A DNA stretch of 64,000 nucleotides from positions 62,001 to 126,000 of the forward strand of contig NZ_ANAM01000003.1 in NCBI RefSeq assembly GCF_000330705.1, in the 5' to 3' direction. The notes beneath the pieces are model-generated. The model made no database searches. It was not told the DNA's origin and saw only the letters and a list, made by a program, of their open reading frames with translations. The position numbers were made by a program, and so were the translations under genes. The stretch comes from Salinicoccus carnicancri Crm. Its GTDB lineage: Bacteria > Bacillota > Bacilli > Staphylococcales > Salinicoccaceae. Positions 1 through 64,000 of the stretch are shown here, one piece after another (within the stretch, counting starts at the first letter, position 1; every line of letters begins with the position of its first letter).

Positions 1-1
1 T

Positions 2-1276
2 AAGGAATCTTATAATAAACAAATGTATATGAATCTTGATTATATAGATCAAAAAAACTTCAATGAGGATAATATTAATTTAACCAATTACACCTTCATT
101 TCTTTTTTTTCAGATAACATTGACTATGGTGAACATTATATAGAAAATTTATTATCAACTTTTGCATATACTAATGCCGATGTAGTATATATGAACAAAG
201 ATAAATTTAATTATACGGATAAAAGTGAATTTATAAAGAGCACATCCATGGTAAAGTCAACTTCATATTCGGGAAATTATAAATTGGATGACTTAAAATA
301 TTTCAATATACCGAGGACAGAAATTAAAAAAATTGAAAAGAAAGAATTTGATGATGAAAAAACGAAAGTTTTAACTGCGATAATACCTATTAATGATGAC
401 TATGAATACTTAGAAGATAAAATAATAAGCAGCTTAAATAAATATAAGATTAACGAATCGCTAGATGTGATATTAATTGATACAAAAAAACCAGATCCTA
501 AAGAACAAGCAGTAATAAGAAGATTATTACAAAGCTATTCATTTATTAAATATTTTGAGGCAAAGAATGAGGATGATAATCTCTCAAAAGTTAAAAATAG
601 GGCAATAGAACGTATAAAAACTAAGTTTGTTGTATTTCTAAATGCACAAAACCAAGTTTCTTCGTATAATTTTAAATCAATGTTAGAGAAGTTAAAAGTT
701 AATAATGAAGTAGATATTATCCTCGGTAAAATAAGTGAATTATCCAATTCTAATTTTATTGATTCAAATTTTGATAATATCTTGAAAAAATACTATGAAC
801 TAAATGAAAGTATAGATTCAGTTATTATCAATAAATCATTTTTAGAAAGAAAAAACATACTATTTGATGAATCTTTAGACGATGACAAAGAGATTTTTAC
901 ATTAAATGTTCTTTATCAAGCTAAAAATATAATAGAAATGAATAAAGCTGTATATAATAATTTTATTCATGATTATTACCCTGAGAAGTTTTCTGCAGAT
1001 TATAAGTTAAATAATGAATGTATAATAGAAAGCAAAAAGAAAAAAATCATTGAAGATATAGAGCTCGCGGAATACTATGGTAATCAAATATTTCCGATTC
1101 AGTATTTAAATAATTATTTAGATTACTTTAATGATAAAAATATCGATAAAGTTAAGGGATTTATTAATTTACGTTATTTATTCGAACTATATAAACCATA
1201 TTATAAAAATGTTAATAATGATTTTAATCAAATTATAAAACTAATGTTTGGATATGACATAAATAAAACGGAATAA
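2..1276 (+). CDS. GT2-like glycosyltransferase, 5' end outside window
   Basis: The frame is open from the first bases and the first ATG (position 23) has no usable ribosome binding site, so the gene starts upstream. The visible first ~50 residues resemble the end of a GT2 catalytic domain (a phrase like 'FISFFSDNIDYGEHY', where active members have DDDDYY). A second GT2-like fold follows (IIPINDDYEYLEDKI onward), but its expected DxD position reads FLNAQNQ, so this half may not bind metal. It is AT-rich like the next four genes and probably heads or continues their operon. Inferred role: assembling or decorating a surface glycan, possibly as a tandem GT2 protein with one or both sites degenerate. 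Acceptor and donor are unknown. Confidence 0.6.
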   Translation, partial: KESYNKQMYMNLDYIDQKNFNEDNINLTNYTFISFFSDNIDYGEHYIENLLSTFAYTNADVVYMNKDKFNYTDKSEFIKSTSMVKSTSYSGNYKLDDLKYFNIPRTEIKKIEKKEFDDEKTKVLTAIIPINDDYEYLEDKIISSLNKYKINESLDVILIDTKKPDPKEQAVIRRLLQSYSFIKYFEAKNEDDNLSKVKNRAIERIKTKFVVFLNAQNQVSSYNFKSMLEKLKVNNEVDIILGKISELSNSNFIDSNFDNILKKYYELNESIDSVIINKSFLERKNILFDESLDDDKEIFTLNVLYQAKNIIEMNKAVYNNFIHDYYPEKFSADYKLNNECIIESKKKKIIEDIELAEYYGNQIFPIQYLNNYLDYFNDKNIDKVKGFINLRYLFELYKPYYKNVNNDFNQIIKLMFGYDINKTE

Positions 1277-1310
1277 GAACCTTGAAAATCTAAATAAAGG
1301 AAGTGTGAAA

Positions 1311-2018
1311 ATGAAAGTAGATTTATATGGTAGTAGATCATTTCTTATAAATATACTGAAAGTAAAAGCGAAACTGGGTTTAGAGTTGAATGATGCATTT
1401 ACTGGTACAACAATTGATAGCCAAATGAAAAAGGAGCTTCCTATAGATGAAAATCGTTTTGAAAATTTTATAAGTAATCACGAAGTGTTAGAAATTAAAA
1501 CAGATTTCTTAAAGAGATTTAGAAAATGTCATTCTTTTACGAAAAGTAATATTCTATTAGTGGACCTTATGCATGAAGGTAAATTACTTATAAGATATAA
1601 AGATGGTACTGTGGCGAAACGTCCAGTACTAAATCGATATGGATATAAATGGGAAAATGGGAAAGAACTAACCTATGACGATAAGATTAGTAGAGTGGAA
1701 GAGTATGTGGATAACTTCATCAATTATTTATCAAGTTATGACTTAGTCATTATGAATAAAGCAAGAATCCCTAAATATAAACTTGATGAAAATGGTAAGT
1801 TAATCTTGAAAGATGGGATAAAAGATATAAATTTTTTGAATTATTATGCTGAAACTTTTGAAGATATACTACTTAGAAAGAAAAAAGATATTATTATTAT
1901 ACCGGAATATAAACGAGTGGATGAACTTCAAGACGATTACCTTAATGCCAAGGAGTATAGAACCTTTTTAACGGAAAACTTAGGACGGTTACTAGTCGAT
2001 CATACTCAATATATTTAG
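1311..2018 (+). CDS. DUF6270-like protein
   Basis: A soluble protein of about 235 residues with no signal peptide or membrane segment. It begins VDLYGSRSFL, resembling the short hydrophobic strand plus GS turn that opens DUF6270 proteins, which occur in polysaccharide gene clusters and look like distant SGNH/GDSL relatives. The ATG at 1311 is preferred over the GTG at 1305 because AAGGAAG at about 1297-1303 is then correctly spaced. It sits 34 bp after the preceding glycosyltransferase and 30 bp before the next one, on the same strand. Function is unknown; a role in modifying the same glycan is inferred from context. The family call rests on the N-terminal motif and size only. Confidence 0.5.
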   Translation: MKVDLYGSRSFLINILKVKAKLGLELNDAFTGTTIDSQMKKELPIDENRFENFISNHEVLEIKTDFLKRFRKCHSFTKSNILLVDLMHEGKLLIRYKDGTVAKRPVLNRYGYKWENGKELTYDDKISRVEEYVDNFINYLSSYDLVIMNKARIPKYKLDENGKLILKDGIKDINFLNYYAETFEDILLRKKKDIIIIPEYKRVDELQDDYLNAKEYRTFLTENLGRLLVDHTQYI

Positions 2019-2048
2019 GTGTTAGCACGTATGTAAGGAGGAAAATTT

Positions 2049-3608
2049 TTGGGAACAGATATTTTCGATTATAAAAATATAGATCGTAAAAATGTCGGAA
2101 TAATTACCAATTTCTTTAGCAAACAGTTTTTAGAGAGAGAGTTTATGACATTTCAAATACCTTATGATAATTTCAGAGAATATTTAAAAATAAATAATAT
2201 TTCAATAGTATTTATAGATAATGAAATTTATGAAACTGATCATGTATGGTTTAATAAAGAGCTTAATGGTTTGATGGCTTATTTAAAGCTTAATAATATT
2301 GATATTAGGATAATAAAAAACTCCAATAGAAATATACCTAATAGTTTAATGCAATATCCAATTGTTGAGATTGATATAGATCATAGAGCAAGGTCAGAGA
2401 AGAATATGTCTTTGCCTATAATTATAAATGAGAAAAGGTTCAACCCTATCAAGTCTATAAAAAAATTAGACGTATTGTACTTAAGAAAAGGAAAAATAAT
2501 AAGACCACAATTGATCCAAAAATTTCATGATTCACTTAATCCTGCCAGAGAAGAAGTCGTGTATCATAAAATCACTCGTAAATTCCTTTTGGGATTGTTA
2601 GAAAAAATAAAAGAGTCAAAATTTTTGTATATTTATGATGCCCAACAGATGGATCCGGTGTTTCTTAGATACATTGAACTTATTTCGGTACTTCAAAACA
2701 CAGTTGTTTTTTATACTGGAGAAAAGTTAGTTTCTGAATATGCTTTCACTAATAATATTTCTTACAACATTAATTATATGGCAATAATGAAAGAAGATAC
2801 TCATTTTATAGACAAACTTCTTCTGCCTTTACAAAGAAAAGTATTTTTGAATCATACCTTCGTAAACCGTGATTCAATAGAAAAATTTCAATATGAGAGT
2901 GAAAACACCTTTATAAATAAGGAAATAAGTGTAATAACATCAACAAACCGCAAGAAAAATCTAAGTGATTATATCAAACAAATGAATGAACAAAGATTGG
3001 TTAAATTGCAAGTAATATTAGTAACACATGGTTTTACATTAACTGATCTTGAGATGGAGGAACTGAGTAACCAGGGCTTGAATTTTGAACTTGAAGTAAT
3101 AGAAGCACCTGAACATTTGCCATTGGGATACTGTTTGAATACGGCAATCAGTAAAGTGAGATATCCTTATGTTGCTAAAATGGATGATGATGATTATTAT
3201 TTTGAAAATTATTTAATTGATTCGTGGATAGCTGCTAAGTATACTGAAGCAGATCTCGTAGGAAAACTTTCGACATATACTTATCTTGAAGGAAGTAAGC
3301 TTATAATTAGTAAACATAAGAATACTAGAAGAAAATATAATGATTTCGTCATGGGTGCTACTTTTTTTAGTAAAACTTCACTTATGAAGAAGTATATGTT
3401 TTCTTATTTATCAACAGGTGAAGATAGTGACTTTTTAAAAAGAATCAATGAAGACAAAGTTGTAATTTATGCAGACCACCCATATAATTTCTGCATTTAT
3501 AGATCAAATGATATTTCTGCTCATACTTGGAAAATTTCTGATTTAGAATTCATGAAAAATTCTAAAATAGAATCATATGATATTCCAGAAAAATTCTTAT
3601 CATTTTAA
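2049..3608 (+). CDS. Family 2 glycosyltransferase with N-terminal extension
   Basis: A 519-residue protein. Residues ~1-290 form an N-terminal region of unknown function, and ~295-519 form a GT2 (GT-A fold) domain: the strand ISVITSTNRKKNL, then KMDDDDYYFENYL with the metal- and nucleotide-binding DxD, then YLSTGEDSDFLKRI as the acceptor-side ED motif. This architecture (variable N-half plus C-terminal GT2) is common in firmicute capsule and teichoic acid modification loci. The start is TTG with a strong AAGGAGG seven bases upstream. It lies between the DUF6270-like and asparagine-synthase-like genes, and unlike its upstream neighbour it keeps an intact DxD. Sugar donor and acceptor cannot be read from sequence. 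Confidence 0.8.
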   Translation: MGTDIFDYKNIDRKNVGIITNFFSKQFLEREFMTFQIPYDNFREYLKINNISIVFIDNEIYETDHVWFNKELNGLMAYLKLNNIDIRIIKNSNRNIPNSLMQYPIVEIDIDHRARSEKNMSLPIIINEKRFNPIKSIKKLDVLYLRKGKIIRPQLIQKFHDSLNPAREEVVYHKITRKFLLGLLEKIKESKFLYIYDAQQMDPVFLRYIELISVLQNTVVFYTGEKLVSEYAFTNNISYNINYMAIMKEDTHFIDKLLLPLQRKVFLNHTFVNRDSIEKFQYESENTFINKEISVITSTNRKKNLSDYIKQMNEQRLVKLQVILVTHGFTLTDLEMEELSNQGLNFELEVIEAPEHLPLGYCLNTAISKVRYPYVAKMDDDDYYFENYLIDSWIAAKYTEADLVGKLSTYTYLEGSKLIISKHKNTRRKYNDFVMGATFFSKTSLMKKYMFSYLSTGEDSDFLKRINEDKVVIYADHPYNFCIYRSNDISAHTWKISDLEFMKNSKIESYDIPEKFLSF

Positions 3609-3661
3609 GGTATTAATAGTATTGTACAGTATCTATGAGAATTATAAACAGGAGGCTACCT

Positions 3662-5134
3662 ATGATTAATAACGCGAAATATTATCCATATGGATACATT
3701 TTTTCTGATGAAGAATTAAGCAATATTCCTGATTATTATGAAAAAGTATTAATAAATCGGTATTATTATTATCATGATAAGAATATTGATATCAGTATTT
3801 TTGAAGATGATAATAAATTTATTATCATACATGGAGAATTTGTACATGTAGGAATAAATGACCAAATGTCCAAAAAAGAGGTAACTGAAACACTTTTTAA
3901 TTTATATCAAGAAGATTATCTACAGTTTTTAAACCTCCTTGATTTTATTGCTGGAAGATTTGTAATAATAATTGGAGATGATAATAAAGTATTAGTATAT
4001 CCAGACGCCACTAATACGAGATCTACTTATTATTCGGAAAATAAGAATATTCTAGCTTCCCATGTTTTTCTTATTAGAGATCAATTGGTGTATAATAGAG
4101 TTGCTTTTTCTAAAGCTTTGCCAGATTTAACAAATGGTTTGATAAGTACTCCATTTAATCAAATAAAGAGTGTAGTACCTAACTATTCATTGGAGTTATT
4201 CAGTAAGAAGTATAAACGTTTTTTTCCAAGGGAAAATAATAAATATACAAAACTGTCGGAAGAAGAAAAGTTTTCTTTATTCGAAAGGTTCTGGAAAAAA
4301 CAATTGGATTTTTACTTGAAAAAGTATAAGAACTTTATATTTTCTATCACTGGAGGAGGAGACAGTAGGTTCTCTCTTGCTCTTATAAAGGAACATATTA
4401 ATGAAATACAATTCTTTACTTATGCAACTAAAGAGGGGATAGATAACAGTTCTTATGCAGGAAAATTATTAACACTTGATTACAAAATTGTAAAACAAAT
4501 GTTGAATGATATTAACTTGAACCATAAATTTATATACTTTGTGGATGACAAAAAACAATTATCAAATGAAGAACTTAATTTATTAAATAAAAATACCATA
4601 GGTAGACATTCATCATTTCTTATACCTCATATTAAAGAAAACTATAATCAAGAAAATTTGAAGCATATTCGAGGTAATTTGTTAGAAATAGGAAAAACAC
4701 GATATTTTAATAAACAATATAAAGAAAGTAATATTAATGAAGTTAAAAAAATATTTGACAGTCAATATAGAAAGGCTAAAGATGATAAGTACAATGCTTT
4801 AGCAGATGAAATGTTTGCTGACTATATTGACCGTTTAAATTATGGTGTGAATATATATGACTACCATATATTAGACTTATATCATTGGGAAGTTAGAATG
4901 GGAAGATGGCATCCAGAAATTTTAAATACCCACGATATAATTTTTGATACTATATCACCATTTAATCATAGAGCCATGATTGAGGTAAGCTTATCCTTTT
5001 CATATGAAAAAAGACGAGATGAATATTTATTTAAGGAGTTGATAAACCGAAATTATTCAATTTTGAATTTTTATGGTGATAATACTTTGAAAAATCTATA
5101 TGAACAGAAACGTGATGAAAAGTATGAAAAATAA
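3662..5134 (+). CDS. Asparagine-synthase-like ATP pyrophosphatase
   Basis: A 490-residue protein with the C-terminal AsnB synthetase fold. The PP-loop SITGGGDSR near residues 229-237 binds ATP and pyrophosphate. The N-terminal ~190 residues look like the class II glutamine amidotransferase domain (a stretch resembling 'FIAGRFVIIIGDD..VLVYPDATNTRSTYY'), but the protein starts MINNAK, so the catalytic Cys2 needed to release ammonia from glutamine is missing. It may activate a carboxylate and use another amine, as in asparagine-synthase-like enzymes of natural-product and polysaccharide clusters. AGGAGG at 3651-3656 places the start at ATG 3662, not at the earlier in-frame ATG 3635. With the ATP-grasp neighbour it suggests amide formation on a glycan. 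Confidence 0.72.
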   Translation: MINNAKYYPYGYIFSDEELSNIPDYYEKVLINRYYYYHDKNIDISIFEDDNKFIIIHGEFVHVGINDQMSKKEVTETLFNLYQEDYLQFLNLLDFIAGRFVIIIGDDNKVLVYPDATNTRSTYYSENKNILASHVFLIRDQLVYNRVAFSKALPDLTNGLISTPFNQIKSVVPNYSLELFSKKYKRFFPRENNKYTKLSEEEKFSLFERFWKKQLDFYLKKYKNFIFSITGGGDSRFSLALIKEHINEIQFFTYATKEGIDNSSYAGKLLTLDYKIVKQMLNDINLNHKFIYFVDDKKQLSNEELNLLNKNTIGRHSSFLIPHIKENYNQENLKHIRGNLLEIGKTRYFNKQYKESNINEVKKIFDSQYRKAKDDKYNALADEMFADYIDRLNYGVNIYDYHILDLYHWEVRMGRWHPEILNTHDIIFDTISPFNHRAMIEVSLSFSYEKRRDEYLFKELINRNYSILNFYGDNTLKNLYEQKRDEKYEK

Positions 5135-5178
5135 AGATATGAATTTTGTAATTTTTAAAAAATAAGGAGTTATACATA

Positions 5179-6363
5179 TTGGAGAGTGTGGATTTAGAGT
5201 ATATTTTCAATAATAGCCCGTTTAGTAGCATGAATATATATCCCCAAAACACTGTATTACATTTACCGGATATTCATTTAAAATTTTTGAAAAATAATAA
5301 TATAAAATATAATTTCAACAAAGCTGAAGCTAGATATTTAAGATCGATAGATATACTACGGGTAGATGGAAGTATCATTAAGAGAATAGTTCCACCAAGA
5401 TATCCATCAAACGCGTTAGTGAGTAATAGATTAGTTAGAGATAAGTTAAAAACAGAAGAATACTTAAAAAAATTTAATATAAGGACTCCGATGTCTAAGA
5501 TTTATGACAAAGATGACTTTGAATTAGCAAAAATAGATGCGTTTAAAGAGTCACGGAACCCAGTTGTTATAAAACCACTTCATGGAACTTTGGGTAATGG
5601 TGTGATGGTTAATGTCTTTGAAGATAGGTTTATTGATAATTGGCACGAAATGTGTAATTATTTGCATGGTAGTAGAGAGGTAATGGTGCAGGAGTTTTTG
5701 AGAGGTTTTGAGGCGAGGGCTACTGTTATAGAAGGGGAACTTATTTCTATTACTGCGAGAATCCCTCCATATATTATTGGAAATGGTCAAGATAGTATAG
5801 AAGAATTGATAGATCAAAAAAATAAAGAGAGAATGAAATGTGGTGTTCTAACAAATTACCCTATTAAAAAGCATTACAATATGAATGAATTCTTACTATC
5901 AAATAATATTTCATTGGAACATAGGCCAGCTAAAGAAGAGTATGTTTTACTTGGTTCGGTTTCTAACTTTAGAAATGGTGGAGAACTTATGAATATTACT
6001 GAAATTGTACCGGAAGAAGTAAAAGAACTAGCCTTAAATACTATAGCTTCCTTTCCTGGTTTCTTTTCTGGTGGAATTGACATAATGATGGAATCTTTTT
6101 TGGATACTGAACCAGTGGTGTTAGAAGTAAATGGTTTTCCAGTATTATCTTTAGCTGCTTTTCCAACCTATGGAAAACAAACGAATCCATCAAAGATTTA
6201 TATGGAGTCAATCATCACAATGGATCAATATATTAATAAACCAAGATACAAATATCACATAGAAGATCAAGAACGTTATATTGGAAATTATTTGAGTTTC
6301 ATACAAAGAAGAAATAACTTGCTTGATACAAGCCATCAACAAATTTTTCAAAATCTACTATGA
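5179..6363 (+). CDS. ATP-grasp ligase, CphA/GshAB-like
   Basis: A 394-residue ATP-grasp enzyme. VVIKPLHGTLGNGV is the ATP-binding lysine and glycine loop, VMVQEFLRG follows, ARIPPYIIGNGQDSI closely resembles the cyanophycin synthetase / GshAB signature, and EVNGFPVLSLAAF carries the C-terminal metal-binding Asn. Such enzymes form an acyl phosphate and join it to an amine, usually an amino acid. The start is TTG with AAGGAG about nine bases upstream. It is the last gene of the AT-rich operon, 44 bp after the asparagine-synthase-like gene. Inferred role: forming an amide or peptide bond on a glycan substituent or a small peptide; the substrate is unknown. No Mur-ligase domain is present, so this is not full-length cyanophycin synthetase. 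Confidence 0.75.
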   Translation: MESVDLEYIFNNSPFSSMNIYPQNTVLHLPDIHLKFLKNNNIKYNFNKAEARYLRSIDILRVDGSIIKRIVPPRYPSNALVSNRLVRDKLKTEEYLKKFNIRTPMSKIYDKDDFELAKIDAFKESRNPVVIKPLHGTLGNGVMVNVFEDRFIDNWHEMCNYLHGSREVMVQEFLRGFEARATVIEGELISITARIPPYIIGNGQDSIEELIDQKNKERMKCGVLTNYPIKKHYNMNEFLLSNNISLEHRPAKEEYVLLGSVSNFRNGGELMNITEIVPEEVKELALNTIASFPGFFSGGIDIMMESFLDTEPVVLEVNGFPVLSLAAFPTYGKQTNPSKIYMESIITMDQYINKPRYKYHIEDQERYIGNYLSFIQRRNNLLDTSHQQIFQNLL

Positions 6364-6752
6364 ATGAGAATGCCTACAGCTGCTCAAAATTATCATCCTT
6401 GTCATCTTTTTGGACTTCTGTCAAGATTACGGACACATTAAATCGGGACAACCCCTCTAATGTGTCCGTATTCTAAATTATTAGACGGGCATCAAGTGCA
6501 GCGAAATGGAGATGCATGATTATCATTCCTTTTTACTGATTATACCCCGTTCTCCCCAAATTAGCGTAAGAACCGCTTTATTATTGCTATTTACATCAAG
6601 AAATCCTGCTTAATATGAACATGGTACTTTAAATCACGGCGTTTATATTATTGATAGGAAAAGGGATTGCTGGCACTAACCATAAACTTAATATTATTTC
6701 TCATTGGTGTTTCTACTTGCGAAACACAATATATGACTATTTGGAGAATAAT
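6364..6752. other. Intergenic stretch with inverted repeat and Fur-box-like palindrome
   Basis: No gene is seen in these 389 bases. There is a perfect 13-bp inverted repeat (6428-6440 and 6458-6470, 17-base loop) without a following T run, so its use as a terminator is uncertain. ATGATTATCAT at 6516-6526 is a perfect 11-bp palindrome matching the core of a Fur box, and on the minus strand a TATAAT lies just upstream of it. No gene follows on that strand, so this may be the remnant of a lost iron-regulated unit. Confidence 0.5.
6428..6470. repeat. 13-bp perfect inverted repeat
   Basis: The arms TACGGACACATTA and TAATGTGTCCGTA are separated by 17 bases. The hairpin lies 65 bases after the stop of the ATP-grasp gene, so it could end that operon, but no U-tract follows. 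It could equally be a scar of a mobile element end. Confidence 0.6.
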
Positions 6753-7136
6753 ATGAACAAATTCTTTTAAGTTTTTTATAGTAGCTGTTTTACCTGCTTT
6801 TGTTTTTATAGCATGTAATTTGAGAGATACTCAAGATTCTGATAATCTTATCGATTTAAGTAATGCTACAGAAGGTAGTTGGGTTGGATATGAGGGACAG
6901 ATGTAAAAGATGAGGAAATGCTCACATCTGAATTAACTCCTCATGATGCAAGTATGAATTATGAAATCAATCGATCCAGTTATGTATCTTATTTCAATGG
7001 TGATGAGTTTATAGAAACCAAATTATACACTGATGACATACCTGCTCCTATTAAAACTGTCGAGAACGCTGATGGTATTAAAGTAAGCTTTAATCAGTAT
7101 AATAAGGATGCTATAGAGATTAATGCAATAAACTGA
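6753..7136 (+). pseudogene. Frameshifted lipoprotein gene with NLID module
   Basis: A broken paralogue of the lipoprotein at 11567-11944. Reading from ATG 6753, one extra T in the T run at 6765-6768 shifts the frame. After correction the text gives a hydrophobic signal segment ending IAC (lipobox), then DNLIDLSNATEGSWVGYEG. A one-base loss near 6897-6899 then returns to the frame that reads DEEMLTSELTPHDASMNYEINR and on to ADGIKVSFNQYN, almost identical to the paralogue. Two independent single-base events make an assembly error less likely but not impossible. It is AT-richer than the intact copy, suggesting an older or transferred copy. Confidence 0.75.
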
Positions 7137-7304
7137 TGAATCCTCTGTAATTCTATTATTAATTACGAAGTAGGTTTATTATCTGTTCATTTAATCCGAT
7201 ATTTCTGTCTATTTCAAAATCTATGTACATTTTCTAAAGAGAATTTGGTATTATATATTTATGCTTGTAATTTTATACATATAATAAAGGAAGGGATATA
7301 CAAT

Positions 7305-7766
7305 ATGAAATTTAAAGCTTTTTTACTTTTGGGAACAAGTTTGATGATATTATCTGCATGTAGTGGTGAAAGTTCTGAAGAAAATGCTGATGCAGAAACA
7401 GAGGAAACTACGGACTCTGCCGAGACGAGTGAGGGAAGCTCTGAAACAGGCGAAACAAAAGAGTCTGCTGAAGTTGAAGATGGTGGTTTGATTGACAAGG
7501 AAAGTACTGAACCGGGATGGATCAATTTTGGCGGAGAGCATGGTGGAAATCCAGAATACTTGACTACAAATACAATTGAATATGACCCATCCAAGCAGTA
7601 TGAGTTGTCACAAGGGGCATATGTTGCTTACTATAGCGGTGAAGAATTTATAGAAACCTCACAGATGGAACATGGCGGAGAAATTCAAACAGTGGAAAAT
7701 GCTGATAATATAAGGATAAGCTACCATAAGTCTTTCAATAATAAGATTAATTTATCTGAGCAATAA
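7305..7766 (+). CDS. Small lipoprotein with C-terminal NLID module
   Basis: A 153-residue predicted lipoprotein. The signal peptide ends with the lipobox LSAC (lipidated Cys19), followed by an acidic low-complexity linker to about residue 60. The C-terminal ~95 residues form a module beginning GLIDKESTEPGWI and ending in an IRISYH strand. The same module ends the acyltransferase encoded just downstream and makes up the lipoprotein at 11567. The ATG at 7305 has AAAGGAAGGG nine bases upstream; the earlier in-frame start at 7245 lacks one and would bury the signal peptide. Function is unknown. The domain resembles 'NLFDxxTVT..GYY' modules found in phage tail and surface proteins (from memory), which suggests glycan binding. 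Confidence 0.75.
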   Translation: MKFKAFLLLGTSLMILSACSGESSEENADAETEETTDSAETSEGSSETGETKESAEVEDGGLIDKESTEPGWINFGGEHGGNPEYLTTNTIEYDPSKQYELSQGAYVAYYSGEEFIETSQMEHGGEIQTVENADNIRISYHKSFNNKINLSEQ

Positions 7767-7776
7767 AATCATATAG

Positions 7777-7816
7777 CCCAGACACAATTAAAGATAATTG
7801 TGTCTGGGTGTTACTT
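7777..7816 (+). terminator. Rho-independent terminator
   Basis: A 13-bp perfect stem (CCCAGACACAATT paired with AATTGTGTCTGGG, 7777-7789 and 7796-7808) with a 6-base loop, followed by a T-rich stretch. It ends the lipoprotein transcript ahead of the acyltransferase gene. Confidence 0.75.
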
Positions 7817-7838
7817 TTGACTCAAGGGAGTTTTATGA

Positions 7839-10190
7839 ATGGAGATAAAGAAACAATATCGCCCTGAAATAGAAGGGCTGAGATTAGTTGCTGCGTTACT
7901 CGTAGCTGTTTACCATATATGGATGATGCGTGTTTCAGGCGGGGTCGATGTATTTTTCGTCGTTTCCGGTTTTCTGATTACAACATCTTTACTATCAAAA
8001 TATGCACGAAATGGTTACATAAAATTCTTCACATTTATCGGTGGTCTTTTAAAGAGGTTGTTGCCTCAGGCGATAACGGTTCTGCTTTTTATTACAGTTG
8101 CAGGTTATTTCATTCTGCCTGAATTCAGGCATGCCGGTACAATCAAGGAAATCTTTGCTTCATTGTTTTATTTTGAAAACTGGCAACTGGCCATAACGGG
8201 TACGGACTACCTGGACCAGGATAATGAGAAGAGTCCGGTCCAGCACTTCTGGGCGATGTCAATACAGGGTCAATTCTACATTATATGGTTTCTGATTATC
8301 TCAACTGCCATCATCTTGTATCAAAAGACGAAATTTGAACTGAAAAATATACTTCTGACTATTTTGATTGTGCTGTTTGGAGTATCCCTTTCGTATTCAG
8401 TCTATTTGACTGAGGTGAATCAACCACTGGCTTATTTCGATACACGCACAAGAGTCTGGGAATTTGCAGTGGGCGGTATACTGATGATTTTCATATTCAA
8501 ACTAAAATTGCCTCAGTTAGTCAGTACGATAATAGGTTGGCTTGGCCTGGCGGCACTGGTAAGTACTGGTTTGATTATGGATGTTGAATCGAGTTTTCCG
8601 AGTTATGTTGCTTTATGGCCGGTTACAGCTGCCATACTGGTAATGTTGGCCGGGCAAAACCCGACTTCATTTGGTGTTGAGAAGTTTCTGGGGAGCAAAC
8701 CGATGGTATATCTCGGAGGGCTGAGCTATGGTCTGTACTTATGGCATTGGCCATTATTGAGCTTTTATTACGTTATTTTCGGTACTTATGATGTCAGTCT
8801 CATACATGGTATTATTATCATCCTGCTGTCTCTGTTCCTCAGCTATTTGACAACTAATCTTGTAGAAAAACCATTGAATAAATTCATAACCTCAAGAAAC
8901 CTGAATTTAAAATCTTTTACACCAATTATATCGATGGCGATACTGCTTGTTGTTCTTGCTTCGGGATGGTGGGCTTTCAATCAGTATAAGAGTGCCTATT
9001 CCATGGATCTGGTTGGAGACGAGGAATATCCTGGTGCAATGGCAAATACTGATGCCATTGACAGTCTCGAAGAAAAAGAACCTATTCCTGACTTGTCAAC
9101 TGCTCCGAATGACAAAGCGGATTCTTATACAGACGGCTGCCATATTGGCCCCAAAACTACTGATGTGAAAATATGTGAATATGGTGTCGCTGACAACTAT
9201 GATTATACAGTCGCTGTAGTGGGAGGTTCAAAGTCTGCACATTGGACGCCAAGCATTCAGTCATTTGCTGAAGAGGAATCGATCAGAGTATTGAATGTCA
9301 CTAAAAGTGGCTGCCGCTTCTATCTTGGACAGGATCATAATGAAGCATGCATCGAATGGAACAAGAACGTAGTCGATGAACTGATGAAAGAAAAACCGGA
9401 TCTGATTGTAACATTGGCCGATTATGCACGCACGCCGGAAAAAGTGCCAGAAGGATATGTAGAACAGTTTGAAGAAGTTGAAAAACATGATGTTCCTATA
9501 CTGGCACTAAGAGACACTCCATATTTTAGTGAGGAAATTCCTAAGTGTCTGAGTGAAAATGGATTTGATACCAGTGAATGCGGTGTTGATCGTTCTGAAA
9601 CATATCCAGAAGTTTCAGCTTGGGAAAAGGTGGAAAACCCACCAGAGAATGTACATTATGCAGACTACACGGATTATTTCTGTAATGAAGAAAAGTGTCC
9701 TCCGGTTATTGGTAATGTCGTGGCCTATCTCGATAAAAGCCATATGACCAAGACCTTTTCTGAGAGTTTTGGACCTATCATCCATAAAGATGTAATGGCA
9801 ATACTATCCGGTAGAGAACCCACAGAATCACAGAATGCAACAGATACAGATGAAGACGGTTCTGAAGAGAAGGATAGTAAGAGTACAGAGCAGCAGGGAA
9901 ACACTAATTTAATCGATAAAAACAGTACTACTGCAGGCTGGATAAATTCCAAAGGAGAACTTGGAGGCAATCCGGAATACGCAACTACCGATTATATAGA
10001 GTATGATTCAGATAAAGAGTATGATTTGAACCAAGGTGGCTACATCGCTTATTATGATGGGGACAAGTTCATCAAGACAGTTCAGGAAGAATTCGCAAGT
10101 ACAATAGAAAATGTTCCTGAAGCGGATCAGATTCGTATCAGCTATCATACATCATTTGAAAATATGATTAAGCTGACGGAGAAAAATTAA
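7839..10190 (+). CDS. OatA-like membrane O-acyltransferase: AT3 + SGNH + NLID module
   Basis: 783 residues. Residues 1-~385 form an acyltransferase-3 membrane domain with about ten hydrophobic segments and the family's Arg-His motif (RPEIEGLRL...VYHIW). About 440-650 is an extracytoplasmic SGNH esterase domain with block I GGSKSAHW and the catalytic DKSHMT near residue 637. These two parts match OatA/OafA enzymes, which move an acyl group (usually acetyl) across the membrane onto glycans such as peptidoglycan MurNAc or teichoic acid. Unusually, after an acidic linker, the last ~95 residues (NLIDKNSTTAGWI onward) repeat the module of the neighbouring lipoproteins. The ATG at 7839 has AAGGGAG upstream. 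The exact acceptor is unknown. Confidence 0.85.
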   Translation: MEIKKQYRPEIEGLRLVAALLVAVYHIWMMRVSGGVDVFFVVSGFLITTSLLSKYARNGYIKFFTFIGGLLKRLLPQAITVLLFITVAGYFILPEFRHAGTIKEIFASLFYFENWQLAITGTDYLDQDNEKSPVQHFWAMSIQGQFYIIWFLIISTAIILYQKTKFELKNILLTILIVLFGVSLSYSVYLTEVNQPLAYFDTRTRVWEFAVGGILMIFIFKLKLPQLVSTIIGWLGLAALVSTGLIMDVESSFPSYVALWPVTAAILVMLAGQNPTSFGVEKFLGSKPMVYLGGLSYGLYLWHWPLLSFYYVIFGTYDVSLIHGIIIILLSLFLSYLTTNLVEKPLNKFITSRNLNLKSFTPIISMAILLVVLASGWWAFNQYKSAYSMDLVGDEEYPGAMANTDAIDSLEEKEPIPDLSTAPNDKADSYTDGCHIGPKTTDVKICEYGVADNYDYTVAVVGGSKSAHWTPSIQSFAEEESIRVLNVTKSGCRFYLGQDHNEACIEWNKNVVDELMKEKPDLIVTLADYARTPEKVPEGYVEQFEEVEKHDVPILALRDTPYFSEEIPKCLSENGFDTSECGVDRSETYPEVSAWEKVENPPENVHYADYTDYFCNEEKCPPVIGNVVAYLDKSHMTKTFSESFGPIIHKDVMAILSGREPTESQNATDTDEDGSEEKDSKSTEQQGNTNLIDKNSTTAGWINSKGELGGNPEYATTDYIEYDSDKEYDLNQGGYIAYYDGDKFIKTVQEEFASTIENVPEADQIRISYHTSFENMIKLTEKN

Positions 10191-10195
10191 TGTGC

Positions 10196-10228
10196 AGACA
10201 AGACCAAACTGGTCTTGTCTGTATTTTT
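10196..10228 (+). terminator. Rho-independent terminator after acyltransferase
   Basis: An 11-bp stem (AGACAAGACCA with TGGTCTTGTCT; 10196-10206 and 10210-10220), loop AAC, then GTATTTTTTG. Begins six bases after the acyltransferase stop codon. Confidence 0.85.
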
Positions 10229-10326
10229 TGAATAAGTTTTCAGTTTCATCTATTTATACCAGAACAGGGCTAAGGGTATAACGACTACAATATGGACGAA
10301 ATAAAACTTGTAGAGAAGTAATGAGA

Positions 10327-10360
10327 ATGACCACAAAGGTTTTTAAATCTTTGTGGTCAT
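10327..10360. terminator. Hairpin downstream of the GT4 gene
   Basis: A 12-bp perfect stem (ATGACCACAAAG with CTTTGTGGTCAT) around a 10-base loop, lying just past the stop codon of the minus-strand glycosyltransferase. The minus-strand side is T-rich but lacks a clean U-tract, so termination strength is uncertain. Confidence 0.55.
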
Positions 10361-10365
10361 AACAT

Positions 10366-11451
10366 TTACTCACTCAGAAGAAGTATCCGGTACAGATTGT
10401 ACAATTCCTGATTTATCCTATCCCCATCAAAAAACTGTTTTGCAATCTCATGACCAAACCTGCCGAGGCGATTTATATTGGCCTGGTCATCCAGCAGGTG
10501 ATTCAGGTCGTACTCTATACTGCCAAGCTCGTAATCGACAAACCGTTTCCCTGCACCGCCGAAGTTGCTGTAAACGGCTGACTGCCAGTTCTGTTGTGTG
10601 ATCAGGCCGATGTATATCTTGCTGCCGACCGCAATGACGGGTTTGCCGCATGCCATGCCTTCGATGGCGGATCTTCCCGGGGCGATGATGATGTCGCAGT
10701 CCAGATAGGCATTTTTCAGCTCTTCATCGACGAGCCAGCCTCTGAATTGGATGGTATGATCGGTGTCTTCAAGCATATTTTGACAAAGTTCCATGAATTC
10801 GTCTCTGTGTGTGCCGTCACCGATCATGTGTATATTGATCTTAATATCTGGTCTGGTTTTAATATGGTTCACAGCGAGGAGCAGTATGTCCATGATGAAT
10901 TGCTTGTCCTTATCAAGGCGTGTGACGAATCCGACGGTGATTTCTTCGGCTTCCCCGTCATGATACTTCGGCTTATCGAACAGGCTGCTGTCGTACCCGT
11001 TGGGCATCACGTAGTACTTTTCATAGTGTGCATCAATCCGGTTCTGCAGATGGTTCTTTATCCCTTCCGATACTGTGACGATGGCATCCAGCTGATCGAT
11101 ATGGTCTTCGAGCCCGTCGAGCCATGTGCCGTGATAGGTCTCTATCAGGGGGGCGTTGTACTTTTCAGCGTATTTGAGTGCAGGATATTTGGAAGGCCCC
11201 GGATGGAAATGGACGAGATCGAATGCAACATCCACATTCTCTATGCTTTCGAGTGCCTGGTCTGCATCGGAAAAGTCTGTGGTGATTGTGTGTATGCCTT
11301 CTGCTTTCATGCGCTGCTCGAGACGTCCCGGCTTCAATACAACATGGACGGTGCAGCCCTGCTTTTTCATATATACTGCCGAAGCATAGACGTTCTCGTG
11401 CAGGCCGCCCATCGGCGCATGGAAGTTAACGATATACAGCAGGTTCATCAT
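10366..11451 (-). CDS. Family 4 glycosyltransferase
   Basis: A 361-residue GT-B glycosyltransferase. The N-terminal Rossmann half contains IVNFHAPMGGLHENV with the glycine loop, and LIETYHGTW follows. The C-terminal half has ITVGFVTRLDKDKQF and the nucleotide-binding EX7E-type region PGRSAIEGMACGKPVIAVG. GT4 enzymes retain anomeric configuration and use activated sugars in the cytoplasm. The ATG at 11451 or the adjacent one at 11448 follows a GGGGGGATC sequence. It is monocistronic, divergent from the lipoprotein gene at 11567 and convergent with the acyltransferase. A role in cell-envelope glycan synthesis is inferred; donor and acceptor are not identifiable. Confidence 0.82.
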   Translation of the reverse strand: MMNLLYIVNFHAPMGGLHENVYASAVYMKKQGCTVHVVLKPGRLEQRMKAEGIHTITTDFSDADQALESIENVDVAFDLVHFHPGPSKYPALKYAEKYNAPLIETYHGTWLDGLEDHIDQLDAIVTVSEGIKNHLQNRIDAHYEKYYVMPNGYDSSLFDKPKYHDGEAEEITVGFVTRLDKDKQFIMDILLLAVNHIKTRPDIKINIHMIGDGTHRDEFMELCQNMLEDTDHTIQFRGWLVDEELKNAYLDCDIIIAPGRSAIEGMACGKPVIAVGSKIYIGLITQQNWQSAVYSNFGGAGKRFVDYELGSIEYDLNHLLDDQANINRLGRFGHEIAKQFFDGDRINQELYNLYRILLLSE

Positions 11452-11566
11452 GATCCCCCCGAGTGGTTATTTGCCCTTGATTATACAGTTAATGCAATTC
11501 AAATAAAACTAAACGATGATGTGTTATCATGAAACCGTAAAGTACTCATACATACGGGAGGCAACT

Positions 11567-11944
11567 ATGGATAAATTTTTGAAGCGTTTCATGATTGCAG
11601 TTCTATCTGTCTCTGTCCTGGCGGCATGCGGAAACGGAAGTGGCGACTCTGACAATCTCATTGATACCGGCAGTGTGACGAAAGGCAGCTGGGTGGGGTA
11701 CAACGGTGATGATGTGGAAGATGAGGAGATGGTGACGTCTGAACTGATTCCCTACGATCCGGATGCTGGTTACGAAATCAACCGTTCCAGCTATGTTTCC
11801 TATTTCAACGGTGACGAGTTCATTGAAACGAAGTTATACGGGGAGGACCTGCCACTGACGATTGACCCGGTTGAAGAGGCGGACGGTATCAAAGTGAGCT
11901 TCAACCAGTACAACAGTGATGCGATTGAGCTGGTGGAAAAATAG
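11567..11944 (+). CDS. Small lipoprotein with NLID module
   Basis: A 125-residue lipoprotein: signal peptide with lipobox LAAC (lipidated Cys21), a short GNGSGDSD linker, then the ~95-residue module NLIDTGSVTKGSWVGYNG...AYEINRSSYVSYFNGDEF...ADGIKVSFNQYN. Unlike the 7305 protein it has almost no acidic linker, so the module sits close to the membrane. GGGAGG at 11556-11561 supports ATG 11567. It is the intact relative of the pseudogene at 6753. The gene is followed immediately by an unrelated amidohydrolase fragment, so its downstream DNA has been rearranged. Function is unknown. Confidence 0.75.
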   Translation: MDKFLKRFMIAVLSVSVLAACGNGSGDSDNLIDTGSVTKGSWVGYNGDDVEDEEMVTSELIPYDPDAGYEINRSSYVSYFNGDEFIETKLYGEDLPLTIDPVEEADGIKVSFNQYNSDAIELVEK

Positions 11945-12269
11945 TCCCGGCACCGATATATTACCGCTGGCATCCATCCGGTTTGCAGTGGAGCGGAAGA
12001 CACGCAGGGGCGATGTGCTCGGTGCACACCAGAAGCTGACACGCCTCGAAGCCTACCGGAAAATGACACTGGACGCCGCACGTCTGAATGGCACGGAGGA
12101 TGAAGCGGGCAGTGTGGAAGCGGGCAAATATGCAGACTTTGTCGTATTGAATGACAATCCGCTTGGATATGATGTAGAGCTGACGGATGATCTGGTGGAG
12201 ATGACGATCGTGAACGGAAAAATCGTATATGGCAGCAGAAGCGGCGACCAAGGGGCTCCCCGGTCCTGA
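11945..12269 (+). pseudogene. C-terminal remnant of a YtcJ-type amidohydrolase
   Basis: In one frame this region reads PGTDILPLASIRFAVER...LGAHQKLTRLEAYRKMTLDAARL, then AGSVEAGKYADFVVLNDNPL and MTIVNGKIVYG. That is the characteristic end of amidohydrolase family 3 (YtcJ-like) metalloenzymes. All catalytic His/Asp residues lie in the missing ~400-residue N-terminal part. The fragment begins within two bases of the lipoprotein stop codon and has no ribosome binding site, so it is taken as a deletion remnant and not a small gene. A second frame continues with a short tail (GPEYDVHFLKQAAEI) up to about 12308, hinting at an additional frameshift. Confidence 0.7.
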
Positions 12270-12442
12270 ATATGATGTGCACTTCCTGAAGCAGGCGGCT
12301 GAAATATAAACTGCTTTCAGGGGGTGCATTTGTTTTTAAGTCTGCATTTAGGCACAAAGGTGAAAGGGTTAGCGTGCAATGCATATCACAGGATGGGCTG
12401 CGCATCCTTTTGCACATGATCATTGACAGTCCACGGTCTTAT

Positions 12443-12475
12443 TGTTAACCTTAATAATTATATGGTTGACAATAA
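12443..12475 (+). promoter_or_regulatory. BirA operator upstream of bioB
   Basis: ATTGTTAACC, 13 bases, then GGTTGACAAT: an inverted repeat with one mismatch that matches the bacterial BirA (biotin repressor) operator. It overlaps an open frame extending upstream of bioB, which argues that bioB translation starts after it. Expected behaviour: BirA with biotinyl-AMP represses bioB when biotin is plentiful. Confidence 0.8.
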
Positions 12476-12512
12476 TCGGGGAGAATATTCCCTGGACAAG
12501 GGGCGTATAGCA

Positions 12513-13502
12513 TTGGACTTTAAAGCATTAGCAGACGAAGTGATAAAAGGTTATGAAATTGCAAATGAAGAAGCGATGCAGATTCTGGAATGTCCGGATG
12601 AAGAAATTCTGGAGCTGCTGAACAGTGCGTACATAATCCGGAAGCATTATTATGGAAATGAAGTCAAATTGAATATGATAATCAATACGAAATCCGGGGC
12701 ATGTCAGGAAAATTGTGGATACTGTGCTCAATCAAGGGATTCTACCAATCCTATCGAGAAGTATCGGATGATGCAGAAAGATGAAATTGTAGAAGGGGCT
12801 AAAAGAGCATACCAGCTGCAGTCAGGCACTTACTGCATCGTTGCCAGCGGCCGGGGTCCAACCACCCGTGAACTGCACCAGGTCACGAGTGCCGTCAAAG
12901 AGATAAAGGAAAAGTATGATTTGAAAATATGTGCCTGTCTGGGAATACTCAAGCCTGGTCAGGCGGAGCAGCTCATGGAAGCCGGTGTCGACCGTTACAA
13001 TCATAATATCAACACATCAGAGAACCATCACGATGCGATTACAACCAGTCACAGCTATCAGGACCGTGTTGGGACAGTCGGGAAAGTGAAAGAAGCAGGC
13101 ATCTCACCGTGCTCCGGTGTGATTGTTGGGATGAAGGAGACGAAGCAGGACGTCATACAGATGGCTTTGGCACTGAAAGAATTGGATGCCGATTCCATAC
13201 CTGTGAACTTCCTTCATGCGATGGAAGGGACCCTGCTCGAGGGGACTGATGAATTGACCCCGGTGTATTGTTTGAAAGTGCTGAGTCTTTTCCGCTTCAT
13301 CAATCCAACTAAGGAGATCCGCATTTCAGGGGGCAGGGAAGTGAACCTGCGCAGTCTGCAGCCACTTGGGCTGTATGCAGCAAACTCCGTCTTTATCGGG
13401 GACTATCTGACCACAACCGGGCAGGAAGGGACGAAAGATCACCAGATGCTGAAGGATCTGGGGTTTGAAATTGACTATGTGGGCAGTGGCAGGCCGGTTT
13501 GA
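12513..13502 (+). CDS. bioB: Biotin synthase
   Basis: A radical-SAM enzyme that inserts sulfur into dethiobiotin, the last step of biotin synthesis. The [4Fe-4S] cluster motif CQENCGYCAQS is intact. Other conserved blocks include KICACLGIL, GVDRYNHNINTSENHHD, NFLHAMEGT and the Arg block EIRISGGREVNLRS that anchors the [2Fe-2S] cluster. The TTG at 12513 is preferred: AAGGGG at 12498-12503 precedes it by nine bases, the resulting 329 residues fit the family, and the frame upstream contains the BirA box. No other bio gene lies nearby, so it probably acts on imported or separately made dethiobiotin. Confidence 0.93.
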   Translation: MDFKALADEVIKGYEIANEEAMQILECPDEEILELLNSAYIIRKHYYGNEVKLNMIINTKSGACQENCGYCAQSRDSTNPIEKYRMMQKDEIVEGAKRAYQLQSGTYCIVASGRGPTTRELHQVTSAVKEIKEKYDLKICACLGILKPGQAEQLMEAGVDRYNHNINTSENHHDAITTSHSYQDRVGTVGKVKEAGISPCSGVIVGMKETKQDVIQMALALKELDADSIPVNFLHAMEGTLLEGTDELTPVYCLKVLSLFRFINPTKEIRISGGREVNLRSLQPLGLYAANSVFIGDYLTTTGQEGTKDHQMLKDLGFEIDYVGSGRPV

Positions 13503-13584
13503 CGTTTCGGATCGAAAGCATACCGGGGATATATCATCCAGCGGTTTAATCCGTGAAAGGCCGGCCGTCATTCAGGGCACTTAT

Positions 13585-13613
13585 TTGTAACGCCCCCGGT
13601 ATTATGATAATGT
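13585..13613 (+). promoter_or_regulatory. Possible promoter before the TPP riboswitch
   Basis: TTGTAA (13585-13590), 17 bases, TAATGT (13608-13613), placed about 25 bases before the riboswitch aptamer. The -10 element is weak; position is the main support. Confidence 0.35.
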
Positions 13614-13637
13614 CTGGGGAGAAGAGACAATAAAATA

Positions 13638-13728
13638 TCGCTGGGGGAGCCGATTGCAGGCTGAGACGGGCAAAGCCCGGACCCTTTGAACCTGAACTAG
13701 CTAAAACTAGCGTAGGAAAGTGCGTCAC
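13638..13728 (+). ncRNA. TPP riboswitch (THI element)
   Basis: The conserved aptamer blocks are present in order: GGGGGAGCC, GGCTGAGA, GACCCTTTGAACCTGA, then an ACTAGCTAAAACTAG hairpin and CGTAGGAAAGT. It binds thiamine pyrophosphate. With the terminator at 13785-13820 it should switch off the downstream SDR and flavin monooxygenase genes when TPP is abundant, which puts both in the thiamine regulon. Confidence 0.93.
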
Positions 13729-13784
13729 TGATACATACTCGAAGAATGGTGGTACCTGTTCTTAATATGTAACTATTTGTTTAT

Positions 13785-13820
13785 ACGCAGCTTTCCCTGG
13801 GGAAGGTTGCGTTTTTTATA
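13785..13820 (+). terminator. Riboswitch-controlled terminator
   Basis: An 11-bp stem including two G-U pairs (CGCAGCTTTCC with GGAAGGTTGCG) followed by TTTTTTA. It lies between the TPP aptamer and the SDR gene, as expected for the expression platform of a transcription-terminating riboswitch. Confidence 0.8.
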
Positions 13821-13874
13821 TTCTCTGGCACTTTTTATACGAGTGTCATCAAAATCAGAGACATAGGAGTTGTT

Positions 13875-14630
13875 ATGATGAGTAGGACAGTATTGGTAAC
13901 GGGCAGCAGCAGGGGTCTGGGAGCAGTTGTCGCAAAGACTTTGGCCGAAAAAGGATTCCGGGTGGTCATCAATTACTACAAAAGTGAAGAAGCTGCTGAA
14001 AAGCTTGTTCATGAGATTGGCCGGGAGAATGCTGTTGCAATCCGGGCTGATGTAACAGACCGGGAGGAAGCAGAGGGGCTCATAGCCAAGGGGACGGAAT
14101 ATTTCGGTCAAATTGATGTCGTCGTCAACAATGCCCTGGTGGGCTTCAAATTTAATCCGGACGAACAAAAGGCCTTCACAGAACTCACCTGGGATGATTA
14201 TCAGAAACAGCTGGACGGTACGTTAAAAGCGGCGTTCAATGTTGTCCAGAGTGTCATGCCGCAATTCATCAGCAGACAGAGCGGAGACATTATAAGTATC
14301 GGCACCAATTTATATCAGAATCCCGTTGTACCCTATCATGAATACACGACTGCCAAGGCCGGACTGATCGGCTTCACGCGTAATATTGCTTCTGAACTCG
14401 GTGCGTACGGCATAAAAGCGAATGTAGTTTCAGGCGGATTATTGAAGGAGACGGATGCCAGCGCTGTTACGACACCGGAAGTGTTCGATCTCATTGCCCG
14501 CTCAACGCCGTTGCGGAGGGTTACGACCCCGCAGGATGTGGCCAATATGGTCGTCCATCTGGCTTCGGAAGATGCGAGCGGTATTACAGGTCAGAATATT
14601 ACTGTGGATGGCGGTCTGACAATGAACTGA
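13875..14630 (+). CDS. TPP-riboswitch-controlled SDR oxidoreductase
   Basis: A 251-residue short-chain dehydrogenase/reductase. The NAD(P)-binding motif TGSSRGLG is near residue 10, VNNALVG stands in place of NNAG, and the catalytic Ser/Tyr/Lys region is IGTN...YHEYTTAKAGLIGF. The end GITGQNITVDGGLTMN is typical of FabG-like enzymes. The TAGGAG ribosome site fits ATG 13875 or 13878. Control by a TPP riboswitch argues against a housekeeping FabG and for a role in thiamine precursor salvage or modification; 'oarX'-type reductases were predicted in THI regulons (from memory). It is followed after 71 bp by a flavin monooxygenase gene that probably shares the transcript. Confidence 0.85.
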   Translation: MMSRTVLVTGSSRGLGAVVAKTLAEKGFRVVINYYKSEEAAEKLVHEIGRENAVAIRADVTDREEAEGLIAKGTEYFGQIDVVVNNALVGFKFNPDEQKAFTELTWDDYQKQLDGTLKAAFNVVQSVMPQFISRQSGDIISIGTNLYQNPVVPYHEYTTAKAGLIGFTRNIASELGAYGIKANVVSGGLLKETDASAVTTPEVFDLIARSTPLRRVTTPQDVANMVVHLASEDASGITGQNITVDGGLTMN

Positions 14631-14701
14631 CCGGCTGGATTGCCGTGGATAAGCCTTTAGGAAGAGCAGTGATCATAAACAATATATTGAGGTGTAGATA
14701 G

Positions 14702-16021
14702 ATGACAGAGGCCAAAGAACAGAAATTGCATCTAGGTGTTTTGCTGTATGGGTGCGGGCATCATCAGGCAGCCTGGCTGATGCCGGATTCCAGCATTGAG
14801 CGCATTGGGGATGTTTCCTATTACCAGTATCTGGCCCGGTTGGCGGAGAAAGGCTGCTTTGATGCGGTGTTCTTTGCCGACAGCCAGTCATTCCAGGGTA
14901 AAAGCGCCAGTGATATGCCGGCGTTTTGGTTTGACCCTATAGTCAATCTGACCGCCATTTCCCAAGTGACCCGTCATGTAGGTCTGGTTTCAACGATCTC
15001 AAGCACTTTTTCCAATCCTTTCACAGCTTCCCGTCAGCTTTTAAGCCTGGACCATATGACAGGCGGGCGTGTGGGATGGAATCTTGTGACGTCAATGACG
15101 GACGCAGAAGCATTAAATCATAGCATGGAAAATCTGCCTTGCCATGACAGACGGTACGAAAAGGCAGATGAATTCGCTGCCCTGATGGACAAGCTGTTTC
15201 TTTCGTGGGACAGTCGCGGGTTTCTGCATCAGCGGGATGAAAGAAAGCTGATAGATGCTTCAAAAATCCATCCTTTTCATCACGAGGGCAAGTATTTTAA
15301 AGTGCGCGGGCCATCCACTACGCCGAAAAGTCCGCAGGGGAAGCCTGTATCAATGCAGGCAGGGGCATCCGGACAAGGTATTTCATTAGCTGTGAAATAT
15401 GCTGATGCCGTCTATTCTGTTTCCTGGAATTTAAAGCAGGCCCGAAGATTCCGTGAAAAACTGGACGATAGGATCAGGCGGAGCGGGATGGGTGACAGAC
15501 ATATCAAAGTATTCCCGGGCCTGGTCACATTCGTTGGCCGTACTCATGGGGAAGCCCTGGCCAAAAAGGCAGCATTGGATGAGAAACTCCCCGTTGAAAC
15601 AGCTTTGAAACAACTGGGTTTCTTCCTGCAGCAGGACTGTTCAAATTGGGAACTGGACGAACCGGTACCCAAGCTGCCTCCGGTCGAGGCCTTTAGCGGC
15701 CCTGTCGGCCGTTATGAAACGATACTTGAAATCATCAACGATACACAGCCTACTGTAAGGGATCTGCTGGGGTATCTCAATGCAGGGGGCGGCCACTTCA
15801 CACTGATCGGCACACCTGAAGAGATCGTGGATCAGATGCAGGAGTGGTATAATGCCGGTGTGGCTGACGGATTTAACCTTATGCCGCCTGAACTCCCCGG
15901 CAGCCTGGAAGATTTTGTGAGTCTCGTTGTACCTGAACTGCAAAAAAGGGGCTTATTCAGGACAGAGTATGAAGGTGATACTTTGCGTGAACATTTAGGA
16001 TTGCCATGCCCCGCACTTTAA
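14702..16021 (+). CDS. LLM-class flavin monooxygenase, NtaA/SnaA/DszA family
   Basis: 439 residues, the usual length for this family. Conserved text includes KLHLGVLLYGCGHH at the start, FFADSQSF, FDPIVNLTAIS, the HVGLVSTISSTFSNPF block, SLDHMTGGRVGWNLVTS (flavin-binding) and PVSMQAGASGQG. These enzymes take FMNH2 from a partner reductase and oxygenate small S-, N- or aromatic substrates. The gene follows the TPP-controlled SDR without a visible terminator or promoter, so it is probably also thiamine-regulated. Inferred role: oxidising or degrading a thiamine-related heterocycle. No flavin reductase gene is adjacent. Confidence 0.87.
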   Translation: MTEAKEQKLHLGVLLYGCGHHQAAWLMPDSSIERIGDVSYYQYLARLAEKGCFDAVFFADSQSFQGKSASDMPAFWFDPIVNLTAISQVTRHVGLVSTISSTFSNPFTASRQLLSLDHMTGGRVGWNLVTSMTDAEALNHSMENLPCHDRRYEKADEFAALMDKLFLSWDSRGFLHQRDERKLIDASKIHPFHHEGKYFKVRGPSTTPKSPQGKPVSMQAGASGQGISLAVKYADAVYSVSWNLKQARRFREKLDDRIRRSGMGDRHIKVFPGLVTFVGRTHGEALAKKAALDEKLPVETALKQLGFFLQQDCSNWELDEPVPKLPPVEAFSGPVGRYETILEIINDTQPTVRDLLGYLNAGGGHFTLIGTPEEIVDQMQEWYNAGVADGFNLMPPELPGSLEDFVSLVVPELQKRGLFRTEYEGDTLREHLGLPCPAL

Positions 16022-16051
16022 AATGTCAATGAAGGTAGCCCCCTGTTGTCG

Positions 16052-16084
16052 AAAAAAGTCCGGCAGCCGGGTGGGCTGACGGAC
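16052..16084 (-). terminator. Terminator of the minus-strand hydrolase gene
   Basis: Read on the minus strand, a GC-rich stem (GTCCGTCAGCC with GGCTGCCGGAC, one internal mismatch) is followed directly by TTTTTTC, 25 bases after the stop codon of the hydrolase-like gene. Confidence 0.75.
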
Positions 16085-16108
16085 AAGTTTCTACGGGGGA
16101 CCGGCCTT

Positions 16109-16942
16109 TTAAACTGGAAGGGCAAGTTCCCCGTTCAGTATTTTGTTGATGATATTCAACGTATCATTTTTACGGATCGGGTTATGCCCGAGCTGTTCGT
16201 CGAAATAGCTGATGATGTTGAGCCCTTTTGGATCGATGCCGTATGACTTCAGCGAGGCCATGAACGGATTGAGCTGGTTTTCAATATCACTCTCACAGCT
16301 CTGGTTCTGGAAGTAGTAGACCTTTTCGGGGAAGTACCCGTGATGTCTGATCGCTTCCGCGATGTCCAGCCTGTAGAGCAGGGAGTCCTCCACATCTTCA
16401 ATCTCATCGATGCCGTATGAGTGCCTGACTATGCTTTTGGCATAGGGCCTCAAATAATTGAGCACTTTCGTCTGCGGATTGTTCACGACGGCAGTCGAGC
16501 CTTTTATCAGAACGGCGTAGTAGAGTGACATGAATCCGCCGGCGGATGAACCGAAGAAGTATGCGTCTTCAGCCGTGACATTCATCCTGGGCAGCAGGAT
16601 GTTCAGGATGTCCGCAATCTCCTCCAGGTGGAAAGTTTCACGGCTGCCCTGCCCCCATCCGAGCCTGAGTTTCGTCCCGTGCAGTGTCGGGTCGTCGATG
16701 AAAATCGTCGATGCATCAATGTCTTCCGACCAGCTGTTCCGCATGTATACCGGCGGTGAATTCTTTTTTGGGTCCAGGGCGCCATTGCTGAAAATGACGC
16801 ATTTTTTATGCGCAGGTTTAAAGTGCACTTTCATGCAGTAGGTGTGGTTCCCTCTCTTTATCTTCAGTTCCTGCATTTCATCTTTTTGCAGTGTAATGCC
16901 CACAAGGTCTTCATGTTCGTTGATCGTCTGGGATCCAGCCAT
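16109..16942 (-). CDS. Alpha/beta-hydrolase-like protein
   Basis: 277 residues, no signal peptide. After about 45 residues comes a strand KKCVIFSNGALD, then the nucleophile elbow YFFGSSAGGFMSLYYAV near residue 133 (GxSxG). The candidate acid is in the region after VYYFQNQSCESD, and the candidate His is in FDEQLGHNP. This is the alpha/beta-hydrolase pattern seen in proteins near surface-glycan loci, but no specific family could be named. An AAAGGAG site precedes ATG 16942. It is single, convergent with the flavin monooxygenase. Esterase activity is plausible; the substrate is unknown. Confidence 0.6.
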   Translation of the reverse strand: MAGSQTINEHEDLVGITLQKDEMQELKIKRGNHTYCMKVHFKPAHKKCVIFSNGALDPKKNSPPVYMRNSWSEDIDASTIFIDDPTLHGTKLRLGWGQGSRETFHLEEIADILNILLPRMNVTAEDAYFFGSSAGGFMSLYYAVLIKGSTAVVNNPQTKVLNYLRPYAKSIVRHSYGIDEIEDVEDSLLYRLDIAEAIRHHGYFPEKVYYFQNQSCESDIENQLNPFMASLKSYGIDPKGLNIISYFDEQLGHNPIRKNDTLNIINKILNGELALPV

Positions 16943-17059
16943 AAAATTCTCCTTTGTCCGACACAGTCGGTTTCAGTCATGGAGATATATTAACACATCG
17001 GCCACCGGATTATGAACTGAAAACCCATTGGTATTTTCTGTATTGGCAGCAGCGGGGCC

Positions 17060-17941
17060 CTATTCGACCGGAGCGCTGCTCAGTTCTTCGTAGTTCTGGA
17101 TGTAATAGTGCCCGTCACGTTCCACGACATCGTATTTTACGTATGCATCATGGACGCCGCCGGAATTTTCGTGTGAGTATTCCCTGTATGCATAGACGTT
17201 GTATCTGCCGTCCGATACGCTCTCCACCTCTTCGATGAAGACGGAGTAGGTCATGTGGTCCCTGAAGTTTCCTGATGCCTTGTTGTCGACGAGCTGGCTG
17301 TATGCATCAGAACCGGGGAGCAGATAGTCAAGCGTCCTTTCATTCGCCCCGTTATAATACTCTGGGAGTGAGAACAGGTAGGTGGTGACGAGGGATTCAG
17401 GGCTGCCGGTGTAGGTCTTTCCATCCTGCGGCACCTCACTTGTCTCCGCCTCGATATCCCGTGACTCACCGTATTTCACTTCGAATGAATACTTCACCGC
17501 ACAGGGGAGACATCCGCTTCCCGGAGCCTGGGGCAGTGTGCCGTCTCGAGCGAGATCTTTGTATGCCTGGAACCGGTCGGCGGTGGGTACACCCTCACAT
17601 TCCGTCAGCTGCGACATGATGCATTGCTCTGCGGCTGTATAGTTGTTGCCGGAAGTGTTCCGGTCAGCCCCGGGTTCAGTGCTGTCCTCTTCGGAGGGCT
17701 CTTCCTCTGTTTCCTCCTCCGTTCTCTCATGAGTGTCCTCTTCTGAGGATGTCTCCTCAGCTGTTTTCGCAGTGTCCGGTTCTGTTGTCTCTTCTGAAGA
17801 TTCTTCCCCAGCCGGTTCCTCCGTCTCACCGGTGTCATTTTCAACATGTTCTTCACTGTCGTCTGCCGGACCCGCCACAAAGAAATATACGCCGCCTGCA
17901 ATCAGCAGTAATGCAATGATGATGCCGATAGCCTTGCTCAT
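17060..17941 (-). CDS. Membrane-anchored protein with acidic linker and NTF2-like domain
   Basis: 293 residues. The N-terminus MSKAIGIIIALLLIAGGVYFF is one membrane anchor or uncleaved signal, followed by an ~80-residue Glu/Ser/Thr-rich spacer. The C-terminal ~190 residues should be extracytoplasmic. They include cysteines in EQCIMSQLTECEG and GSGCLPCAVKY, and end in a region like the NTF2-type C-terminal domain of TcaA/YvbJ proteins (YFSHENSGG, KYDVVERDGHYYI style). An AAGGAGG site precedes ATG 17941. The four cysteines may form disulfides. Role is unknown; an envelope stress or glycan-sensing function is speculation. Confidence 0.55.
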   Translation of the reverse strand: MSKAIGIIIALLLIAGGVYFFVAGPADDSEEHVENDTGETEEPAGEESSEETTEPDTAKTAEETSSEEDTHERTEEETEEEPSEEDSTEPGADRNTSGNNYTAAEQCIMSQLTECEGVPTADRFQAYKDLARDGTLPQAPGSGCLPCAVKYSFEVKYGESRDIEAETSEVPQDGKTYTGSPESLVTTYLFSLPEYYNGANERTLDYLLPGSDAYSQLVDNKASGNFRDHMTYSVFIEEVESVSDGRYNVYAYREYSHENSGGVHDAYVKYDVVERDGHYYIQNYEELSSAPVE

Positions 17942-18094
17942 GACACTGCCTCCTTGTCTAGACCGTTTGTCGTCTTACCTCAATGATATCTGTATATGCA
18001 TTGGAGGGAAACAGACGAGCCGGGCAGGTGGGAAAGTAGTAGAGACTTATTCAGGCAGTCACTCTTCATTAAGGAATTGCATGATACTCCAGAT

Positions 18095-18111
18095 ATGTAC
18101 GTAATGTACAT
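18095..18111. promoter_or_regulatory. Palindrome upstream of toxin-antitoxin pair
   Basis: ATGTAC-GTAAT-GTACAT, a perfect 6-bp inverted repeat with a 5-base spacer, 45 bases before the antitoxin start. Position suggests an autoregulatory operator for the antitoxin, as is usual for such operons; binding is inferred. Confidence 0.5.
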
Positions 18112-18155
18112 TATGTGCTTTTGGTGGTATGATAAGTGTGAGAGGAGCGATTACC

Positions 18156-18584
18156 ATGCAGAAGACTTTGAATGCTACTGATGTCAGGAAGGAATGGAGC
18201 CGCTTCAATGATGAGGTTATCCGTTACGGCCCCCGTTTTGTAAAAAGGAATAGGGATGAATGGGCAGCTTTGAACACAGATCATCTTGATTCGATATTAG
18301 AAGCTTTTGATTTTGAAGCTGAACTTTATACAGAGGATGATGGTTCAGTTACTGCCTCTTTGTCTGGATTTGACCTGGTAGAGAACGGTAAGACAAAATC
18401 AGAAGCATTGGAATTTCTGGCTGAAGAGCTGATGGATTATGCTGAAGAGTATCAGGGTAATTTCAATATGTACTTTAACTCCTCCAACAGGCGTTCCCAC
18501 TTTCCCTATATCTTGAAAGTCTTGTCTCAAGATACTAAAGAAGGAGTAAAATCCCTGATTCAGTGCCGACCTGGAGAGAAATAG
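18156..18584 (+). CDS. Antitoxin with Phd/YefM-like start and HicB-like end
   Basis: 142 residues. The N-terminal ~50 (TLNATDVRKEWSRFNDEV...FVKRNRDEWAALNTDHL) resemble Phd/YefM DNA-binding antitoxins. The remainder (EDDGSVTASLSGFDLVENGKTKSEALEFLAEEL) resembles the HicB partial RNase-H fold, where DGSxxAxxxGxxxxGxTxxEA is typical. AGAGGAG at 18141-18147 fixes ATG 18156. Its last 22 bases overlap the start of the HicA-like gene, so translation is probably coupled. It should neutralise that toxin and repress the operon through the palindrome upstream. Confidence 0.68.
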   Translation: MQKTLNATDVRKEWSRFNDEVIRYGPRFVKRNRDEWAALNTDHLDSILEAFDFEAELYTEDDGSVTASLSGFDLVENGKTKSEALEFLAEELMDYAEEYQGNFNMYFNSSNRRSHFPYILKVLSQDTKEGVKSLIQCRPGEK

Positions 18585-18784
18585 AAAGGTTTTGTCGGAG
18601 AGATGGATGGGAAGAATATAAAACTAAAACCCATCATTGGTACTTCAGAAAGCAAATGGACAATGGGGAAGTCAAAAGAACAAAAGTGTCCAGGGGGACA
18701 GGGGAAGTCAAAGGACATCTGTGGAAAGAGATATTGAAAAAACAATTGAAAGTAACGGAGGAATACTTCAATAAGACTAAATGA
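18563..18784 (+). CDS. HicA-like mRNA interferase toxin
   Basis: 73 residues, GTG start. The order 'WREIERFCRRDGWEEYKTKTHHWYFRK' gives the HicA dsRBD-like alpha-beta-beta core, with the conserved catalytic His in the HHWYF strand where canonical HicA has GSHxxF. HicA toxins cut mRNA and stop translation. The start overlaps the antitoxin by 22 bp, and the nearest good Shine-Dalgarno (AAGGAG, 18541) is too far away, consistent with translational coupling. The terminator at 18769 ends the operon. Antitoxin-first order differs from the hicA-hicB order of the second system at 33 kb. Confidence 0.68.
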   Translation: MPTWREIERFCRRDGWEEYKTKTHHWYFRKQMDNGEVKRTKVSRGTGEVKGHLWKEILKKQLKVTEEYFNKTK

Positions 18785-18808
18785 GGTCTTATTGGAGTAT
18801 TTTTTTAT
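18769..18808 (+). terminator. Terminator of the toxin-antitoxin operon
   Basis: CAATAAGAC with GTCTTATTG (18769-18777 and 18786-18794), 8-base loop, followed by GAGTATTTTTTTA. The first arm overlaps the end of the toxin gene. Confidence 0.75.
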
Positions 18809-19284
18809 GGGTCATATCTTACGCTGCATCTCGGAGCAATCCGATCCTTTTGCCATTTGTCGCATAGAAGTTCCCTGTACAATTCATATGCCTCTTCGCC
18901 GTATATGCGTGCATCCCCATAGGCGTAGAAGGGCGGGAGCGGATCGTGACACCAAATGTCATCTTCAGCATGATTCTCAACGAGTGTTTTCAGCGCATCC
19001 AGATCCGCTCTGAACTGCGCACTGCGTTTTCCGCCGCGCCGCCGGTGCTCTCTGTCGCAGGCGCGGATCAGCCGGGCGGTGTCGGTTATATAGGGCATGC
19101 CGGAGTTGTAGACGTGCTTTACAATCGGATGGTGCTGATACTGCGTGTTCGTATCCAGTACACCGATCAGGCTGAGGTTGACACGGATGATCTGGTACAG
19201 CTCGAGCACCTGTTTGGACAGGCGTCTGTTATCGAGATACCGGGCGCTTGTCCCGTGGTCGGGTGAGACTCTGAATATCTGCAT
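18805..19284 (-). CDS. Pyrimidine-dimer DNA glycosylase / endonuclease V family
   Basis: 159 residues matching the DenV-type family. It starts MQIFRVSPDHGTSARYLDN, where Arg/Glu-rich helices bind damaged DNA, and continues RRLSKQVLELYQIIRV, PIVKHVYNSG and ARLIRACDREHRRRGGKRS. Known members excise UV-induced cyclobutane dimers and cut the abasic site. A GGAGGAACGTCC sequence precedes ATG 19284. It is monocistronic and tail-to-tail with the toxin-antitoxin operon. The N-terminal Thr nucleophile used by T4 endonuclease V is not obvious here (Met-Gln start), so activity on dimers is assumed from the family. Confidence 0.75.
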   Translation of the reverse strand: MQIFRVSPDHGTSARYLDNRRLSKQVLELYQIIRVNLSLIGVLDTNTQYQHHPIVKHVYNSGMPYITDTARLIRACDREHRRRGGKRSAQFRADLDALKTLVENHAEDDIWCHDPLPPFYAYGDARIYGEEAYELYRELLCDKWQKDRIAPRCSVRYDP

Positions 19285-19421
19285 GGACGTTCCTCCTCGT
19301 TCCCTCCATTCTATAGCAACGGAAATTTATCGACAACAGATTATCTTTCAGATGGAAATATGACATTTATTCCACGGAATAAGGGTACTGACCAGTAAAC
19401 GGTAAAAAGGAGCGGATTGAT

Positions 19422-20156
19422 ATGAAGTGTACGATCGTCGGCATGTGGGGCGGTTTTCCGAAGCGGAACGAGCCGACTTCGGGCTATCTGGTGGAGAAGG
19501 ACGGCTTCTGCATACTGCTGGATGCCGGGAGCGGGGTGGCGGCGCACGTGCAGAACTATGTGGATCTGAACGACCTGCACCATGTGTTCATCTCGCATTA
19601 CCATTATGACCATTCGTGTGATCTTGGGTCTTTTCTGTTCGCGCGCATGATCAATACCCAGCTGGGCAGGGTCGACAGGAATCTGAATGTATACGGTCCG
19701 GCAGATGGTGATGTGGAGCGCCAGGTGGATAAAGTGAAGCACAATACGTTCTGTCCGTACGGGGAGGACAGTACTTTCCAGATCGGGCCGTTCAGTATCG
19801 TGTTCCATAGAAATGCGCATTCGGTAGAGACATATGCCCTGCGGATCACGGATGATGACGGGAAGTGCCTGGTGTATACGGCGGATACGAACTACAGGCA
19901 GAGCCTCGCAAAATTTTCAGAAGGTGCCGATGTGCTGATTACCGAGTGCAGCCTCTACGAAGATGAGGAGGGTGAAAGGGTGGGGCACATGAGCGTCGGT
20001 GATGTCTGTGTCCTGTCAGAGCGGTCCGGCGCAGGCAAAGTCGTGCTTTCCCATCTGCCGCATTACGGCAATCTGGAAGAACTGGCAGACTCATTCCGCA
20101 AATCGGGTGCCGGGGAAGCGGTGCTGGCCGAAGCGGGCATGGAGATAGAGGTGTAG
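19422..20156 (+). CDS. Metallo-beta-lactamase-fold hydrolase, YhfI/RNase Z-like
   Basis: 244 residues. The zinc-binding signature is HYHYDHSCD near residues 64-72, with further ligand positions at HRNAHS, YTADTNY and VLSHLPHYG. The start MKCTIVGMWGGFP is typical of YhfI/ElaC-like proteins. AAAAAGGAG precedes ATG 19422. The next gene starts 24 bp downstream, so the two are probably co-transcribed. The C-terminus lacks the exosite arm of RNase Z, so tRNA 3' processing is unlikely. A phosphodiesterase or related activity is possible, but the substrate is unknown. Confidence 0.8.
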   Translation: MKCTIVGMWGGFPKRNEPTSGYLVEKDGFCILLDAGSGVAAHVQNYVDLNDLHHVFISHYHYDHSCDLGSFLFARMINTQLGRVDRNLNVYGPADGDVERQVDKVKHNTFCPYGEDSTFQIGPFSIVFHRNAHSVETYALRITDDDGKCLVYTADTNYRQSLAKFSEGADVLITECSLYEDEEGERVGHMSVGDVCVLSERSGAGKVVLSHLPHYGNLEELADSFRKSGAGEAVLAEAGMEIEV

Positions 20157-20180
20157 AACAGAGAGACGGAGGTGGCACAT

Positions 20181-20834
20181 ATGAATGACCTGAAATTGCT
20201 GCTCGATCTGAATGGGGAAACGGCCGACCTGTATGCAGAGACGGACCGGCAAGCGCGGGCGATGTACCAGATATACGGTTTCGGTCCGCTGGAGGAGAAG
20301 GATATTGATGACGTGCCCCGGAAGATCATGTTTGAAGCGGGTGGGAGCAATGTGCTTGCCGGCATCCCGAAAGGGAATATCGACTATCTGCTCGGCGCCA
20401 ACATCATCACTTTCGGGGCGGACGAAGTCTGCATATATGAATTTGAGAATAAAGACCCGTCCGAGCTTGAAAGAGCGGGGGAGGGTCTGTATGAGGTCAT
20501 GCTCAAGGAACAGGCTTCCATTGAGAACGGGGCTGTTGCGGATATACTGGCCACCGGTCTCTACTCGTTGGAGTATGACGGCACAGAGGATGATTTCCCG
20601 CTGTCGACCAACCGGCTGCTGATGTTTTTATTCGGTGAAAAGGCGAGGATCTACCGGAACGGGATTCTGGATGACGGGAAGTATGATGGGTTCATCAAGG
20701 CGGCCGGCCGGTTCATGGAGGACTGCGATATCGAGTTCGAGCAGTCGGAAGGCAGGGAGCTTGTGCTCTGCACGATCTACCTGATGCGGGAGTATCTGAA
20801 CCAGGATTGGGAGCGGATCAGCGGTCTGCTCTGA
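20181..20834 (+). CDS. Hypothetical protein
   Basis: 217 residues, soluble, acidic, no signal peptide, no recognised domain. Regions such as NDLKLLLDLNGETADLYAET and DIDDVPRKIMFEAGGSNVLAG look like alpha/beta globular text. GGAGG at 20167-20171 is nine bases before ATG 20181; the earlier in-frame GTG at 20172 overlaps that site and is rejected. It follows the MBL-fold gene by 24 bp and is closed by the terminator at 20861. A functional link to the hydrolase is suggested only by this operon arrangement. Confidence 0.6.
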   Translation: MNDLKLLLDLNGETADLYAETDRQARAMYQIYGFGPLEEKDIDDVPRKIMFEAGGSNVLAGIPKGNIDYLLGANIITFGADEVCIYEFENKDPSELERAGEGLYEVMLKEQASIENGAVADILATGLYSLEYDGTEDDFPLSTNRLLMFLFGEKARIYRNGILDDGKYDGFIKAAGRFMEDCDIEFEQSEGRELVLCTIYLMREYLNQDWERISGLL

Positions 20835-20860
20835 ATGCAGGGGCCGGGGCTTTATACGGG

Positions 20861-20908
20861 GAACGCTTCAATACGGGCGGATGATGTCGGTTGGAGTGTT
20901 CTTTTTTT
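20861..20908 (+). terminator. Rho-independent terminator
   Basis: GAACGCTTCAA pairs with TTGGAGTGTTC (two G-U pairs) across a 19-base loop, followed by TTTTTTT at 20902-20908. Ends the MBL/hypothetical operon. Confidence 0.7.
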
Positions 20909-20956
20909 ATTGTGCTAAACTATCCCGTATCATAGAATTAATCTGGAGGTGATACT

Positions 20957-22168
20957 GTGGACTATCAGAATGATAATCGTATATTACATAACCCCACCGG
21001 CAAAAAGCGGATGGGACTTGCTCTGCTCCTGGGGATGCTTGCAATCATGGGGCCGCTCAATATTGACATGTATCTGCCGAGTTTCCCGGGCATTGCACAG
21101 GATCTGGGGACTACGGCGTCACTCGTCCAGGTCAGTCTGACAGCGTGCCTGCTCGGTCTCGCATCCGGTCAGGTTGTCATCGGGCCATTCAGTGATGCAC
21201 AGGGTAGGAAGCGGCCCCTGCTCGTCTCCACCTCGCTGTTTGTGGTCGCCTCGTTGCTCTGTGCACTGGCACCGAACATCCATGTACTGATTGCCGCGCG
21301 GTTCCTGCAGGGATTCACAGCGTCTGCGGGTGTGGTCCTTTCCCGGGCGGTTGTGCGCGATGTGTTCAGCGGCAGGGAACTGTCGAAATTCTTCTCCCTG
21401 CTGATGGTCATCAATGCTGTTGCACCGATGGCTGCGCCAATAGCGGGCGGCGCGATTTTACTGCTGCCGTTTGCCCGCTGGCATACCATATTCCTGTTTC
21501 TGGGCATTCTCGGGATCCTCATCGTAATCATAGTTGCAGTGAGCCTCAGGGAAACGCTGCCTCCTGAGAAGCGGATACAAAGTTCCGGCCCGGCGACCCT
21601 CCGTACGATAGGCGGGCTGTTTACCGACCGGTCGTTCATCGGCTATGCTGTTCTCGTCGGTTTCGTTCACGGCGGCAGCTTTGCATATGTGTCAGGTACA
21701 CCTTTCATCTATCAGGGGATCTATGGCGTCTCGCCGCAGACCTTCAGCATACTGTTTGGCATCAACGGCATCGCCATCATCATCGGCAGTTTCATCATCG
21801 GACGCCTCGGTGCTGTCATCCACGAGAAAAAGCTGCTGAGGACTGCTGTCATCATTGCGGTCAGCGCCACCTTCATCCTGCTCATCATGACGATCATTGA
21901 AGGGCCGCTCGCTGCCATCGTCATACTGATTTTCATCTATATGACCACGATGGGGATGACGATTACCAGTACATTCACCCTCGGGATGTCCGAACAGGGG
22001 CACCGGGCAGGGAGCGCCAGTGCCGTGCTGGGCATGCTGCCCCTGCTGCTCGGTGCCGTATTCTCCCCGCTTGCCGGGGTGAACGAAGCCTCTGCGATAC
22101 CTATGGGCGTCATTTTGTTCAGCACTTCGTCGGTCGGCCTGATCGCATATATCAGACTGATCAGATGA
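20957..22168 (+). CDS. Bcr/CflA-family MFS drug efflux transporter
   Basis: 403 residues with twelve hydrophobic segments. The family start GPLNIDMYLPSFPGIAQDL is followed by the MFS motif A region GPFSDAQGRKRPLLVS between TM2 and TM3, then FLQGFTASAGVVLSRAVVRD (TM4/5 motif of DHA1 exporters). These proteins export drugs or small metabolites in exchange for protons. The GTG start has GGAGGTG upstream. It is monocistronic, flanked by a terminator and followed by a separate PHP phosphatase gene. Substrate is not predictable. Confidence 0.88.
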   Translation: MDYQNDNRILHNPTGKKRMGLALLLGMLAIMGPLNIDMYLPSFPGIAQDLGTTASLVQVSLTACLLGLASGQVVIGPFSDAQGRKRPLLVSTSLFVVASLLCALAPNIHVLIAARFLQGFTASAGVVLSRAVVRDVFSGRELSKFFSLLMVINAVAPMAAPIAGGAILLLPFARWHTIFLFLGILGILIVIIVAVSLRETLPPEKRIQSSGPATLRTIGGLFTDRSFIGYAVLVGFVHGGSFAYVSGTPFIYQGIYGVSPQTFSILFGINGIAIIIGSFIIGRLGAVIHEKKLLRTAVIIAVSATFILLIMTIIEGPLAAIVILIFIYMTTMGMTITSTFTLGMSEQGHRAGSASAVLGMLPLLLGAVFSPLAGVNEASAIPMGVILFSTSSVGLIAYIRLIR

Positions 22169-22272
22169 GGGCGTCCCATCGCTGCAGCATTCTGCAAGTG
22201 CATTTAGCTTAACTTTATATCACAAAATGTTATCATATGATGTGTAATAATATAATTTTGGAGCTGAATTCA

Positions 22273-23013
22273 ATGATAGATATTCATAACCATCTGCTGA
22301 TGAATGTGGATGACGGGCCTGTGAGCGAGCGGGAGGTACTGGATCTGCTTCACCAGGCAATCGACCAGGGGATCACGAATGTCATGCTGACGCCGCATCA
22401 CTATGCCGGACCGTACATGACACCGAAAAGCACGGTGGTCGGGAAGCTGGCGGAAATCCAGAAGCTGATTGACGACAATGAACTCGACATCGCGGTGCAT
22501 CACGGCCAGGAGATCCGCATCAACGAGAACATCATCGCAGATCTCGAGTCGGGCTTCGACACGTCGCTCAACGACTCCCGGTATATACTGGTGGAAATGC
22601 CGTTCACCGAACTGCCGCCGTTCTACGAAACGGTCATCGATGAGCTGATTGATAACGGCTACACGCCGGTCATCGCCCATCCGGAAAGGTGTGCGGAGAT
22701 CGTCAGCGATCCAGGGATTTTATTGGAACTGGTGAATAAAGGCGTACTCGCCCAGGTGACCGCCGCATCCGTCACCGGAGACTTCGGCGAAGAGCTGCAG
22801 GAAACAGCGTTCAAGATGATCGAAAACGGACTGATCCATATCGTCGCAAGCGATGCACACCACGCAGAAGTGCGGCCGTTCATGCTCAGGAAGGCATTCG
22901 AAACCATCGACGCACGGCTGGGTGGGCAGGTTTCCGAAAAATTGAAAGACAACGCCCGTAAAATATTCGCAGACGAACCCGTCGTGGTCGAAGGTGTCGA
23001 GCGGATCAGATAA
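22273..23013 (+). CDS. Orphan CpsB/CapC-type tyrosine-protein phosphatase (PHP)
   Basis: 246 residues of the PHP metal-dependent phosphatase family (YwqE/CapC/CpsB). The metal ligands are visible as MIDIHNHLL at the start, TPHHYAG, GQEIRIN, AHPERC and SDAHHAEVRPF. Known members dephosphorylate the tyrosine cluster of BY-kinases controlling capsule export. GGAG precedes ATG 22273. It closely resembles the CapC at 40537 but stands alone, with no capA/capB next to it. It could serve the second capA/capB pair at 54.7-56.1 kb, which lacks its own phosphatase. The terminator at 23025 follows. Confidence 0.85.
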   Translation: MIDIHNHLLMNVDDGPVSEREVLDLLHQAIDQGITNVMLTPHHYAGPYMTPKSTVVGKLAEIQKLIDDNELDIAVHHGQEIRINENIIADLESGFDTSLNDSRYILVEMPFTELPPFYETVIDELIDNGYTPVIAHPERCAEIVSDPGILLELVNKGVLAQVTAASVTGDFGEELQETAFKMIENGLIHIVASDAHHAEVRPFMLRKAFETIDARLGGQVSEKLKDNARKIFADEPVVVEGVERIR

Positions 23014-23024
23014 ATATTGGTCCG

Positions 23025-23054
23025 GACCAGGCATGAAGATGCCTGGTCTTTTTT
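23025..23054 (+). terminator. Rho-independent terminator
   Basis: GACCAGGCAT with ATGCCTGGTC (10 bp), loop GAAG, then TTTTTT. Ends the orphan phosphatase transcript 11 bases after its stop. Confidence 0.92.
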
Positions 23055-23060
23055 GTGCGT

Positions 23061-23602
23061 GCAAGGTGCCGTTTCGCATCTACGAACCCGTTTCGTGTAC
23101 GCGTAAGTGCCGTTTCGCATCTACGGAATCGTTTCGTGTACGTGTAAGTGCCGTTTCGCATCTACGGAATCGTTTCGTGTACGTGCAAGTGCTGTTTCGC
23201 ATCTACGGAATCGTTTCGTGTACGCGCAACGCCCGTTTCACATCTACGAACCCGTTTCGTGTACGCGTAAGGTGCGTTTCGCATCTACGGACCGATTTCG
23301 TGTACGTGTAAGTGCCGTTTCGCATCTACGGACCGATTTCGTGTACGTGCAGGGTGCCGTTTCGCATCTACGAACCCGTTTCGTGTACGTGCAGGGTGCC
23401 GTTTCACATCTACGAACCCGTTTCGTGTACGCGCAAGGTGCCGTTTCGCATCTACGGAATCGTTTCGTGTACGCGCAAGGTGCCGTTTCGCATCTACGAA
23501 CCCGTTTCGTGTACGTGTAAGTGCTGTTTCACATCTACGAAATCATTTCGTGTACGCGCAACGCCCGTTTCACATCTACGAACCTGTTTCGTATCCCCGC
23601 AA
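23061..23602. repeat. 13-unit tandem repeat of 41-42 bp
   Basis: Thirteen head-to-tail units, each of the form GYYGTTTCRCATCTACGRA followed by a GTTTCGTGTACG half. Every unit therefore carries two GTTTCG boxes 19 and 22 bp apart, about 26 boxes in all, each followed within 2-5 bases by TACG. Units differ mainly in short segments (ACCC, GATC, GACCGA) and in the terminal GYGNAA. All forward frames stay open only because the unit has no stop codon. The array lies between two converging terminators. There are no unique spacers, so it is not CRISPR. Confidence 0.88.
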
Positions 23603-23629
23603 ACCGCACAAAGTCTCCGCAGCGCACAA

Positions 23630-23663
23630 AACAGCACCTGTCCGCTACTGGACAGGTGCTGTT
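23630..23663 (-). terminator. Terminator of the tarF-G-H-A operon
   Basis: AACAGCACCTGTCC pairs perfectly with GGACAGGTGCTGTT (14 bp), loop 6 bases. On the minus strand it is followed by TTTTGTG. It lies 20 bases past the tarA stop. Confidence 0.85.
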
Positions 23664-23683
23664 CTCACATATTTTCAACGAAA

Positions 23684-24469
23684 TCACGACTTACCCCGGG
23701 GTTTCGTCTTGCTGTAGCCGAACATCCGCAACAGATGTTTGATGACCGGGGTGTGCAGGAGCATGAATTCGAATACGCGCATGACACGTTTGATGCGCTT
23801 GGGTTCCTGGATCAGACGGTAGAGCCACTCGAGCTGGAGTCTGATCCAGAATTTCGGTGCGCGCTGGGCTTTGCCGCTCAGGACGTCGAAGCTGCCGCCG
23901 ACGCCCATGAAGACACCTTTGTCGAACCGGCCGATATTGTCGGCGATCCACTTTTCCTGGCGCTGCATGCCGAGTGCGACGAAGACGATGTCGGGGGCAC
24001 TTTCCACGACCATGTCGGCGATTTTCCCGTCGTCCGGGTCGAAGTATCCATCGTGGCGCCCGGCCACTTTGAGCCCCGGATAGAGTTTCTCCGCATTCGC
24101 CACAGCTTTTTTGTTGGAATCCTCCGATGCGCCGAGGAAGAATACACTGTAGCCGTTTTTAGCGGCGTGTTCAAGCATGCGGTACATCACATCGATGCCG
24201 CTGACCCGCTCGGGCAGCGGCCGGCCCATCAGCATCGCCGCATTGACGATGCCGACACCGTCAGCGAGCACATAGTCGGCGGACTGCACCACCTTCTTGA
24301 AATCGGGATGGTCCCGCGTCTCTATGACGAATTCGGGATTGGCCGTGACGATGAAATTTTTGCTTCCATTCGCCAGGTCAGGGTAGACGATGTATTTCAG
24401 GAATGAATTCATCGACGTGTTGAAAAAGTCGATATCCATCACCGTCACCGTCTTGTAGGTTCTGCCCAT
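23684..24469 (-). CDS. tarA: N-acetylmannosaminyltransferase (WecG/TagA/CpsF family)
   Basis: Transfers ManNAc from UDP-ManNAc to undecaprenyl-PP-GlcNAc, the committed step of wall teichoic acid synthesis at the membrane. Family blocks: FIVTANPEFVIETRD, YVLADGVGIV (conserved catalytic Asp), RVSGIDVMYRM, VFFLGAS, DIVFVALGMQRQEKWI, VFMGVGGSFDVLSG and the C-terminal RAPKFWIRLQLEWLYRLIQEP with membrane-binding basic residues. ATG 24469 is favoured because GAGGTG lies seven bases before it; an alternative ATG at 24511 would add 14 residues. It is the last gene of the minus-strand tar operon. Confidence 0.92.
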   Translation of the reverse strand: MGRTYKTVTVMDIDFFNTSMNSFLKYIVYPDLANGSKNFIVTANPEFVIETRDHPDFKKVVQSADYVLADGVGIVNAAMLMGRPLPERVSGIDVMYRMLEHAAKNGYSVFFLGASEDSNKKAVANAEKLYPGLKVAGRHDGYFDPDDGKIADMVVESAPDIVFVALGMQRQEKWIADNIGRFDKGVFMGVGGSFDVLSGKAQRAPKFWIRLQLEWLYRLIQEPKRIKRVMRVFEFMLLHTPVIKHLLRMFGYSKTKPRGKS

Positions 24470-24557
24470 CGCGTTCACCTCGCTTCCTTCCGTGAACATG
24501 TAAACGTTCATCTTTTCCTTTTATTTCTATATTTTTGGTAATAAAAACCGGTTCCCC

Positions 24558-25904
24558 CTATAGATTCTCTTCATCTTCCGCCATGACGTTGTCCATGTGC
24601 GTCCACACGGGCGCTTCATCGCCTTCGATCAGGCCTCTGTACCAGACGTTGTTCCCGACGAGCACCGTCTGGTCCACATGGAATTTCATGCCGGCGTGGT
24701 GTTCCAAAGTTTCATGCACGTACTGCGCCGGACCACCCCACGGTTCGCTTGCGGCGAATCCGGTATCGTTCAGCATGAATTCCTTTTTGTCCCGATCCAC
24801 GAATGTCAGCGCATGAGACGACGTCTCATCGGCCCGGATCCAGCCGATGACGCCGTCCTCTCCGCTCGGCTTCGTGCTGAGCAGGTAGAACACTTCGAAG
24901 TGGTACGTTGCTTCGCGTTTGACATAGTATACCCGTTTTTTGAATTTATGTGCATGCTCTTTATGGTCGTCGCTGTCCGGAGATGCGAAGATGTCAGTGC
25001 TGTCGCCCTTGAGATGGGCGAGGCGGCTGACGGGCCGGATGGTGTACCCGTGGGAGCGTTCCAGGTCCTGGTCGTCATCGAGCAGCGTCAGGTTGCCGTA
25101 TTTCTTGTACTCGGCTTCAGCCGGATCGCGGTCCATCACTTTCTGGCGGTAGTCGTTACGCTCGTCCTTCGACATGGAACGCCACTTGGAGAGGAAGGAT
25201 TCATACAGCGGCAGGACATCACGCACTTCGCCGAACGCCTTCACACGGCCGAATTCGAGCCACAGTATCTTGTTGCAGAACCGCTTCATCTGGCCGATGG
25301 AGTGGCTGACGAAGATCATCGTCTTGCCCTGGTCCCTGAATTCCATCATCTTTTTGAGGCTTTTCTCGGCGAATGCCTTGTCCCCGACGGACAGTGCTTC
25401 ATCGATGATGAGGACGTCCGGGTCGATGTTGACGCTGATGGCGAATCCGAGGCGTGACTTCATCCCGCTGGAGTAGGACTTGACAGGCATGTCGATGAAG
25501 TTCTCGAGCTCGGAGAACTCGATGATGTCGGGCTCAAGCTCCTTGATCTCATCCTTTGAGAAGCCGAGCATCAGACATTTGAGTTCGATGTTGTCGCGGC
25601 CCGTCAGGTCTTCATTCAGCCCCGCGGCGACCGCAATCAGCGCTGTCTGGCCGTTGACCTGTACATCGCCCCGCGACTCGGGGACGATGCCTGCCAGTAT
25701 GTTGGACAGGGTCGACTTGCCGGAGCCGTTGATGCCGATGAAGCCGACGACGTCACCTTTCTCCGCTTCGAAGTCGACGCCGTTCAAGGCGAAGAACTCC
25801 CTGCCGTGGCCCTTCGGGCTGACGAGATCCAGTATGCGCTCTTTCTGGCTGTCATACACTTTATATTTTTTAGCGACATCTTTCGCTACGATTGCTTTAG
25901 TCAT
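24558..25904 (-). CDS. tarH: Teichoic acid ABC transporter ATPase with C-terminal GW-like extension
   Basis: 448 residues. The N-terminal ~240 form the ATPase: Walker A GINGSGKST, signature YSSGMKSRLGFA, Walker B VLIIDEALS and the switch His in IFVSHS. With TarG it exports finished wall teichoic acid across the membrane. Residues ~320-440 are an extension with repeated GVIGWIRAD / NNVWYRGLI text resembling SH3-like GW repeats; Bacillus TagH is also extended, whereas S. aureus TarH is short. GAGGGGAT precedes ATG 25904. It is 12 bp downstream of tarG. The extension could sense the polymer or bind a partner, but this is inference. Confidence 0.93.
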   Translation of the reverse strand: MTKAIVAKDVAKKYKVYDSQKERILDLVSPKGHGREFFALNGVDFEAEKGDVVGFIGINGSGKSTLSNILAGIVPESRGDVQVNGQTALIAVAAGLNEDLTGRDNIELKCLMLGFSKDEIKELEPDIIEFSELENFIDMPVKSYSSGMKSRLGFAISVNIDPDVLIIDEALSVGDKAFAEKSLKKMMEFRDQGKTMIFVSHSIGQMKRFCNKILWLEFGRVKAFGEVRDVLPLYESFLSKWRSMSKDERNDYRQKVMDRDPAEAEYKKYGNLTLLDDDQDLERSHGYTIRPVSRLAHLKGDSTDIFASPDSDDHKEHAHKFKKRVYYVKREATYHFEVFYLLSTKPSGEDGVIGWIRADETSSHALTFVDRDKKEFMLNDTGFAASEPWGGPAQYVHETLEHHAGMKFHVDQTVLVGNNVWYRGLIEGDEAPVWTHMDNVMAEDEENL

Positions 25905-25916
25905 ACGAATCCCCTC

Positions 25917-26738
25917 TTATAGATAGTCAATGAAATTCCGTCTGAACATCACATGGAGCGTGGCGCCGATGAGCATCATGAGGAAGATGACACCCCAGAA
26001 GTAGAGTGACTGTTCCCAGTGCGTCACGATATACCACTCGGTCCCGAAGAACACGGAACGGTACCCTTCGATCAGGTACAGCAGCGGATTCAGCTGCATG
26101 AGCTTCATGATCAGCGGGAAATCCGACAGCAGCGACAGCGGCCACAGGACGCCCGATACATAGAGCAGCATGCGCAGCAGTGAGTTCAACAGCAGGTGCA
26201 CATCACGCACGAGCGTCGACAGTGTCGATGTGATCAGTGAAAAGGCGAATATCAGGGCATAGGTCCCGATTACAAAGTAGATCAGCTGCAGGTAGTATAT
26301 GTTGACGTAGTAGCCTGCCAGCTGGAACACCAGGAACGCCAGGAACAGCATGATGACGTGCGTATAGAACTTGGAGAATATCGTAATGTTCGGTATGGCA
26401 CTGAGCGGGAAGCTCATCTTTGAGAGCATCTTGAGCCGCCGGTATATGGACTTCGACGCCTCGATGCTCCCCTGGAAGAAGAACGTCCAGACGATGAAGC
26501 CGATGGCGAGCCAGTAGAAGAACGGCACTTTTGTACCGCCCATCTCGATCGGCTCCCGCTGGCGCAGCGTCCCGAAGACGAACCAGTAGATCATGATGCT
26601 GATCACCGGTGTGAGCACTTCCCACACGATGCCGAGGTAGTTATTCTGGTTTTTGCTTTTCATGTCGTACAGGGACATCCTTCTTATAAGATAGAAGTTT
26701 TTGAACTGTTCCTGCAGGACGATCCATAAGGATTTCAT
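25917..26738 (-). CDS. tarG: Teichoic acid ABC transporter permease
   Basis: 273 residues, ABC-2 type permease with six hydrophobic segments and an N-terminal amphipathic start (LWIVLQEQFKNFYLIRRMSLYDMKSKNQNNYLG). The conserved GIVWEVLTPVISIMIYWFVFG and the end NPLLYLIEGYRSVFFG are typical of TagG/TarG/Wzm. It forms the channel that exports undecaprenyl-linked teichoic acid with TarH as the motor. It is the second gene of the minus-strand operon, 36 bp after the tarF-like gene. Confidence 0.93.
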   Translation of the reverse strand: MKSLWIVLQEQFKNFYLIRRMSLYDMKSKNQNNYLGIVWEVLTPVISIMIYWFVFGTLRQREPIEMGGTKVPFFYWLAIGFIVWTFFFQGSIEASKSIYRRLKMLSKMSFPLSAIPNITIFSKFYTHVIMLFLAFLVFQLAGYYVNIYYLQLIYFVIGTYALIFAFSLITSTLSTLVRDVHLLLNSLLRMLLYVSGVLWPLSLLSDFPLIMKLMQLNPLLYLIEGYRSVFFGTEWYIVTHWEQSLYFWGVIFLMMLIGATLHVMFRRNFIDYL

Positions 26739-26774
26739 TCTTTTCTCACAACCATTCCATTCATCGTTGTTGAA

Positions 26775-27956
26775 TTATACAATTTTCTTTTTCAAATGAC
26801 AAACGACATCCTCCATCACGCGCTGTGATGCGTTTCCGTCCTCGAGAGAGGTGAACCGTTCCCGGAATTCCCCCGTCTCAAACCTGTCCGTATCCGGGTG
26901 CTTTATCTCTCGGATCAGCGCATCCGTCGTCTGGACCAGCGGCCCCGGCGCCAGCCGTTCGAAATCGAAGTAGAAGCCGCGGAGCTTGTCGCGGTACTGG
27001 TCGATGTCATACGTATAGAAGATCATCGGGCGCCTGAGGTTCGCATAGTCGAAGAACACCGACGAGTAGTCGGTGACCAGCATGTCGGAGATGACATACA
27101 GGTCGCGGATGTCCCCGTGCTTTGAGAAGTCATACAAGAATCCATTATACTGCTTTATGTCGAGATTTTCACTTACGAGGTAGTGCATGCGCAGGATGAT
27201 GATGTATTCACCGCCGAGTTCCCGCTGCATCTTTTCCACATCGAACTGCAGGTCGAACCTGTATCTGCCGCGGCCGTGGAAGCTGTCATCCCGCCACGTC
27301 GGCGCGTACAGGATGATCTTCCTGTCAGTCGGCAGGCCGAGCACCTTCTTGATATTATCCGTGGTCCCGGCATCACTGGCCGAGAATAAAAAATCATTGC
27401 GCGGATAGCCCGTCTCGAGCATTTCCCCGCCGAAGCCGAATGCGCGGCGGAATATGTCCGATGAATAGCGGTTGGGGGAGATGAGGTAATCCCACTTGGA
27501 CGCCTCCTTCGTGAAATTCCTGCGGTAGCTCCTTGTATCCGTCCCCGGCATGTGGACGGTCTCTATATCCGTCCCCAGCTTTTTGAGGGGTGTGCCGTGC
27601 CATGTCTGCAGATATGTTGTACCATGGGGTTTTGGTATCCACAGCGGCAGACGGCTGTTCGTAATCCAGAGGGTGGCTTTATTCATCTGGATCATCCACG
27701 AAAGAGAGAAGCGTTTGATATAGGGGACGTCCGCTTCCTCGAACACATGTGCACTGTTCCTGTCCGCGCTCCAGACCAGTGTGTACTCCGGGTGCGCGAT
27801 CGACATGTATTCGTAGAGCGCCCGCGGGTTGTCGCTGTACTGCCTGCCGAGGAAGCTTTCGAACATGATGAGCCTATGGTCTTTTTTTACTGTCCTGCCG
27901 CACAATGCGAACAGTTTACGATAGAGGAAAAATACTGCTTTCTTTAAAAATTTCAC
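26775..27956 (-). CDS. tarF: CDP-glycerol glycerophosphotransferase, TarF/TagF-like
   Basis: About 393 residues, a CDP-glycerol:poly(glycerophosphate) transferase-family enzyme: an N-terminal membrane-binding helix, then TWHGTPLKKLG with the catalytic His, ILYAPTWRD, and DMLVTDYSSVFFDYA, where the second His/Asp site and CDP-binding residues lie. Length fits staphylococcal TarF (~390) and not the 750-residue Bacillus TagF. The GTG at 27956 has AGGTG eight bases upstream; the GTG at 27965 overlaps that site. TarF adds a glycerol phosphate to the TarB product, but from sequence alone a full polymerase activity cannot be excluded. First gene of the minus operon, divergent from tarD. Confidence 0.82.
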   Translation of the reverse strand: MKFLKKAVFFLYRKLFALCGRTVKKDHRLIMFESFLGRQYSDNPRALYEYMSIAHPEYTLVWSADRNSAHVFEEADVPYIKRFSLSWMIQMNKATLWITNSRLPLWIPKPHGTTYLQTWHGTPLKKLGTDIETVHMPGTDTRSYRRNFTKEASKWDYLISPNRYSSDIFRRAFGFGGEMLETGYPRNDFLFSASDAGTTDNIKKVLGLPTDRKIILYAPTWRDDSFHGRGRYRFDLQFDVEKMQRELGGEYIIILRMHYLVSENLDIKQYNGFLYDFSKHGDIRDLYVISDMLVTDYSSVFFDYANLRRPMIFYTYDIDQYRDKLRGFYFDFERLAPGPLVQTTDALIREIKHPDTDRFETGEFRERFTSLEDGNASQRVMEDVVCHLKKKIV

Positions 27957-28020
27957 TGGAATCACACCTAATAATTATACTTTTTCTGATTTTATGTTAT
28001 AATCATTAATAATCTTTACA

Positions 28021-28066
28021 AAAGATTAATCTTATCTTTACAATTATACCATGTCCACATGGACAT
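28021..28066. promoter_or_regulatory. Palindromes in the tarF / tarD divergent region
   Basis: Two palindromes lie between the divergent tar operons: AAGATTAATCTT (28022-28033) and ATGTCCA-CA-TGGACAT (28051-28066), the latter flanked on both sides by TTATACC. The second is 39 bases before tarD and is well placed to control it. No known binding consensus was recognised. Confidence 0.5.
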
Positions 28067-28104
28067 TATACCAGAGGTAGAGAGGTATATTGGGAGGAAT
28101 AGAA

Positions 28105-28533
28105 ATGAAAAACCAAAATGTTAGACAAATGAAACCAAAAAGAAAAGTGATTACTTACGGCACATTCGATCTGCTCCATATGGGACATATCAATATCCTT
28201 CGCCGTGCTAAAGAACGTGGTGACTATCTGGTGGTCGCTGTATCTTCCGACGAATTCAACAAACTCAAGCATAAAGAAGCCTATTACTCATATGAAGACA
28301 GAAAAGCGATCCTTGAAGCGATCAAGTATGTAGACGAAGTCATCCCTGAGCACAACTGGGGCCAGAAGGTCAAAGACGTCCAGAAGCACGATATCGACGT
28401 GTTTGTCATGGGTGACGACTGGAAAGGCGAATTCGACTTCCTGAGGGAATACTGTGAAGTCGTGTACCTTGCGAGAACAAGCGGCGTATCCACGACGAAG
28501 ACGAAGCAAGAGCTGTCCAAGAAACATGGTTAG
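28105..28533 (+). CDS. tarD: Glycerol-3-phosphate cytidylyltransferase
   Basis: Makes CDP-glycerol from CTP and glycerol-3-phosphate, the donor used by TarB and TarF. The nucleotidyltransferase HxGH motif is in YGTFDLLHMGHINILRRAKERGD, the KLKHKEAYYSYEDRK loop binds glycerol phosphate, and RTSGVSTTK carries the second signature. 142 residues, about ten longer at the N-terminus than S. aureus TarD. GGGAGGAAT precedes ATG 28105. The final codons overlap the start of tarB, indicating coupled translation. Confidence 0.95.
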   Translation: MKNQNVRQMKPKRKVITYGTFDLLHMGHINILRRAKERGDYLVVAVSSDEFNKLKHKEAYYSYEDRKAILEAIKYVDEVIPEHNWGQKVKDVQKHDIDVFVMGDDWKGEFDFLREYCEVVYLARTSGVSTTKTKQELSKKHG

Positions 28534-29689
28534 GGAAGCGGCAATCAATCTGTATCTGGCCATAACGAAGGTGATCTTCAATCTGTTCAGGTCACTTCCG
28601 GTACAGGAAAAGACAGTGATGATTGCATCTTTCGGCGATAATATTCAGTACGTTTTGGATGAAGTGCATGCGCGCACTTCATCCAAAATTGTTTTACTGA
28701 AGGATTCCAGATGCAACTATGCTTTCAGGAACGCAGACGACAGGAACACCATACGCTTCGTGCCTGTTAATATCCCGGGAAGCATCAGGGGACTCTATCA
28801 TCTTGCCACGGCCAGGCACATCTTCGTCGACAACTACCAGGTCGTGCTTGCTTCATGCGATTTCAGGGAGGGGCAGACATGCGTCCAGCTCTGGCATGCA
28901 GACGGGGCGGTCAAACTGTTCGGTTTCAAGGACAAGGCCACCATCGAACGCACACCATCCGCACAGAAGCGGTTCAAACAGGTGTATGAAAATTTCCATA
29001 AAGTCGTCGTCAGCTCCGACGACATGGGATGGATCTTCGAAGAGGCATTCGATATAAGCCATGAAAACCTGCTCAAGACCGGCATGCCCCGGACCGATTT
29101 CTTCTATAATGAAGATAAGATGCAGCGCGCCGCGGACAAACTCCACCGGCAGCTTCCACACCTTGCGGGCAGGCAGGTCATCCTGTACGCACCGACATTC
29201 AGGGAAGGGCGCTTCAAAGTCGATGAGCTCCGTCTCAACATCAGGAATCTCAAAAAGGGGCTGTCCGAAGACCATCATCTGCTGCTGAAACTCCATCCCG
29301 CCGTCACTTCGGGCGGCAGATGGGACGACGACTTCGTCACTGACGTCTCCCACGGCTTCGACATCTTCGAACTGCTGGCCATTACAGACATACTTGTCAC
29401 GGACTACTCATCCATCCCGTTCGAATTCGCAATACTCGGCCGGCCGATGATCTTCTATCCGTACGACCTCGAAGAATACGTCAGCACCCGCGGCATCTGG
29501 TTCGACTACGAAACATTCGTCCCCGGTCCCGTCGTCTACCATTCCAGCGAAATGATCGACGTCATCCGCCGCGAAGCATTCCGGCTCGAGAAAGTCCTTC
29601 TTTTCGACGAAACATGGAACAAGTACGCCGACGGCAGATCCACAGAAAAGTTGATAACCAGACTATACAAAGATGCAGCCCCGAGATAG
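28526..29689 (+). CDS. tarB: Primase-type CDP-glycerol glycerophosphotransferase
   Basis: 387 residues, TagB/TarB-like: adds the first glycerol phosphate to ManNAc-GlcNAc-PP-undecaprenol on the inner membrane face. Visible blocks: an N-terminal amphipathic membrane helix, CVQLWHADGAVKLFGFKD (family HGT/HAxG site, catalytic His), VILYAPTFREG, LLLKLHPAV and DILVTDYSSIPFEFA. ATG 28526 overlaps the tarD stop by eight bases (ATGGTTAG). An in-frame extension back to 28454 lies wholly within tarD and is rejected. Distinguished from the tarF-like paralogue by the WHADG motif and its tarD neighbour. Confidence 0.9.
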   Translation: MVREAAINLYLAITKVIFNLFRSLPVQEKTVMIASFGDNIQYVLDEVHARTSSKIVLLKDSRCNYAFRNADDRNTIRFVPVNIPGSIRGLYHLATARHIFVDNYQVVLASCDFREGQTCVQLWHADGAVKLFGFKDKATIERTPSAQKRFKQVYENFHKVVVSSDDMGWIFEEAFDISHENLLKTGMPRTDFFYNEDKMQRAADKLHRQLPHLAGRQVILYAPTFREGRFKVDELRLNIRNLKKGLSEDHHLLLKLHPAVTSGGRWDDDFVTDVSHGFDIFELLAITDILVTDYSSIPFEFAILGRPMIFYPYDLEEYVSTRGIWFDYETFVPGPVVYHSSEMIDVIRREAFRLEKVLLFDETWNKYADGRSTEKLITRLYKDAAPR

Positions 29690-29710
29690 AGTCACGGGGC
29701 TGCTTTTTTG
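29675..29710 (+). terminator. Terminator of the tarD-tarB operon
   Basis: GCAGCCCCG pairs with CGGGGCTGC (29675-29683, 29695-29703), then TTTTTT. The stem overlaps the tarB stop codon. Confidence 0.9.
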
Positions 29711-29852
29711 CGGCATAAAGAGCGGAATGCCTGGATGAAGGCCGCCATCATCAATGAGCGGCCCCCGTTTCAGTTACCAAGGCCGTCACACCGCTTTGCT
29801 GGCCGCCGTTTTCCGCGGGCGATGCCCATATAAAGATAGATGAGCATGCAAA

Positions 29853-29880
29853 AAGGGAATCACGACAACGTGATTCCCTT
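29853..29880 (-). terminator. Terminator of the LysM-CHAP gene
   Basis: AAGGGAATCAC pairs with GTGATTCCCTT around a 6-base loop; on the minus strand TTTTTGC follows. It is 14 bases past the stop of the wall hydrolase gene. Confidence 0.85.
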
Positions 29881-29893
29881 CATATATGTGTTA

Positions 29894-32263
29894 TTAATGG
29901 ATGAAGTTATGTGAAGAAACTTCGTAGGCATCGATGGTCCTCATCGTTTTGTTGCCCGGGCCGCCGCTCCAGTTCATTTCAGAAACTAGGATCGAACCGT
30001 CGGAATTGATCTTCTCAACTACAGCTACGTGACCTGAGCCCCAAGCGCCGTTAGTCCATGCATTGGACTGGACGATGGCACCGACAGAAGGGGAGTTGTT
30101 GACATTAAGTCCCTGGCTTCTCGCTGCACTAGCCCAGTTGGAAGCATCACCCCACTGATTGCTGACAGGTTTGCCCATTTGCTGGCGGCGTTCGTATACA
30201 TACCAAGTGCAGTCCCCGTCGAGGTACCAGTTCTCACCGTATGAAGCAGGTGACGGTGCCTGAGCTTCCTCTTCAGCCTCTTCCTCGGCCGCTGCCTCTT
30301 CCTCAGCCTGACGCTGTGCCTCGGCTTCTTCCGCTGCGCGTTGCTCGGCTGCTTCCTGCTCAGCCTGGCGCTGCGCTTCCGCTTCTTCCGCCGCGCGTTG
30401 TTCGGCCGCTTCCTGCTCAGCCTGGCGCTGCGCTTCGGCTTCTTCCGCTGCGCGTTGCTCGGCTGCTTCCTGCTCAGCCTGGCGCTGCGCTTCGGCTTCT
30501 TCCGCTGCGCGTTGCTCGGCTGCTTCCTGCTCAGCCTGACGCTGTGCCTCGGCTTCTTCCGCTGCGCGTTGTTCGGCTGCTTCCTGCTCAGCCTGACGCT
30601 GTGCTTCCGCTTCTTCCGCCGCGCGTTGTTCGGCCGCTTCCTGCTCAGCCTGACGCTGTGCCTCGGCTTCTTCCGCTTCACGTTGCTCGGCTGCTTCCTG
30701 CTCAGCCTGACGCTGTGCTTCGGCTTCTTCCGCTTCACGTTGCTCAGCGGCTTCCTGTTCCGCCTGACGCTGTGCCTCGGCTTCTTCCGCCGCGCGTTGT
30801 TCGGCCGCTTCCTGTTCCGCCTTTTCCTGAGCTGCGATTTCCTCTTCAGTCGGTTCTTCTTCTACTGGTGGGGCCGCCTCTTCTTCGGTTGTCTCCTCAG
30901 TCACCGCTTCAGCCGTTTCTTCCTCGGCCGGTTCAGTTTCTTCAGTAGTCTCTTCTTCGACAGCCTCTTCTGTAGCTTCTTCTTCGGCCGCTTGTTGCTC
31001 AGCTTCAAGTTGAGCGGCTTCCTCGGCGGCCTGGCGTTCAGCTTCAGCCTGTTCCTCAGCTTCCTGCTGTGCAGCGGCTTTCTCTTCGGCAGCCCTTTGT
31101 GCTTCCGCTTCCTCGGCTGCAGCCTGTTCTTCTGCTGCACGTTCTTCTTCAGCCTGTTCTTCCGCCTCAGCATCAGTGTCCTCTTCAGCCGGTGCTTCTT
31201 CTTCGGTTGTCTCCTCAGTCACCGCTTCAGCCGTTTCTTCCTCGGCCGGTTCAGTTTCCTCAGCAGTCTCTTCTTCGACAGCTTCTTCTGTGGATTCCTC
31301 TTCAGCCGCTTGTTGTTCAGCTTCAAGTTGAGCGGCTTCCTCGGCGGCCTGGCGTTCAGCCTCAGCCTGTTCCTCAGCCTCCTGCTGTGCAGCGGCTTCC
31401 TCTTCGGCAGCTCTTTGCGCTTCCGCTTCCTCTGCTTCCGCCTGTTCTTCCGCCTCAGCATCAGTGTCCTCTTCAACCGGAGCTTCCGTTTCCTGTTCGA
31501 CAACCGCATCAGGATTAACATTCAGTTCCTGACCCGGGAAGATGAGATGATCTGTGATGCCATTCAGGCTCATCAGCGTACGGTAGCTCATGCCGAACTC
31601 GCTCGCCACGCGGCCGATGGTATCGCCCGGTTTGACTGTATATGTGTCGGCGTCTGTATCAACTGCCGGAGTCTCTTCGGCTTCAACTTCCTCGCTGGCA
31701 TCAGCCTCAGGTTCAGCTTCCTCTGCGGGCTCGGCTTCAGGCTGTTCAGTTTCGACGGGTTCTTCGGCAGGCTCGACTTCAACAGCCGGTTCAGCCGGAA
31801 CCCCGGATGCCGGTTCTTCTTCAACTTCAGTATCAGCTGCAGGTTCAAGCGTCTGAGCAGGTGTCTTCACCTCAGGTACTGATGTCTGTTCTTCAGAACT
31901 TTCACCGATGGTAAGTTCCTGGTTCACCAAAATGAGATCAGTAGTCAGATTGTTCCAACCCTTCAATTCATCAACTGTAACATTGTTCTTCAAAGCAATG
32001 CCCCATAGGGTGTCACCGGACTTTACCTTATATGTAATAACTTCCTTCTCTTCCTCAAGTTCGAGCGTCTGATTCACTAAAATAACATCTGAAGACAGGT
32101 TGTTGTATTGCTTCAGCTGGTCCACCGTCAGATTGTTGTCGTTACCGATCTTCCAGAGGGAATCCCCCGGCTGGACCGTGTAGCTTTTCGCAGATGCGTC
32201 GTCGGATAACCCATACGCTGAAATTGCTGCTGTCGCTGTGAGTGCCGTAACTAATTTTTTCAT
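29894..32263 (-). CDS. Secreted LysM3-CHAP cell wall hydrolase with long repeat linker
   Basis: 789 residues. Signal peptide ~1-25 (ending ASA). LysM peptidoglycan-binding domains lie near residues 27-70, 76-119 and 208-252 (SYTVQPGDSLWKI, TYKVKSGDTLWGI, TYTVKPGDTIGRV). A Glu/Ala/Gln-rich linker of about 400 residues includes a ~95-residue block present twice and nine 19-residue AEQEAAEQR-type repeats. The last ~115 residues are a CHAP amidase/endopeptidase with Cys in DGDCTWYVYERR, His in GSGHVAVVE and the closing MNWSGG/NFIH text, as in SsaA/Sle1-type staphylococcal autolysins. Expected role: cutting peptidoglycan during growth or separation. The linker looks like a long alpha-helix that could span the wall and capsule. 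Confidence 0.9.
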   Translation of the reverse strand: MKKLVTALTATAAISAYGLSDDASAKSYTVQPGDSLWKIGNDNNLTVDQLKQYNNLSSDVILVNQTLELEEEKEVITYKVKSGDTLWGIALKNNVTVDELKGWNNLTTDLILVNQELTIGESSEEQTSVPEVKTPAQTLEPAADTEVEEEPASGVPAEPAVEVEPAEEPVETEQPEAEPAEEAEPEADASEEVEAEETPAVDTDADTYTVKPGDTIGRVASEFGMSYRTLMSLNGITDHLIFPGQELNVNPDAVVEQETEAPVEEDTDAEAEEQAEAEEAEAQRAAEEEAAAQQEAEEQAEAERQAAEEAAQLEAEQQAAEEESTEEAVEEETAEETEPAEEETAEAVTEETTEEEAPAEEDTDAEAEEQAEEERAAEEQAAAEEAEAQRAAEEKAAAQQEAEEQAEAERQAAEEAAQLEAEQQAAEEEATEEAVEEETTEETEPAEEETAEAVTEETTEEEAAPPVEEEPTEEEIAAQEKAEQEAAEQRAAEEAEAQRQAEQEAAEQREAEEAEAQRQAEQEAAEQREAEEAEAQRQAEQEAAEQRAAEEAEAQRQAEQEAAEQRAAEEAEAQRQAEQEAAEQRAAEEAEAQRQAEQEAAEQRAAEEAEAQRQAEQEAAEQRAAEEAEAQRQAEQEAAEQRAAEEAEAQRQAEEEAAAEEEAEEEAQAPSPASYGENWYLDGDCTWYVYERRQQMGKPVSNQWGDASNWASAARSQGLNVNNSPSVGAIVQSNAWTNGAWGSGHVAVVEKINSDGSILVSEMNWSGGPGNKTMRTIDAYEVSSHNFIH

Positions 32264-32339
32264 AGATTGCTTATCCCCCAGATTTGTTAGTTTTTGCGCA
32301 TAACTTTATCAAATTTTCAAATTACTATAACACTTTACA

Positions 32340-32356
32340 TACTAACAAAGTTAGTA
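32340..32356. promoter_or_regulatory. TACTAAC-AAA-GTTAGTA inverted repeat
   Basis: A perfect 7-bp inverted repeat with a 3-base centre, 77 bases upstream of the hydrolase start and beside the WalR-like box. Likely an operator; the protein is unknown. Confidence 0.45.
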
Positions 32357-32370
32357 GGAGGAAAAAGCGT

Positions 32371-32387
32371 TGTAACACAAATGTAAT
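32371..32387. promoter_or_regulatory. Candidate WalR (YycF) box
   Basis: TGTAAC-ACAAA-TGTAAT matches the WalR consensus TGTWAH-N5-TGTWAH exactly. WalKR controls autolysin genes in staphylococci and bacilli, and the only nearby candidate target is the LysM-CHAP hydrolase. The repeat points away from the gene, which is less usual. Confidence 0.5.
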
Positions 32388-32582
32388 ATAATTAAAATAT
32401 TATATTCATATAACAAAAGGAAATTTACCAAATGGCAATGTTTGGGGGAATGAAAACCATACCCTGCCGTATCTCTCTTAGGCACAGCGGGGCGCTCACC
32501 GCACCCCGAAACGTTTGGAATATGCCTCAAAAGGTATATTGAAAAGAAAAGGCGCCGTCCAACCAGAAAGAGGCAGGTAAAA

Positions 32583-32923
32583 TGGATTTTACAGAACGTT
32601 ATGTCTAACAGAGATCTTCGACAGAGCCGGAGTTCAAAAAGTTGCAGGATGATCCGTTGGTCGTCCGAAAACAGGAACTCCGCGCGCAACTGATTGCACT
32701 GAGACTCAGCCTGGACCTTACTCAAAAAGAGTTTGCAGACCTGACAGGGGTCCAGCAGTCACTGGTCTCCCGTTTGGAGAACGGCAGCCACAACATCATC
32801 ATAGAACGGCTTCAGGAAATATTGGTAAGGAGCAACACAGGTGCCAGATTGAAGAAGAAAAGGATTGAAATGACTGAATATAATTTTAAAAAGGGGAGTT
32901 GTAAGAATGAGGATTGGAAATGA
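32583..32923 (+). pseudogene. Decayed XRE-family HTH regulator
   Basis: ATG 32583 follows a plausible AGGCAGG site but reads MDFTERYV and then stops. A different frame continues EIFDRA, and the frame from about 32609 gives EPEFKKLQDDPLVVRKQELRAQL and the clear HTH core LDLTQKEFADLTGVQQSLVSRLENGSHN. Frame changes in the first 40 codons plus an abnormal basic tail indicate a broken gene. The HTH domain itself is intact and could still be made from the TTG at 32642 if a ribosome site exists; none is evident. It precedes an antitoxin-like pseudogene, suggesting a lost toxin-antitoxin or regulator pair. Confidence 0.6.
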
Positions 32924-33207
32924 AAGGTCGATGTATGTTTCTGATTTTGAACGTACTTCGATGAATGCATTTGACAAAGCCCCGGAGAGTGGAGATGCTG
33001 TCTTCATCATGGATGGGCAGGAAAGCAGAGGGGTCGTCCTGACAAAGGAGAAGTACGAATCTCTGCAAAGCGAAATCGAAGGTCTGTATGGAATCCATAG
33101 TCAAAGAACGCCTGGCGAATGATGATCGGGAGGCTATCCCCGTAGCCGATGTCATAGGACATGATTTGAAAGATGTCGAAATGGATGAAAACGATGGTTC
33201 GGAGTAA
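32907..33207 (+). pseudogene. Frameshifted Phd/YefM-type antitoxin
   Basis: The first frame from ATG 32907 reads MYVSDFERTSMNAFDKAPESG...VFIMDGQESRGVVLTKEKYESLQSEIEGL, a Phd-like antitoxin start. It then loses frame at about 33085. The correct continuation is in another frame from 33088: ESIVKERLANDDREAIPVADVIGHDL to a stop at 33207. One frameshift therefore separates two halves of a normal ~95-residue antitoxin. It overlaps the end of the decayed HTH gene. No toxin gene follows; a strong terminator does. Confidence 0.65.
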
Positions 33208-33257
33208 TACAGAGGCCCTGGCGGCAGTTTTTATCTGCCGCCAGGGCCTCTGTATTA
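33205..33257 (+). terminator. Very long terminator hairpin
   Basis: A perfect 23-bp inverted repeat (33205-33227 with 33235-33257), loop TTTTTAT, overlapping the antitoxin stop and followed by T-rich sequence. It also lies just after the hicB stop on the minus strand, so it may serve both directions. Confidence 0.85.
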
Positions 33258-33264
33258 CTTTAAA

Positions 33265-33645
33265 TTATTTAATTGCTTTATGAGATTCAAGCGATTGCGC
33301 CACTAATAGGTTAATCGCTTGGTTTTTTGAAACGCCTTCTTCCTTCATGTATTTCTCGATATCCTCATTTATAGAGGTTGGAATCCTGTATGTGATTTTC
33401 ACAGGCTTCTGTTCTTCATAACTTTTTGGGAAAGGGATATCAAATTCATTTTCCAGCATTTTTTCAAACCAAATTTCTTTGGCTATATTTAAATCGGCAA
33501 TCGATTCTTCGATTGTATCTCCTACTCCTTCTAGTCCCTTTAATTCTTCAAAATAGGCAACAAAATATTCAGAAGCATCAAAGTCCTGTTTAGGTACAAC
33601 ACTTAATTTATAGTTCATTTTCATATAATCATTTACTGTTCTCAT
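33265..33645 (-). CDS. hicB: HicB antitoxin with C-terminal DNA-binding domain
   Basis: 126 residues. The N-terminal ~65 are the HicB partial RNase-H fold (FVAYFEELKGLEGVGDTIEESIADLNIAKEIW). The C-terminus (ITYRIPTSINEDIEKYMKEEGVSKNQAINLLVAQSL) is a ribbon-helix-helix DNA-binding domain. It should bind and block HicA and repress the operon. GAGGAAGTG precedes ATG 33645. It overlaps hicA by 17 bp, so the two are translationally coupled. Low GC matches the adjacent ATPase gene and suggests joint acquisition. Confidence 0.88.
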   Translation of the reverse strand: MRTVNDYMKMNYKLSVVPKQDFDASEYFVAYFEELKGLEGVGDTIEESIADLNIAKEIWFEKMLENEFDIPFPKSYEEQKPVKITYRIPTSINEDIEKYMKEEGVSKNQAINLLVAQSLESHKAIK

Positions 33646-33898
33646 GATTAGTCACTTCCTCAATATCATTGATTAACGTTTTTACAATGTGGTAGCGCAT
33701 GGGGCGAGTAAAGTTTACAGTTCTTTGAGGAATGGCAATAGGTGATAACTCGTTGTGGAAGTATACTTGATGACCACCTTTACCTTTCTTACTATCAAGT
33801 TTAAATCCATACATCCTTAAAGCAGATTTGAAGTCATGTTCGCTCACATTTTTAGGATTGTTTTTAATTTTTCTGTACAACTTCTCTTTACGACTCAA
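33629..33898 (-). CDS. hicA: HicA mRNA interferase toxin
   Basis: 89 residues. The start KEKLYRKIKNNPKNVSEHDFKSALRMYGF and the strand KKGKGGHQVYFHNE carry the catalytic GxH; IAIPQRTVNFTRPMRYHIVKTL completes the dsRBD-like fold. HicA cleaves mRNA and tmRNA to stop translation. The start is TTG with GGTGGTGG upstream. First gene of the hicAB operon, divergent from the RloC-like ATPase gene; the ~185-bp shared region is AT-rich. Confidence 0.85.
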   Translation of the reverse strand: MSRKEKLYRKIKNNPKNVSEHDFKSALRMYGFKLDSKKGKGGHQVYFHNELSPIAIPQRTVNFTRPMRYHIVKTLINDIEEVTNHENSK

Positions 33899-34084
33899 TA
33901 TGCCACCACCTACAGTGTCTTTTAATTATTGTATAATACCTTTTGTAATATGTAAATTGGTTAGCTTGTTTACAACGAAGTTCAAAATTAATTAGTAATT
34001 AAGATAATCTATTATTTGGCAATTAATGATAAAATAAACATAGTATTCAAAATAATATAAATGCTAACGGGGGTTATAATTATT

Positions 34085-36208
34085 ATGATAGATAAAGTTA
34101 ATAATATATCTAATAAATCTTTTAAAGATTTCACAGGTCCATCTGAAAGTTTTAACGAAAAGAATCTTATTTTTGGATATAACGGTAGAGGGAAAAGTTC
34201 GTTGGCTAAAGGTATAATAGAAGAAGGTTTTAAAGTTTCAAGTATAGCAGATAGCCAAGCACGATTATTTGATAAAGATTACATAAAAAAGAATCTGTAT
34301 TTAGAAGATAATGAAAAAATCAGGGGTGTAGTAGCAAACTTTGGAGAAAAAACTATAGATGCAGAAGAAAAAATCAATGAATTAATAGAAATGAAATATG
34401 ATACCTCAGTGTTGGTGTCTAAAAATAGTGAATTAAAAGATGAAATTAGAAGTTTGATAGATGAAATTCACAACCGAAGAAAAGGGAATACAAATATAAC
34501 AAGAAAAAATTCTTCATATACATTAGATCAGTTAATAGATAGTTATGAAAATGATTTAAAAAAAGCATCGAAAATAGAAGGAAATGAAGAAGCTCTTATA
34601 GAAATAAAAGGAGATAATAGTTTAGAAAGAGAAAAGAAAGAATTAACTGCAATTGAAATTGAAAAATTAAATGTTGAAGGACTAATGCCTAAGTTGGAAA
34701 ATATTAATAATATATTCAAGAAGGAATTTGACGACATAGTAATTCCTTCTTCAGAAATAATAGAATGGTTAAACAAAGGAGTAGTTATTCACAACGAAGA
34801 CGAGGAGTGTAAGTTTTGTGGTAATCCATTAGATTTGACAGCTATTAAGAGGAAAATAGATTTATATAATATTAATGAAAAGCAGAAATCTATTATAGCA
34901 TTAAAAGAATTTAAAGAAGACCTTACTTACTTTATAAATACTGTCCAAAATTTGATTGAAAATAAAACTAAACTAGAATTATTTCTTCACCTAGAGGATA
35001 AATTTGAAATTTTGAAAAGTAAAAACTATCTGCTCAAAGAAAGCATTGTATCGATTGATGAAAAAATTAAAGATATACATTTTTGTGAAACTTTCCCCAT
35101 AGACGAAGTTAAAAATAGTTTAACCATAATTAAATCAACACGCGAAGATATAAGTAAAATGAAAAAGGAAGTAATTGACGGTTTTGAAATGAAAATTAGA
35201 AATCAAGAACAATTGGTTAAGGGAGCTATCGCTTTAGAGATAGATAACAATCAAGTTATTCAAGAAAAAATAAAGTCTTTTAGGTTAAAAGAACAAGAAA
35301 TAAAAAGTAAAATGGATGAAAACGATGGTATAGATACAGAAATACAAAATTATGAGGAAGAAAAGTCGGATATCACAGATTTTGCTATCCATCTTAATCA
35401 TGTTTTAGAAGATATAAATGTAGCTTTAAGGTTGGAACTGGACGAATCTAAAAAGAACTACATATTGAAACATGCTTATACAGATGAGTTTTTAGTTGTG
35501 GATGATATAAGCGAAGGGGAAAAAAACCTATTGGCATTATTGTTCTATTACTTTGATCTATACTACGATGATAATCAAGAGGAGTTGAAGAGAGAGATAA
35601 AATTAATAGTTATTGACGATCCAGTTTCAAGTATGGACGAGCAAAATAGATTTTATGTGATGGAATTAATGAAAAACATACTTGATGAAGCCGAGGTTCA
35701 GATATTTATTATGACACATGTATGGAATGACTTTTGTGATCTTGCTTTTGGAAAAGAAAAAAAGCATGATTATAAATTTTTTGAAGTATTTAAAAATATC
35801 AATGGTGAAAGTTTGATCAGAAGTTTAAAAATACACGATAAGCCATATAAAAAACTGTTTAAAGAAATTTATTTTCTTTCAGAAAAAACTCGAGATGAAA
35901 TCTTAAGCGATTGTGAAGTTTACCATTTGCCTAATAGTATGAGAAGAGTTTTAGAGGAATTTTTATCATTTAAATCACCTAATGGTATAACTCCTACAAA
36001 ACAAAAACAAAAGGCTATTGAAAATATATTTAAAATAACATCAAATACCCAGAAAACAAAACTGGGTCAGCTATTAACGCTTTGTAACGTTATGTCGCAC
36101 AGTACTCGTCATAATCCCGAAGAGATATGGAAGTCTGCCAAGTTTTTAATGAATCAAATAAAGGAAATTGATCACTGCCATTATTTAGCTATGAGGGGCA
36201 CAAACTAA
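34085..36208 (+). CDS. RloC-like AAA ATPase with zinc-hook, probable defence nuclease
   Basis: 707 residues of the AAA_13 group. Walker A is GYNGRGKSS near residue 33. A long coiled coil (~110-430) is interrupted by CKFC near residue 241, the zinc-hook CxxC seen in RloC and Rad50. The ABC signature ISEGEKN is near 475 and Walker B IVIDDPVSSMDEQ near 508. The C-terminal ~120 residues have RRVLEEF near 618 and NVMSHS near 668, resembling the Arg-Glu-His set of PrrC/RloC anticodon nucleases. Known RloC cuts tRNA anticodons after phage DNA damage. No restriction genes are adjacent. The ATG at 34085 has GGGGG 12 bases upstream. AT-rich, likely acquired. Confidence 0.75.
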   Translation: MIDKVNNISNKSFKDFTGPSESFNEKNLIFGYNGRGKSSLAKGIIEEGFKVSSIADSQARLFDKDYIKKNLYLEDNEKIRGVVANFGEKTIDAEEKINELIEMKYDTSVLVSKNSELKDEIRSLIDEIHNRRKGNTNITRKNSSYTLDQLIDSYENDLKKASKIEGNEEALIEIKGDNSLEREKKELTAIEIEKLNVEGLMPKLENINNIFKKEFDDIVIPSSEIIEWLNKGVVIHNEDEECKFCGNPLDLTAIKRKIDLYNINEKQKSIIALKEFKEDLTYFINTVQNLIENKTKLELFLHLEDKFEILKSKNYLLKESIVSIDEKIKDIHFCETFPIDEVKNSLTIIKSTREDISKMKKEVIDGFEMKIRNQEQLVKGAIALEIDNNQVIQEKIKSFRLKEQEIKSKMDENDGIDTEIQNYEEEKSDITDFAIHLNHVLEDINVALRLELDESKKNYILKHAYTDEFLVVDDISEGEKNLLALLFYYFDLYYDDNQEELKREIKLIVIDDPVSSMDEQNRFYVMELMKNILDEAEVQIFIMTHVWNDFCDLAFGKEKKHDYKFFEVFKNINGESLIRSLKIHDKPYKKLFKEIYFLSEKTRDEILSDCEVYHLPNSMRRVLEEFLSFKSPNGITPTKQKQKAIENIFKITSNTQKTKLGQLLTLCNVMSHSTRHNPEEIWKSAKFLMNQIKEIDHCHYLAMRGTN

Positions 36209-36290
36209 AAAAATTTTAAGTATTTAAACCTAGTTATACTGAGCTTAAATTTGATAGAAAAATTATTTGTAGTAATAGACTAATAGTATT

Positions 36291-36330
36291 AAAACCGGCA
36301 ATCAAGAAGAATTCGTTGATTGCCGGTTTT
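36291..36330. terminator. Bidirectional terminator
   Basis: AAAACCGGCAATCAA pairs with TTGATTGCCGGTTTT (15 bp) with a 10-base loop and T/A tracts on both sides. It separates the RloC-like gene from the convergent YkvI remnant. Confidence 0.85.
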
Positions 36331-36361
36331 ACATGTTTTAATATTTTGATGTTTTTACTTC

Positions 36362-37295
36362 CTATATCAATTTCTTCTTCGTAAACTTGTTCCGCAGCCA
36401 CCTGACAGCGAGCATGATGCCCATGAGGATGCCGAGATAGCCGAGCAGCGGATAGACGAGGTTCACAAGGTCGACGAAGCCGACCAGGCTCAGTATATAC
36501 CCCGCGACAAGCGCCACTACGAGTGCGACTTTGTACTTGCGGCTGTACGGCACCCAGAACCGGCTGAGGAACGGGTACAGCATGCCGACTGCGGTATTGT
36601 AGATGATCAGCAGCATGACGAGCGTCAGCACGAAATGCAGCACGGGATGGATCTCATATGCAAGCATCAGTGTCGGCAGGTCTGCCGTATTCGTCTTGTC
36701 GAACTTGGATACGAGTCCGGCATTCATGAAGAGCATCAGTACGAGCAGGATGATGCCGCCGTACATGCCGCCGCGGCGCGCGACTTTGTGCGTGGACTGT
36801 GCACCGACAATGGACAGTATGCTGAATGCCATCGCGATCACGATGCCGCTGTATGTGATGGCCTCGAGCCACCATATGCCGGTCGGTGTCTTGCTCAGAT
36901 CGGCAATTTCGTTGATTTCACTGAAAGAGACCGTCGGCGTGAAAAAGCTGTACACTGCGATGATCGCCACAATCAGGATCAGGAACGGTGTGACGAATCC
37001 GAGTGCCGACAGGATCTTGCTGAAGCCGAGCGTCAGTGTGATCATCACTGCAATCATGACGACCAGAGAGCCGAGCCATGCCGGCACACCGAAACTCTGC
37101 TCAAGTGCCGAACTTCGCCACCTGCCGGCCCAGAAACATGATGACGAGCGCCGACAGCAGCACCGCCCAGTAGCTCATCGTGCCAAAGTTGCTGAAAAAC
37201 TGCAGTATTTCCTGGCCCGTCGAGAAGCCCGCGCCGAGAACCACCCCGACATAGGCAAAACCGATTTTGATGGATTCCTGTTGTCCTTTACTCAA
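36362..37295 (-). pseudogene. Broken YkvI-type membrane transporter
   Basis: Two minus-strand frames belong to one gene. From 37295: IKIGFAYVGVVLGAGFSTGQEILQFFSNFG and a second helix ending GRQVAKFGT, then a stop at 37101. From about 37120 another frame reads ALEQSFGVPAWLGSLVVMIAVMITLTLGFSKIL and continues to 36362 with further helices. The first part matches the start of YkvI-like (LeuT-fold, amino-acid-transporter-related) proteins. Between the parts about 60 residues expected in the family are missing and the frame changes, indicating an internal deletion. The downstream frame could be translated but would lack the first helices needed for substrate binding. Confidence 0.72.
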
Positions 37296-37595
37296 ACAAT
37301 CAACTCCGGATTAAAAGATTTTCAAAATACATACGTAAGTCACCAGACACAGAACGAAAAAATCACAGAACCCCGATGGGAGGAAGCGGGCAGTTCAAAG
37401 AGGCATAGGGGCGTACAGGGGAATTGGGGATAGACCATCGTTTGAAAAATTATTCACAAGTATATATTTAAACATAGTGACAAAATCCTGTCAAAACAGC
37501 GAAACATAGTGATGCAGGACGTTCAGCACATAAATGCAAGCCTTTTGCCGCCTGCCATGTTATCATGACCTTTCATAATGGAAGGGATGGAATCC
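37296..37595. other. Intergenic region with an 11-bp direct repeat
   Basis: No gene is seen. AAACATAGTGA occurs at 37470-37480 and 37502-37512, 32 bp (about three helical turns) apart, upstream of the O-antigen-ligase-like gene. This could be a regulator site for that gene; nothing else stands out. Confidence 0.4.
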
Positions 37596-38711
37596 ATGGA
37601 TAGACTAAGAATGAAACAGGCCTTCCTGTCCCACGAAGGCCTCGTATTCACAGCAATGTTCACACTCATCTTCACCGTGACCAGCCTGATCATGATCGAC
37701 TACAGAGGACTGCAGAGCCATGTGGCAGGCATGGACCCGTTCACCATCCTCACACTCGGCGCAATCCTCGCCTACCTATATAAGAATTCGAAGTTCAGTT
37801 TCAGCAGGAGGAAGATCTTATTCCTCATTGTATGGGGCCTCTATGTACTGTCCGTTTTTGCCAGCATGCTGGTTGCGGGACACTTCGTGTGGACGGAAGC
37901 GGCGGTGTGGGTGATGCTGACGGTCATGCTGCTGTACCGGATGCCGGCGGCACTCTTCATGTATATTGCAGCGGGTGCCCTCATCAGCCTGCCGTCACTG
38001 CTCCTGGCCGGGACGACACTGAACGAATCGGGTGCCACGCTCGTGATGGTCTTTGCAGCGGGCCTGATCTTCATGCCGAAGACGAACCGCGCGCTGCTCT
38101 GGTACATGCTGCCGACACTCGCACTGCTGGTCGTCATCACGACAAGCCGCACGGCGATGGCCCTGTATCTGCTCGCGGCCGCCGCCCAGTCCGCCCATAT
38201 CAATATGTACAGGACGGGCAGACGGCAGCGGAAGAATTTCCTGATGACGGCGGGTGCCGTCATCCTTGTCCCCCTCATCATGTTCGGAAGGCGGCTGTAC
38301 AGCTATTTCATCCAGGGTAGTCTCGATCGAGGAGGAATCAATTTCGACAGACTAACATCGGGAAGATATGAACCGTGGCAGACAGTCGTCTCAGGCAGCA
38401 CATGGTTCGGACAGGGGCATGACTATGTCGACTTCACGCACCTTTTGCACGTCCATAACATCATATTCGACACCCTCGGCAGGTACGGCATCCTGACCGC
38501 GGTATTGTTTATCGCCCTTCTATCCTTAACAGTCCTGATTTCAGTGATTGCCGTAAAAAATTTCAATATCACACTGTTTTTCATAATCTTCATCCTGGCC
38601 GGCATGTTCGAGTACAATTACCTGTTCATGTTCGTGTACTTCTCACCGGTCATACTGTTCTTCGCCCTGATCGGGCTGATGATGGATGACAGGGACTCCG
38701 GACATATCTAG
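37596..38711 (+). CDS. O-antigen ligase / Wzy-like polysaccharide polymerase
   Basis: 371 residues with about eleven hydrophobic segments and the large extracytoplasmic loop of the WaaL/Wzy superfamily. The conserved region after the loop reads DFTHLLHVHNIIFDTLGRYGI, equivalent to the family HxHN motif, and TTSRTAMALYLLA precedes it. Such enzymes join undecaprenyl-PP-linked repeat units or transfer glycans to an acceptor. ATG 37596 has GAAGGGA seven bases upstream; earlier in-frame ATGs at 37578 and 37587 are poorly placed. It is monocistronic and lies just ahead of the first capsule operon, so it may be a second polymerase or a ligase acting with it. Confidence 0.78.
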   Translation: MDRLRMKQAFLSHEGLVFTAMFTLIFTVTSLIMIDYRGLQSHVAGMDPFTILTLGAILAYLYKNSKFSFSRRKILFLIVWGLYVLSVFASMLVAGHFVWTEAAVWVMLTVMLLYRMPAALFMYIAAGALISLPSLLLAGTTLNESGATLVMVFAAGLIFMPKTNRALLWYMLPTLALLVVITTSRTAMALYLLAAAAQSAHINMYRTGRRQRKNFLMTAGAVILVPLIMFGRRLYSYFIQGSLDRGGINFDRLTSGRYEPWQTVVSGSTWFGQGHDYVDFTHLLHVHNIIFDTLGRYGILTAVLFIALLSLTVLISVIAVKNFNITLFFIIFILAGMFEYNYLFMFVYFSPVILFFALIGLMMDDRDSGHI

Positions 38712-38725
38712 TCCGGAGTTTTTTA
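38695..38725 (+). terminator. Rho-independent terminator
   Basis: ACTCCGGAC with GTCCGGAGT (38695-38703, 38711-38719) then TTTTTA. The loop contains the stop codon of the ligase-like gene. Confidence 0.88.
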
Positions 38726-39127
38726 GTACGACGGAAAAACTAACTGGATTCCCACTGTTTAAAGTGAAATTATTATACATATAATTATATGTTAAATTGA
38801 AATATGAAGAAAATTGTACAGATTTAAACTAATATGATCAATTATTTTTATAGCCGGGGAAATGGTGTGATGATTGATATTTCCAGAGGGTCTCATCATT
38901 GCCGTAACAACTGTTGGTATATATTGTATATGATTTATAAATGCTTTTATATCAATGCTTGAAAGGGGAATGTATACAGATTGACTATAATTGCCCTTCA
39001 ATGAGTTTCAAAATATTTACTGGAAAATATTAAAAAGGTGTATATTTAACACTCATATGATGTTACAATTCTATGTGATTGAAATTACATATTGTAACCC
39101 GCTGTGGGTTTAGCATGGAGGAAGCAC
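38726..39127. other. Long leader region of the first capsule operon
   Basis: About 400 AT-rich bases without a gene. The notable structure is an imperfect nested inverted repeat near 39062-39099: outer arms GTTACAAT and ATTGTAAC, inner arms ATGTGATT and AATTACAT. It lies 30 bases before the capA ribosome site. No clear -35/-10 pair could be chosen with confidence; several TATAAT-like words occur. Confidence 0.45.
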
Positions 39128-39805
39128 ATGGAAGAAACATTGAATCTGGAAGATATTCTGGATGTGATCAAAAGGAATCTGGTCATGATTCTGAGTCTTA
39201 CTTTACTCTTTGGTGCACTGGCGGCATTTGCCACTGCCTTTTTGATGACACCCCAATATGAAGCGAACACCCAGATACTGGTCAGCCAGTCGCAGGATGA
39301 TGATGCAGGCGTCAACAATCAGGAGATACAGGCGAATCTCCAGCTGATCAATACATACAGGGACATCATCAAGAGTCCCACAGTCCTCGACGATGTCGTA
39401 GGGAACCTTGGCCTTGAACAGACGACAGCGGCACTGTCCAATCAGATCACGGTGAACAATCAGGACCAGTCGCAGGTGATCACAGTGACCGTGACGGATG
39501 AAATGGCTGAAAATGCGGAGACAATCGCCAACGAAGTGGCGACGGTCTTCCAGGAGAGAGTGGCGGAAGTGATGAGTGTGGATAACGTATCGATACTCGC
39601 ACCGGCGGATATCGGAGACAATCCATCACCGGTCTCACCGCAGCCGCTGATCAACATCGCAATCGGTCTGATCTTGGGAGCACTGCTCGGCCTCGGCATC
39701 GCGTTCATGCGTGCATTCCTGGACAAGCGTGTGACGACGGAAGAGGAAATGGAAAAGCATCTTGAACTGCCCGTACTCGGTACGGTGGCGAAGTTCCATA
39801 AATAG
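39128..39805 (+). CDS. capA: Capsule BY-kinase activator / Wzz-like chain-length protein
   Basis: 225 residues with the Wzz topology: one membrane helix near residues 19-40 (NLVMILSLTLLFGALAAF), an extracytoplasmic loop, and a second helix near 175-195 (INIAIGLILGALLGLGIAF) preceded by the PxxP motif PSPVSPQPL. The cytoplasmic C-terminal tail (DKRVTTEEEMEKHLELPVLGTV) binds and activates the CapB kinase. GGAGGAAG precedes ATG 39128. First gene of a run capA-capB-capC-capD with small gaps. Controls polymer length and export through the Wzy pathway. Confidence 0.92.
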   Translation: MEETLNLEDILDVIKRNLVMILSLTLLFGALAAFATAFLMTPQYEANTQILVSQSQDDDAGVNNQEIQANLQLINTYRDIIKSPTVLDDVVGNLGLEQTTAALSNQITVNNQDQSQVITVTVTDEMAENAETIANEVATVFQERVAEVMSVDNVSILAPADIGDNPSPVSPQPLINIAIGLILGALLGLGIAFMRAFLDKRVTTEEEMEKHLELPVLGTVAKFHK

Positions 39806-39823
39806 GGAAGGAGGGGACACGTT

Positions 39824-40537
39824 ATGTTTGGCAAGAAAAACAAGCATCTGGACTATGCATCCGGACCGCGGGATCTGATCGTGGCAAAAGAGCCGAAATC
39901 CCCGATCAGTGAGCAGTACCGGACAATCCGTACGAATATTACATATGCGGGTGTGGACACACAGATCAAGTCCGTGCTGTTCACGTCGGCGACACCGAGC
40001 GCCGGAAAATCGACGACCGCAGCAAATGTTGCGATCGCATACGCACAGGCGGGCAGGAAGACATTGCTGCTGGATGCGGACCTCAGACGTCCGACGACGC
40101 ACTACACTTTTGAAGTGAACAACCAGAGAGGTCTGTCGACGGCAGTCGTCAATGAAATGCCGCTTGAGAATGTCATCAGGGAAACAGAGATAGAAAACCT
40201 CGACATAGTGACGTCCGGTCCGGTGCCACCGAATCCGTCCGAACTGATTGCATCGAACAAGATGGAACATTTCTTCAAGACGGTATCCATGGAATATGAC
40301 ATGGTCATCGTGGATTCGCCGCCCATTCTTGCAGTGACGGACGGCCAGCTGTTAAGCAAACTGGTCGACGGCACAATCCTTGTGACGAACGTGGAGGCAA
40401 ATAACAGGGACAGCCTCACCCAGGCGAAGGACCTTCTCAAAAAAGCGGATGCGAACCTCATCGGCACCGTGCTCAACAACAAGAAACAGAAGGAATCAAA
40501 AGACAGCTACTACTATTATTACGGAGCGGAGAAATAA
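39824..40537 (+). CDS. capB: Capsular tyrosine kinase (BY-kinase)
   Basis: 237 residues. Walker A TPSAGKSTTAANVAIA, Walker A' TLLLDADLRRP and Walker B VIVDSPPILAVTDG are the BY-kinase set. The C-terminal tyrosine cluster SYYYYYGAEK is autophosphorylated. With CapA it forms the active kinase, and CapC reverses it; the cycle tunes capsule production. The stop codon overlaps the capC ATG by one base, so expression is tightly coupled. Confidence 0.94.
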   Translation: MFGKKNKHLDYASGPRDLIVAKEPKSPISEQYRTIRTNITYAGVDTQIKSVLFTSATPSAGKSTTAANVAIAYAQAGRKTLLLDADLRRPTTHYTFEVNNQRGLSTAVVNEMPLENVIRETEIENLDIVTSGPVPPNPSELIASNKMEHFFKTVSMEYDMVIVDSPPILAVTDGQLLSKLVDGTILVTNVEANNRDSLTQAKDLLKKADANLIGTVLNNKKQKESKDSYYYYYGAEK

Positions 40538-41325
40538 TGATAGATATCCATAACCATGTACTGATTGGCGTGGATGATGGACCCGAGAGCGAAGAGGAAA
40601 CGCTGGATCTGCTCAGGCAGGCGATCGACAATGGAATTACTGACATCATAGCGACCCCACATCATTACAGTGGGGATTTCATCAATCCCAAAAGTCAAAT
40701 AGTGTCAAAAATGGTAGAAGTTATAGACATCATTGAAAAGCATCAGTTGGATATCAATATTTACCCGGGTCAGGAAATCCGCATCAATGGAGATCTGGTA
40801 AATGAGCTTGAAACTGATGTGAATCTTCCGCTCAATCAATCGCAATATGTGTTGGTTGAGTTTTCTTTTACGGAAATTGCGGGGTATACAGAAAATCTGT
40901 TCTTCGATCTGCAGATGAATGGCTACACGCCGGTCATTGCCCATCCGGAAAGGTGCCGTCCGCTGGCGAAAGATCCGGATAGGCTGTATGAACTGGTTGG
41001 GAAGGGTGCAATTGCACAAATTACGGCAGGATCTGTCTCCGGGGCGCTGGGTGAGGGGCTGCAGGAAACGAGTCTGAAGATGATTGAGAATCACCTCATT
41101 CATGTGGTCTCGAGTGACGCCCACCATGCGACGATGCGCCCGTTCATGCTGAAGGAAGCATACGAAGTGATTGATGAAAAGCTCGGATCAGAGTATGTGG
41201 AATATCTTCAGAAGAATGCTGAGGCGGTTCTGAATAACAAAGAGGTCAAGGTAAGGTCGCCGAAGCGGATTGAAATGAAGGATAAGGGTGCGAAAAAGAG
41301 AAGAAGATTTTTCGGGTTATTTTAA
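40537..41325 (+). CDS. capC: Capsular tyrosine-protein phosphatase (PHP)
   Basis: 262 residues, YwqE/CpsB family. Metal-binding motifs: MIDIHNHVLIGVDDGPES, ATPHHYSGD, GQEIRINGD, AHPERCRPL and SSDAHHATMRPF. It dephosphorylates CapB. A basic C-terminal tail (KDKGAKKRRRFFGLF) is absent from the orphan paralogue at 22273 and may attach it to the membrane. It overlaps capB by one base and precedes capD by 21 bp. Confidence 0.94.
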   Translation: MIDIHNHVLIGVDDGPESEEETLDLLRQAIDNGITDIIATPHHYSGDFINPKSQIVSKMVEVIDIIEKHQLDINIYPGQEIRINGDLVNELETDVNLPLNQSQYVLVEFSFTEIAGYTENLFFDLQMNGYTPVIAHPERCRPLAKDPDRLYELVGKGAIAQITAGSVSGALGEGLQETSLKMIENHLIHVVSSDAHHATMRPFMLKEAYEVIDEKLGSEYVEYLQKNAEAVLNNKEVKVRSPKRIEMKDKGAKKRRRFFGLF

Positions 41326-41346
41326 AGGAAAGAAGTGTGTTGATAG

Positions 41347-43140
41347 ATGGGAGCAAGAAAAAGATATTTTCTCCTGCTTTTTATAGATTCAATCATAGTT
41401 ACATTTTCGGTGTTTCTGGGATATTACATCCTGGCGCCATTCTTTCTGCAGTATACATGGCCGTCGCTGGTAATCACGGCAGTAATTCTGTTGGTCAGTC
41501 ACCATATATACGCCTACATCTTCAATTTATATCACCGGGCATGGGAGTATGCGAGCGTCCGGGAGCTGATATCCATCACCCAGGCCGTGACAGCCTCGAT
41601 TGTGACGACGTACATATTGAACTTTCTGCTTTTCCAGACCACTTTCACCAGATTGATGCTCATTACATGGATGATGCATCTGATTCTGATCGGAGGGTCC
41701 AGACTTTCCTGGCGGGTGATGAGGAAACAGATTGTAGGCAAGAATGCGAAAGACTCGCGTCATAAGAAAACACTGATCGTCGGTGCAGGAAAAGGCGGCT
41801 CCATGCTGATTAAGCAGATCATGGACACACCGGCAATGGAAATGAATCCAATTGTAGCAGTAGATGATGATTCAGCAAAACAGAGAATGGAACTCGCTGG
41901 AAGAGTCAAAGTTGAAGGTACGAGAGAAGACATACAGAAACTGATTGAGAAGTATGGCATTGAAAAAGTGGTCATCGCCATACCGTCGCTTACAAAATCA
42001 GAGCTGAACGAAATCCATGCCCTTGCGAACCGTGATGGAGTGGAAGTCCTGACAATGCCGAACATTGATGATGTCATGTCAGGAAGGGTAGAAGTCAATG
42101 CACTGAAAAAAGTGGAAGTCGAGGACCTCCTGGGAAGAGAACCGGTTGAACTCGATTCAGAGGGCATAGAAGATCAAATCAGGGACAAAGCAGTTCTTGT
42201 GACAGGTGCAGGCGGAAGCATCGGCTCCGAACTCGTCCGGCAGATATCCAAGTTCCAGCCAAGACAGGTAATACTCCTTGGCCACGGAGAAAACAGCATC
42301 TACACCATTTTGGAAGAAATGTCAGGTATGAAAAGTAGTGTCGAATATATCCCCATAATTGCAGATGTGCAGGACAGGGAAAGAATCTTTGAAGTGTTTG
42401 AAGAGTATAAACCGAGTATCGTATATCACGCAGCGGCTCATAAGCATGTACCTTTGATGGAGTATAACCCGAAAGAAGCGGTTAAAAACAATATTATAGG
42501 TACGAAGAATACAGCAGAAGCGGCCTGTGAATATAAAGCTGATAAATTTGTACTGATCTCTACGGATAAAGCAGTTAACCCACCAAATGTCATGGGAGCA
42601 ACGAAACGAGTTGCAGAAATGGTAGTGCAGGCACTGGATGCAGAAACAGAAGATACAACACTGGTTGCGGTAAGATTCGGAAACGTACTTGGTAGCCGAG
42701 GTTCCGTAATACCTAAATTCAGAAAGCAGATAGAAGCTGGAGGACCGATCACAGTTACTGATGAACGAATGACAAGGTATTTCATGACAATACCTGAAGC
42801 ATCAAGATTGGTTATACAGGCAGGGAGTTTAGCAAAAGGCGGAGAGGTATTTGTACTTGATATGGGTCAACCAGTCAAAATTGTTGATCTCGCCAAAAAT
42901 ATGATTAGGTTGAGTGGATATTCAGAAGATGAAATTGAAATACAATTCAATGGTATAAGACAGGGAGAAAAATTGTATGAGGAACTATTAAGTGAAGATG
43001 AGATATATCCGGAGCAAGTCTTTGAAAAAATATATATTGGTAAAGTGAAGGATATGAAAAAGATTGATATCAACAATTTTATTACAAAATGTATGAATTC
43101 AAAAGATATTAAACAAAAGTTACTATTATATGTAAAGTGA
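41347..43140 (+). CDS. capD: Membrane-bound UDP-GlcNAc 4,6-dehydratase (CapD/PglF type)
   Basis: 597 residues. Four N-terminal membrane helices (to ~115), a CoA-binding-like domain (LIVGAGKGGSMLIKQI), then an extended SDR domain with VTGAGGSIGSELVRQI near residue 286 for NAD, HAAAHKHVPLMEYNP, and the catalytic region with STDKAVNPPNVMGATKR, where Met and Lys replace the usual Tyr in this family. Makes UDP-4-keto-6-deoxy sugar from UDP-GlcNAc. With the PglE- and PglD-like enzymes at 52.7-54.5 kb it could give UDP-diacetylbacillosamine. Codon usage turns AT-rich in the 3' half, marking a probable recombination edge. Confidence 0.93.
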   Translation: MGARKRYFLLLFIDSIIVTFSVFLGYYILAPFFLQYTWPSLVITAVILLVSHHIYAYIFNLYHRAWEYASVRELISITQAVTASIVTTYILNFLLFQTTFTRLMLITWMMHLILIGGSRLSWRVMRKQIVGKNAKDSRHKKTLIVGAGKGGSMLIKQIMDTPAMEMNPIVAVDDDSAKQRMELAGRVKVEGTREDIQKLIEKYGIEKVVIAIPSLTKSELNEIHALANRDGVEVLTMPNIDDVMSGRVEVNALKKVEVEDLLGREPVELDSEGIEDQIRDKAVLVTGAGGSIGSELVRQISKFQPRQVILLGHGENSIYTILEEMSGMKSSVEYIPIIADVQDRERIFEVFEEYKPSIVYHAAAHKHVPLMEYNPKEAVKNNIIGTKNTAEAACEYKADKFVLISTDKAVNPPNVMGATKRVAEMVVQALDAETEDTTLVAVRFGNVLGSRGSVIPKFRKQIEAGGPITVTDERMTRYFMTIPEASRLVIQAGSLAKGGEVFVLDMGQPVKIVDLAKNMIRLSGYSEDEIEIQFNGIRQGEKLYEELLSEDEIYPEQVFEKIYIGKVKDMKKIDINNFITKCMNSKDIKQKLLLYVK

Positions 43141-43156
43141 GAATGGTCGTTTTAAA

Positions 43157-44386
43157 ATGAACAAATATAAAGTAGTTTTAATGAGCCTTATACTACAAAC
43201 AATTGGAATAGCTGGAAACTTAATTTCAAGAATAGTGTTTGGTAATTTTCTGAGCGAAGAGGAATTTGGTGTATATAATATCTTAATTCTGATGCCAAAT
43301 CTTTTAGCTCTATTGGTAAATATTGGTATGGGACATGCTATCAGTATTAAATCTGCAAGAAGCAAAATAATCAGTATAAATTTAATTAAAATAATTTACT
43401 TATATTCACTAATTATTGGTGGTATTACTTCAATAGTCGGGGGGTATATTTTTCAAGAGATATATAATGATATTCATATTCCACTAATTATAATAGGAAG
43501 TACCTTGACTACCATTTTTTTGTTAAATTATTTATTGTCATTTTTATTTTTGGGCCTACAGAAATCCAACATTTATTTTCTCAGTACCAATTTAGTTCAT
43601 ATGCTTTCCCCCTTAATTTTTATAATTATAATTATAATGTTTAACGTGAATATTTATAGTGCGGTCCTTGCTTATAGTATTGCATTGTTATTGGTAACTC
43701 TTTTTTTGAAATGGAAATTGTATAGAAACAAAGATGTAATTAGAAAAAATGAAATAAAGATGACTGAGGAATTCAAAGAATTAGCATCTCTGGGATTGCC
43801 ACTATATTTTACATCTTTATTTAATTTTCTAAATTATAGAATTGATACATTTATTATAGGAGCAATGCTATCTTTTGCATTATTGAGTAATTATACAATC
43901 GCTGTATTATTTATTGATAGTGTTGGAAAGATTAATCAAATCATAAATATACTCATATTCCAAAAGACACCAACTATTACTAGTGAAAAGAAGAAAGAAA
44001 AGCTTATGGCACAAGGTGTTATCATCAGCATGTTTATATGTTCTGTTGCATCTCTTATACTTGTTATCTTCGGTAGGCAGTTGATATCTATCATATTTCC
44101 AGGGAAGTTTGAGTTAGCATACCAAATAATCCTCTATCTTATACCAGGTATGTTTTTCATCAGTTTATTTAGAATAGTTTATCATAGGCTTGCAGCTGAT
44201 GGTTATGGAAAATACTCATCCATTGGATCCTTAATATGTGTAATATTCACTATTGTTTTTAATTTAGTCCTAATACCGATTTATGGTATAACAGGGAGTG
44301 CTATCGCCTCTAGCTCAGCTTATTTTATTATGTTTTTGTACATAATTTTCATATATTTTAAAGTGAGGAGGAGGTTCTATTTATGA
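43157..44386 (+). CDS. Polysaccharide flippase (Wzx-like)
   Basis: 409 residues with about twelve hydrophobic helices, no large loops, starting KVVLMSLILQTIGIAGNLISRIVFGNFLSEEEFGVYNI. This matches MATE/MOP-type flippases, where the GxYN-containing TM1-TM2 region is conserved. It should turn the undecaprenyl-linked repeat unit to the outer face. It follows capD by 16 bp and overlaps the polymerase gene by four bases. Strongly AT-rich, as are the genes to about 53.4 kb. Confidence 0.87.
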   Translation: MNKYKVVLMSLILQTIGIAGNLISRIVFGNFLSEEEFGVYNILILMPNLLALLVNIGMGHAISIKSARSKIISINLIKIIYLYSLIIGGITSIVGGYIFQEIYNDIHIPLIIIGSTLTTIFLLNYLLSFLFLGLQKSNIYFLSTNLVHMLSPLIFIIIIIMFNVNIYSAVLAYSIALLLVTLFLKWKLYRNKDVIRKNEIKMTEEFKELASLGLPLYFTSLFNFLNYRIDTFIIGAMLSFALLSNYTIAVLFIDSVGKINQIINILIFQKTPTITSEKKKEKLMAQGVIISMFICSVASLILVIFGRQLISIIFPGKFELAYQIILYLIPGMFFISLFRIVYHRLAADGYGKYSSIGSLICVIFTIVFNLVLIPIYGITGSAIASSSAYFIMFLYIIFIYFKVRRRFYL

Positions 44387-45720
44387 GCTATTTAATTATA
44401 CTCGTATCATTAATATTGATAACTATAATAAGTGCAGTAAATTTCTATCTTTTACCTCCTCTAGTTTTCAGTATAGCCTCCGTGTTAATCGCATTGTATT
44501 ATAGAAGTAAATTCCAGACATGGTTGAATTTATATACATTAATTAGTTTTGTATATATAATGGGTTTTTGTGTTAGGTTCATAACGTTAATGTTTGGATA
44601 TAACCAATTTAATATACCTAAAAATAATATGATTATTTCTTTAATTTTCTCTTTTTTAATATATTTAATTTTTATTTTCGGAGGTATTTTAGGTGATAAA
44701 ATTACAACCCGAACTGACATCAAAATATTAAATATAACAAAAACTGAAAAAAATATAATCTTGGCACTCAATTTTATTATAAGTTATGGGTCAGTATTAA
44801 TTTTATTTGTATTATTTGGAGGTTGGAATGGCCTCGTGAGCTCTTTCTCAGAAAAAACTAATGAATTTTCTGGATTAGGTATAGTGTTTACTTTTATTCC
44901 CTCTTTCAGTGTGGCCATTATACTTTTACTATGTGTAAAAGCTATGAATTTCAATTTTTATACATTTTTCTTTTTTCTTTTTTCACTGTTACCGTTATTT
45001 ACAGTAGGAGGAAGAATCCTCTTTTTCTTAGTGCTCTTATCACTTCTATTGGTTTATGAAATTCGTAGAAAGCCTATAAATTTTAGGCAGTTCTTAACCT
45101 TTTGTTTCTTAGGTTTTATTTTTTTCATATCTTATTTTGCTTATTTCAGGTCATTCAGCAGATTTGGCAGCTGGGAGCATTTTAAAGCAAATTGGTTTGA
45201 TTTACTTTATAACACTGTCATTAATGGCGCTTTAAGTTTCATTGATGGTTTAAATGTAATAATGTATTATGTTCCGAATAGCGTAGATTACCTAGGTGGG
45301 TTTAGTATTCTAAGTTCTTTATTAATTTTTATACCAAGTATTTTAATTCCATACAAACCCGATAATACTGCATTAATATACAATGAGATCTTTAACAAAT
45401 CCCAATACATTTCAGGCACTGGCCAAAATCCTAGTTTAATTGGTGAAATCTATTGGAATGTGGGGTCACTTAATACAGTTTTATTGTTTTTCTTTCTTGG
45501 GATATTAATAGGACTATTATATAAAAAAGTTTTAGAAACTAACTATAATAGCCAATATCTTTCAGTAATAACGATGATGTTCTTACTACCTATTTTTTTA
45601 TTTTTGATTAAAAGTGGTATAAGTACTGGTACTCCATACAGAATAATATTTCCGTTAATAATTAACTTAATGCTCCTAGTATCATTTAACAAAATAAGAT
45701 TAATTAAATCTAGTAATTAA
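44383..45720 (+). CDS. Capsule repeat-unit polymerase (Wzy-like)
   Basis: 445 residues, about twelve hydrophobic helices. A large loop between late helices contains YKPDNTALIYNEIF...SGTGQNPSLIGEIYWNVGS, typical of O-antigen polymerases (oligosaccharide repeat unit polymerase type). Sequence conservation is low in this family, so the call rests on topology, this loop and position directly after the flippase. Start ATG overlaps the flippase stop. It joins repeat units on the outer membrane face; linkage is unknown. Confidence 0.8.
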   Translation: MSYLIILVSLILITIISAVNFYLLPPLVFSIASVLIALYYRSKFQTWLNLYTLISFVYIMGFCVRFITLMFGYNQFNIPKNNMIISLIFSFLIYLIFIFGGILGDKITTRTDIKILNITKTEKNIILALNFIISYGSVLILFVLFGGWNGLVSSFSEKTNEFSGLGIVFTFIPSFSVAIILLLCVKAMNFNFYTFFFFLFSLLPLFTVGGRILFFLVLLSLLLVYEIRRKPINFRQFLTFCFLGFIFFISYFAYFRSFSRFGSWEHFKANWFDLLYNTVINGALSFIDGLNVIMYYVPNSVDYLGGFSILSSLLIFIPSILIPYKPDNTALIYNEIFNKSQYISGTGQNPSLIGEIYWNVGSLNTVLLFFFLGILIGLLYKKVLETNYNSQYLSVITMMFLLPIFLFLIKSGISTGTPYRIIFPLIINLMLLVSFNKIRLIKSSN

Positions 45721-45738
45721 TAATTTTAGACAGGATGA

Positions 45739-46839
45739 ATGGCTGTGAAAAAAGTACTATGTATTACGTTAGCATTCCCACAACAAAGAGTAGTTAAAAC
45801 AATAGACAGTTTAGCCAATAATGGATACGATGTGTCATTACTAACGATGAATCTTGATGAATCAAAAAAAGATATGTTCAGTTATGACAATGTCGAAATT
45901 ATAAATTTGAATATAAAAGGTATTACTAAGTTTTTACCTATAAAACATTTTCTACTTAAACCTAAAATAAGAAGACTTCGTAAACAAAAATTTGATTATA
46001 TAATTTGTAGAGATATTTTCACGTATGATCTTGGTCGTTTTTTTTCCAAAAATAAAAGAGTTATTGTAGATATTGCAGATAATTATCCTGAAGTTTTTTC
46101 TTCTTTCCGAGATAATAAAATAATAGGTTCAATGTTATACAATTTCTTTAATATTTACGAAAAACTAGTGGTTAAAAGTGCATATAAAATTATAGTTGTG
46201 ACAGCGAACAGTAAAAAGCTAATAATGAATAAACATAAAACAAATTCGGAGAAGATTATTGACATAAGCAACTTTCCATTAAAACGTGATGTTTTAAAAA
46301 ATAATAACTTAAATTCTAAGAAATCTTTTAACAATAGATTAGTCTATATTGGAACGGTTGATGATAAAGTTAGAGATTTGAAAAACTTCATGAAAAGTAT
46401 CAAGGGGAGTACTTACTTACTTACTATATATACTTTTAATTTTGAGTATACATTAAAAGTTGTAAACCAGTATGATGTAGCTGAAAATGTCATCGTCAGG
46501 AAGCCGGTAAATCGAAATAATCTAACACAAGAATTATCTTTTTATGATATTGGAGTTATCCCCCATAAGTTAATAGAAGGAACTAGATACACTATTCCAA
46601 ATAAACTTTATGATTATGTGCATGCAGGTTTAGTAGTCTTATCATCGAATAACCAAGCGCTAGCACAAGAAGTTAATAAATTAGAACTTGGAGAAATATA
46701 TAGTGATTCACTAAAAATTATCGAAAGCTTAAATAGTATAGAAGATAATTATGAAGATTTGAGAAAAAAAGTATTAAAGGCGAAAAATTCTTGTTTTTGG
46801 GACAAAGACTTTAATAAACTTTTGGAGGTATTAAATTAG
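45739..46839 (+). CDS. Family 4-like glycosyltransferase
   Basis: 366 residues, GT-B fold. N-terminal KKVLCITLAFPQQRVVKTIDSLANNGYDV, middle YIICRDIFTYDLGRFF and VIVDIADNYPEVF, C-terminal RLVYIGTVDDKVRDLKNF and the donor-site region FYDIGVIPHKLIEG...PNKLYDYVHAGLVVLSS. The GTG at 45745 may be the real start, since AGGATG then sits at proper spacing. The stop overlaps the next gene by one base. It adds a sugar of the capsule repeat unit; which one is unknown. Confidence 0.8.
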   Translation: MAVKKVLCITLAFPQQRVVKTIDSLANNGYDVSLLTMNLDESKKDMFSYDNVEIINLNIKGITKFLPIKHFLLKPKIRRLRKQKFDYIICRDIFTYDLGRFFSKNKRVIVDIADNYPEVFSSFRDNKIIGSMLYNFFNIYEKLVVKSAYKIIVVTANSKKLIMNKHKTNSEKIIDISNFPLKRDVLKNNNLNSKKSFNNRLVYIGTVDDKVRDLKNFMKSIKGSTYLLTIYTFNFEYTLKVVNQYDVAENVIVRKPVNRNNLTQELSFYDIGVIPHKLIEGTRYTIPNKLYDYVHAGLVVLSSNNQALAQEVNKLELGEIYSDSLKIIESLNSIEDNYEDLRKKVLKAKNSCFWDKDFNKLLEVLN

Positions 46840-48935
46840 TGAAACAACTTTTAAATTCATTTGGTGATGGAACTATAAAATTAGAAGATATATCAAAGCC
46901 TAAAGTCCCTAATAATGGAGTCTTGATAAAGAACTATTACAGCGCTGTTTCTGTTGGTACTGAAAGAATGCTAGTCGACTTTGGAAAAGCGAATTATCTT
47001 CAAAAAGCACGGCAACAACCCGAAAAAGTAAAGGAAGTTATTAATAAAGTTAAGACTGATGGTTTTAACACGACTTATAATGCTGTGAAATCGAAATTAG
47101 ATCAACCTATACCGTTAGGATACAGTTCTTGCGGTGAAATAATCGCAGTAGGAGATGATTGTAACGATTTTGAAATAGGGGATTTGGTTATTTCAAATGG
47201 TGCGCATGCTGAAATTGTTGCAGTAAATAAAAACTTGGTTGCTAAAATTCCTGAAGGTGTCAGTCTAGAAGATGCGGCTTTCACTGTGATTTCTTCGATT
47301 CCTTTACAAGGGGTTAGGCTTTTAGAAACAGAAATTGGTGACACTGTTGTGATAACGGGGCTTGGACTGATGGGTTTAATTGCCTCTCAAATTCTTGTTG
47401 CAAGTGGGTGTCATGTAATCGCAACTGACTTTGACGAATCTAAAGTGGAAATGGCCAAAAGCTATGGTGTCGATGCTATTAATGCAAAAGATGGTATTGA
47501 TATTGTCGAATATGTAAAAAAGAAAACTACTAATCAAGGTGCAGATAAAGTCCTGATTACTGCCTCTACTAAGAGTAATGAACCAATAATGCAAGCAGCT
47601 CATATGACACGTAAAAGAGGCAAGATTGTACTTGTTGGAGTGGTTGGGCTAGATATTGATCGGACGCCTTTTTATGAAAAAGAAATCACTTTCCAGGTTT
47701 CATCTTCATATGGTCCAGGAAGGTATGATGCTAACTATGAAGAAAAAGGTGTAGATTATCCCTATGGCTATGTAAGATGGACGGAAAATAGGAATTTCCA
47801 GGCAATTTTAAATATGATAAAAACAAATCGACTTTCTTTTAATAGTTTGATCACCCATAAGTTTAAGTTTGAAGAAGCAGAAAAAGCATATGAAGAGTTG
47901 AGTAATACAGGTAATGTTATTGGCGGATTATTTGAATACAACCATGAACAAGTTGATGATCAGGACATAGTTGAGATAGGAGATAGAAAGCTTTCTGTTA
48001 AATCTAATGTCACGGTCGGTGTCATAGGAGCTGGAAATTATACTAGCCAAACATTATTGCCAAAAATAGATCAGGAATACAGATTGAAGACTATCGTCAG
48101 TTCTGCAGGATTAAGTTCGACAGTAGTAGGGAAAAAGCGTGGATTTGAGTTTTCTACGACTAATATTGACAAAGTACTATCAGATGATGAAATCAATACA
48201 GTAATTATTACGACAAGACATGATACGCATTTTGAATATGTGAAATCTGCACTTAAAAATAATAAGGCTGTTTTTGTGGAAAAACCATTAGCTTTAACCC
48301 ACAAAGAGTTGGATGAGTTGGAAGCAATATATACTGACCAGCATATAATGGTTGGTTTTAACAGAAGGTTTTCACCTCTGATTGAAAAAATGATGGGTTT
48401 ATTAGAATCAACAATCTCAGCTAAGTCAATAATGATAAATGTTAATGCAGGAAAAATTCCAGTAGAACATTGGACTCAAGATCCTAATGTTGGTGGTGGC
48501 CGCTTAATTGGAGAAGCATGTCATTTTATCGATTTGGCCAAATATATTTCTGGATCAGAAATATCAGACTATGAAATAGTATCAATGAACGACCGAAATG
48601 ATACATTCGATACATTTTCCATTATATTAAAATTCAAAGATGGATCTATCGCGAATATAAATTATTATGCGAATGGTAATAAATCATACCCTAAGGAAAA
48701 TGTACAGGTTAACTGTGAAGATAAAATACTTGAAATTGATAACTTTAAAATCCTTCGTGGTTACGGGTTTGATAAATTCAGTAAATTGAAATCTCCGAAA
48801 CAAGATAAAGGTCATGCTAAGTGCATCAATTCGTTTTTAAATAGTACAAAAACTAATACTCCGCTTATTTCTTTTGAAGAACTGATTGAAGTATCAAGAA
48901 TCAGTATTGATCTTGATCAGATTATAAGGAATTGA
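46839..48935 (+). CDS. Bi-domain oxidoreductase: zinc-type alcohol dehydrogenase + Gfo/Idh/MocA
   Basis: 698 residues. Residues 1-~370 are a medium-chain dehydrogenase (VSVGTERML, PLGYSSCGEIIAVGDD, VVITGLGLMGLIASQIL for NAD binding). From ~385, VTVGVIGAGNYTSQTLL starts a Gfo/Idh/MocA dehydrogenase with VFVEKPLALTHKEL (conserved EKP) and GRLIGEACHFIDL. This fused protein recurs next to heparinase-like and GT4 genes in O-antigen and capsule loci of many bacteria; its reaction is not established. Inferred: oxidising or epimerising a sugar of the repeat unit. It starts with GTG and overlaps the preceding gene by one base. Confidence 0.88.
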   Translation: MKQLLNSFGDGTIKLEDISKPKVPNNGVLIKNYYSAVSVGTERMLVDFGKANYLQKARQQPEKVKEVINKVKTDGFNTTYNAVKSKLDQPIPLGYSSCGEIIAVGDDCNDFEIGDLVISNGAHAEIVAVNKNLVAKIPEGVSLEDAAFTVISSIPLQGVRLLETEIGDTVVITGLGLMGLIASQILVASGCHVIATDFDESKVEMAKSYGVDAINAKDGIDIVEYVKKKTTNQGADKVLITASTKSNEPIMQAAHMTRKRGKIVLVGVVGLDIDRTPFYEKEITFQVSSSYGPGRYDANYEEKGVDYPYGYVRWTENRNFQAILNMIKTNRLSFNSLITHKFKFEEAEKAYEELSNTGNVIGGLFEYNHEQVDDQDIVEIGDRKLSVKSNVTVGVIGAGNYTSQTLLPKIDQEYRLKTIVSSAGLSSTVVGKKRGFEFSTTNIDKVLSDDEINTVIITTRHDTHFEYVKSALKNNKAVFVEKPLALTHKELDELEAIYTDQHIMVGFNRRFSPLIEKMMGLLESTISAKSIMINVNAGKIPVEHWTQDPNVGGGRLIGEACHFIDLAKYISGSEISDYEIVSMNDRNDTFDTFSIILKFKDGSIANINYYANGNKSYPKENVQVNCEDKILEIDNFKILRGYGFDKFSKLKSPKQDKGHAKCINSFLNSTKTNTPLISFEELIEVSRISIDLDQIIRN

Positions 48936-48939
48936 TTAT

Positions 48940-50874
48940 ATGCAATTAGAAATTATAAAAAACATGGGGATTCGCTGGACATTGTACCGTATCCAATACG
49001 AAATCAAGAAGAAATTTGGATACCTGGAAAGAGCTTATAAACCTATTGATTTAGAGGATATCGATATTGGTGCAAAAATAGATAAAGAATTAGTAAGTAG
49101 TACCTTAAAAGCTAATTTATCAAATTTGAATACCTCATTCTCAATCAATGAATTTGATAAATTAGCTTTGCTTGAAAGAGCTGATAATATTCTTGAATCG
49201 AAATTCTATTATTTCAATGATGAAAAATTCGAATTTAGAGGGTGGAACTACTCTCCCAAAACTGAAAAATTTGCACCCTCCAAACTTCATTGGAGTAAGA
49301 TTTCTGATTTTAATAGTGATTTTGGAGATATCAAATGGATATGGGAATTGAGTCGATTTACTTTTGCATATGATCTCACCAGAGCATATCTATATACAAA
49401 AAACGATATATATGTAGAAAAATTCTGGCAACTATTCGAAGATTTTATACAAAAAAACCCACTCGAAATTGGTGTCAATTATAAATGCAGTCAGGAAATG
49501 TCATTCAGAACTAATGCGTGGGTTTTTGCGCTATATCACTTTGTGGACCACCCGGCTACAACTGATGACAGGCTTATAACGCTGCTGAAATGTATTTCTC
49601 ATTATGCTAATCACATTTATAAACATATCAACTTTGCAGTGGAAGCTGTGAAGAATAACCACAGTATTTCAGAAGCAACGACCCTTACAGTATTAGGTAA
49701 TACATTTGACTTTTTGCCCTCCAGTAAAAAACTCTATAAAAAAGGTATTAAAGTGCTTGAAAGAGAAATCGGCTGGCAGGTCAAAAAAGATGGGACCTTC
49801 ATACAACATTCGCACAATTACCATCGTTTAGTTCTACAAAATATATCATGGTATATAGCAAGCACACAAAGTTTAAATAAAAGACTGTCTTCAATAGTAA
49901 GAGATAGAGCACAACTTTCCCTCAATTATTTTATGGATGTAATTTCAGAGTCTGGAGAAGTTCCGAATTACGGCATGAATGATGGATCGTATATAATGCC
50001 GTTGACAGAAAGAGAGTATGGTGATTATCGACCAGTACTGCAATGCTTAAATTACCAACTGAATAAAGACCTTCTATTTAATGATGATTCTGTTAATGAG
50101 ATACTCTATTTACTAAACCCGGCCAATATGGACGAAAAACATTCTGTATGTAAAACAACAGATGATAAATCATTAATTGTAAATGAATATGGTGGGTATC
50201 ATATATTAAGAAAAGGCAATTTTAAAGTATTTATAAAATCCAAGACCTATAAAGAAAGACCTGTGCAGGCGGATATGAACCACGTAGAAATATGGTATGG
50301 AAATCAGTGTATTTTCGGTGATGCCGGAACTTATAGTTACAATGATGAAGAAAAAGTATTGAACTATTTCAATGGGACATTCTCTCATAATACAGTATTA
50401 ATCAATGATAGCAATCAAATGACTAAAGGCAGCCGATTCATTTGGTTTAACTGGTCAGAGTCAAAAACCCCGAAAGTAACACATCAAAATAATAAATCAT
50501 CAATTGAAGTAGAGCTTTCTAATTATAAGGAGTATCGTCACATCAGAACTCTGACTCTTTATGAAGATAAGCTGGTTATAGACGATGAGATAGTTAATGA
50601 AGCTGAATCGGATACTGATATTAAAGTACAATGGTTAACTGAGTTGAAGGCTATCATCAAAGGTAATGCGGTAAGATTGGATTATGACAATTGGAGCTTG
50701 GATATAGTTGGTGATACTGAATCTGTAATTGATCTATATTCTGGTGATGAGGAAAACTTTAGAGGGTGGATGTCGTCAACATATGGTGAAATACATCCAG
50801 CCAATCAAATTGTTTATCATACCAAGTCAGACAGAAAAAATATAAAAGTTAAAAGTATACTTTCCAAAGGATGA
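48940..50874 (+). CDS. Heparinase II/III-family protein
   Basis: 644 residues, no signal peptide. The alpha/alpha-toroid half includes WKLSRFTFAY-like text (IWELSRFTFAYDLTRAYLY), AVEAVKNNHSISEATTL and DGTFIQHSHNYHRLVLQNI. The beta-sandwich half includes DMNHVEIWYGNQCIFGDAGTYSY and FSHNTVLIND, with the His/Tyr residues expected for polysaccharide lyases. Partner of the bi-domain oxidoreductase in many glycan loci. Because it appears cytoplasmic, a synthetic or editing role is more likely than degradation outside the cell; this is inference. It sits four bases after the oxidoreductase and overlaps the next gene by four. Confidence 0.87.
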   Translation: MQLEIIKNMGIRWTLYRIQYEIKKKFGYLERAYKPIDLEDIDIGAKIDKELVSSTLKANLSNLNTSFSINEFDKLALLERADNILESKFYYFNDEKFEFRGWNYSPKTEKFAPSKLHWSKISDFNSDFGDIKWIWELSRFTFAYDLTRAYLYTKNDIYVEKFWQLFEDFIQKNPLEIGVNYKCSQEMSFRTNAWVFALYHFVDHPATTDDRLITLLKCISHYANHIYKHINFAVEAVKNNHSISEATTLTVLGNTFDFLPSSKKLYKKGIKVLEREIGWQVKKDGTFIQHSHNYHRLVLQNISWYIASTQSLNKRLSSIVRDRAQLSLNYFMDVISESGEVPNYGMNDGSYIMPLTEREYGDYRPVLQCLNYQLNKDLLFNDDSVNEILYLLNPANMDEKHSVCKTTDDKSLIVNEYGGYHILRKGNFKVFIKSKTYKERPVQADMNHVEIWYGNQCIFGDAGTYSYNDEEKVLNYFNGTFSHNTVLINDSNQMTKGSRFIWFNWSESKTPKVTHQNNKSSIEVELSNYKEYRHIRTLTLYEDKLVIDDEIVNEAESDTDIKVQWLTELKAIIKGNAVRLDYDNWSLDIVGDTESVIDLYSGDEENFRGWMSSTYGEIHPANQIVYHTKSDRKNIKVKSILSKG

Positions 50875-52127
50875 AAAGTAAAATGCACATGCTTTTAGTA
50901 CACCAATTCTTTTTAAATCAAAATGGATCGGGAGGTTCACGCTTCAACCAGTTTGTGAAATATTGGGAAGAACAGGGACATACAATTACTGTTCTTGCAG
51001 GCACCGTAAACTATACGACGGGCATGAAAGACTCAAAATACAAAGGTAAATTTATAACTGAGGAGAGGATTTCGCCTTCAGTTAAAGTGTTGAGATGTCA
51101 TGTTTCAGAAGGTTATAACAAAAACTTCATAGGACGCCTTTTTGGTTACTTCTCATTCAATTTGTCATCAACATTTGCTTTATTTAAAGTGAAAAAAGCA
51201 GACGTAATCGTAGTGACATCCCCACCATTATTTGTGGGTATAACAGGTATAATTGCGAAAACACTGAAAAGAAAACCATTAATTTTTGAAGTCAGGGATC
51301 TTTGGCCTGAGTCTGCAATAGATACAGGTATACTTACAAGCAGACCAATTATTCAATTGGCTTACCTGATTGAAAAATTTTCTTACAAAGCTGCTGATAG
51401 AATTAATGTGCTTACACCAGCATTCAAGAATAAATTAGTGGTTGATAAAGAAGTGTCAGAGGATAAAATAATATATATTCCTAATGGGGCAGATAGTGAT
51501 ATTTTCATACCAAAAGAAGACGTAGGTTGGGTGAGGGAAAAATATCAGTTAAAAGATAAGTTCATAATCACATATATGGGCGCTCATGGTTTAGCAAATA
51601 ATCTCATTAGTCTTTTAAAAGCAGCCAAAAAGATCAAAAATATAGACCAGGATGTTCACTTCATGCTGATCGGTGACGGTATGAAAAAGAAAGAACTAGT
51701 TGAATATGCGAATCAGCATGGACTAGATAATGTTACTTTTATTGACGCGCAACCTAAAGAATCGATGCCTGATTTTTGTAATACTTCAAACTTATGTACG
51801 GCAATATTACAGGACAATGATACATTTAAAACAGTATATCCAAATAAAGTATTTGATTATATGTCGTGTAAAAAGCCCATTTTACTTGGAATTGATGGTA
51901 TCGCTCGAGACCTTGTTGAAAAAAATGATGCCGGTATATATGTGAGTCCCAATAATACTGATGAAATGGTAGATACAATTTTAAGTTTAAAAGGAAATCG
52001 AAAAAGATTAAACGAGATGGGTATCAATGGTTATAATTTTGTCGTGGAGAATTTTGAACGAAAGACTCTCGCTAAAAAGTACATTAGCCACATGGAGGAA
52101 CTAGTCAATGATAAAAAGAATGTTTGA
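50871..52127 (+). CDS. Family 4 glycosyltransferase (WbuB-like)
   Basis: 418 residues, GT-B fold. MHMLLVHQFFLNQNGSGGSRFNQF at the start, DVIVVTSPPLFVGITG, FEVRDLWPESAIDTG (a phrase typical of WbuB and related amino-sugar transferases), FIITYMGAHGLANN, and the donor-site PNKVFDYMSCKKPILLGIDG. Likely adds an N-acetylated amino sugar to the lipid-linked unit. ATGA overlap with the heparinase-like gene; it overlaps the sugar-phosphate transferase by 20 bp, so the enzymes are probably made together. Confidence 0.86.
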   Translation: MKSKMHMLLVHQFFLNQNGSGGSRFNQFVKYWEEQGHTITVLAGTVNYTTGMKDSKYKGKFITEERISPSVKVLRCHVSEGYNKNFIGRLFGYFSFNLSSTFALFKVKKADVIVVTSPPLFVGITGIIAKTLKRKPLIFEVRDLWPESAIDTGILTSRPIIQLAYLIEKFSYKAADRINVLTPAFKNKLVVDKEVSEDKIIYIPNGADSDIFIPKEDVGWVREKYQLKDKFIITYMGAHGLANNLISLLKAAKKIKNIDQDVHFMLIGDGMKKKELVEYANQHGLDNVTFIDAQPKESMPDFCNTSNLCTAILQDNDTFKTVYPNKVFDYMSCKKPILLGIDGIARDLVEKNDAGIYVSPNNTDEMVDTILSLKGNRKRLNEMGINGYNFVVENFERKTLAKKYISHMEELVNDKKNV

Positions 52128-52716
52128 TTTATCTACTTCTTCAATAGGTGTTGCTGTTGTTACTCCTATAATTGTTGGAACTGCAGTAGTCGTTAAGAAA
52201 AAGCTTGGTTCTCCTGTTCTCTTTAAGCAAGTAAGACCCGGTCTTCATGGCAAACCATTTGAATTGTACAAATTTAGAACGATGACCGATAAAAAGGATG
52301 AGAATGGTGAGTTATTACCTGATTCTGTTCGTCTGACTGAAACAGGTAAGTTTATCCGCAAATACAGTTTAGATGAACTGCCTCAATTAATTAATGTTGT
52401 GAAAGGCGATATAAGTCTGGTTGGCCCTCGGCCATTGCTTAAGGAATATATGGACTTATATGATGAGAGACAAATGAAGAGACATGATGTCAAGCCGGGA
52501 ATTACCGGCTGGGCACAGGTCAACGGCCGCAATGCTATTTCGTGGGAAGAAAAGTTTGAACTGGATGTGTGGTATGTTGAGAACCAATCTTTTCTTTTGG
52601 ATATGAAAATACTCTATATGACTCTTATGAAGGTTATAAAGAGTGAGGATATTAATCAATCCGGTCAGGCGACCATGGAAAAATTCACAGGTTCGAAGAA
52701 AGTGGAATCATTATGA
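52108..52716 (+). CDS. Initiating sugar-phosphate transferase (PglC-like)
   Basis: 202 residues, the small PglC/WcaJ-C-type phosphoglycosyltransferase: one N-terminal re-entrant helix (MFDLSTSSIGVAVVTPIIVGT), FKQVRPGLHGKPFELYKFRTM, the catalytic SLDELPQLINV (Asp-Glu) and GPRPLLKEY, then KPGITGWAQVNGRNAISW. It moves a sugar phosphate from the UDP sugar to undecaprenyl phosphate, starting each repeat unit. With CapD plus the next two genes the sugar is plausibly diacetylbacillosamine. Confidence 0.9.
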   Translation: MIKRMFDLSTSSIGVAVVTPIIVGTAVVVKKKLGSPVLFKQVRPGLHGKPFELYKFRTMTDKKDENGELLPDSVRLTETGKFIRKYSLDELPQLINVVKGDISLVGPRPLLKEYMDLYDERQMKRHDVKPGITGWAQVNGRNAISWEEKFELDVWYVENQSFLLDMKILYMTLMKVIKSEDINQSGQATMEKFTGSKKVESL

Positions 52717-53339
52717 CTGAAATTGTATTGATAGGCAATGGTGGTCATAGTAAGGTTATTCAAGCGATGATTGAACGTACTGATGAGTATGTGTTGCGAG
52801 GCATATTGGATGACTCGATAGAAAAATACACTGAAACAAATGGTGTTTTTTATGATAATAGCAATACCATTGAAGACTACAAAGGGAATTATTCTTTTGT
52901 GGTTGCTATTGGAGATAATGAAACGAGAAAAAATGTTATTGAAAAGAGTACACTTACAGATAATGATTTTGTATCTGTACTGGACACTACCTCAATCATT
53001 TCTCCAGATGTTCAAATAGGTGTTGGCACAGTGATTATGCCTGGAGCAGTTGTAAATCCAGGGGCTAAAATTGGTAAACATTCGATTATCAATACACGCG
53101 CGGTGGTGGAACATGATAATACAATTGATGATTTTGTTCATATATCACCGGGTGCAACTTTAGCAGGTACTGTAACTGTTAAGGAAGCAACACATGTCGG
53201 TGCCGGTTCGACTGTCATACCTAATACAACCATACATCAAAATACTGTTATTGGAGCAGGTTCAGTAGTAACCCACGATATACAGCATAATTCTGTTGTA
53301 GTAGGAGTGCCGGCAAAAGTTATTAAAAGGAGATCATAG
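52713..53339 (+). CDS. Sugar O/N-acetyltransferase (PglD/NeuD family)
   Basis: 208 residues. The N-terminal Rossmann-like part binds the UDP sugar (EIVLIGNGGHSKVIQAMI). The C-terminal left-handed beta-helix has hexapeptide repeats (IGVGTVIMPGAVVNPGAKIG) and the catalytic His in RAVVEHDNTIDDFVHISPGA. In PglD this His acetylates the 4-amino group of a UDP-4-amino sugar using acetyl-CoA. ATGA overlap with the transferase upstream and two bases before the aminotransferase: the pglC-D-E order. Confidence 0.91.
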   Translation: MTEIVLIGNGGHSKVIQAMIERTDEYVLRGILDDSIEKYTETNGVFYDNSNTIEDYKGNYSFVVAIGDNETRKNVIEKSTLTDNDFVSVLDTTSIISPDVQIGVGTVIMPGAVVNPGAKIGKHSIINTRAVVEHDNTIDDFVHISPGATLAGTVTVKEATHVGAGSTVIPNTTIHQNTVIGAGSVVTHDIQHNSVVVGVPAKVIKRRS

Positions 53340-53341
53340 TT

Positions 53342-54484
53342 ATGGAAAATCAAAGAATCTTTTTGTCATCCCCTCACATGGGTGGAACTGAAGAGAAATA
53401 TGTAAAAGAGGCATTTGATACTAACTGGATTGCTCCTTTGGGTAATAATGTGAATGAATTTGAGAATCAGGTGAAAGAGTTCACTGGTACTAAAGCTGCC
53501 TGTGCATTATCAAGTGGGACAGGCGGTATACATATTGCGTTGGATCTTTTAGGTGTCGGGCAGGCTGATTTCGTATTCTGTTCTTCTCTAACATTCATAG
53601 CCAGTGCGAATCCGATCCTTTACCTTGGTGCTGAACCAGTTTTCATAGATTCTGATCTGGATAGCTGGAATATGTCGCCCGTTGCTTTGAAAAAGGCATT
53701 TGAAGATTATACGTCCAAGGGCCAACTGCCGAAGGCTGTCGTTATTGTGAATCTCTACGGCCAATCTGCCAAAATGGATGAGCTGATGGCCATTTGTGAT
53801 GAATACGGTGTAGCTGTGGTCGAAGATGCTGCAGAATCTCTTGGATCCAGATACAAAGGAAAGATGAGTGGCACTTTCGGCAAATTTGGAATTTATTCGT
53901 TTAATGGTAACAAGATCATCACTACATCCGGCGGTGGGATGATTGTCTCCGACGATGAAGAAATGATTCAAAAGGCTTTGAAGAAGGCAACTCAGTCCAG
54001 GGACCAGGCTGTTCATTACCAGCACAGTGAAGTTGGCTATAACTACCGTCTGAGCAATATCAGTGCCGGCATAGGAAGAGGTCAGATGGAAGTGCTTGCG
54101 CAGAGAGTGGAGCAGAAGCGCGCAATATTCGATCGATACGTTGAAGCCCTGGATGATATTGCCGGAATCGGATTTATGCCTGAGATGAAAGACACATTCC
54201 ATAACCGTTGGTTATCTACGCTGACGGTTGATTCAGAAAAATTTGGAGTAACAGCAGCTGAAATCGTCGATCATCTTGCAAAGTTCAATATCGAAGCAAG
54301 GCCGGTGTGGAAACCGATGCACATGCAGCCGTTGTTTGCGGACTGTGATTACTACAGTGAAGATAGGGATAATTCCGGATATTTGTTTGAAACAGGTGTT
54401 TGTCTGCCGTCGGATACGAAAATGACAGAACAAGAACAGAGGTATGTGACCAAGAAAATAGAAGAGCTATGCAAAACCGTATAG
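53342..54484 (+). CDS. PLP-dependent sugar aminotransferase (PglE/DegT family)
   Basis: 380 residues. MGGTEEKYVKEAFDTNWIAPLG start, CALSSGTGGIHIAL, VVEDAAESLGSRYKGK (Asp of the cofactor site) and the PLP-binding lysine in FSFNGNKIITTSGGGM. The end NIEARPVWKPMHMQP is typical of the 4-keto sugar aminotransferases. It would aminate the CapD product (UDP-4-keto-6-deoxy-GlcNAc) before acetylation. Last gene of the first capsule operon; base composition returns to the GC of the backbone within this gene. Confidence 0.92.
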   Translation: MENQRIFLSSPHMGGTEEKYVKEAFDTNWIAPLGNNVNEFENQVKEFTGTKAACALSSGTGGIHIALDLLGVGQADFVFCSSLTFIASANPILYLGAEPVFIDSDLDSWNMSPVALKKAFEDYTSKGQLPKAVVIVNLYGQSAKMDELMAICDEYGVAVVEDAAESLGSRYKGKMSGTFGKFGIYSFNGNKIITTSGGGMIVSDDEEMIQKALKKATQSRDQAVHYQHSEVGYNYRLSNISAGIGRGQMEVLAQRVEQKRAIFDRYVEALDDIAGIGFMPEMKDTFHNRWLSTLTVDSEKFGVTAAEIVDHLAKFNIEARPVWKPMHMQPLFADCDYYSEDRDNSGYLFETGVCLPSDTKMTEQEQRYVTKKIEELCKTV

Positions 54485-54521
54485 TTACTCGAATATGAGT
54501 GTCGGAAATGAATCCTTTAGC

Positions 54522-54562
54522 AACACATCAGCCTTATTATGGGACTGATGTGTTTTTATTTG
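54522..54562 (+). terminator. Terminator of the first capsule operon
   Basis: AACACATCAG pairs with CTGATGTGTT (54522-54531, 54545-54554), then TTTTATTTG. It lies 38 bases after the aminotransferase stop and precedes the promoter of the second locus. Confidence 0.8.
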
Positions 54563-54629
54563 ATGAGAAATTCCGATAATGGTAAAGTATATAATTCACA
54601 TTAAAAATATTTGAATATTCAAAAATCTA

Positions 54630-54657
54630 TTGCATATTTATGAACTCTTGTTATAAT
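54630..54657 (+). promoter_or_regulatory. Promoter of the second capsule operon
   Basis: TTGCAT (54630-54635), 16 bases, TATAAT (54652-54657): a good sigma-A-type promoter about 80 bases before the second capA. Confidence 0.65.
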
Positions 54658-54737
54658 GATATAAACACAACTCAAATGTAATAATATACCTTAAATTACT
54701 AAAGTAACTATGATGGAAAATTGAAGGGGGCGCGGCC

Positions 54738-55412
54738 ATGCGGGAGTCTGTCAATCTTGAGAAAGCATTGGAGATTTTAAAGAAGAACATGACTTCGATC
54801 ATCGTTTGGGCTCTTGCGGTAGGTATTATCGCTGCTCTGATCACGTTTTTCCTCATTCCTCCACGCTATCAGGCACAGACTCAGATCCTGGTGAGTGAAT
54901 CGGAAGAAACGGAGAACATGAACGACCGGGACATTGAAACGAGTCTGCAACTGATTGGAACATACAGTGACATACTTCAGAGTCCGATTGTTTTGGAAAA
55001 TGTGATCAGCAACCTTGAATTGGACAGTTCTTTTTCAAGTCTTTCCGAACAGGTGGCTGTCACCAATCAGGAGCAGTCCCAGGTGCTGAGTGTTACGGTT
55101 ACGGATGAGAGTATGGAAGAGGCTCAGCGTATTGTTGATGAGATTGTGCGTGTGTTCCAGGAGCAGGTGACGACTATCATGAATGTCGACAATGTTTCCA
55201 TCCTTTCACCTTCGAATTTGGAAGCGGATACAAAACCTATTTCCCCGAATCCTCTGATAAACATTACAGTGGGGATTGCGGTTGGGCTGATACTGGGACT
55301 GGTTCTGGCCTTTTCGATGGATTACTTTGATAAGTCCGTAAGGGACGAAGAGGATGTGGAAAGATACCTTGATATGCCTGTGGTCGGGTCCATAGCAAGG
55401 ATGGATGAATAA
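54738..55412 (+). CDS. capA: Second CapA-like BY-kinase activator
   Basis: 224 residues, paralogue of the protein at 39128: membrane helix MTSIIVWALAVGIIAALITFFL, extracytoplasmic loop with QTQILVSESEE, proline motif TKPISPNPL and second helix INITVGIAVGLILGLVLAF, then cytoplasmic DKSVRDEEDVERYLDMPVVGSIA. A GGGGGCG-rich site precedes ATG 54738. It heads the second capsule locus and should activate the kinase that follows. The two CapA proteins are similar in every block, pointing to duplication of the whole regulatory module. Confidence 0.9.
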   Translation: MRESVNLEKALEILKKNMTSIIVWALAVGIIAALITFFLIPPRYQAQTQILVSESEETENMNDRDIETSLQLIGTYSDILQSPIVLENVISNLELDSSFSSLSEQVAVTNQEQSQVLSVTVTDESMEEAQRIVDEIVRVFQEQVTTIMNVDNVSILSPSNLEADTKPISPNPLINITVGIAVGLILGLVLAFSMDYFDKSVRDEEDVERYLDMPVVGSIARMDE

Positions 55413-55421
55413 GGGGAGGTC

Positions 55422-56141
55422 ATGGATATGAAGGGCAGGAAGATGAACACCGGAGCTAGCGGGCCGAGGAATACCATTGTTGCAACGAAGCCGCAGTCTC
55501 CTGTCAGCGAGCAGTTCCGGACGATCCGGACCAACATCATGTACTCGAGCGTCGATAAGCCGATACGGTCGGTACTTTTCACATCCGCTGTGGCAGGTGC
55601 GGGAAAATCGACAATCGCATCGAATGTGGCCATCGCCTATGCCCAGGCGGGTAAAAAGACACTGCTGTTGGACGGGGATCTGAGACGTCCGACGTGTCAC
55701 TATACATTTAGATCAGGCAATCAGACGGGCCTTTCGACTGCGGCTGTGAAAGATATGCCTGTTGAGGAACTGGTGGAAGAGACGGAATTCGACATGCTCG
55801 ATCTGATCACTTCAGGACCCATTCCGCCGAATCCGTCGGAACTGCTGTCGTCGAGGAAACTGTCGCAGTTCATAGAAACGCTCAAGTTCCAATATGAAAT
55901 GATCATCATGGATTCACCGCCTTTATTATCAGTGACGGATGCGCAGATTCTGAGCAAAAGTGCGGACGGTGTCATACTTATAACGGATGTTGAGAACAAC
56001 AACCGGAATCATCTGCTGGAGGCGAAGGATCTCCTGAACAAGGCAGATGCGAACATCATCGGTCTCGTCCTCAACAACCGGGATGCAAAATACCGGTCGA
56101 AAGACGATTACTATTACCATCAGGCGTCACATGACGGCTGA
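55422..56141 (+). CDS. capB: Second CapB-like BY-kinase
   Basis: 239 residues. Walker A AVAGAGKSTIASNVAIA, Walker A' TLLLDGDLRRP (Gly for the usual Ala), Walker B IIMDSPPLLSVTDA. The tyrosine cluster is short, DDYYYHQASHDG, with three tyrosines against five in the first copy. GGGGAGG precedes; the start may be ATG 55422 or 55428. No phosphatase gene follows it, unlike the first locus, so dephosphorylation would depend on CapC (40537) or the orphan phosphatase (22273). Confidence 0.92.
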   Translation: MDMKGRKMNTGASGPRNTIVATKPQSPVSEQFRTIRTNIMYSSVDKPIRSVLFTSAVAGAGKSTIASNVAIAYAQAGKKTLLLDGDLRRPTCHYTFRSGNQTGLSTAAVKDMPVEELVEETEFDMLDLITSGPIPPNPSELLSSRKLSQFIETLKFQYEMIIMDSPPLLSVTDAQILSKSADGVILITDVENNNRNHLLEAKDLLNKADANIIGLVLNNRDAKYRSKDDYYYHQASHDG

Positions 56142-56543
56142 TTAATATACAGGAAGAAGTTTCAACTTCCAAAATCATGTGCATACGAAGGGCTCAATCA
56201 TGACAGCATGCAGGGATTGAGGGTGAACAGTGCATGTGGAATTATGCAGATCCATATAAAAAGAGAAGCATCTGTATGATTTTATAAAATTTCTCATTTC
56301 TATCACGACAGGGGTGCCGTGACGGGGGTGACAGAGGGGAGATGACGACCGAGAAAACAACCGGACCAGCTGCATACGCGTAAGGGTGTTTCAGGAAGTG
56401 TAAGTAAAACATGAATTTACTGGAAGTGTGCGGAGGGCGGCTCTGTCTGGAGAGGTCAAGGCGGAATCGTCCGGGAAAACCAGGAAGAAGCTTTACGGGT
56501 GCATTTAAAACCAAATAAGGGTCATCGGAAAGAAGAGGATAAT
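56142..56543. other. 402-base gap inside the second capsule locus
   Basis: No convincing gene on either strand. The region has short inverted segments and no strong terminator or promoter that I could fix. In the first locus this position holds capC, so it may be the scar of a lost phosphatase gene, but no CapC-like sequence was recognised in it. Confidence 0.4.
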
Positions 56544-58391
56544 ATGGGTGCGAGGAAACGCTATTTTTTCTTTCTCTTAGTCGATTCATTAATCGTCACT
56601 TTCTCGGTGTTCATCGGCTACTACATTCTCATGCCGTTCTTTGCAGAGTATCCGCTCACTGTACTCGGGGTCACAGCGGCGGTGCTGCTCATCAACCATC
56701 ATCTGTTTGCCTATATTTTCAACCTGTATCACCGGGCGTGGGAATATGCGAGTGTCAGGGAACTGATTTCAATTACGCAGGCTGTTTCGGCATCTATGCT
56801 CACGACCACCATACTGACCTATCTGCTGTTCAATATGACATTCATGCGTCTGATGCTCGTTACATGGATGATGCATATGATATTCATCGGCGGCTCACGG
56901 CTGTTCTGGAAGCTGCTCTACCATCAGCTGAACGGCAGGCGGTCGCACAGCCCGAAGATGATACGGACATTGATCTTCGGCGCAGGCAAAGGCGGTTCGA
57001 TCCTGATCAAGCAGATGCTGGATAATCCGGCAATGGGGATGAACCCGGTAGTTGTCATCGATGACAATCCGGCCAAGCAGAACATGGAAATTGCAGGCGG
57101 AGTGAAAGTCGAGGGACAGCGCGAAGACGTGGAACGGATGGTCAACAAGTACGGCATCAAAAAGATTGTCATCGCGATTCCATCTTTGAGCAAGAAAGAA
57201 CTTAAGAAGATCCATGCCGTCGCCAACATGGACGGAGTGGACGTTCTGATCATGCCGAATATCGAAGACATACTGTCCGGACGGCTGGAAGTCAATATGC
57301 TCAAACGGGTCGAAGTCGAGGATCTGCTCGGCCGTGAGCCGGTGGAACTCGATATTGAAGGCATTGAAGAACAGGTTGCTGACAAGACGATACTCGTCAC
57401 CGGAGCCGGCGGCAGCATAGGTTCCGAAATCGTCCGGCAGATTGCGAAATTCCAGCCGAGGAAGATACTGCTGCTCGGACATGGGGAAAACAGCATCTAC
57501 ACGATTTTGGAAGAGGTGCTGGACAATAAGAATGACAACATCAGCTATGTGCCGATCATCGCCGATGTGCAGAACAGGAAGCGCATGTTCAAAGTATTCG
57601 AGAAGTACCGCCCGGATATCGTCTACCATGCAGCGGCGCATAAACATGTACCGATGATGGAGTACAATCCGCAGGAAGCAGTGAAGAATAACGTGATCGG
57701 TACAAAGAACACTGCAGAAGCTGCGTGTCACTTCAAAGCGAAGAAATTCGTCATGATATCAACGGACAAGGCGGTCAATCCACCGAATGTCATGGGCGCC
57801 ACGAAACGGATGGCTGAAATGATCGTGCAGGCACTGGATAAGGGGTGCGAAGAGACGACACTCGTCGCAGTAAGATTCGGCAACGTTCTGGGAAGCCGGG
57901 GATCGGTTGTGCCCAAGTTCAAAAAACAGATACAGCTGGGCGGGCCGGTCACAGTAACAGATCCGAGGATGACAAGATACTTCATGACGATTCCGGAAGC
58001 CTCACGGCTTGTCATACAGGCGGGCACACTGGCAGAAGGCGGGGAAGTGTTCGTCCTTGATATGGGGGAACCGGTGAAGATCGTCGATCTGGCCAAAAAT
58101 ATGATCCGTCTGTGCGGATTCAGTGAGGAAGACATCGGCATAGAATTCGTCGGCATACGCCCCGGGGAAAAACTTTACGAAGAGTTGTTGAAAAAAGAGG
58201 AAATACACCCGGAACAAGTTTACGAAAAAATATACCGGGGCAGGGTATCTGAATCATCACTCAGCATCATCGAGTCTCATATCAGAACATTCCTGTCGAT
58301 TGACGAGAACGAATTGAAAGAGAGCATACTCAGATTCATCGGTCAGGAAAATGTGAAACAGCCGGAACTGTTAAAAGAGAAAGTGGGCTGA
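56544..58391 (+). CDS. capD: Second CapD-like membrane UDP-sugar 4,6-dehydratase
   Basis: 615 residues, paralogue of 41347: four N-terminal helices, FGAGKGGSILIKQM, NAD site VTGAGGSIGSEIVRQI near 290, HAAAHKHVPMMEYNP, STDKAVNPPNVMGATKRM. It has about 18 more residues at the C-terminus. AGAAGAGGAT fixes ATG 56544, which gives the same start (MGARKRYF) as the first copy; the longer frame from 56499 is rejected. GC is high throughout, unlike the first copy whose 3' half is AT-rich. It feeds a 4-keto-6-deoxy sugar to the second capsule. Confidence 0.93.
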   Translation: MGARKRYFFFLLVDSLIVTFSVFIGYYILMPFFAEYPLTVLGVTAAVLLINHHLFAYIFNLYHRAWEYASVRELISITQAVSASMLTTTILTYLLFNMTFMRLMLVTWMMHMIFIGGSRLFWKLLYHQLNGRRSHSPKMIRTLIFGAGKGGSILIKQMLDNPAMGMNPVVVIDDNPAKQNMEIAGGVKVEGQREDVERMVNKYGIKKIVIAIPSLSKKELKKIHAVANMDGVDVLIMPNIEDILSGRLEVNMLKRVEVEDLLGREPVELDIEGIEEQVADKTILVTGAGGSIGSEIVRQIAKFQPRKILLLGHGENSIYTILEEVLDNKNDNISYVPIIADVQNRKRMFKVFEKYRPDIVYHAAAHKHVPMMEYNPQEAVKNNVIGTKNTAEAACHFKAKKFVMISTDKAVNPPNVMGATKRMAEMIVQALDKGCEETTLVAVRFGNVLGSRGSVVPKFKKQIQLGGPVTVTDPRMTRYFMTIPEASRLVIQAGTLAEGGEVFVLDMGEPVKIVDLAKNMIRLCGFSEEDIGIEFVGIRPGEKLYEELLKKEEIHPEQVYEKIYRGRVSESSLSIIESHIRTFLSIDENELKESILRFIGQENVKQPELLKEKVG

Positions 58392-58568
58392 TCAAAGGCG
58401 TGCAGTGCTGTAGAACTCTTGGTCGGGTGCATTACAGCAACTGTTCATGAATATTGTCCAATTAAGGGAGTACGATACAAGCTGCAAATTGTGAAAGATA
58501 TTTCCACGCAACAGAATGAGCGACTGTTTACAGGTCTGTGTGTCCTGGAATATCAAGGAGGAGATGGT

Positions 58569-59684
58569 GTGAGGTCTGACAGTTACAGAAAGACAGTGAC
58601 AGCAGGGGTGTTGAAGGCTGTGAATTCCGTGTATCTGGTCAAGATACTGGCCGGTGAATACTACAATATCTTCCGCAAAAGGCATCTGTACAGGAATGTC
58701 AGGATCAGCGAAAGTGAGGAAGCGGAGATACAGGATATGTGGGCGAAACACTACGGCAGGCGGATTTCTACGCGTTGGCATCGTCTGTATCAGAGCTATT
58801 CGGGGAGGTTCAATGTGAAGTACTTTCCGGAGATGCTATTCACCACGAAACTTGAGAGGAAGCTGAACAACAGGGAAATCGGCCGGATGATCAGCGACAA
58901 GAGTTTTCTCGCGATGTACTACAGGGACATCGAGGGTGTCAGGCTGCCTGACACGTATCTCATCAACAACAGCGGGGTCTTCTATACGAGCGACAGGAAG
59001 ATCATCTCGAAGGAAAAAGCGCATGCGGCGCTTGAAAACATCGGGGCGGCCGTCTTCAAGCCGACGCTCGATTCGAGCTCGGGGGATTCGGTGGCGCTGT
59101 ATGATCTGCGGCATGGTGCCGACCGGCGCACGGGCCGTACCCTTGCTGAAGTGCTTGATTCCTACGGCGGGGATTTCATCGTACAGGAGAAGATCATTCC
59201 GAGTGGGAGCCTGAAGGCGCTTTACGACGGATCGGTCAATACTCTCAGGGTGATCACCTATCTTGTCGGGGACAGGGTGTTCCATGCCCCGATCACGCTC
59301 AGCATGGGCCGTGGCGGCAGCCATGTCGATAATATACAGGCCGGCGGCATATCGGTCGCTGTGTCAGACGACGGGGAGCTCGGCAGCGAGGGGCTGACGT
59401 TTTTCGGGGAAGCACACAGATTTCATCCGGATACAGGGACTTTATTTGCGAACCACACGCTTCCCAATATTGGCAAGTTGATCCGGGTGGCATGCGAGAT
59501 GCATGAGAAGACACCGCATATGAGGATGGTTTCGTGGGATTTCACGCTGGATGAGAATGATGATATTGTTCTTCTGGAGTTCAACATCTTCGGACAGTCT
59601 GTCTGGTTTCCGCAGATGGTCAGTGGAAGGGCGGTATTCGGAGAACATACGGAACAGATGATCAGGATGATGCGGCAGGGCTGA
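58569..59684 (+). CDS. Sugar-transfer-associated ATP-grasp protein
   Basis: 371 residues. [27 protein letters not shown] and [18 protein letters not shown] lead to an ATP-grasp domain: [49 protein letters not shown] and [25 protein letters not shown] with the metal-binding Glu and Asn. This is the 'ATPgrasp_ST' family found in capsule loci, expected to join an amine or amino acid to a sugar carboxylate. The GTG at 58569 has AAGGAGGAG upstream; a 50-codon extension to 58419 is rejected. The neighbouring UDP-HexNAc dehydrogenase would provide the uronic acid carboxylate. Confidence 0.8.
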
Positions 59685-59713
59685 ATTTTCGGGGGAAGGG
59701 CAGGGTGCATTGG

Positions 59714-60748
59714 ATGAAGAAGATACTTGTTACAGGAAGTGCCGGTTTCATCGGTTCCCATCTATCGGGAAGACTGCTGGATGCAGGGGACACGGTCACC
59801 GGCATCGATAATCTGAACGACTATTATGATGTGGGTCTGAAAAGGGACCGGCTGGAGAAGATGCTTCAGAACAGGGTGGAGAATCATGAAGTGGATATGG
59901 CGGATACGGACAGGGTCATGGCAATCTTCCGCGACGCCCGTCCGGATATCGTCATCAATCTGGCGGCCCAGGCGGGGGTCAGGTACAGCCTGGATAACCC
60001 GCATGCCTATATCACAAGCAACATCAACGGTTTCACCAACATACTGGAAGGGTGCAGGCATTACGGTGTGGAGCAGCTCATCTATGCGTCATCGAGTTCG
60101 GTATACGGGGCGAATACGGTCAAGCCTTTCTCGACAACGGACAACATCGACCATCCGCTCAGCCTGTATGCTGCGACCAAAAAGGCGAATGAGCTGATGG
60201 CACACACTTACAGCCACCTGTACGGGCTGCCGACGACGGGACTCAGATTCTTCACCGTTTACGGGCCGTGGGGCAGGCCGGACATGGCGCTGTTCAAATT
60301 TACAAAGGCGATACTTGCGGATATGCCGATCGATGTGTACAACAACGGCAATATGCTCAGGGATTTCACGTATGTGGATGATATCGTGGAGTCGATTGTG
60401 CGGCTCGTGAAAATTATGCCGCAGCCGGATCCCGCTTGGTCGGGGGACAGGCCCAATCCCGCAACGAGCAGTGCGCCGTACAGGATATACAACATCGGCA
60501 ACAACGCACCGGTCAGGCTGATGGCGTTCATCGAGGCGATAGAGAACAGGCTTGGCAAGACGGCTCAAAAGAACTACATGCCGCTTCAGCCGGGGGATGT
60601 GCCGGAAACATATGCCGATGTCGGGGACCTGCATGCCGCCACCGGTTTCAGGCCGGCGACAGATATACAGGACGGGATCGACCGCTTCATCGACTGGTAC
60701 ATGGACTACTATCAGAAAGGGATAACCGCCCGCGAACGGGCCATATGA
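59714..60748 (+). CDS. UDP-glucuronate 4-epimerase-like NAD-dependent epimerase
   Basis: 344 residues, extended [20 protein letters not shown] for NAD binding, [19 protein letters not shown], the catalytic YAATKKANE (Tyr and Lys) after [10 protein letters not shown], and [19 protein letters not shown], which is the CapI/UDP-GlcA-epimerase signature. Interconverts UDP-GlcA and UDP-GalA, or the corresponding N-acetylated acids. ATG 59714 matches the family start; GTG 59705 is an alternative with a slightly better ribosome site. Part of the second capsule operon. Confidence 0.9.
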
Positions 60749-60789
60749 GTGCCGGGCGTACCGGCATATCCATGAAATGGGTGATGCAC

Positions 60790-62064
60790 ATGAACAGGAA
60801 AGTTGGAGTTGTCGGCCTCGGTTACGTCGGGCTTCCTGTTGCGGTCGCTTTCGGCAGGATCGGCAGGGTCATCGCATTTGATATCAATGACCGCCGCATT
60901 GAAGAGCTGAAGGGCGGCCATGACCGGACCAATGAAGTGGATGGGACGGATCTGGGGCAGTCGGACATCGAATTCACTACTGACAGGGAGGCGCTGCGCG
61001 CAGCGGATTTCATCATCGTTTCGGTGCCGACGCCGATCAATGAACACAACCAGCCGGACCTCGCGCCGCTGACGGGGGCGAGTGAGACTGTCGGCTCTGT
61101 GCTCAGGGAAGGGGGGATCGTCGTCTTCGAATCGACGGTCTATCCGGGGGCTACAGAAGAGGTCTGCATACCGGTACTGGAGAAGTTTTCGGGGCTTGAT
61201 GCGGGTGTTGATTTCCATGTCGGCTATTCACCGGAGCGCATCAACCCCGGGGACAGGGAGCATACGTTTGAAAAGATCACGAAAGTTGTCAGCGGGCAGA
61301 CGCAGGAAGTGACGGACATCATCGCGGAAGTATACGGGGCGGTCGTCAAGGCCGGTGTGTACAAAGCGGAGAGCATACAGGTCGCAGAAGCTGCGAAGGT
61401 CATCGAAAACATACAGAGGGATGTCAATATCGCGCTGATGAACGAACTGGCTGTCATTTTCAACAAGGTGGGGATCAGTACACGGGACGTGCTGGCGGCA
61501 GCCGGGACGAAATGGAATTTCCTGAAGTTTTCACCGGGTCTCGTCGGCGGACACTGCATCGGCGTCGATCCGTATTACCTGACCCATAAGGCACAGGCGG
61601 TGGGGCACCATCCGGAAGTGATCCTTGCCGGCAGGCGCATCAATGACAACATATGCAGACATATCATTTCATCGATGGTAAAAACGATGCTCTGCAAGGG
61701 ACTTGCGGTCCAGGGGGCCACCATCAACATGCTGGGACTGACATTCAAGGAGAATACCCCGGACCTCAGGAACACCAAAGTCATCAATCTCATCGAAGAA
61801 CTCCGGGAGTTCGGCTTCGGCATTGCGGTGCATGATCCGGTGGCGGATCCCGGGGAAGCGGAACGTCTCTACGGAATCGCCCTGAAAGAGAAAGAGGGGC
61901 TTGTGGAGACGAACGTCATGATGTTTGCGGTGTGCCATGATGAATACCGGGAAAACAGGCGGGAATATCTGGAATATTTGAGTGATGACGGCCTGGTGAT
62001 TGACATCAAGGGCATCATCGGCGAGGAAGACCTGAGGGCCAGACAGACAGTGTGGCGCCTCTAG
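60790..62064 (+). CDS. UDP-N-acetylhexosamine 6-dehydrogenase (WbpA/TviB/CapL type)
   Basis: 424 residues, UDP-sugar dehydrogenase: GVVGLGYVGLPVAVAFGRIG for NAD, IIVSVPTPINEHNQPDL, FESTVYPGATEE, GYSPERINPGD, and the catalytic Cys in LVGGHCIGVDPYYLTHKA, then LGLTFKENTPDLRNTK. The GYSPERINPGD wording separates N-acetylhexosamine dehydrogenases from UDP-glucose dehydrogenases. It makes a uronic acid such as UDP-GlcNAcA or GalNAcA. ATG 60790 is chosen by family start; ATG 60772 is possible. The much longer frame to 60436 overlaps the epimerase gene and is rejected. Confidence 0.92.
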   Translation: MNRKVGVVGLGYVGLPVAVAFGRIGRVIAFDINDRRIEELKGGHDRTNEVDGTDLGQSDIEFTTDREALRAADFIIVSVPTPINEHNQPDLAPLTGASETVGSVLREGGIVVFESTVYPGATEEVCIPVLEKFSGLDAGVDFHVGYSPERINPGDREHTFEKITKVVSGQTQEVTDIIAEVYGAVVKAGVYKAESIQVAEAAKVIENIQRDVNIALMNELAVIFNKVGISTRDVLAAAGTKWNFLKFSPGLVGGHCIGVDPYYLTHKAQAVGHHPEVILAGRRINDNICRHIISSMVKTMLCKGLAVQGATINMLGLTFKENTPDLRNTKVINLIEELREFGFGIAVHDPVADPGEAERLYGIALKEKEGLVETNVMMFAVCHDEYRENRREYLEYLSDDGLVIDIKGIIGEEDLRARQTVWRL

Positions 62065-62075
62065 GGGGACGGGAT

Positions 62076-63272
62076 ATGAAGAACAAGATACTGCATGTCG
62101 CTTCGACCCTGCTGTTTTCATTCAACCAGTGGATACAGGTCATTCTCATCACAAGACTGATCGGACTGTATGAAATGGGGCTGTTCTCCTATTTCCTGGC
62201 GATTGTGGCACCGCTTGTACTGTTCAGCAGGTTCTCGTTTTCCGATCTCGTACCGACACAGCGGAAGTACAGTTACGGATATACGATATTTGCAAGGTTC
62301 AGGGGCATTTTGAACTATGTCTTCCTGCTGTCAATGGCGGGATTTGCCCTCGTGATGGATTTCAAGCCGTACGAGATGGCCTGCCTGATGCTGTTCAGCC
62401 TGTTCAAATTTTACGAGACGAAAGAGGAGTTCATCTACACGGAGAATATCGCGGAGGCGAACATCCGCTTCCTGGCGCATTCGAAGATCATCAAGAGCGT
62501 CGTGACAATCGTCTGCTTCACACTAGCTGTGGTATTCACCCGTTCCCTGATGGCGGCGATCATCAGCCTTCTGGCGGCACAGGTGCTCGTCTATTATTCA
62601 TATGACAGGCGGTTCACCTCCTATGACCATCATATGGCGAAGCTGTTCGGAAGGATGCATTTCAAGCACATCTTCTGGCTGGGGATCGGCCTGTCGCTCG
62701 TCGGCCTGCTGTCGTCGCTGAATGCGAACGTGCCGCGGTATTTCATCGAACATTACCACAGTGTCGAGGACCTCGGCATATACGCGACGATCATGTATTT
62801 TGCAGCGATCGCCTCTAACATCGTCATCACAGTCAACCAGAGCTACATCGCCGAACTGGCTCAGGCTGCGCGGCAGAGTTTCAGGAAATTCTATGGCGAA
62901 TTCTTCAGAATGATGGGCATCTACCTGGCGGCGATCGTGCTCGGGAACGCCGTTTTGATACTGTACGGCAATGACATCCTCGTGTTCGTCTACGGGGAGG
63001 CATTTCACGGGCATCAGACGGACATGGTCCTGCTCGGGGTTTTCATCAGCCTGATCGTGTTCGAGAAATCATTCGAAATGGCACTCAATGTTTTCAACCT
63101 GTACAACATACAGGTGACGCTGCAGACGGTGAACCTGATACTCACAGTGGCCCTGTCCGCGCTGCTGATTGTACCTTACGGCATCAGGGGCGGTTTCATC
63201 GTCGCTGTCATCACCGCGGCAGCCATCGTCCTGTCGCAGGTTTCAACGCTTCTGCTCACAAGGAAATACTAA
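62076..63272 (+). CDS. Polysaccharide flippase (Wzx-like), second locus
   Basis: 398 residues, about twelve hydrophobic helices, beginning ILHVASTLLFSFNQWIQVILITRLIGLYEMGLFSYFL, a MOP-superfamily flippase pattern. AGGGGGACGGG precedes ATG 62076. It follows the dehydrogenase by 11 bp. It differs clearly from the flippase at 43157, as expected if the two loci move different repeat units. Confidence 0.85.
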   Translation: MKNKILHVASTLLFSFNQWIQVILITRLIGLYEMGLFSYFLAIVAPLVLFSRFSFSDLVPTQRKYSYGYTIFARFRGILNYVFLLSMAGFALVMDFKPYEMACLMLFSLFKFYETKEEFIYTENIAEANIRFLAHSKIIKSVVTIVCFTLAVVFTRSLMAAIISLLAAQVLVYYSYDRRFTSYDHHMAKLFGRMHFKHIFWLGIGLSLVGLLSSLNANVPRYFIEHYHSVEDLGIYATIMYFAAIASNIVITVNQSYIAELAQAARQSFRKFYGEFFRMMGIYLAAIVLGNAVLILYGNDILVFVYGEAFHGHQTDMVLLGVFISLIVFEKSFEMALNVFNLYNIQVTLQTVNLILTVALSALLIVPYGIRGGFIVAVITAAAIVLSQVSTLLLTRKY

Positions 63273-63294
63273 GTCCGAATTCTGGAGGTGGCCA

Positions 63295-64000
63295 ATGCTG
63301 CTCATTTGGGGTGTTACTCTAATCTACCTGTTCCTCGGTTTTGTGATGAACCATTACTACATCCCGGACAGTACGTATCTGACAGTGACATTCATATGCA
63401 TCACGTCCATCCTGCTGCTGTTGGTCCTCCTTGTGGACTGCCCGGAATTTTTCCTTGTCATATTCATGAGTTTCACCGTGCGGGTCATCCTGATGCTCGT
63501 TGATCTGTACGGGAGGGATATATTCGAAATCCCGCACAGCGGGGATGATACGGAGAACTTCTACCGGACGGGCATCATGGTATCCGAGAACCTGTCCATG
63601 CTGGGCGAATCGGTCTACGGGGGAGTGTATTCCCATCTGCTCGGCATACTGTTCAACATTTACGGGGATGACAGGCTGTTTGCGCAATACCTCAACATCC
63701 TGATCGCGATGACGGCCATCCTGATCGTCATAAGGATATTCCGGATGCTGGATATTCCGCACCGCGTCCAGCTGATACTCGTGCTCGCAATGGGGTTCTT
63801 CCCGCATTCACTGATCTTCTCAGGGATTCTGCTCCGGGAATCGATCATTTCACTGATGGTGGTCATGTCGCTCTACTGCTTCATCAGATGGTTCAGGGAT
63901 AAAGAGCGGGCCGGTGCAGTCCTGAGTGTCGTACTGGTGCTGCTCGGGGCATCGTTCCATTCGGCGATCATCGGCATGCTGCTCGGCTATCTGTTCGGAT
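63295..64000 (+). CDS. Polymerase-like membrane protein, 3' end outside window
   Basis: Open from ATG 63295 (GGAGGTG nine bases upstream) to the last base with no stop, so at least 235 residues. It starts LLIWGVTLIYLFLGFVMNHYY and has repeated hydrophobic helices with short loops such as HSGDDTENFYRTG and FSGILLRESIISLM. Position right after the flippase and the topology suggest a Wzy-type polymerase (EpsG-like), which the second locus otherwise lacks. The call is by context; no diagnostic motif is complete in the window. Confidence 0.65.
   Translation, partial: MLLIWGVTLIYLFLGFVMNHYYIPDSTYLTVTFICITSILLLLVLLVDCPEFFLVIFMSFTVRVILMLVDLYGRDIFEIPHSGDDTENFYRTGIMVSENLSMLGESVYGGVYSHLLGILFNIYGDDRLFAQYLNILIAMTAILIVIRIFRMLDIPHRVQLILVLAMGFFPHSLIFSGILLRESIISLMVVMSLYCFIRWFRDKERAGAVLSVVLVLLGASFHSAIIGMLLGYLFG

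Follow-up and report, generated by a model that had tools for sequence, protein, structure and literature searches.

RloC is a bacterial protein able to halt the translation of its own cell by cutting tRNA when the cell is under attack. In Salinicoccus carnicancri Crm, an AAA_13 ATPase gene stands divergently beside a hicAB pair, and the question raised by this locus is whether the gene encodes such a protein and whether it forms, as a preliminary description of the DNA had it, a distinct subtype within a compact defence island. The locus lies in a stretch of 64,000 nucleotides (contig NZ_ANAM01000003.1, positions 62,001 to 126,000), referred to here as the window. Residue numbers follow the 715-aa form of the protein, which starts at 34061, and the gene carries the following features.

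34085..36208, plus strand: RloC-like AAA_13 gene, 707 aa from ATG, intact
34175..34198, plus strand: Walker A G-YNGRGKS, residues 39-46 (N41, G44 and K45 invariant in the 53 homologs)
34808..34819, plus strand: CxxC (CKFC, residues 250-253), a zinc-hook motif between two coiled-coil stretches, with predicted helices on either side
35510..35524, plus strand: ABC signature SEGEK, residues 484-488 (S484 and G486 in 53/53)
35603..35623, plus strand: Walker B LIVIDDP, residues 515-521 (D519 and D520 in 53/53)
35717..35719, plus strand: H553, the switch/linchpin histidine (53/53)
35843..36196, plus strand: C-terminal helical (HEPN-like) nuclease domain, about residues 595-712, predicted from AlphaFold2 and structural matches
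35942..35956, plus strand: R628-x3-E632, first two residues of the predicted catalytic triad (R628 in 52/53; E632 in 50/53, the other 3 with Asp), aligned with PrrC RNVLE
36095..36100, plus strand: S679-H680, with the predicted catalytic histidine of the triad (S679 in 48/53, H680 in 47/53), aligned with PrrC NLSSH

The longest open reading frame, 34061-36208 on the plus strand, is intact and encodes 715 aa. The ATG at 34085, preceded by a GGGGG ribosome-binding-like run 10 nt on its 5′ side, is likely the true start and would give 707 aa. The Pfam AAA_13 family spans residues 21-684 (E 1.4e-51). The Walker motifs, the ABC signature, the CxxC within the coiled coil and the Arg-Glu...His set of the preliminary description are thus all present and are conserved across 53 homologs. 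The triad residues had been recognized correctly, but their numbers (R618/E622/H669) were 10-11 too low, the positions being R628/E632/H680.

The 53 homologs are 16-34% identical to the RloC-like protein (the closest 33-34%), and both cysteines, C250 and C253, are kept in 53/53. The triad has the spacing R628-x3-E632-x47-H680, with S679 directly before the histidine, and the clade of the RloC-like protein has CNxxSH at the active-site helix. Further near-invariant positions are N625 (52/53), H707 (51/53) and Y596 (51/53), of which H707 and N625 lie outside the published triad and are residues suited to mutagenesis. In shuffled sequences, the pattern R-x3-E-x36-52-H arises in 14% of the C-terminal domains (1.3% when the histidine must follow a serine), and 6% of the whole proteins contain CxxC. 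The bare triad pattern is weak by this chance test, yet it is taken as real because it is conserved in the 53 homologs. The histidine equivalent to H680 is missing in six homologs (L111, L091, L065, L049, L079, L048), all of which keep the CxxC; judging by their sequences, they are possibly a group with altered activity.

Homology to PrrC is established computationally through a PrrC that was found independently in a class-mate genome, where its gene (398 aa) lies directly 3′ of an hsdS-like gene. In hhalign, the family profile and this protein align over the span between the signature and the C-terminus (probability 97.2%, E 3.6e-11), and the register places RRVLE on PrrC RNVLE and CNVMSH on PrrC INLSSH. 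Restricted to the C-terminal part, the profile reached 0.9% against this one PrrC sequence, which is not significant. The signature, Walker B, the H553 region and the C-terminal triad are common to both proteins, whereas PrrC is about 340-416 aa long without coiled coil or CxxC, and the protein here has 715 aa with CxxC. In PADLOC, several PDC-S06 models match the RloC-like protein as the best in the library (E 6.6e-39) and the PrrC model matches too; the homologs are matched in 53/53 and 50/53 cases, respectively. PDC-S06 is a catalogue label under which we found no published mechanism. It is listed among unpublished PADLOC candidates, to whose genes DefenseFinder gives a named system (PMC11811056). 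Single-sequence scans of genome contigs and viral contigs gave no close homolog. The sole match in a phage record, from a human-feces phage (L031, 23%), adjoins DNA methyltransferase and restriction endonuclease genes.

In the AlphaFold2 model of the full-length protein, built on the 53-row alignment (pLDDT 85, pTM 0.50), the ABC head is split, the coiled coil is long and carries the CxxC between its helices, and the C-terminal domain is helical. The predicted head matches Rad50/SMC structures (Z 14.5). Such a Rad50-like head and hook would also fit a Rad50/SbcC-like DNA-repair ATPase devoid of nuclease function, but this reading is very improbable given the conserved triad and the HEPN-like C-terminal domain, both missing in Rad50/SbcC (PMC2610378), and the sporadic accessory distribution of the gene.

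The preliminary description had held that a C-terminal domain with no nuclease-like fold would speak against a nuclease, and the prediction turned out otherwise. Folded alone in AlphaFold2 (pLDDT 89.7, pTM 0.85), the domain matches mainly HEPN structures, namely Las1 (Z 8.2), the HEPN toxin 8xdj (Z 7.7) and AbiA (Z 7.3), followed by Csm6 (Z 6.7) and AbiV (Z 5.1). These scores are modest (best Z 8.2), and helical bundles generally score well. Foldseek placed HEPN toxins at the top with E 0.3-1 and gave no match at E < 0.001, and the BFVD fold search gave no significant match for the domain. Sequence searches of the PDB found Rad50/AriA-type ATPase parts only, the C-terminal domain having no significant match, and no PrrC or RloC structure was among the matches of the structure searches. 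The predicted fold is nevertheless read as HEPN-like, because several HEPN families agree, the triad is present and the nuclease domains of PrrC/RloC have been assigned to HEPN (PMC3710099). The Rx4-6H motif occurs in the majority of HEPN domains, not in all (PMC3710099); here its arginine is not at the canonical place, where T673/C675 stand, and the R628/E632/H680 triad is found instead. The predicted C-terminal fold is thus common to HEPN RNases such as Las1, the AbiA HEPN domain, Csm6 and HEPN-MNT toxins, whereas the protein here fuses the domain to a Rad50-like ATPase.

The kinship to RloC is judged by its published defining features and by the PrrC homology. RloC of Geobacillus kaustophilus and Acinetobacter baylyi (Davidov and Kaufmann 2008, PMC2610378; PMC3874168) has an ABC ATPase split by a CxxC coiled coil, and the same domain order is computed here: the ATPase motifs (Walker A, signature, Walker B, H switch) are present, and the CxxC lies in a coiled-coil insert splitting the ATPase, a zinc hook being suggested by the motif and by the predicted model. 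Also common is the C-terminal R-x3-E-x(36-52)-S-H, as the published RloC triad window is R-x3-E-x36-52-H with Ser often before His (PMC2610378). The distance from the CxxC to the triad is 378 residues here vs 404 in GkaRloC by the published residue numbers. RloC genes are, moreover, mobile and commonly outside restriction-modification (R-M) loci, type I/III linkage having been reported for only 8/73 of them, and the published size range is 658-897 aa (PMC2610378). The RloC/PrrC-like ATPase-nuclease architecture claimed at the outset is accordingly borne out by the AAA_13 match, the zinc-hook motif, the triad and the PrrC profile alignment. The protein is not shorter than a typical RloC, since 715 aa (or 707) lies inside the published range. 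Its position outside any restriction locus is correct for the window, where no R-M family is among the families listed, but it does not distinguish the gene from other RloC. Because both features are the published norm, neither size nor location marks a subtype, and the proposed distinct subtype is not supported on these grounds. What is well supported is an intact, ordinary-sized, divergent RloC-family member of a kind already known, which adds to a family with few tested members one from a genome without an HSDR_N-type type I enzyme.

The relatives of the gene show a different genomic setting. In a tree of 92 sequences (one method, FastTree local supports), the window protein (P0001), L032 and L033 form one group (support 1.0), and the wider group adds L034, L027, L028 and L002-L005 (support 0.996). 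The L033 gene is flanked by hsdM and hsdS, an Eco57I/ResIII R-M gene adjoins L032, and hsdR-hsdM-hsdS directly follows L034 as well as L027 and L028, which are plasmid copies; L135 is near an hsdRMS set. The L003-L005 genes are directly 3′ of an rlmH-like gene, with R-M genes nearby in two. Because three type I proteins served as queries in flanks of up to 6 kb, this linkage is a lower bound. In three genomes of the same taxonomic order (L135, L136, L137), the RloC-like gene is directly 3′ of an rlmH-like gene, with R-M genes near two; the rlmH-like gene is presumably the known SCC attachment gene and insertion site.

The Salinicoccus genome itself (99.98% complete) has no HSDR_N match and a single weak N6_Mtase match, a 299-aa ORF; these two family searches define the absence of R-M, and R-M types without these domains would escape them. 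Since most clade members are in R-M loci and the genome lacks HSDR_N, the window copy is an exception in its clade and, on sequence evidence, an orphaned member of a largely R-M-linked group. A PrrC-type guard, silenced by an R-M complex and freed when a phage inhibits it, would agree with this clade (L033, L032, L034, L027, L028, L135), and the window copy would then be an escapee or have its partner in trans. PrrC genes, however, belong to type I R-M loci and this gene does not, the genome has neither HSDR_N nor more than the weak N6_Mtase match, and PrrC has neither the CxxC nor the coiled coil, both of them RloC traits; a guard role is improbable here. It is a tentative and rather unlikely suggestion that P0001, L032 and L033 form a sub-branch, with a CNxxSH helix and a longer spacing between E and H, that arose from relatives embedded in R-M loci, and that the window copy is perhaps a recent escape from R-M control and a self-sufficient tRNase with its own trigger. 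If true, this would be a natural test of how such nucleases become independent of restriction enzymes. As the clade is mostly in R-M loci, a comparison of an embedded with an orphan member could reveal if an R-M partner is necessary for RloC.

Taken as a whole, the locus is best explained by an acquired, intact RloC-family ATPase-nuclease that probably cuts tRNA and aborts phage growth, with hicAB as an unrelated neighbor. In the mechanism proposed, the Rad50-like ABC ATPase with its coiled-coil/CxxC insert would hold the C-terminal HEPN-type ribonuclease in check until an internal trigger releases it. As in characterized RloC, for which activation by DNA breaks is reported (PMC3874168), the ATPase/hook would sense broken or linear DNA as this trigger. 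Since the genome is without an HSDR_N-type subunit, such a trigger is favored over release from a type I restriction complex. The released nuclease would then, by analogy with RloC, cut the anticodon loop of tRNA, so that translation stops and phage growth is aborted at the cost of the cell. The RNase activity, the tRNA substrate and the role in phage defence are inferred by analogy with the tested relatives (PMC2610378, PMC3874168), among which triad and zinc-hook mutants of RloC have been studied (PMC2610378); hook mutants of GkaRloC are reported to be hyper-active. An abortive-infection ATPase of this kind could also cut another substrate (mRNA, rRNA or another tRNA site), because the HEPN fold is common and the specificity could differ. 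HEPN domains cut diverse RNAs (PMC3710099), and the C-terminal domain is divergent among the homologs (14-40% identity); R-x3-E...SH is, on the other hand, the signature of the anticodon nucleases PrrC and RloC, and it lines up with that of PrrC, so that a different substrate is possible but not the expected one.

The genes beside the anticodon-nuclease candidate are arranged as follows.

33629..33898, minus strand: hicA-like toxin gene, TTG start, divergent from the AAA_13 gene; Pfam HicA 14 bits, cut-off 27
33265..33645, minus strand: hicB-like antitoxin gene, overlapping the hicA end by 17 nt; HicB 22.3 bits, below the Pfam cut-off
33203..33259, no strand assigned: 25-nt perfect inverted repeat with a 7-nt loop, terminator-like, between a toxin-antitoxin relic and hicB

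The divergence of the AAA_13 gene (plus strand) from hicAB (minus strand) was described correctly. The HicB ORF is similar to proteins annotated as HicB antitoxins (35%, E 1e-11), and a HicB of this kind follows 7/7 of the HicA homologs retrieved from other genomes; the pair is therefore considered real despite the sub-cut-off Pfam scores. The two genes and the AAA_13 gene are adjacent, divergent and similarly low in GC within one stretch, as would be expected of one functional defence unit. Among 200 relatives, however, a HicA homolog occurs in 12 others and the AAA_13 gene in 5 others, with both in none, and hicAB of this kind is absent from all AAA_13 homolog loci examined, which leaves a joint unit scarcely credible. 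Since hicAB is found without the AAA_13 gene in 12 other relatives, it is a separate, independently traveling module, and it is probably outside the mechanism of the AAA_13 protein. The surroundings are mostly surface-polysaccharide genes, with housekeeping genes among them. A defence island was rejected in view of these neighbors and of the separate distribution of hicAB and AAA_13. A PADLOC scan of 44 window ORFs matched PDC-S06 by the RloC-like gene only, and the mad3, mad8 and HTH_VI models match one ORF each.

GC is about 26-33% across hicAB and the RloC-like gene, and 28-35% for the insert, vs 52-56% for most flanking genes, and the RloC-like gene is absent from the 11/11 congeners searched. 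By these computed measures, the gene was horizontally acquired, as part of a foreign low-GC insert. Two near relatives share the same flanks: G010 has a YefM-like antitoxin (Pfam 22.5 bits, below cut-off) and then a small RelE-like ORF with no Pfam match, and G006 has an antitoxin tail and a hicB relic. As these two and the window carry different toxin-antitoxin content or relics, the position is read as a site of toxin-antitoxin turnover. The window relic, at 32907-33206, is a Phd/YefM-like antitoxin with an apparent frameshift near 33085 relative to the intact homolog in L023 (9062-9373), and the window lacks the RelE-like ORF that adjoins the antitoxin in L023. One stretch of 20 nt, AAATGGATGAAAACGATGGT (reads MDENDG), is identical in the relic (33179-33198) and in the AAA_13 gene (35310-35329), and chance is an unlikely source. 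On the other side, at 36362-37295, a membrane-protein gene is apparently broken by a deletion of ~136 bp; it is intact in L023 (356 aa) and L024 (368 aa). At 29894-32263 lies a gene for a LysM-CHAP wall protein, whose long Glu/Ala-rich repeat region varies in length and sequence among relatives.
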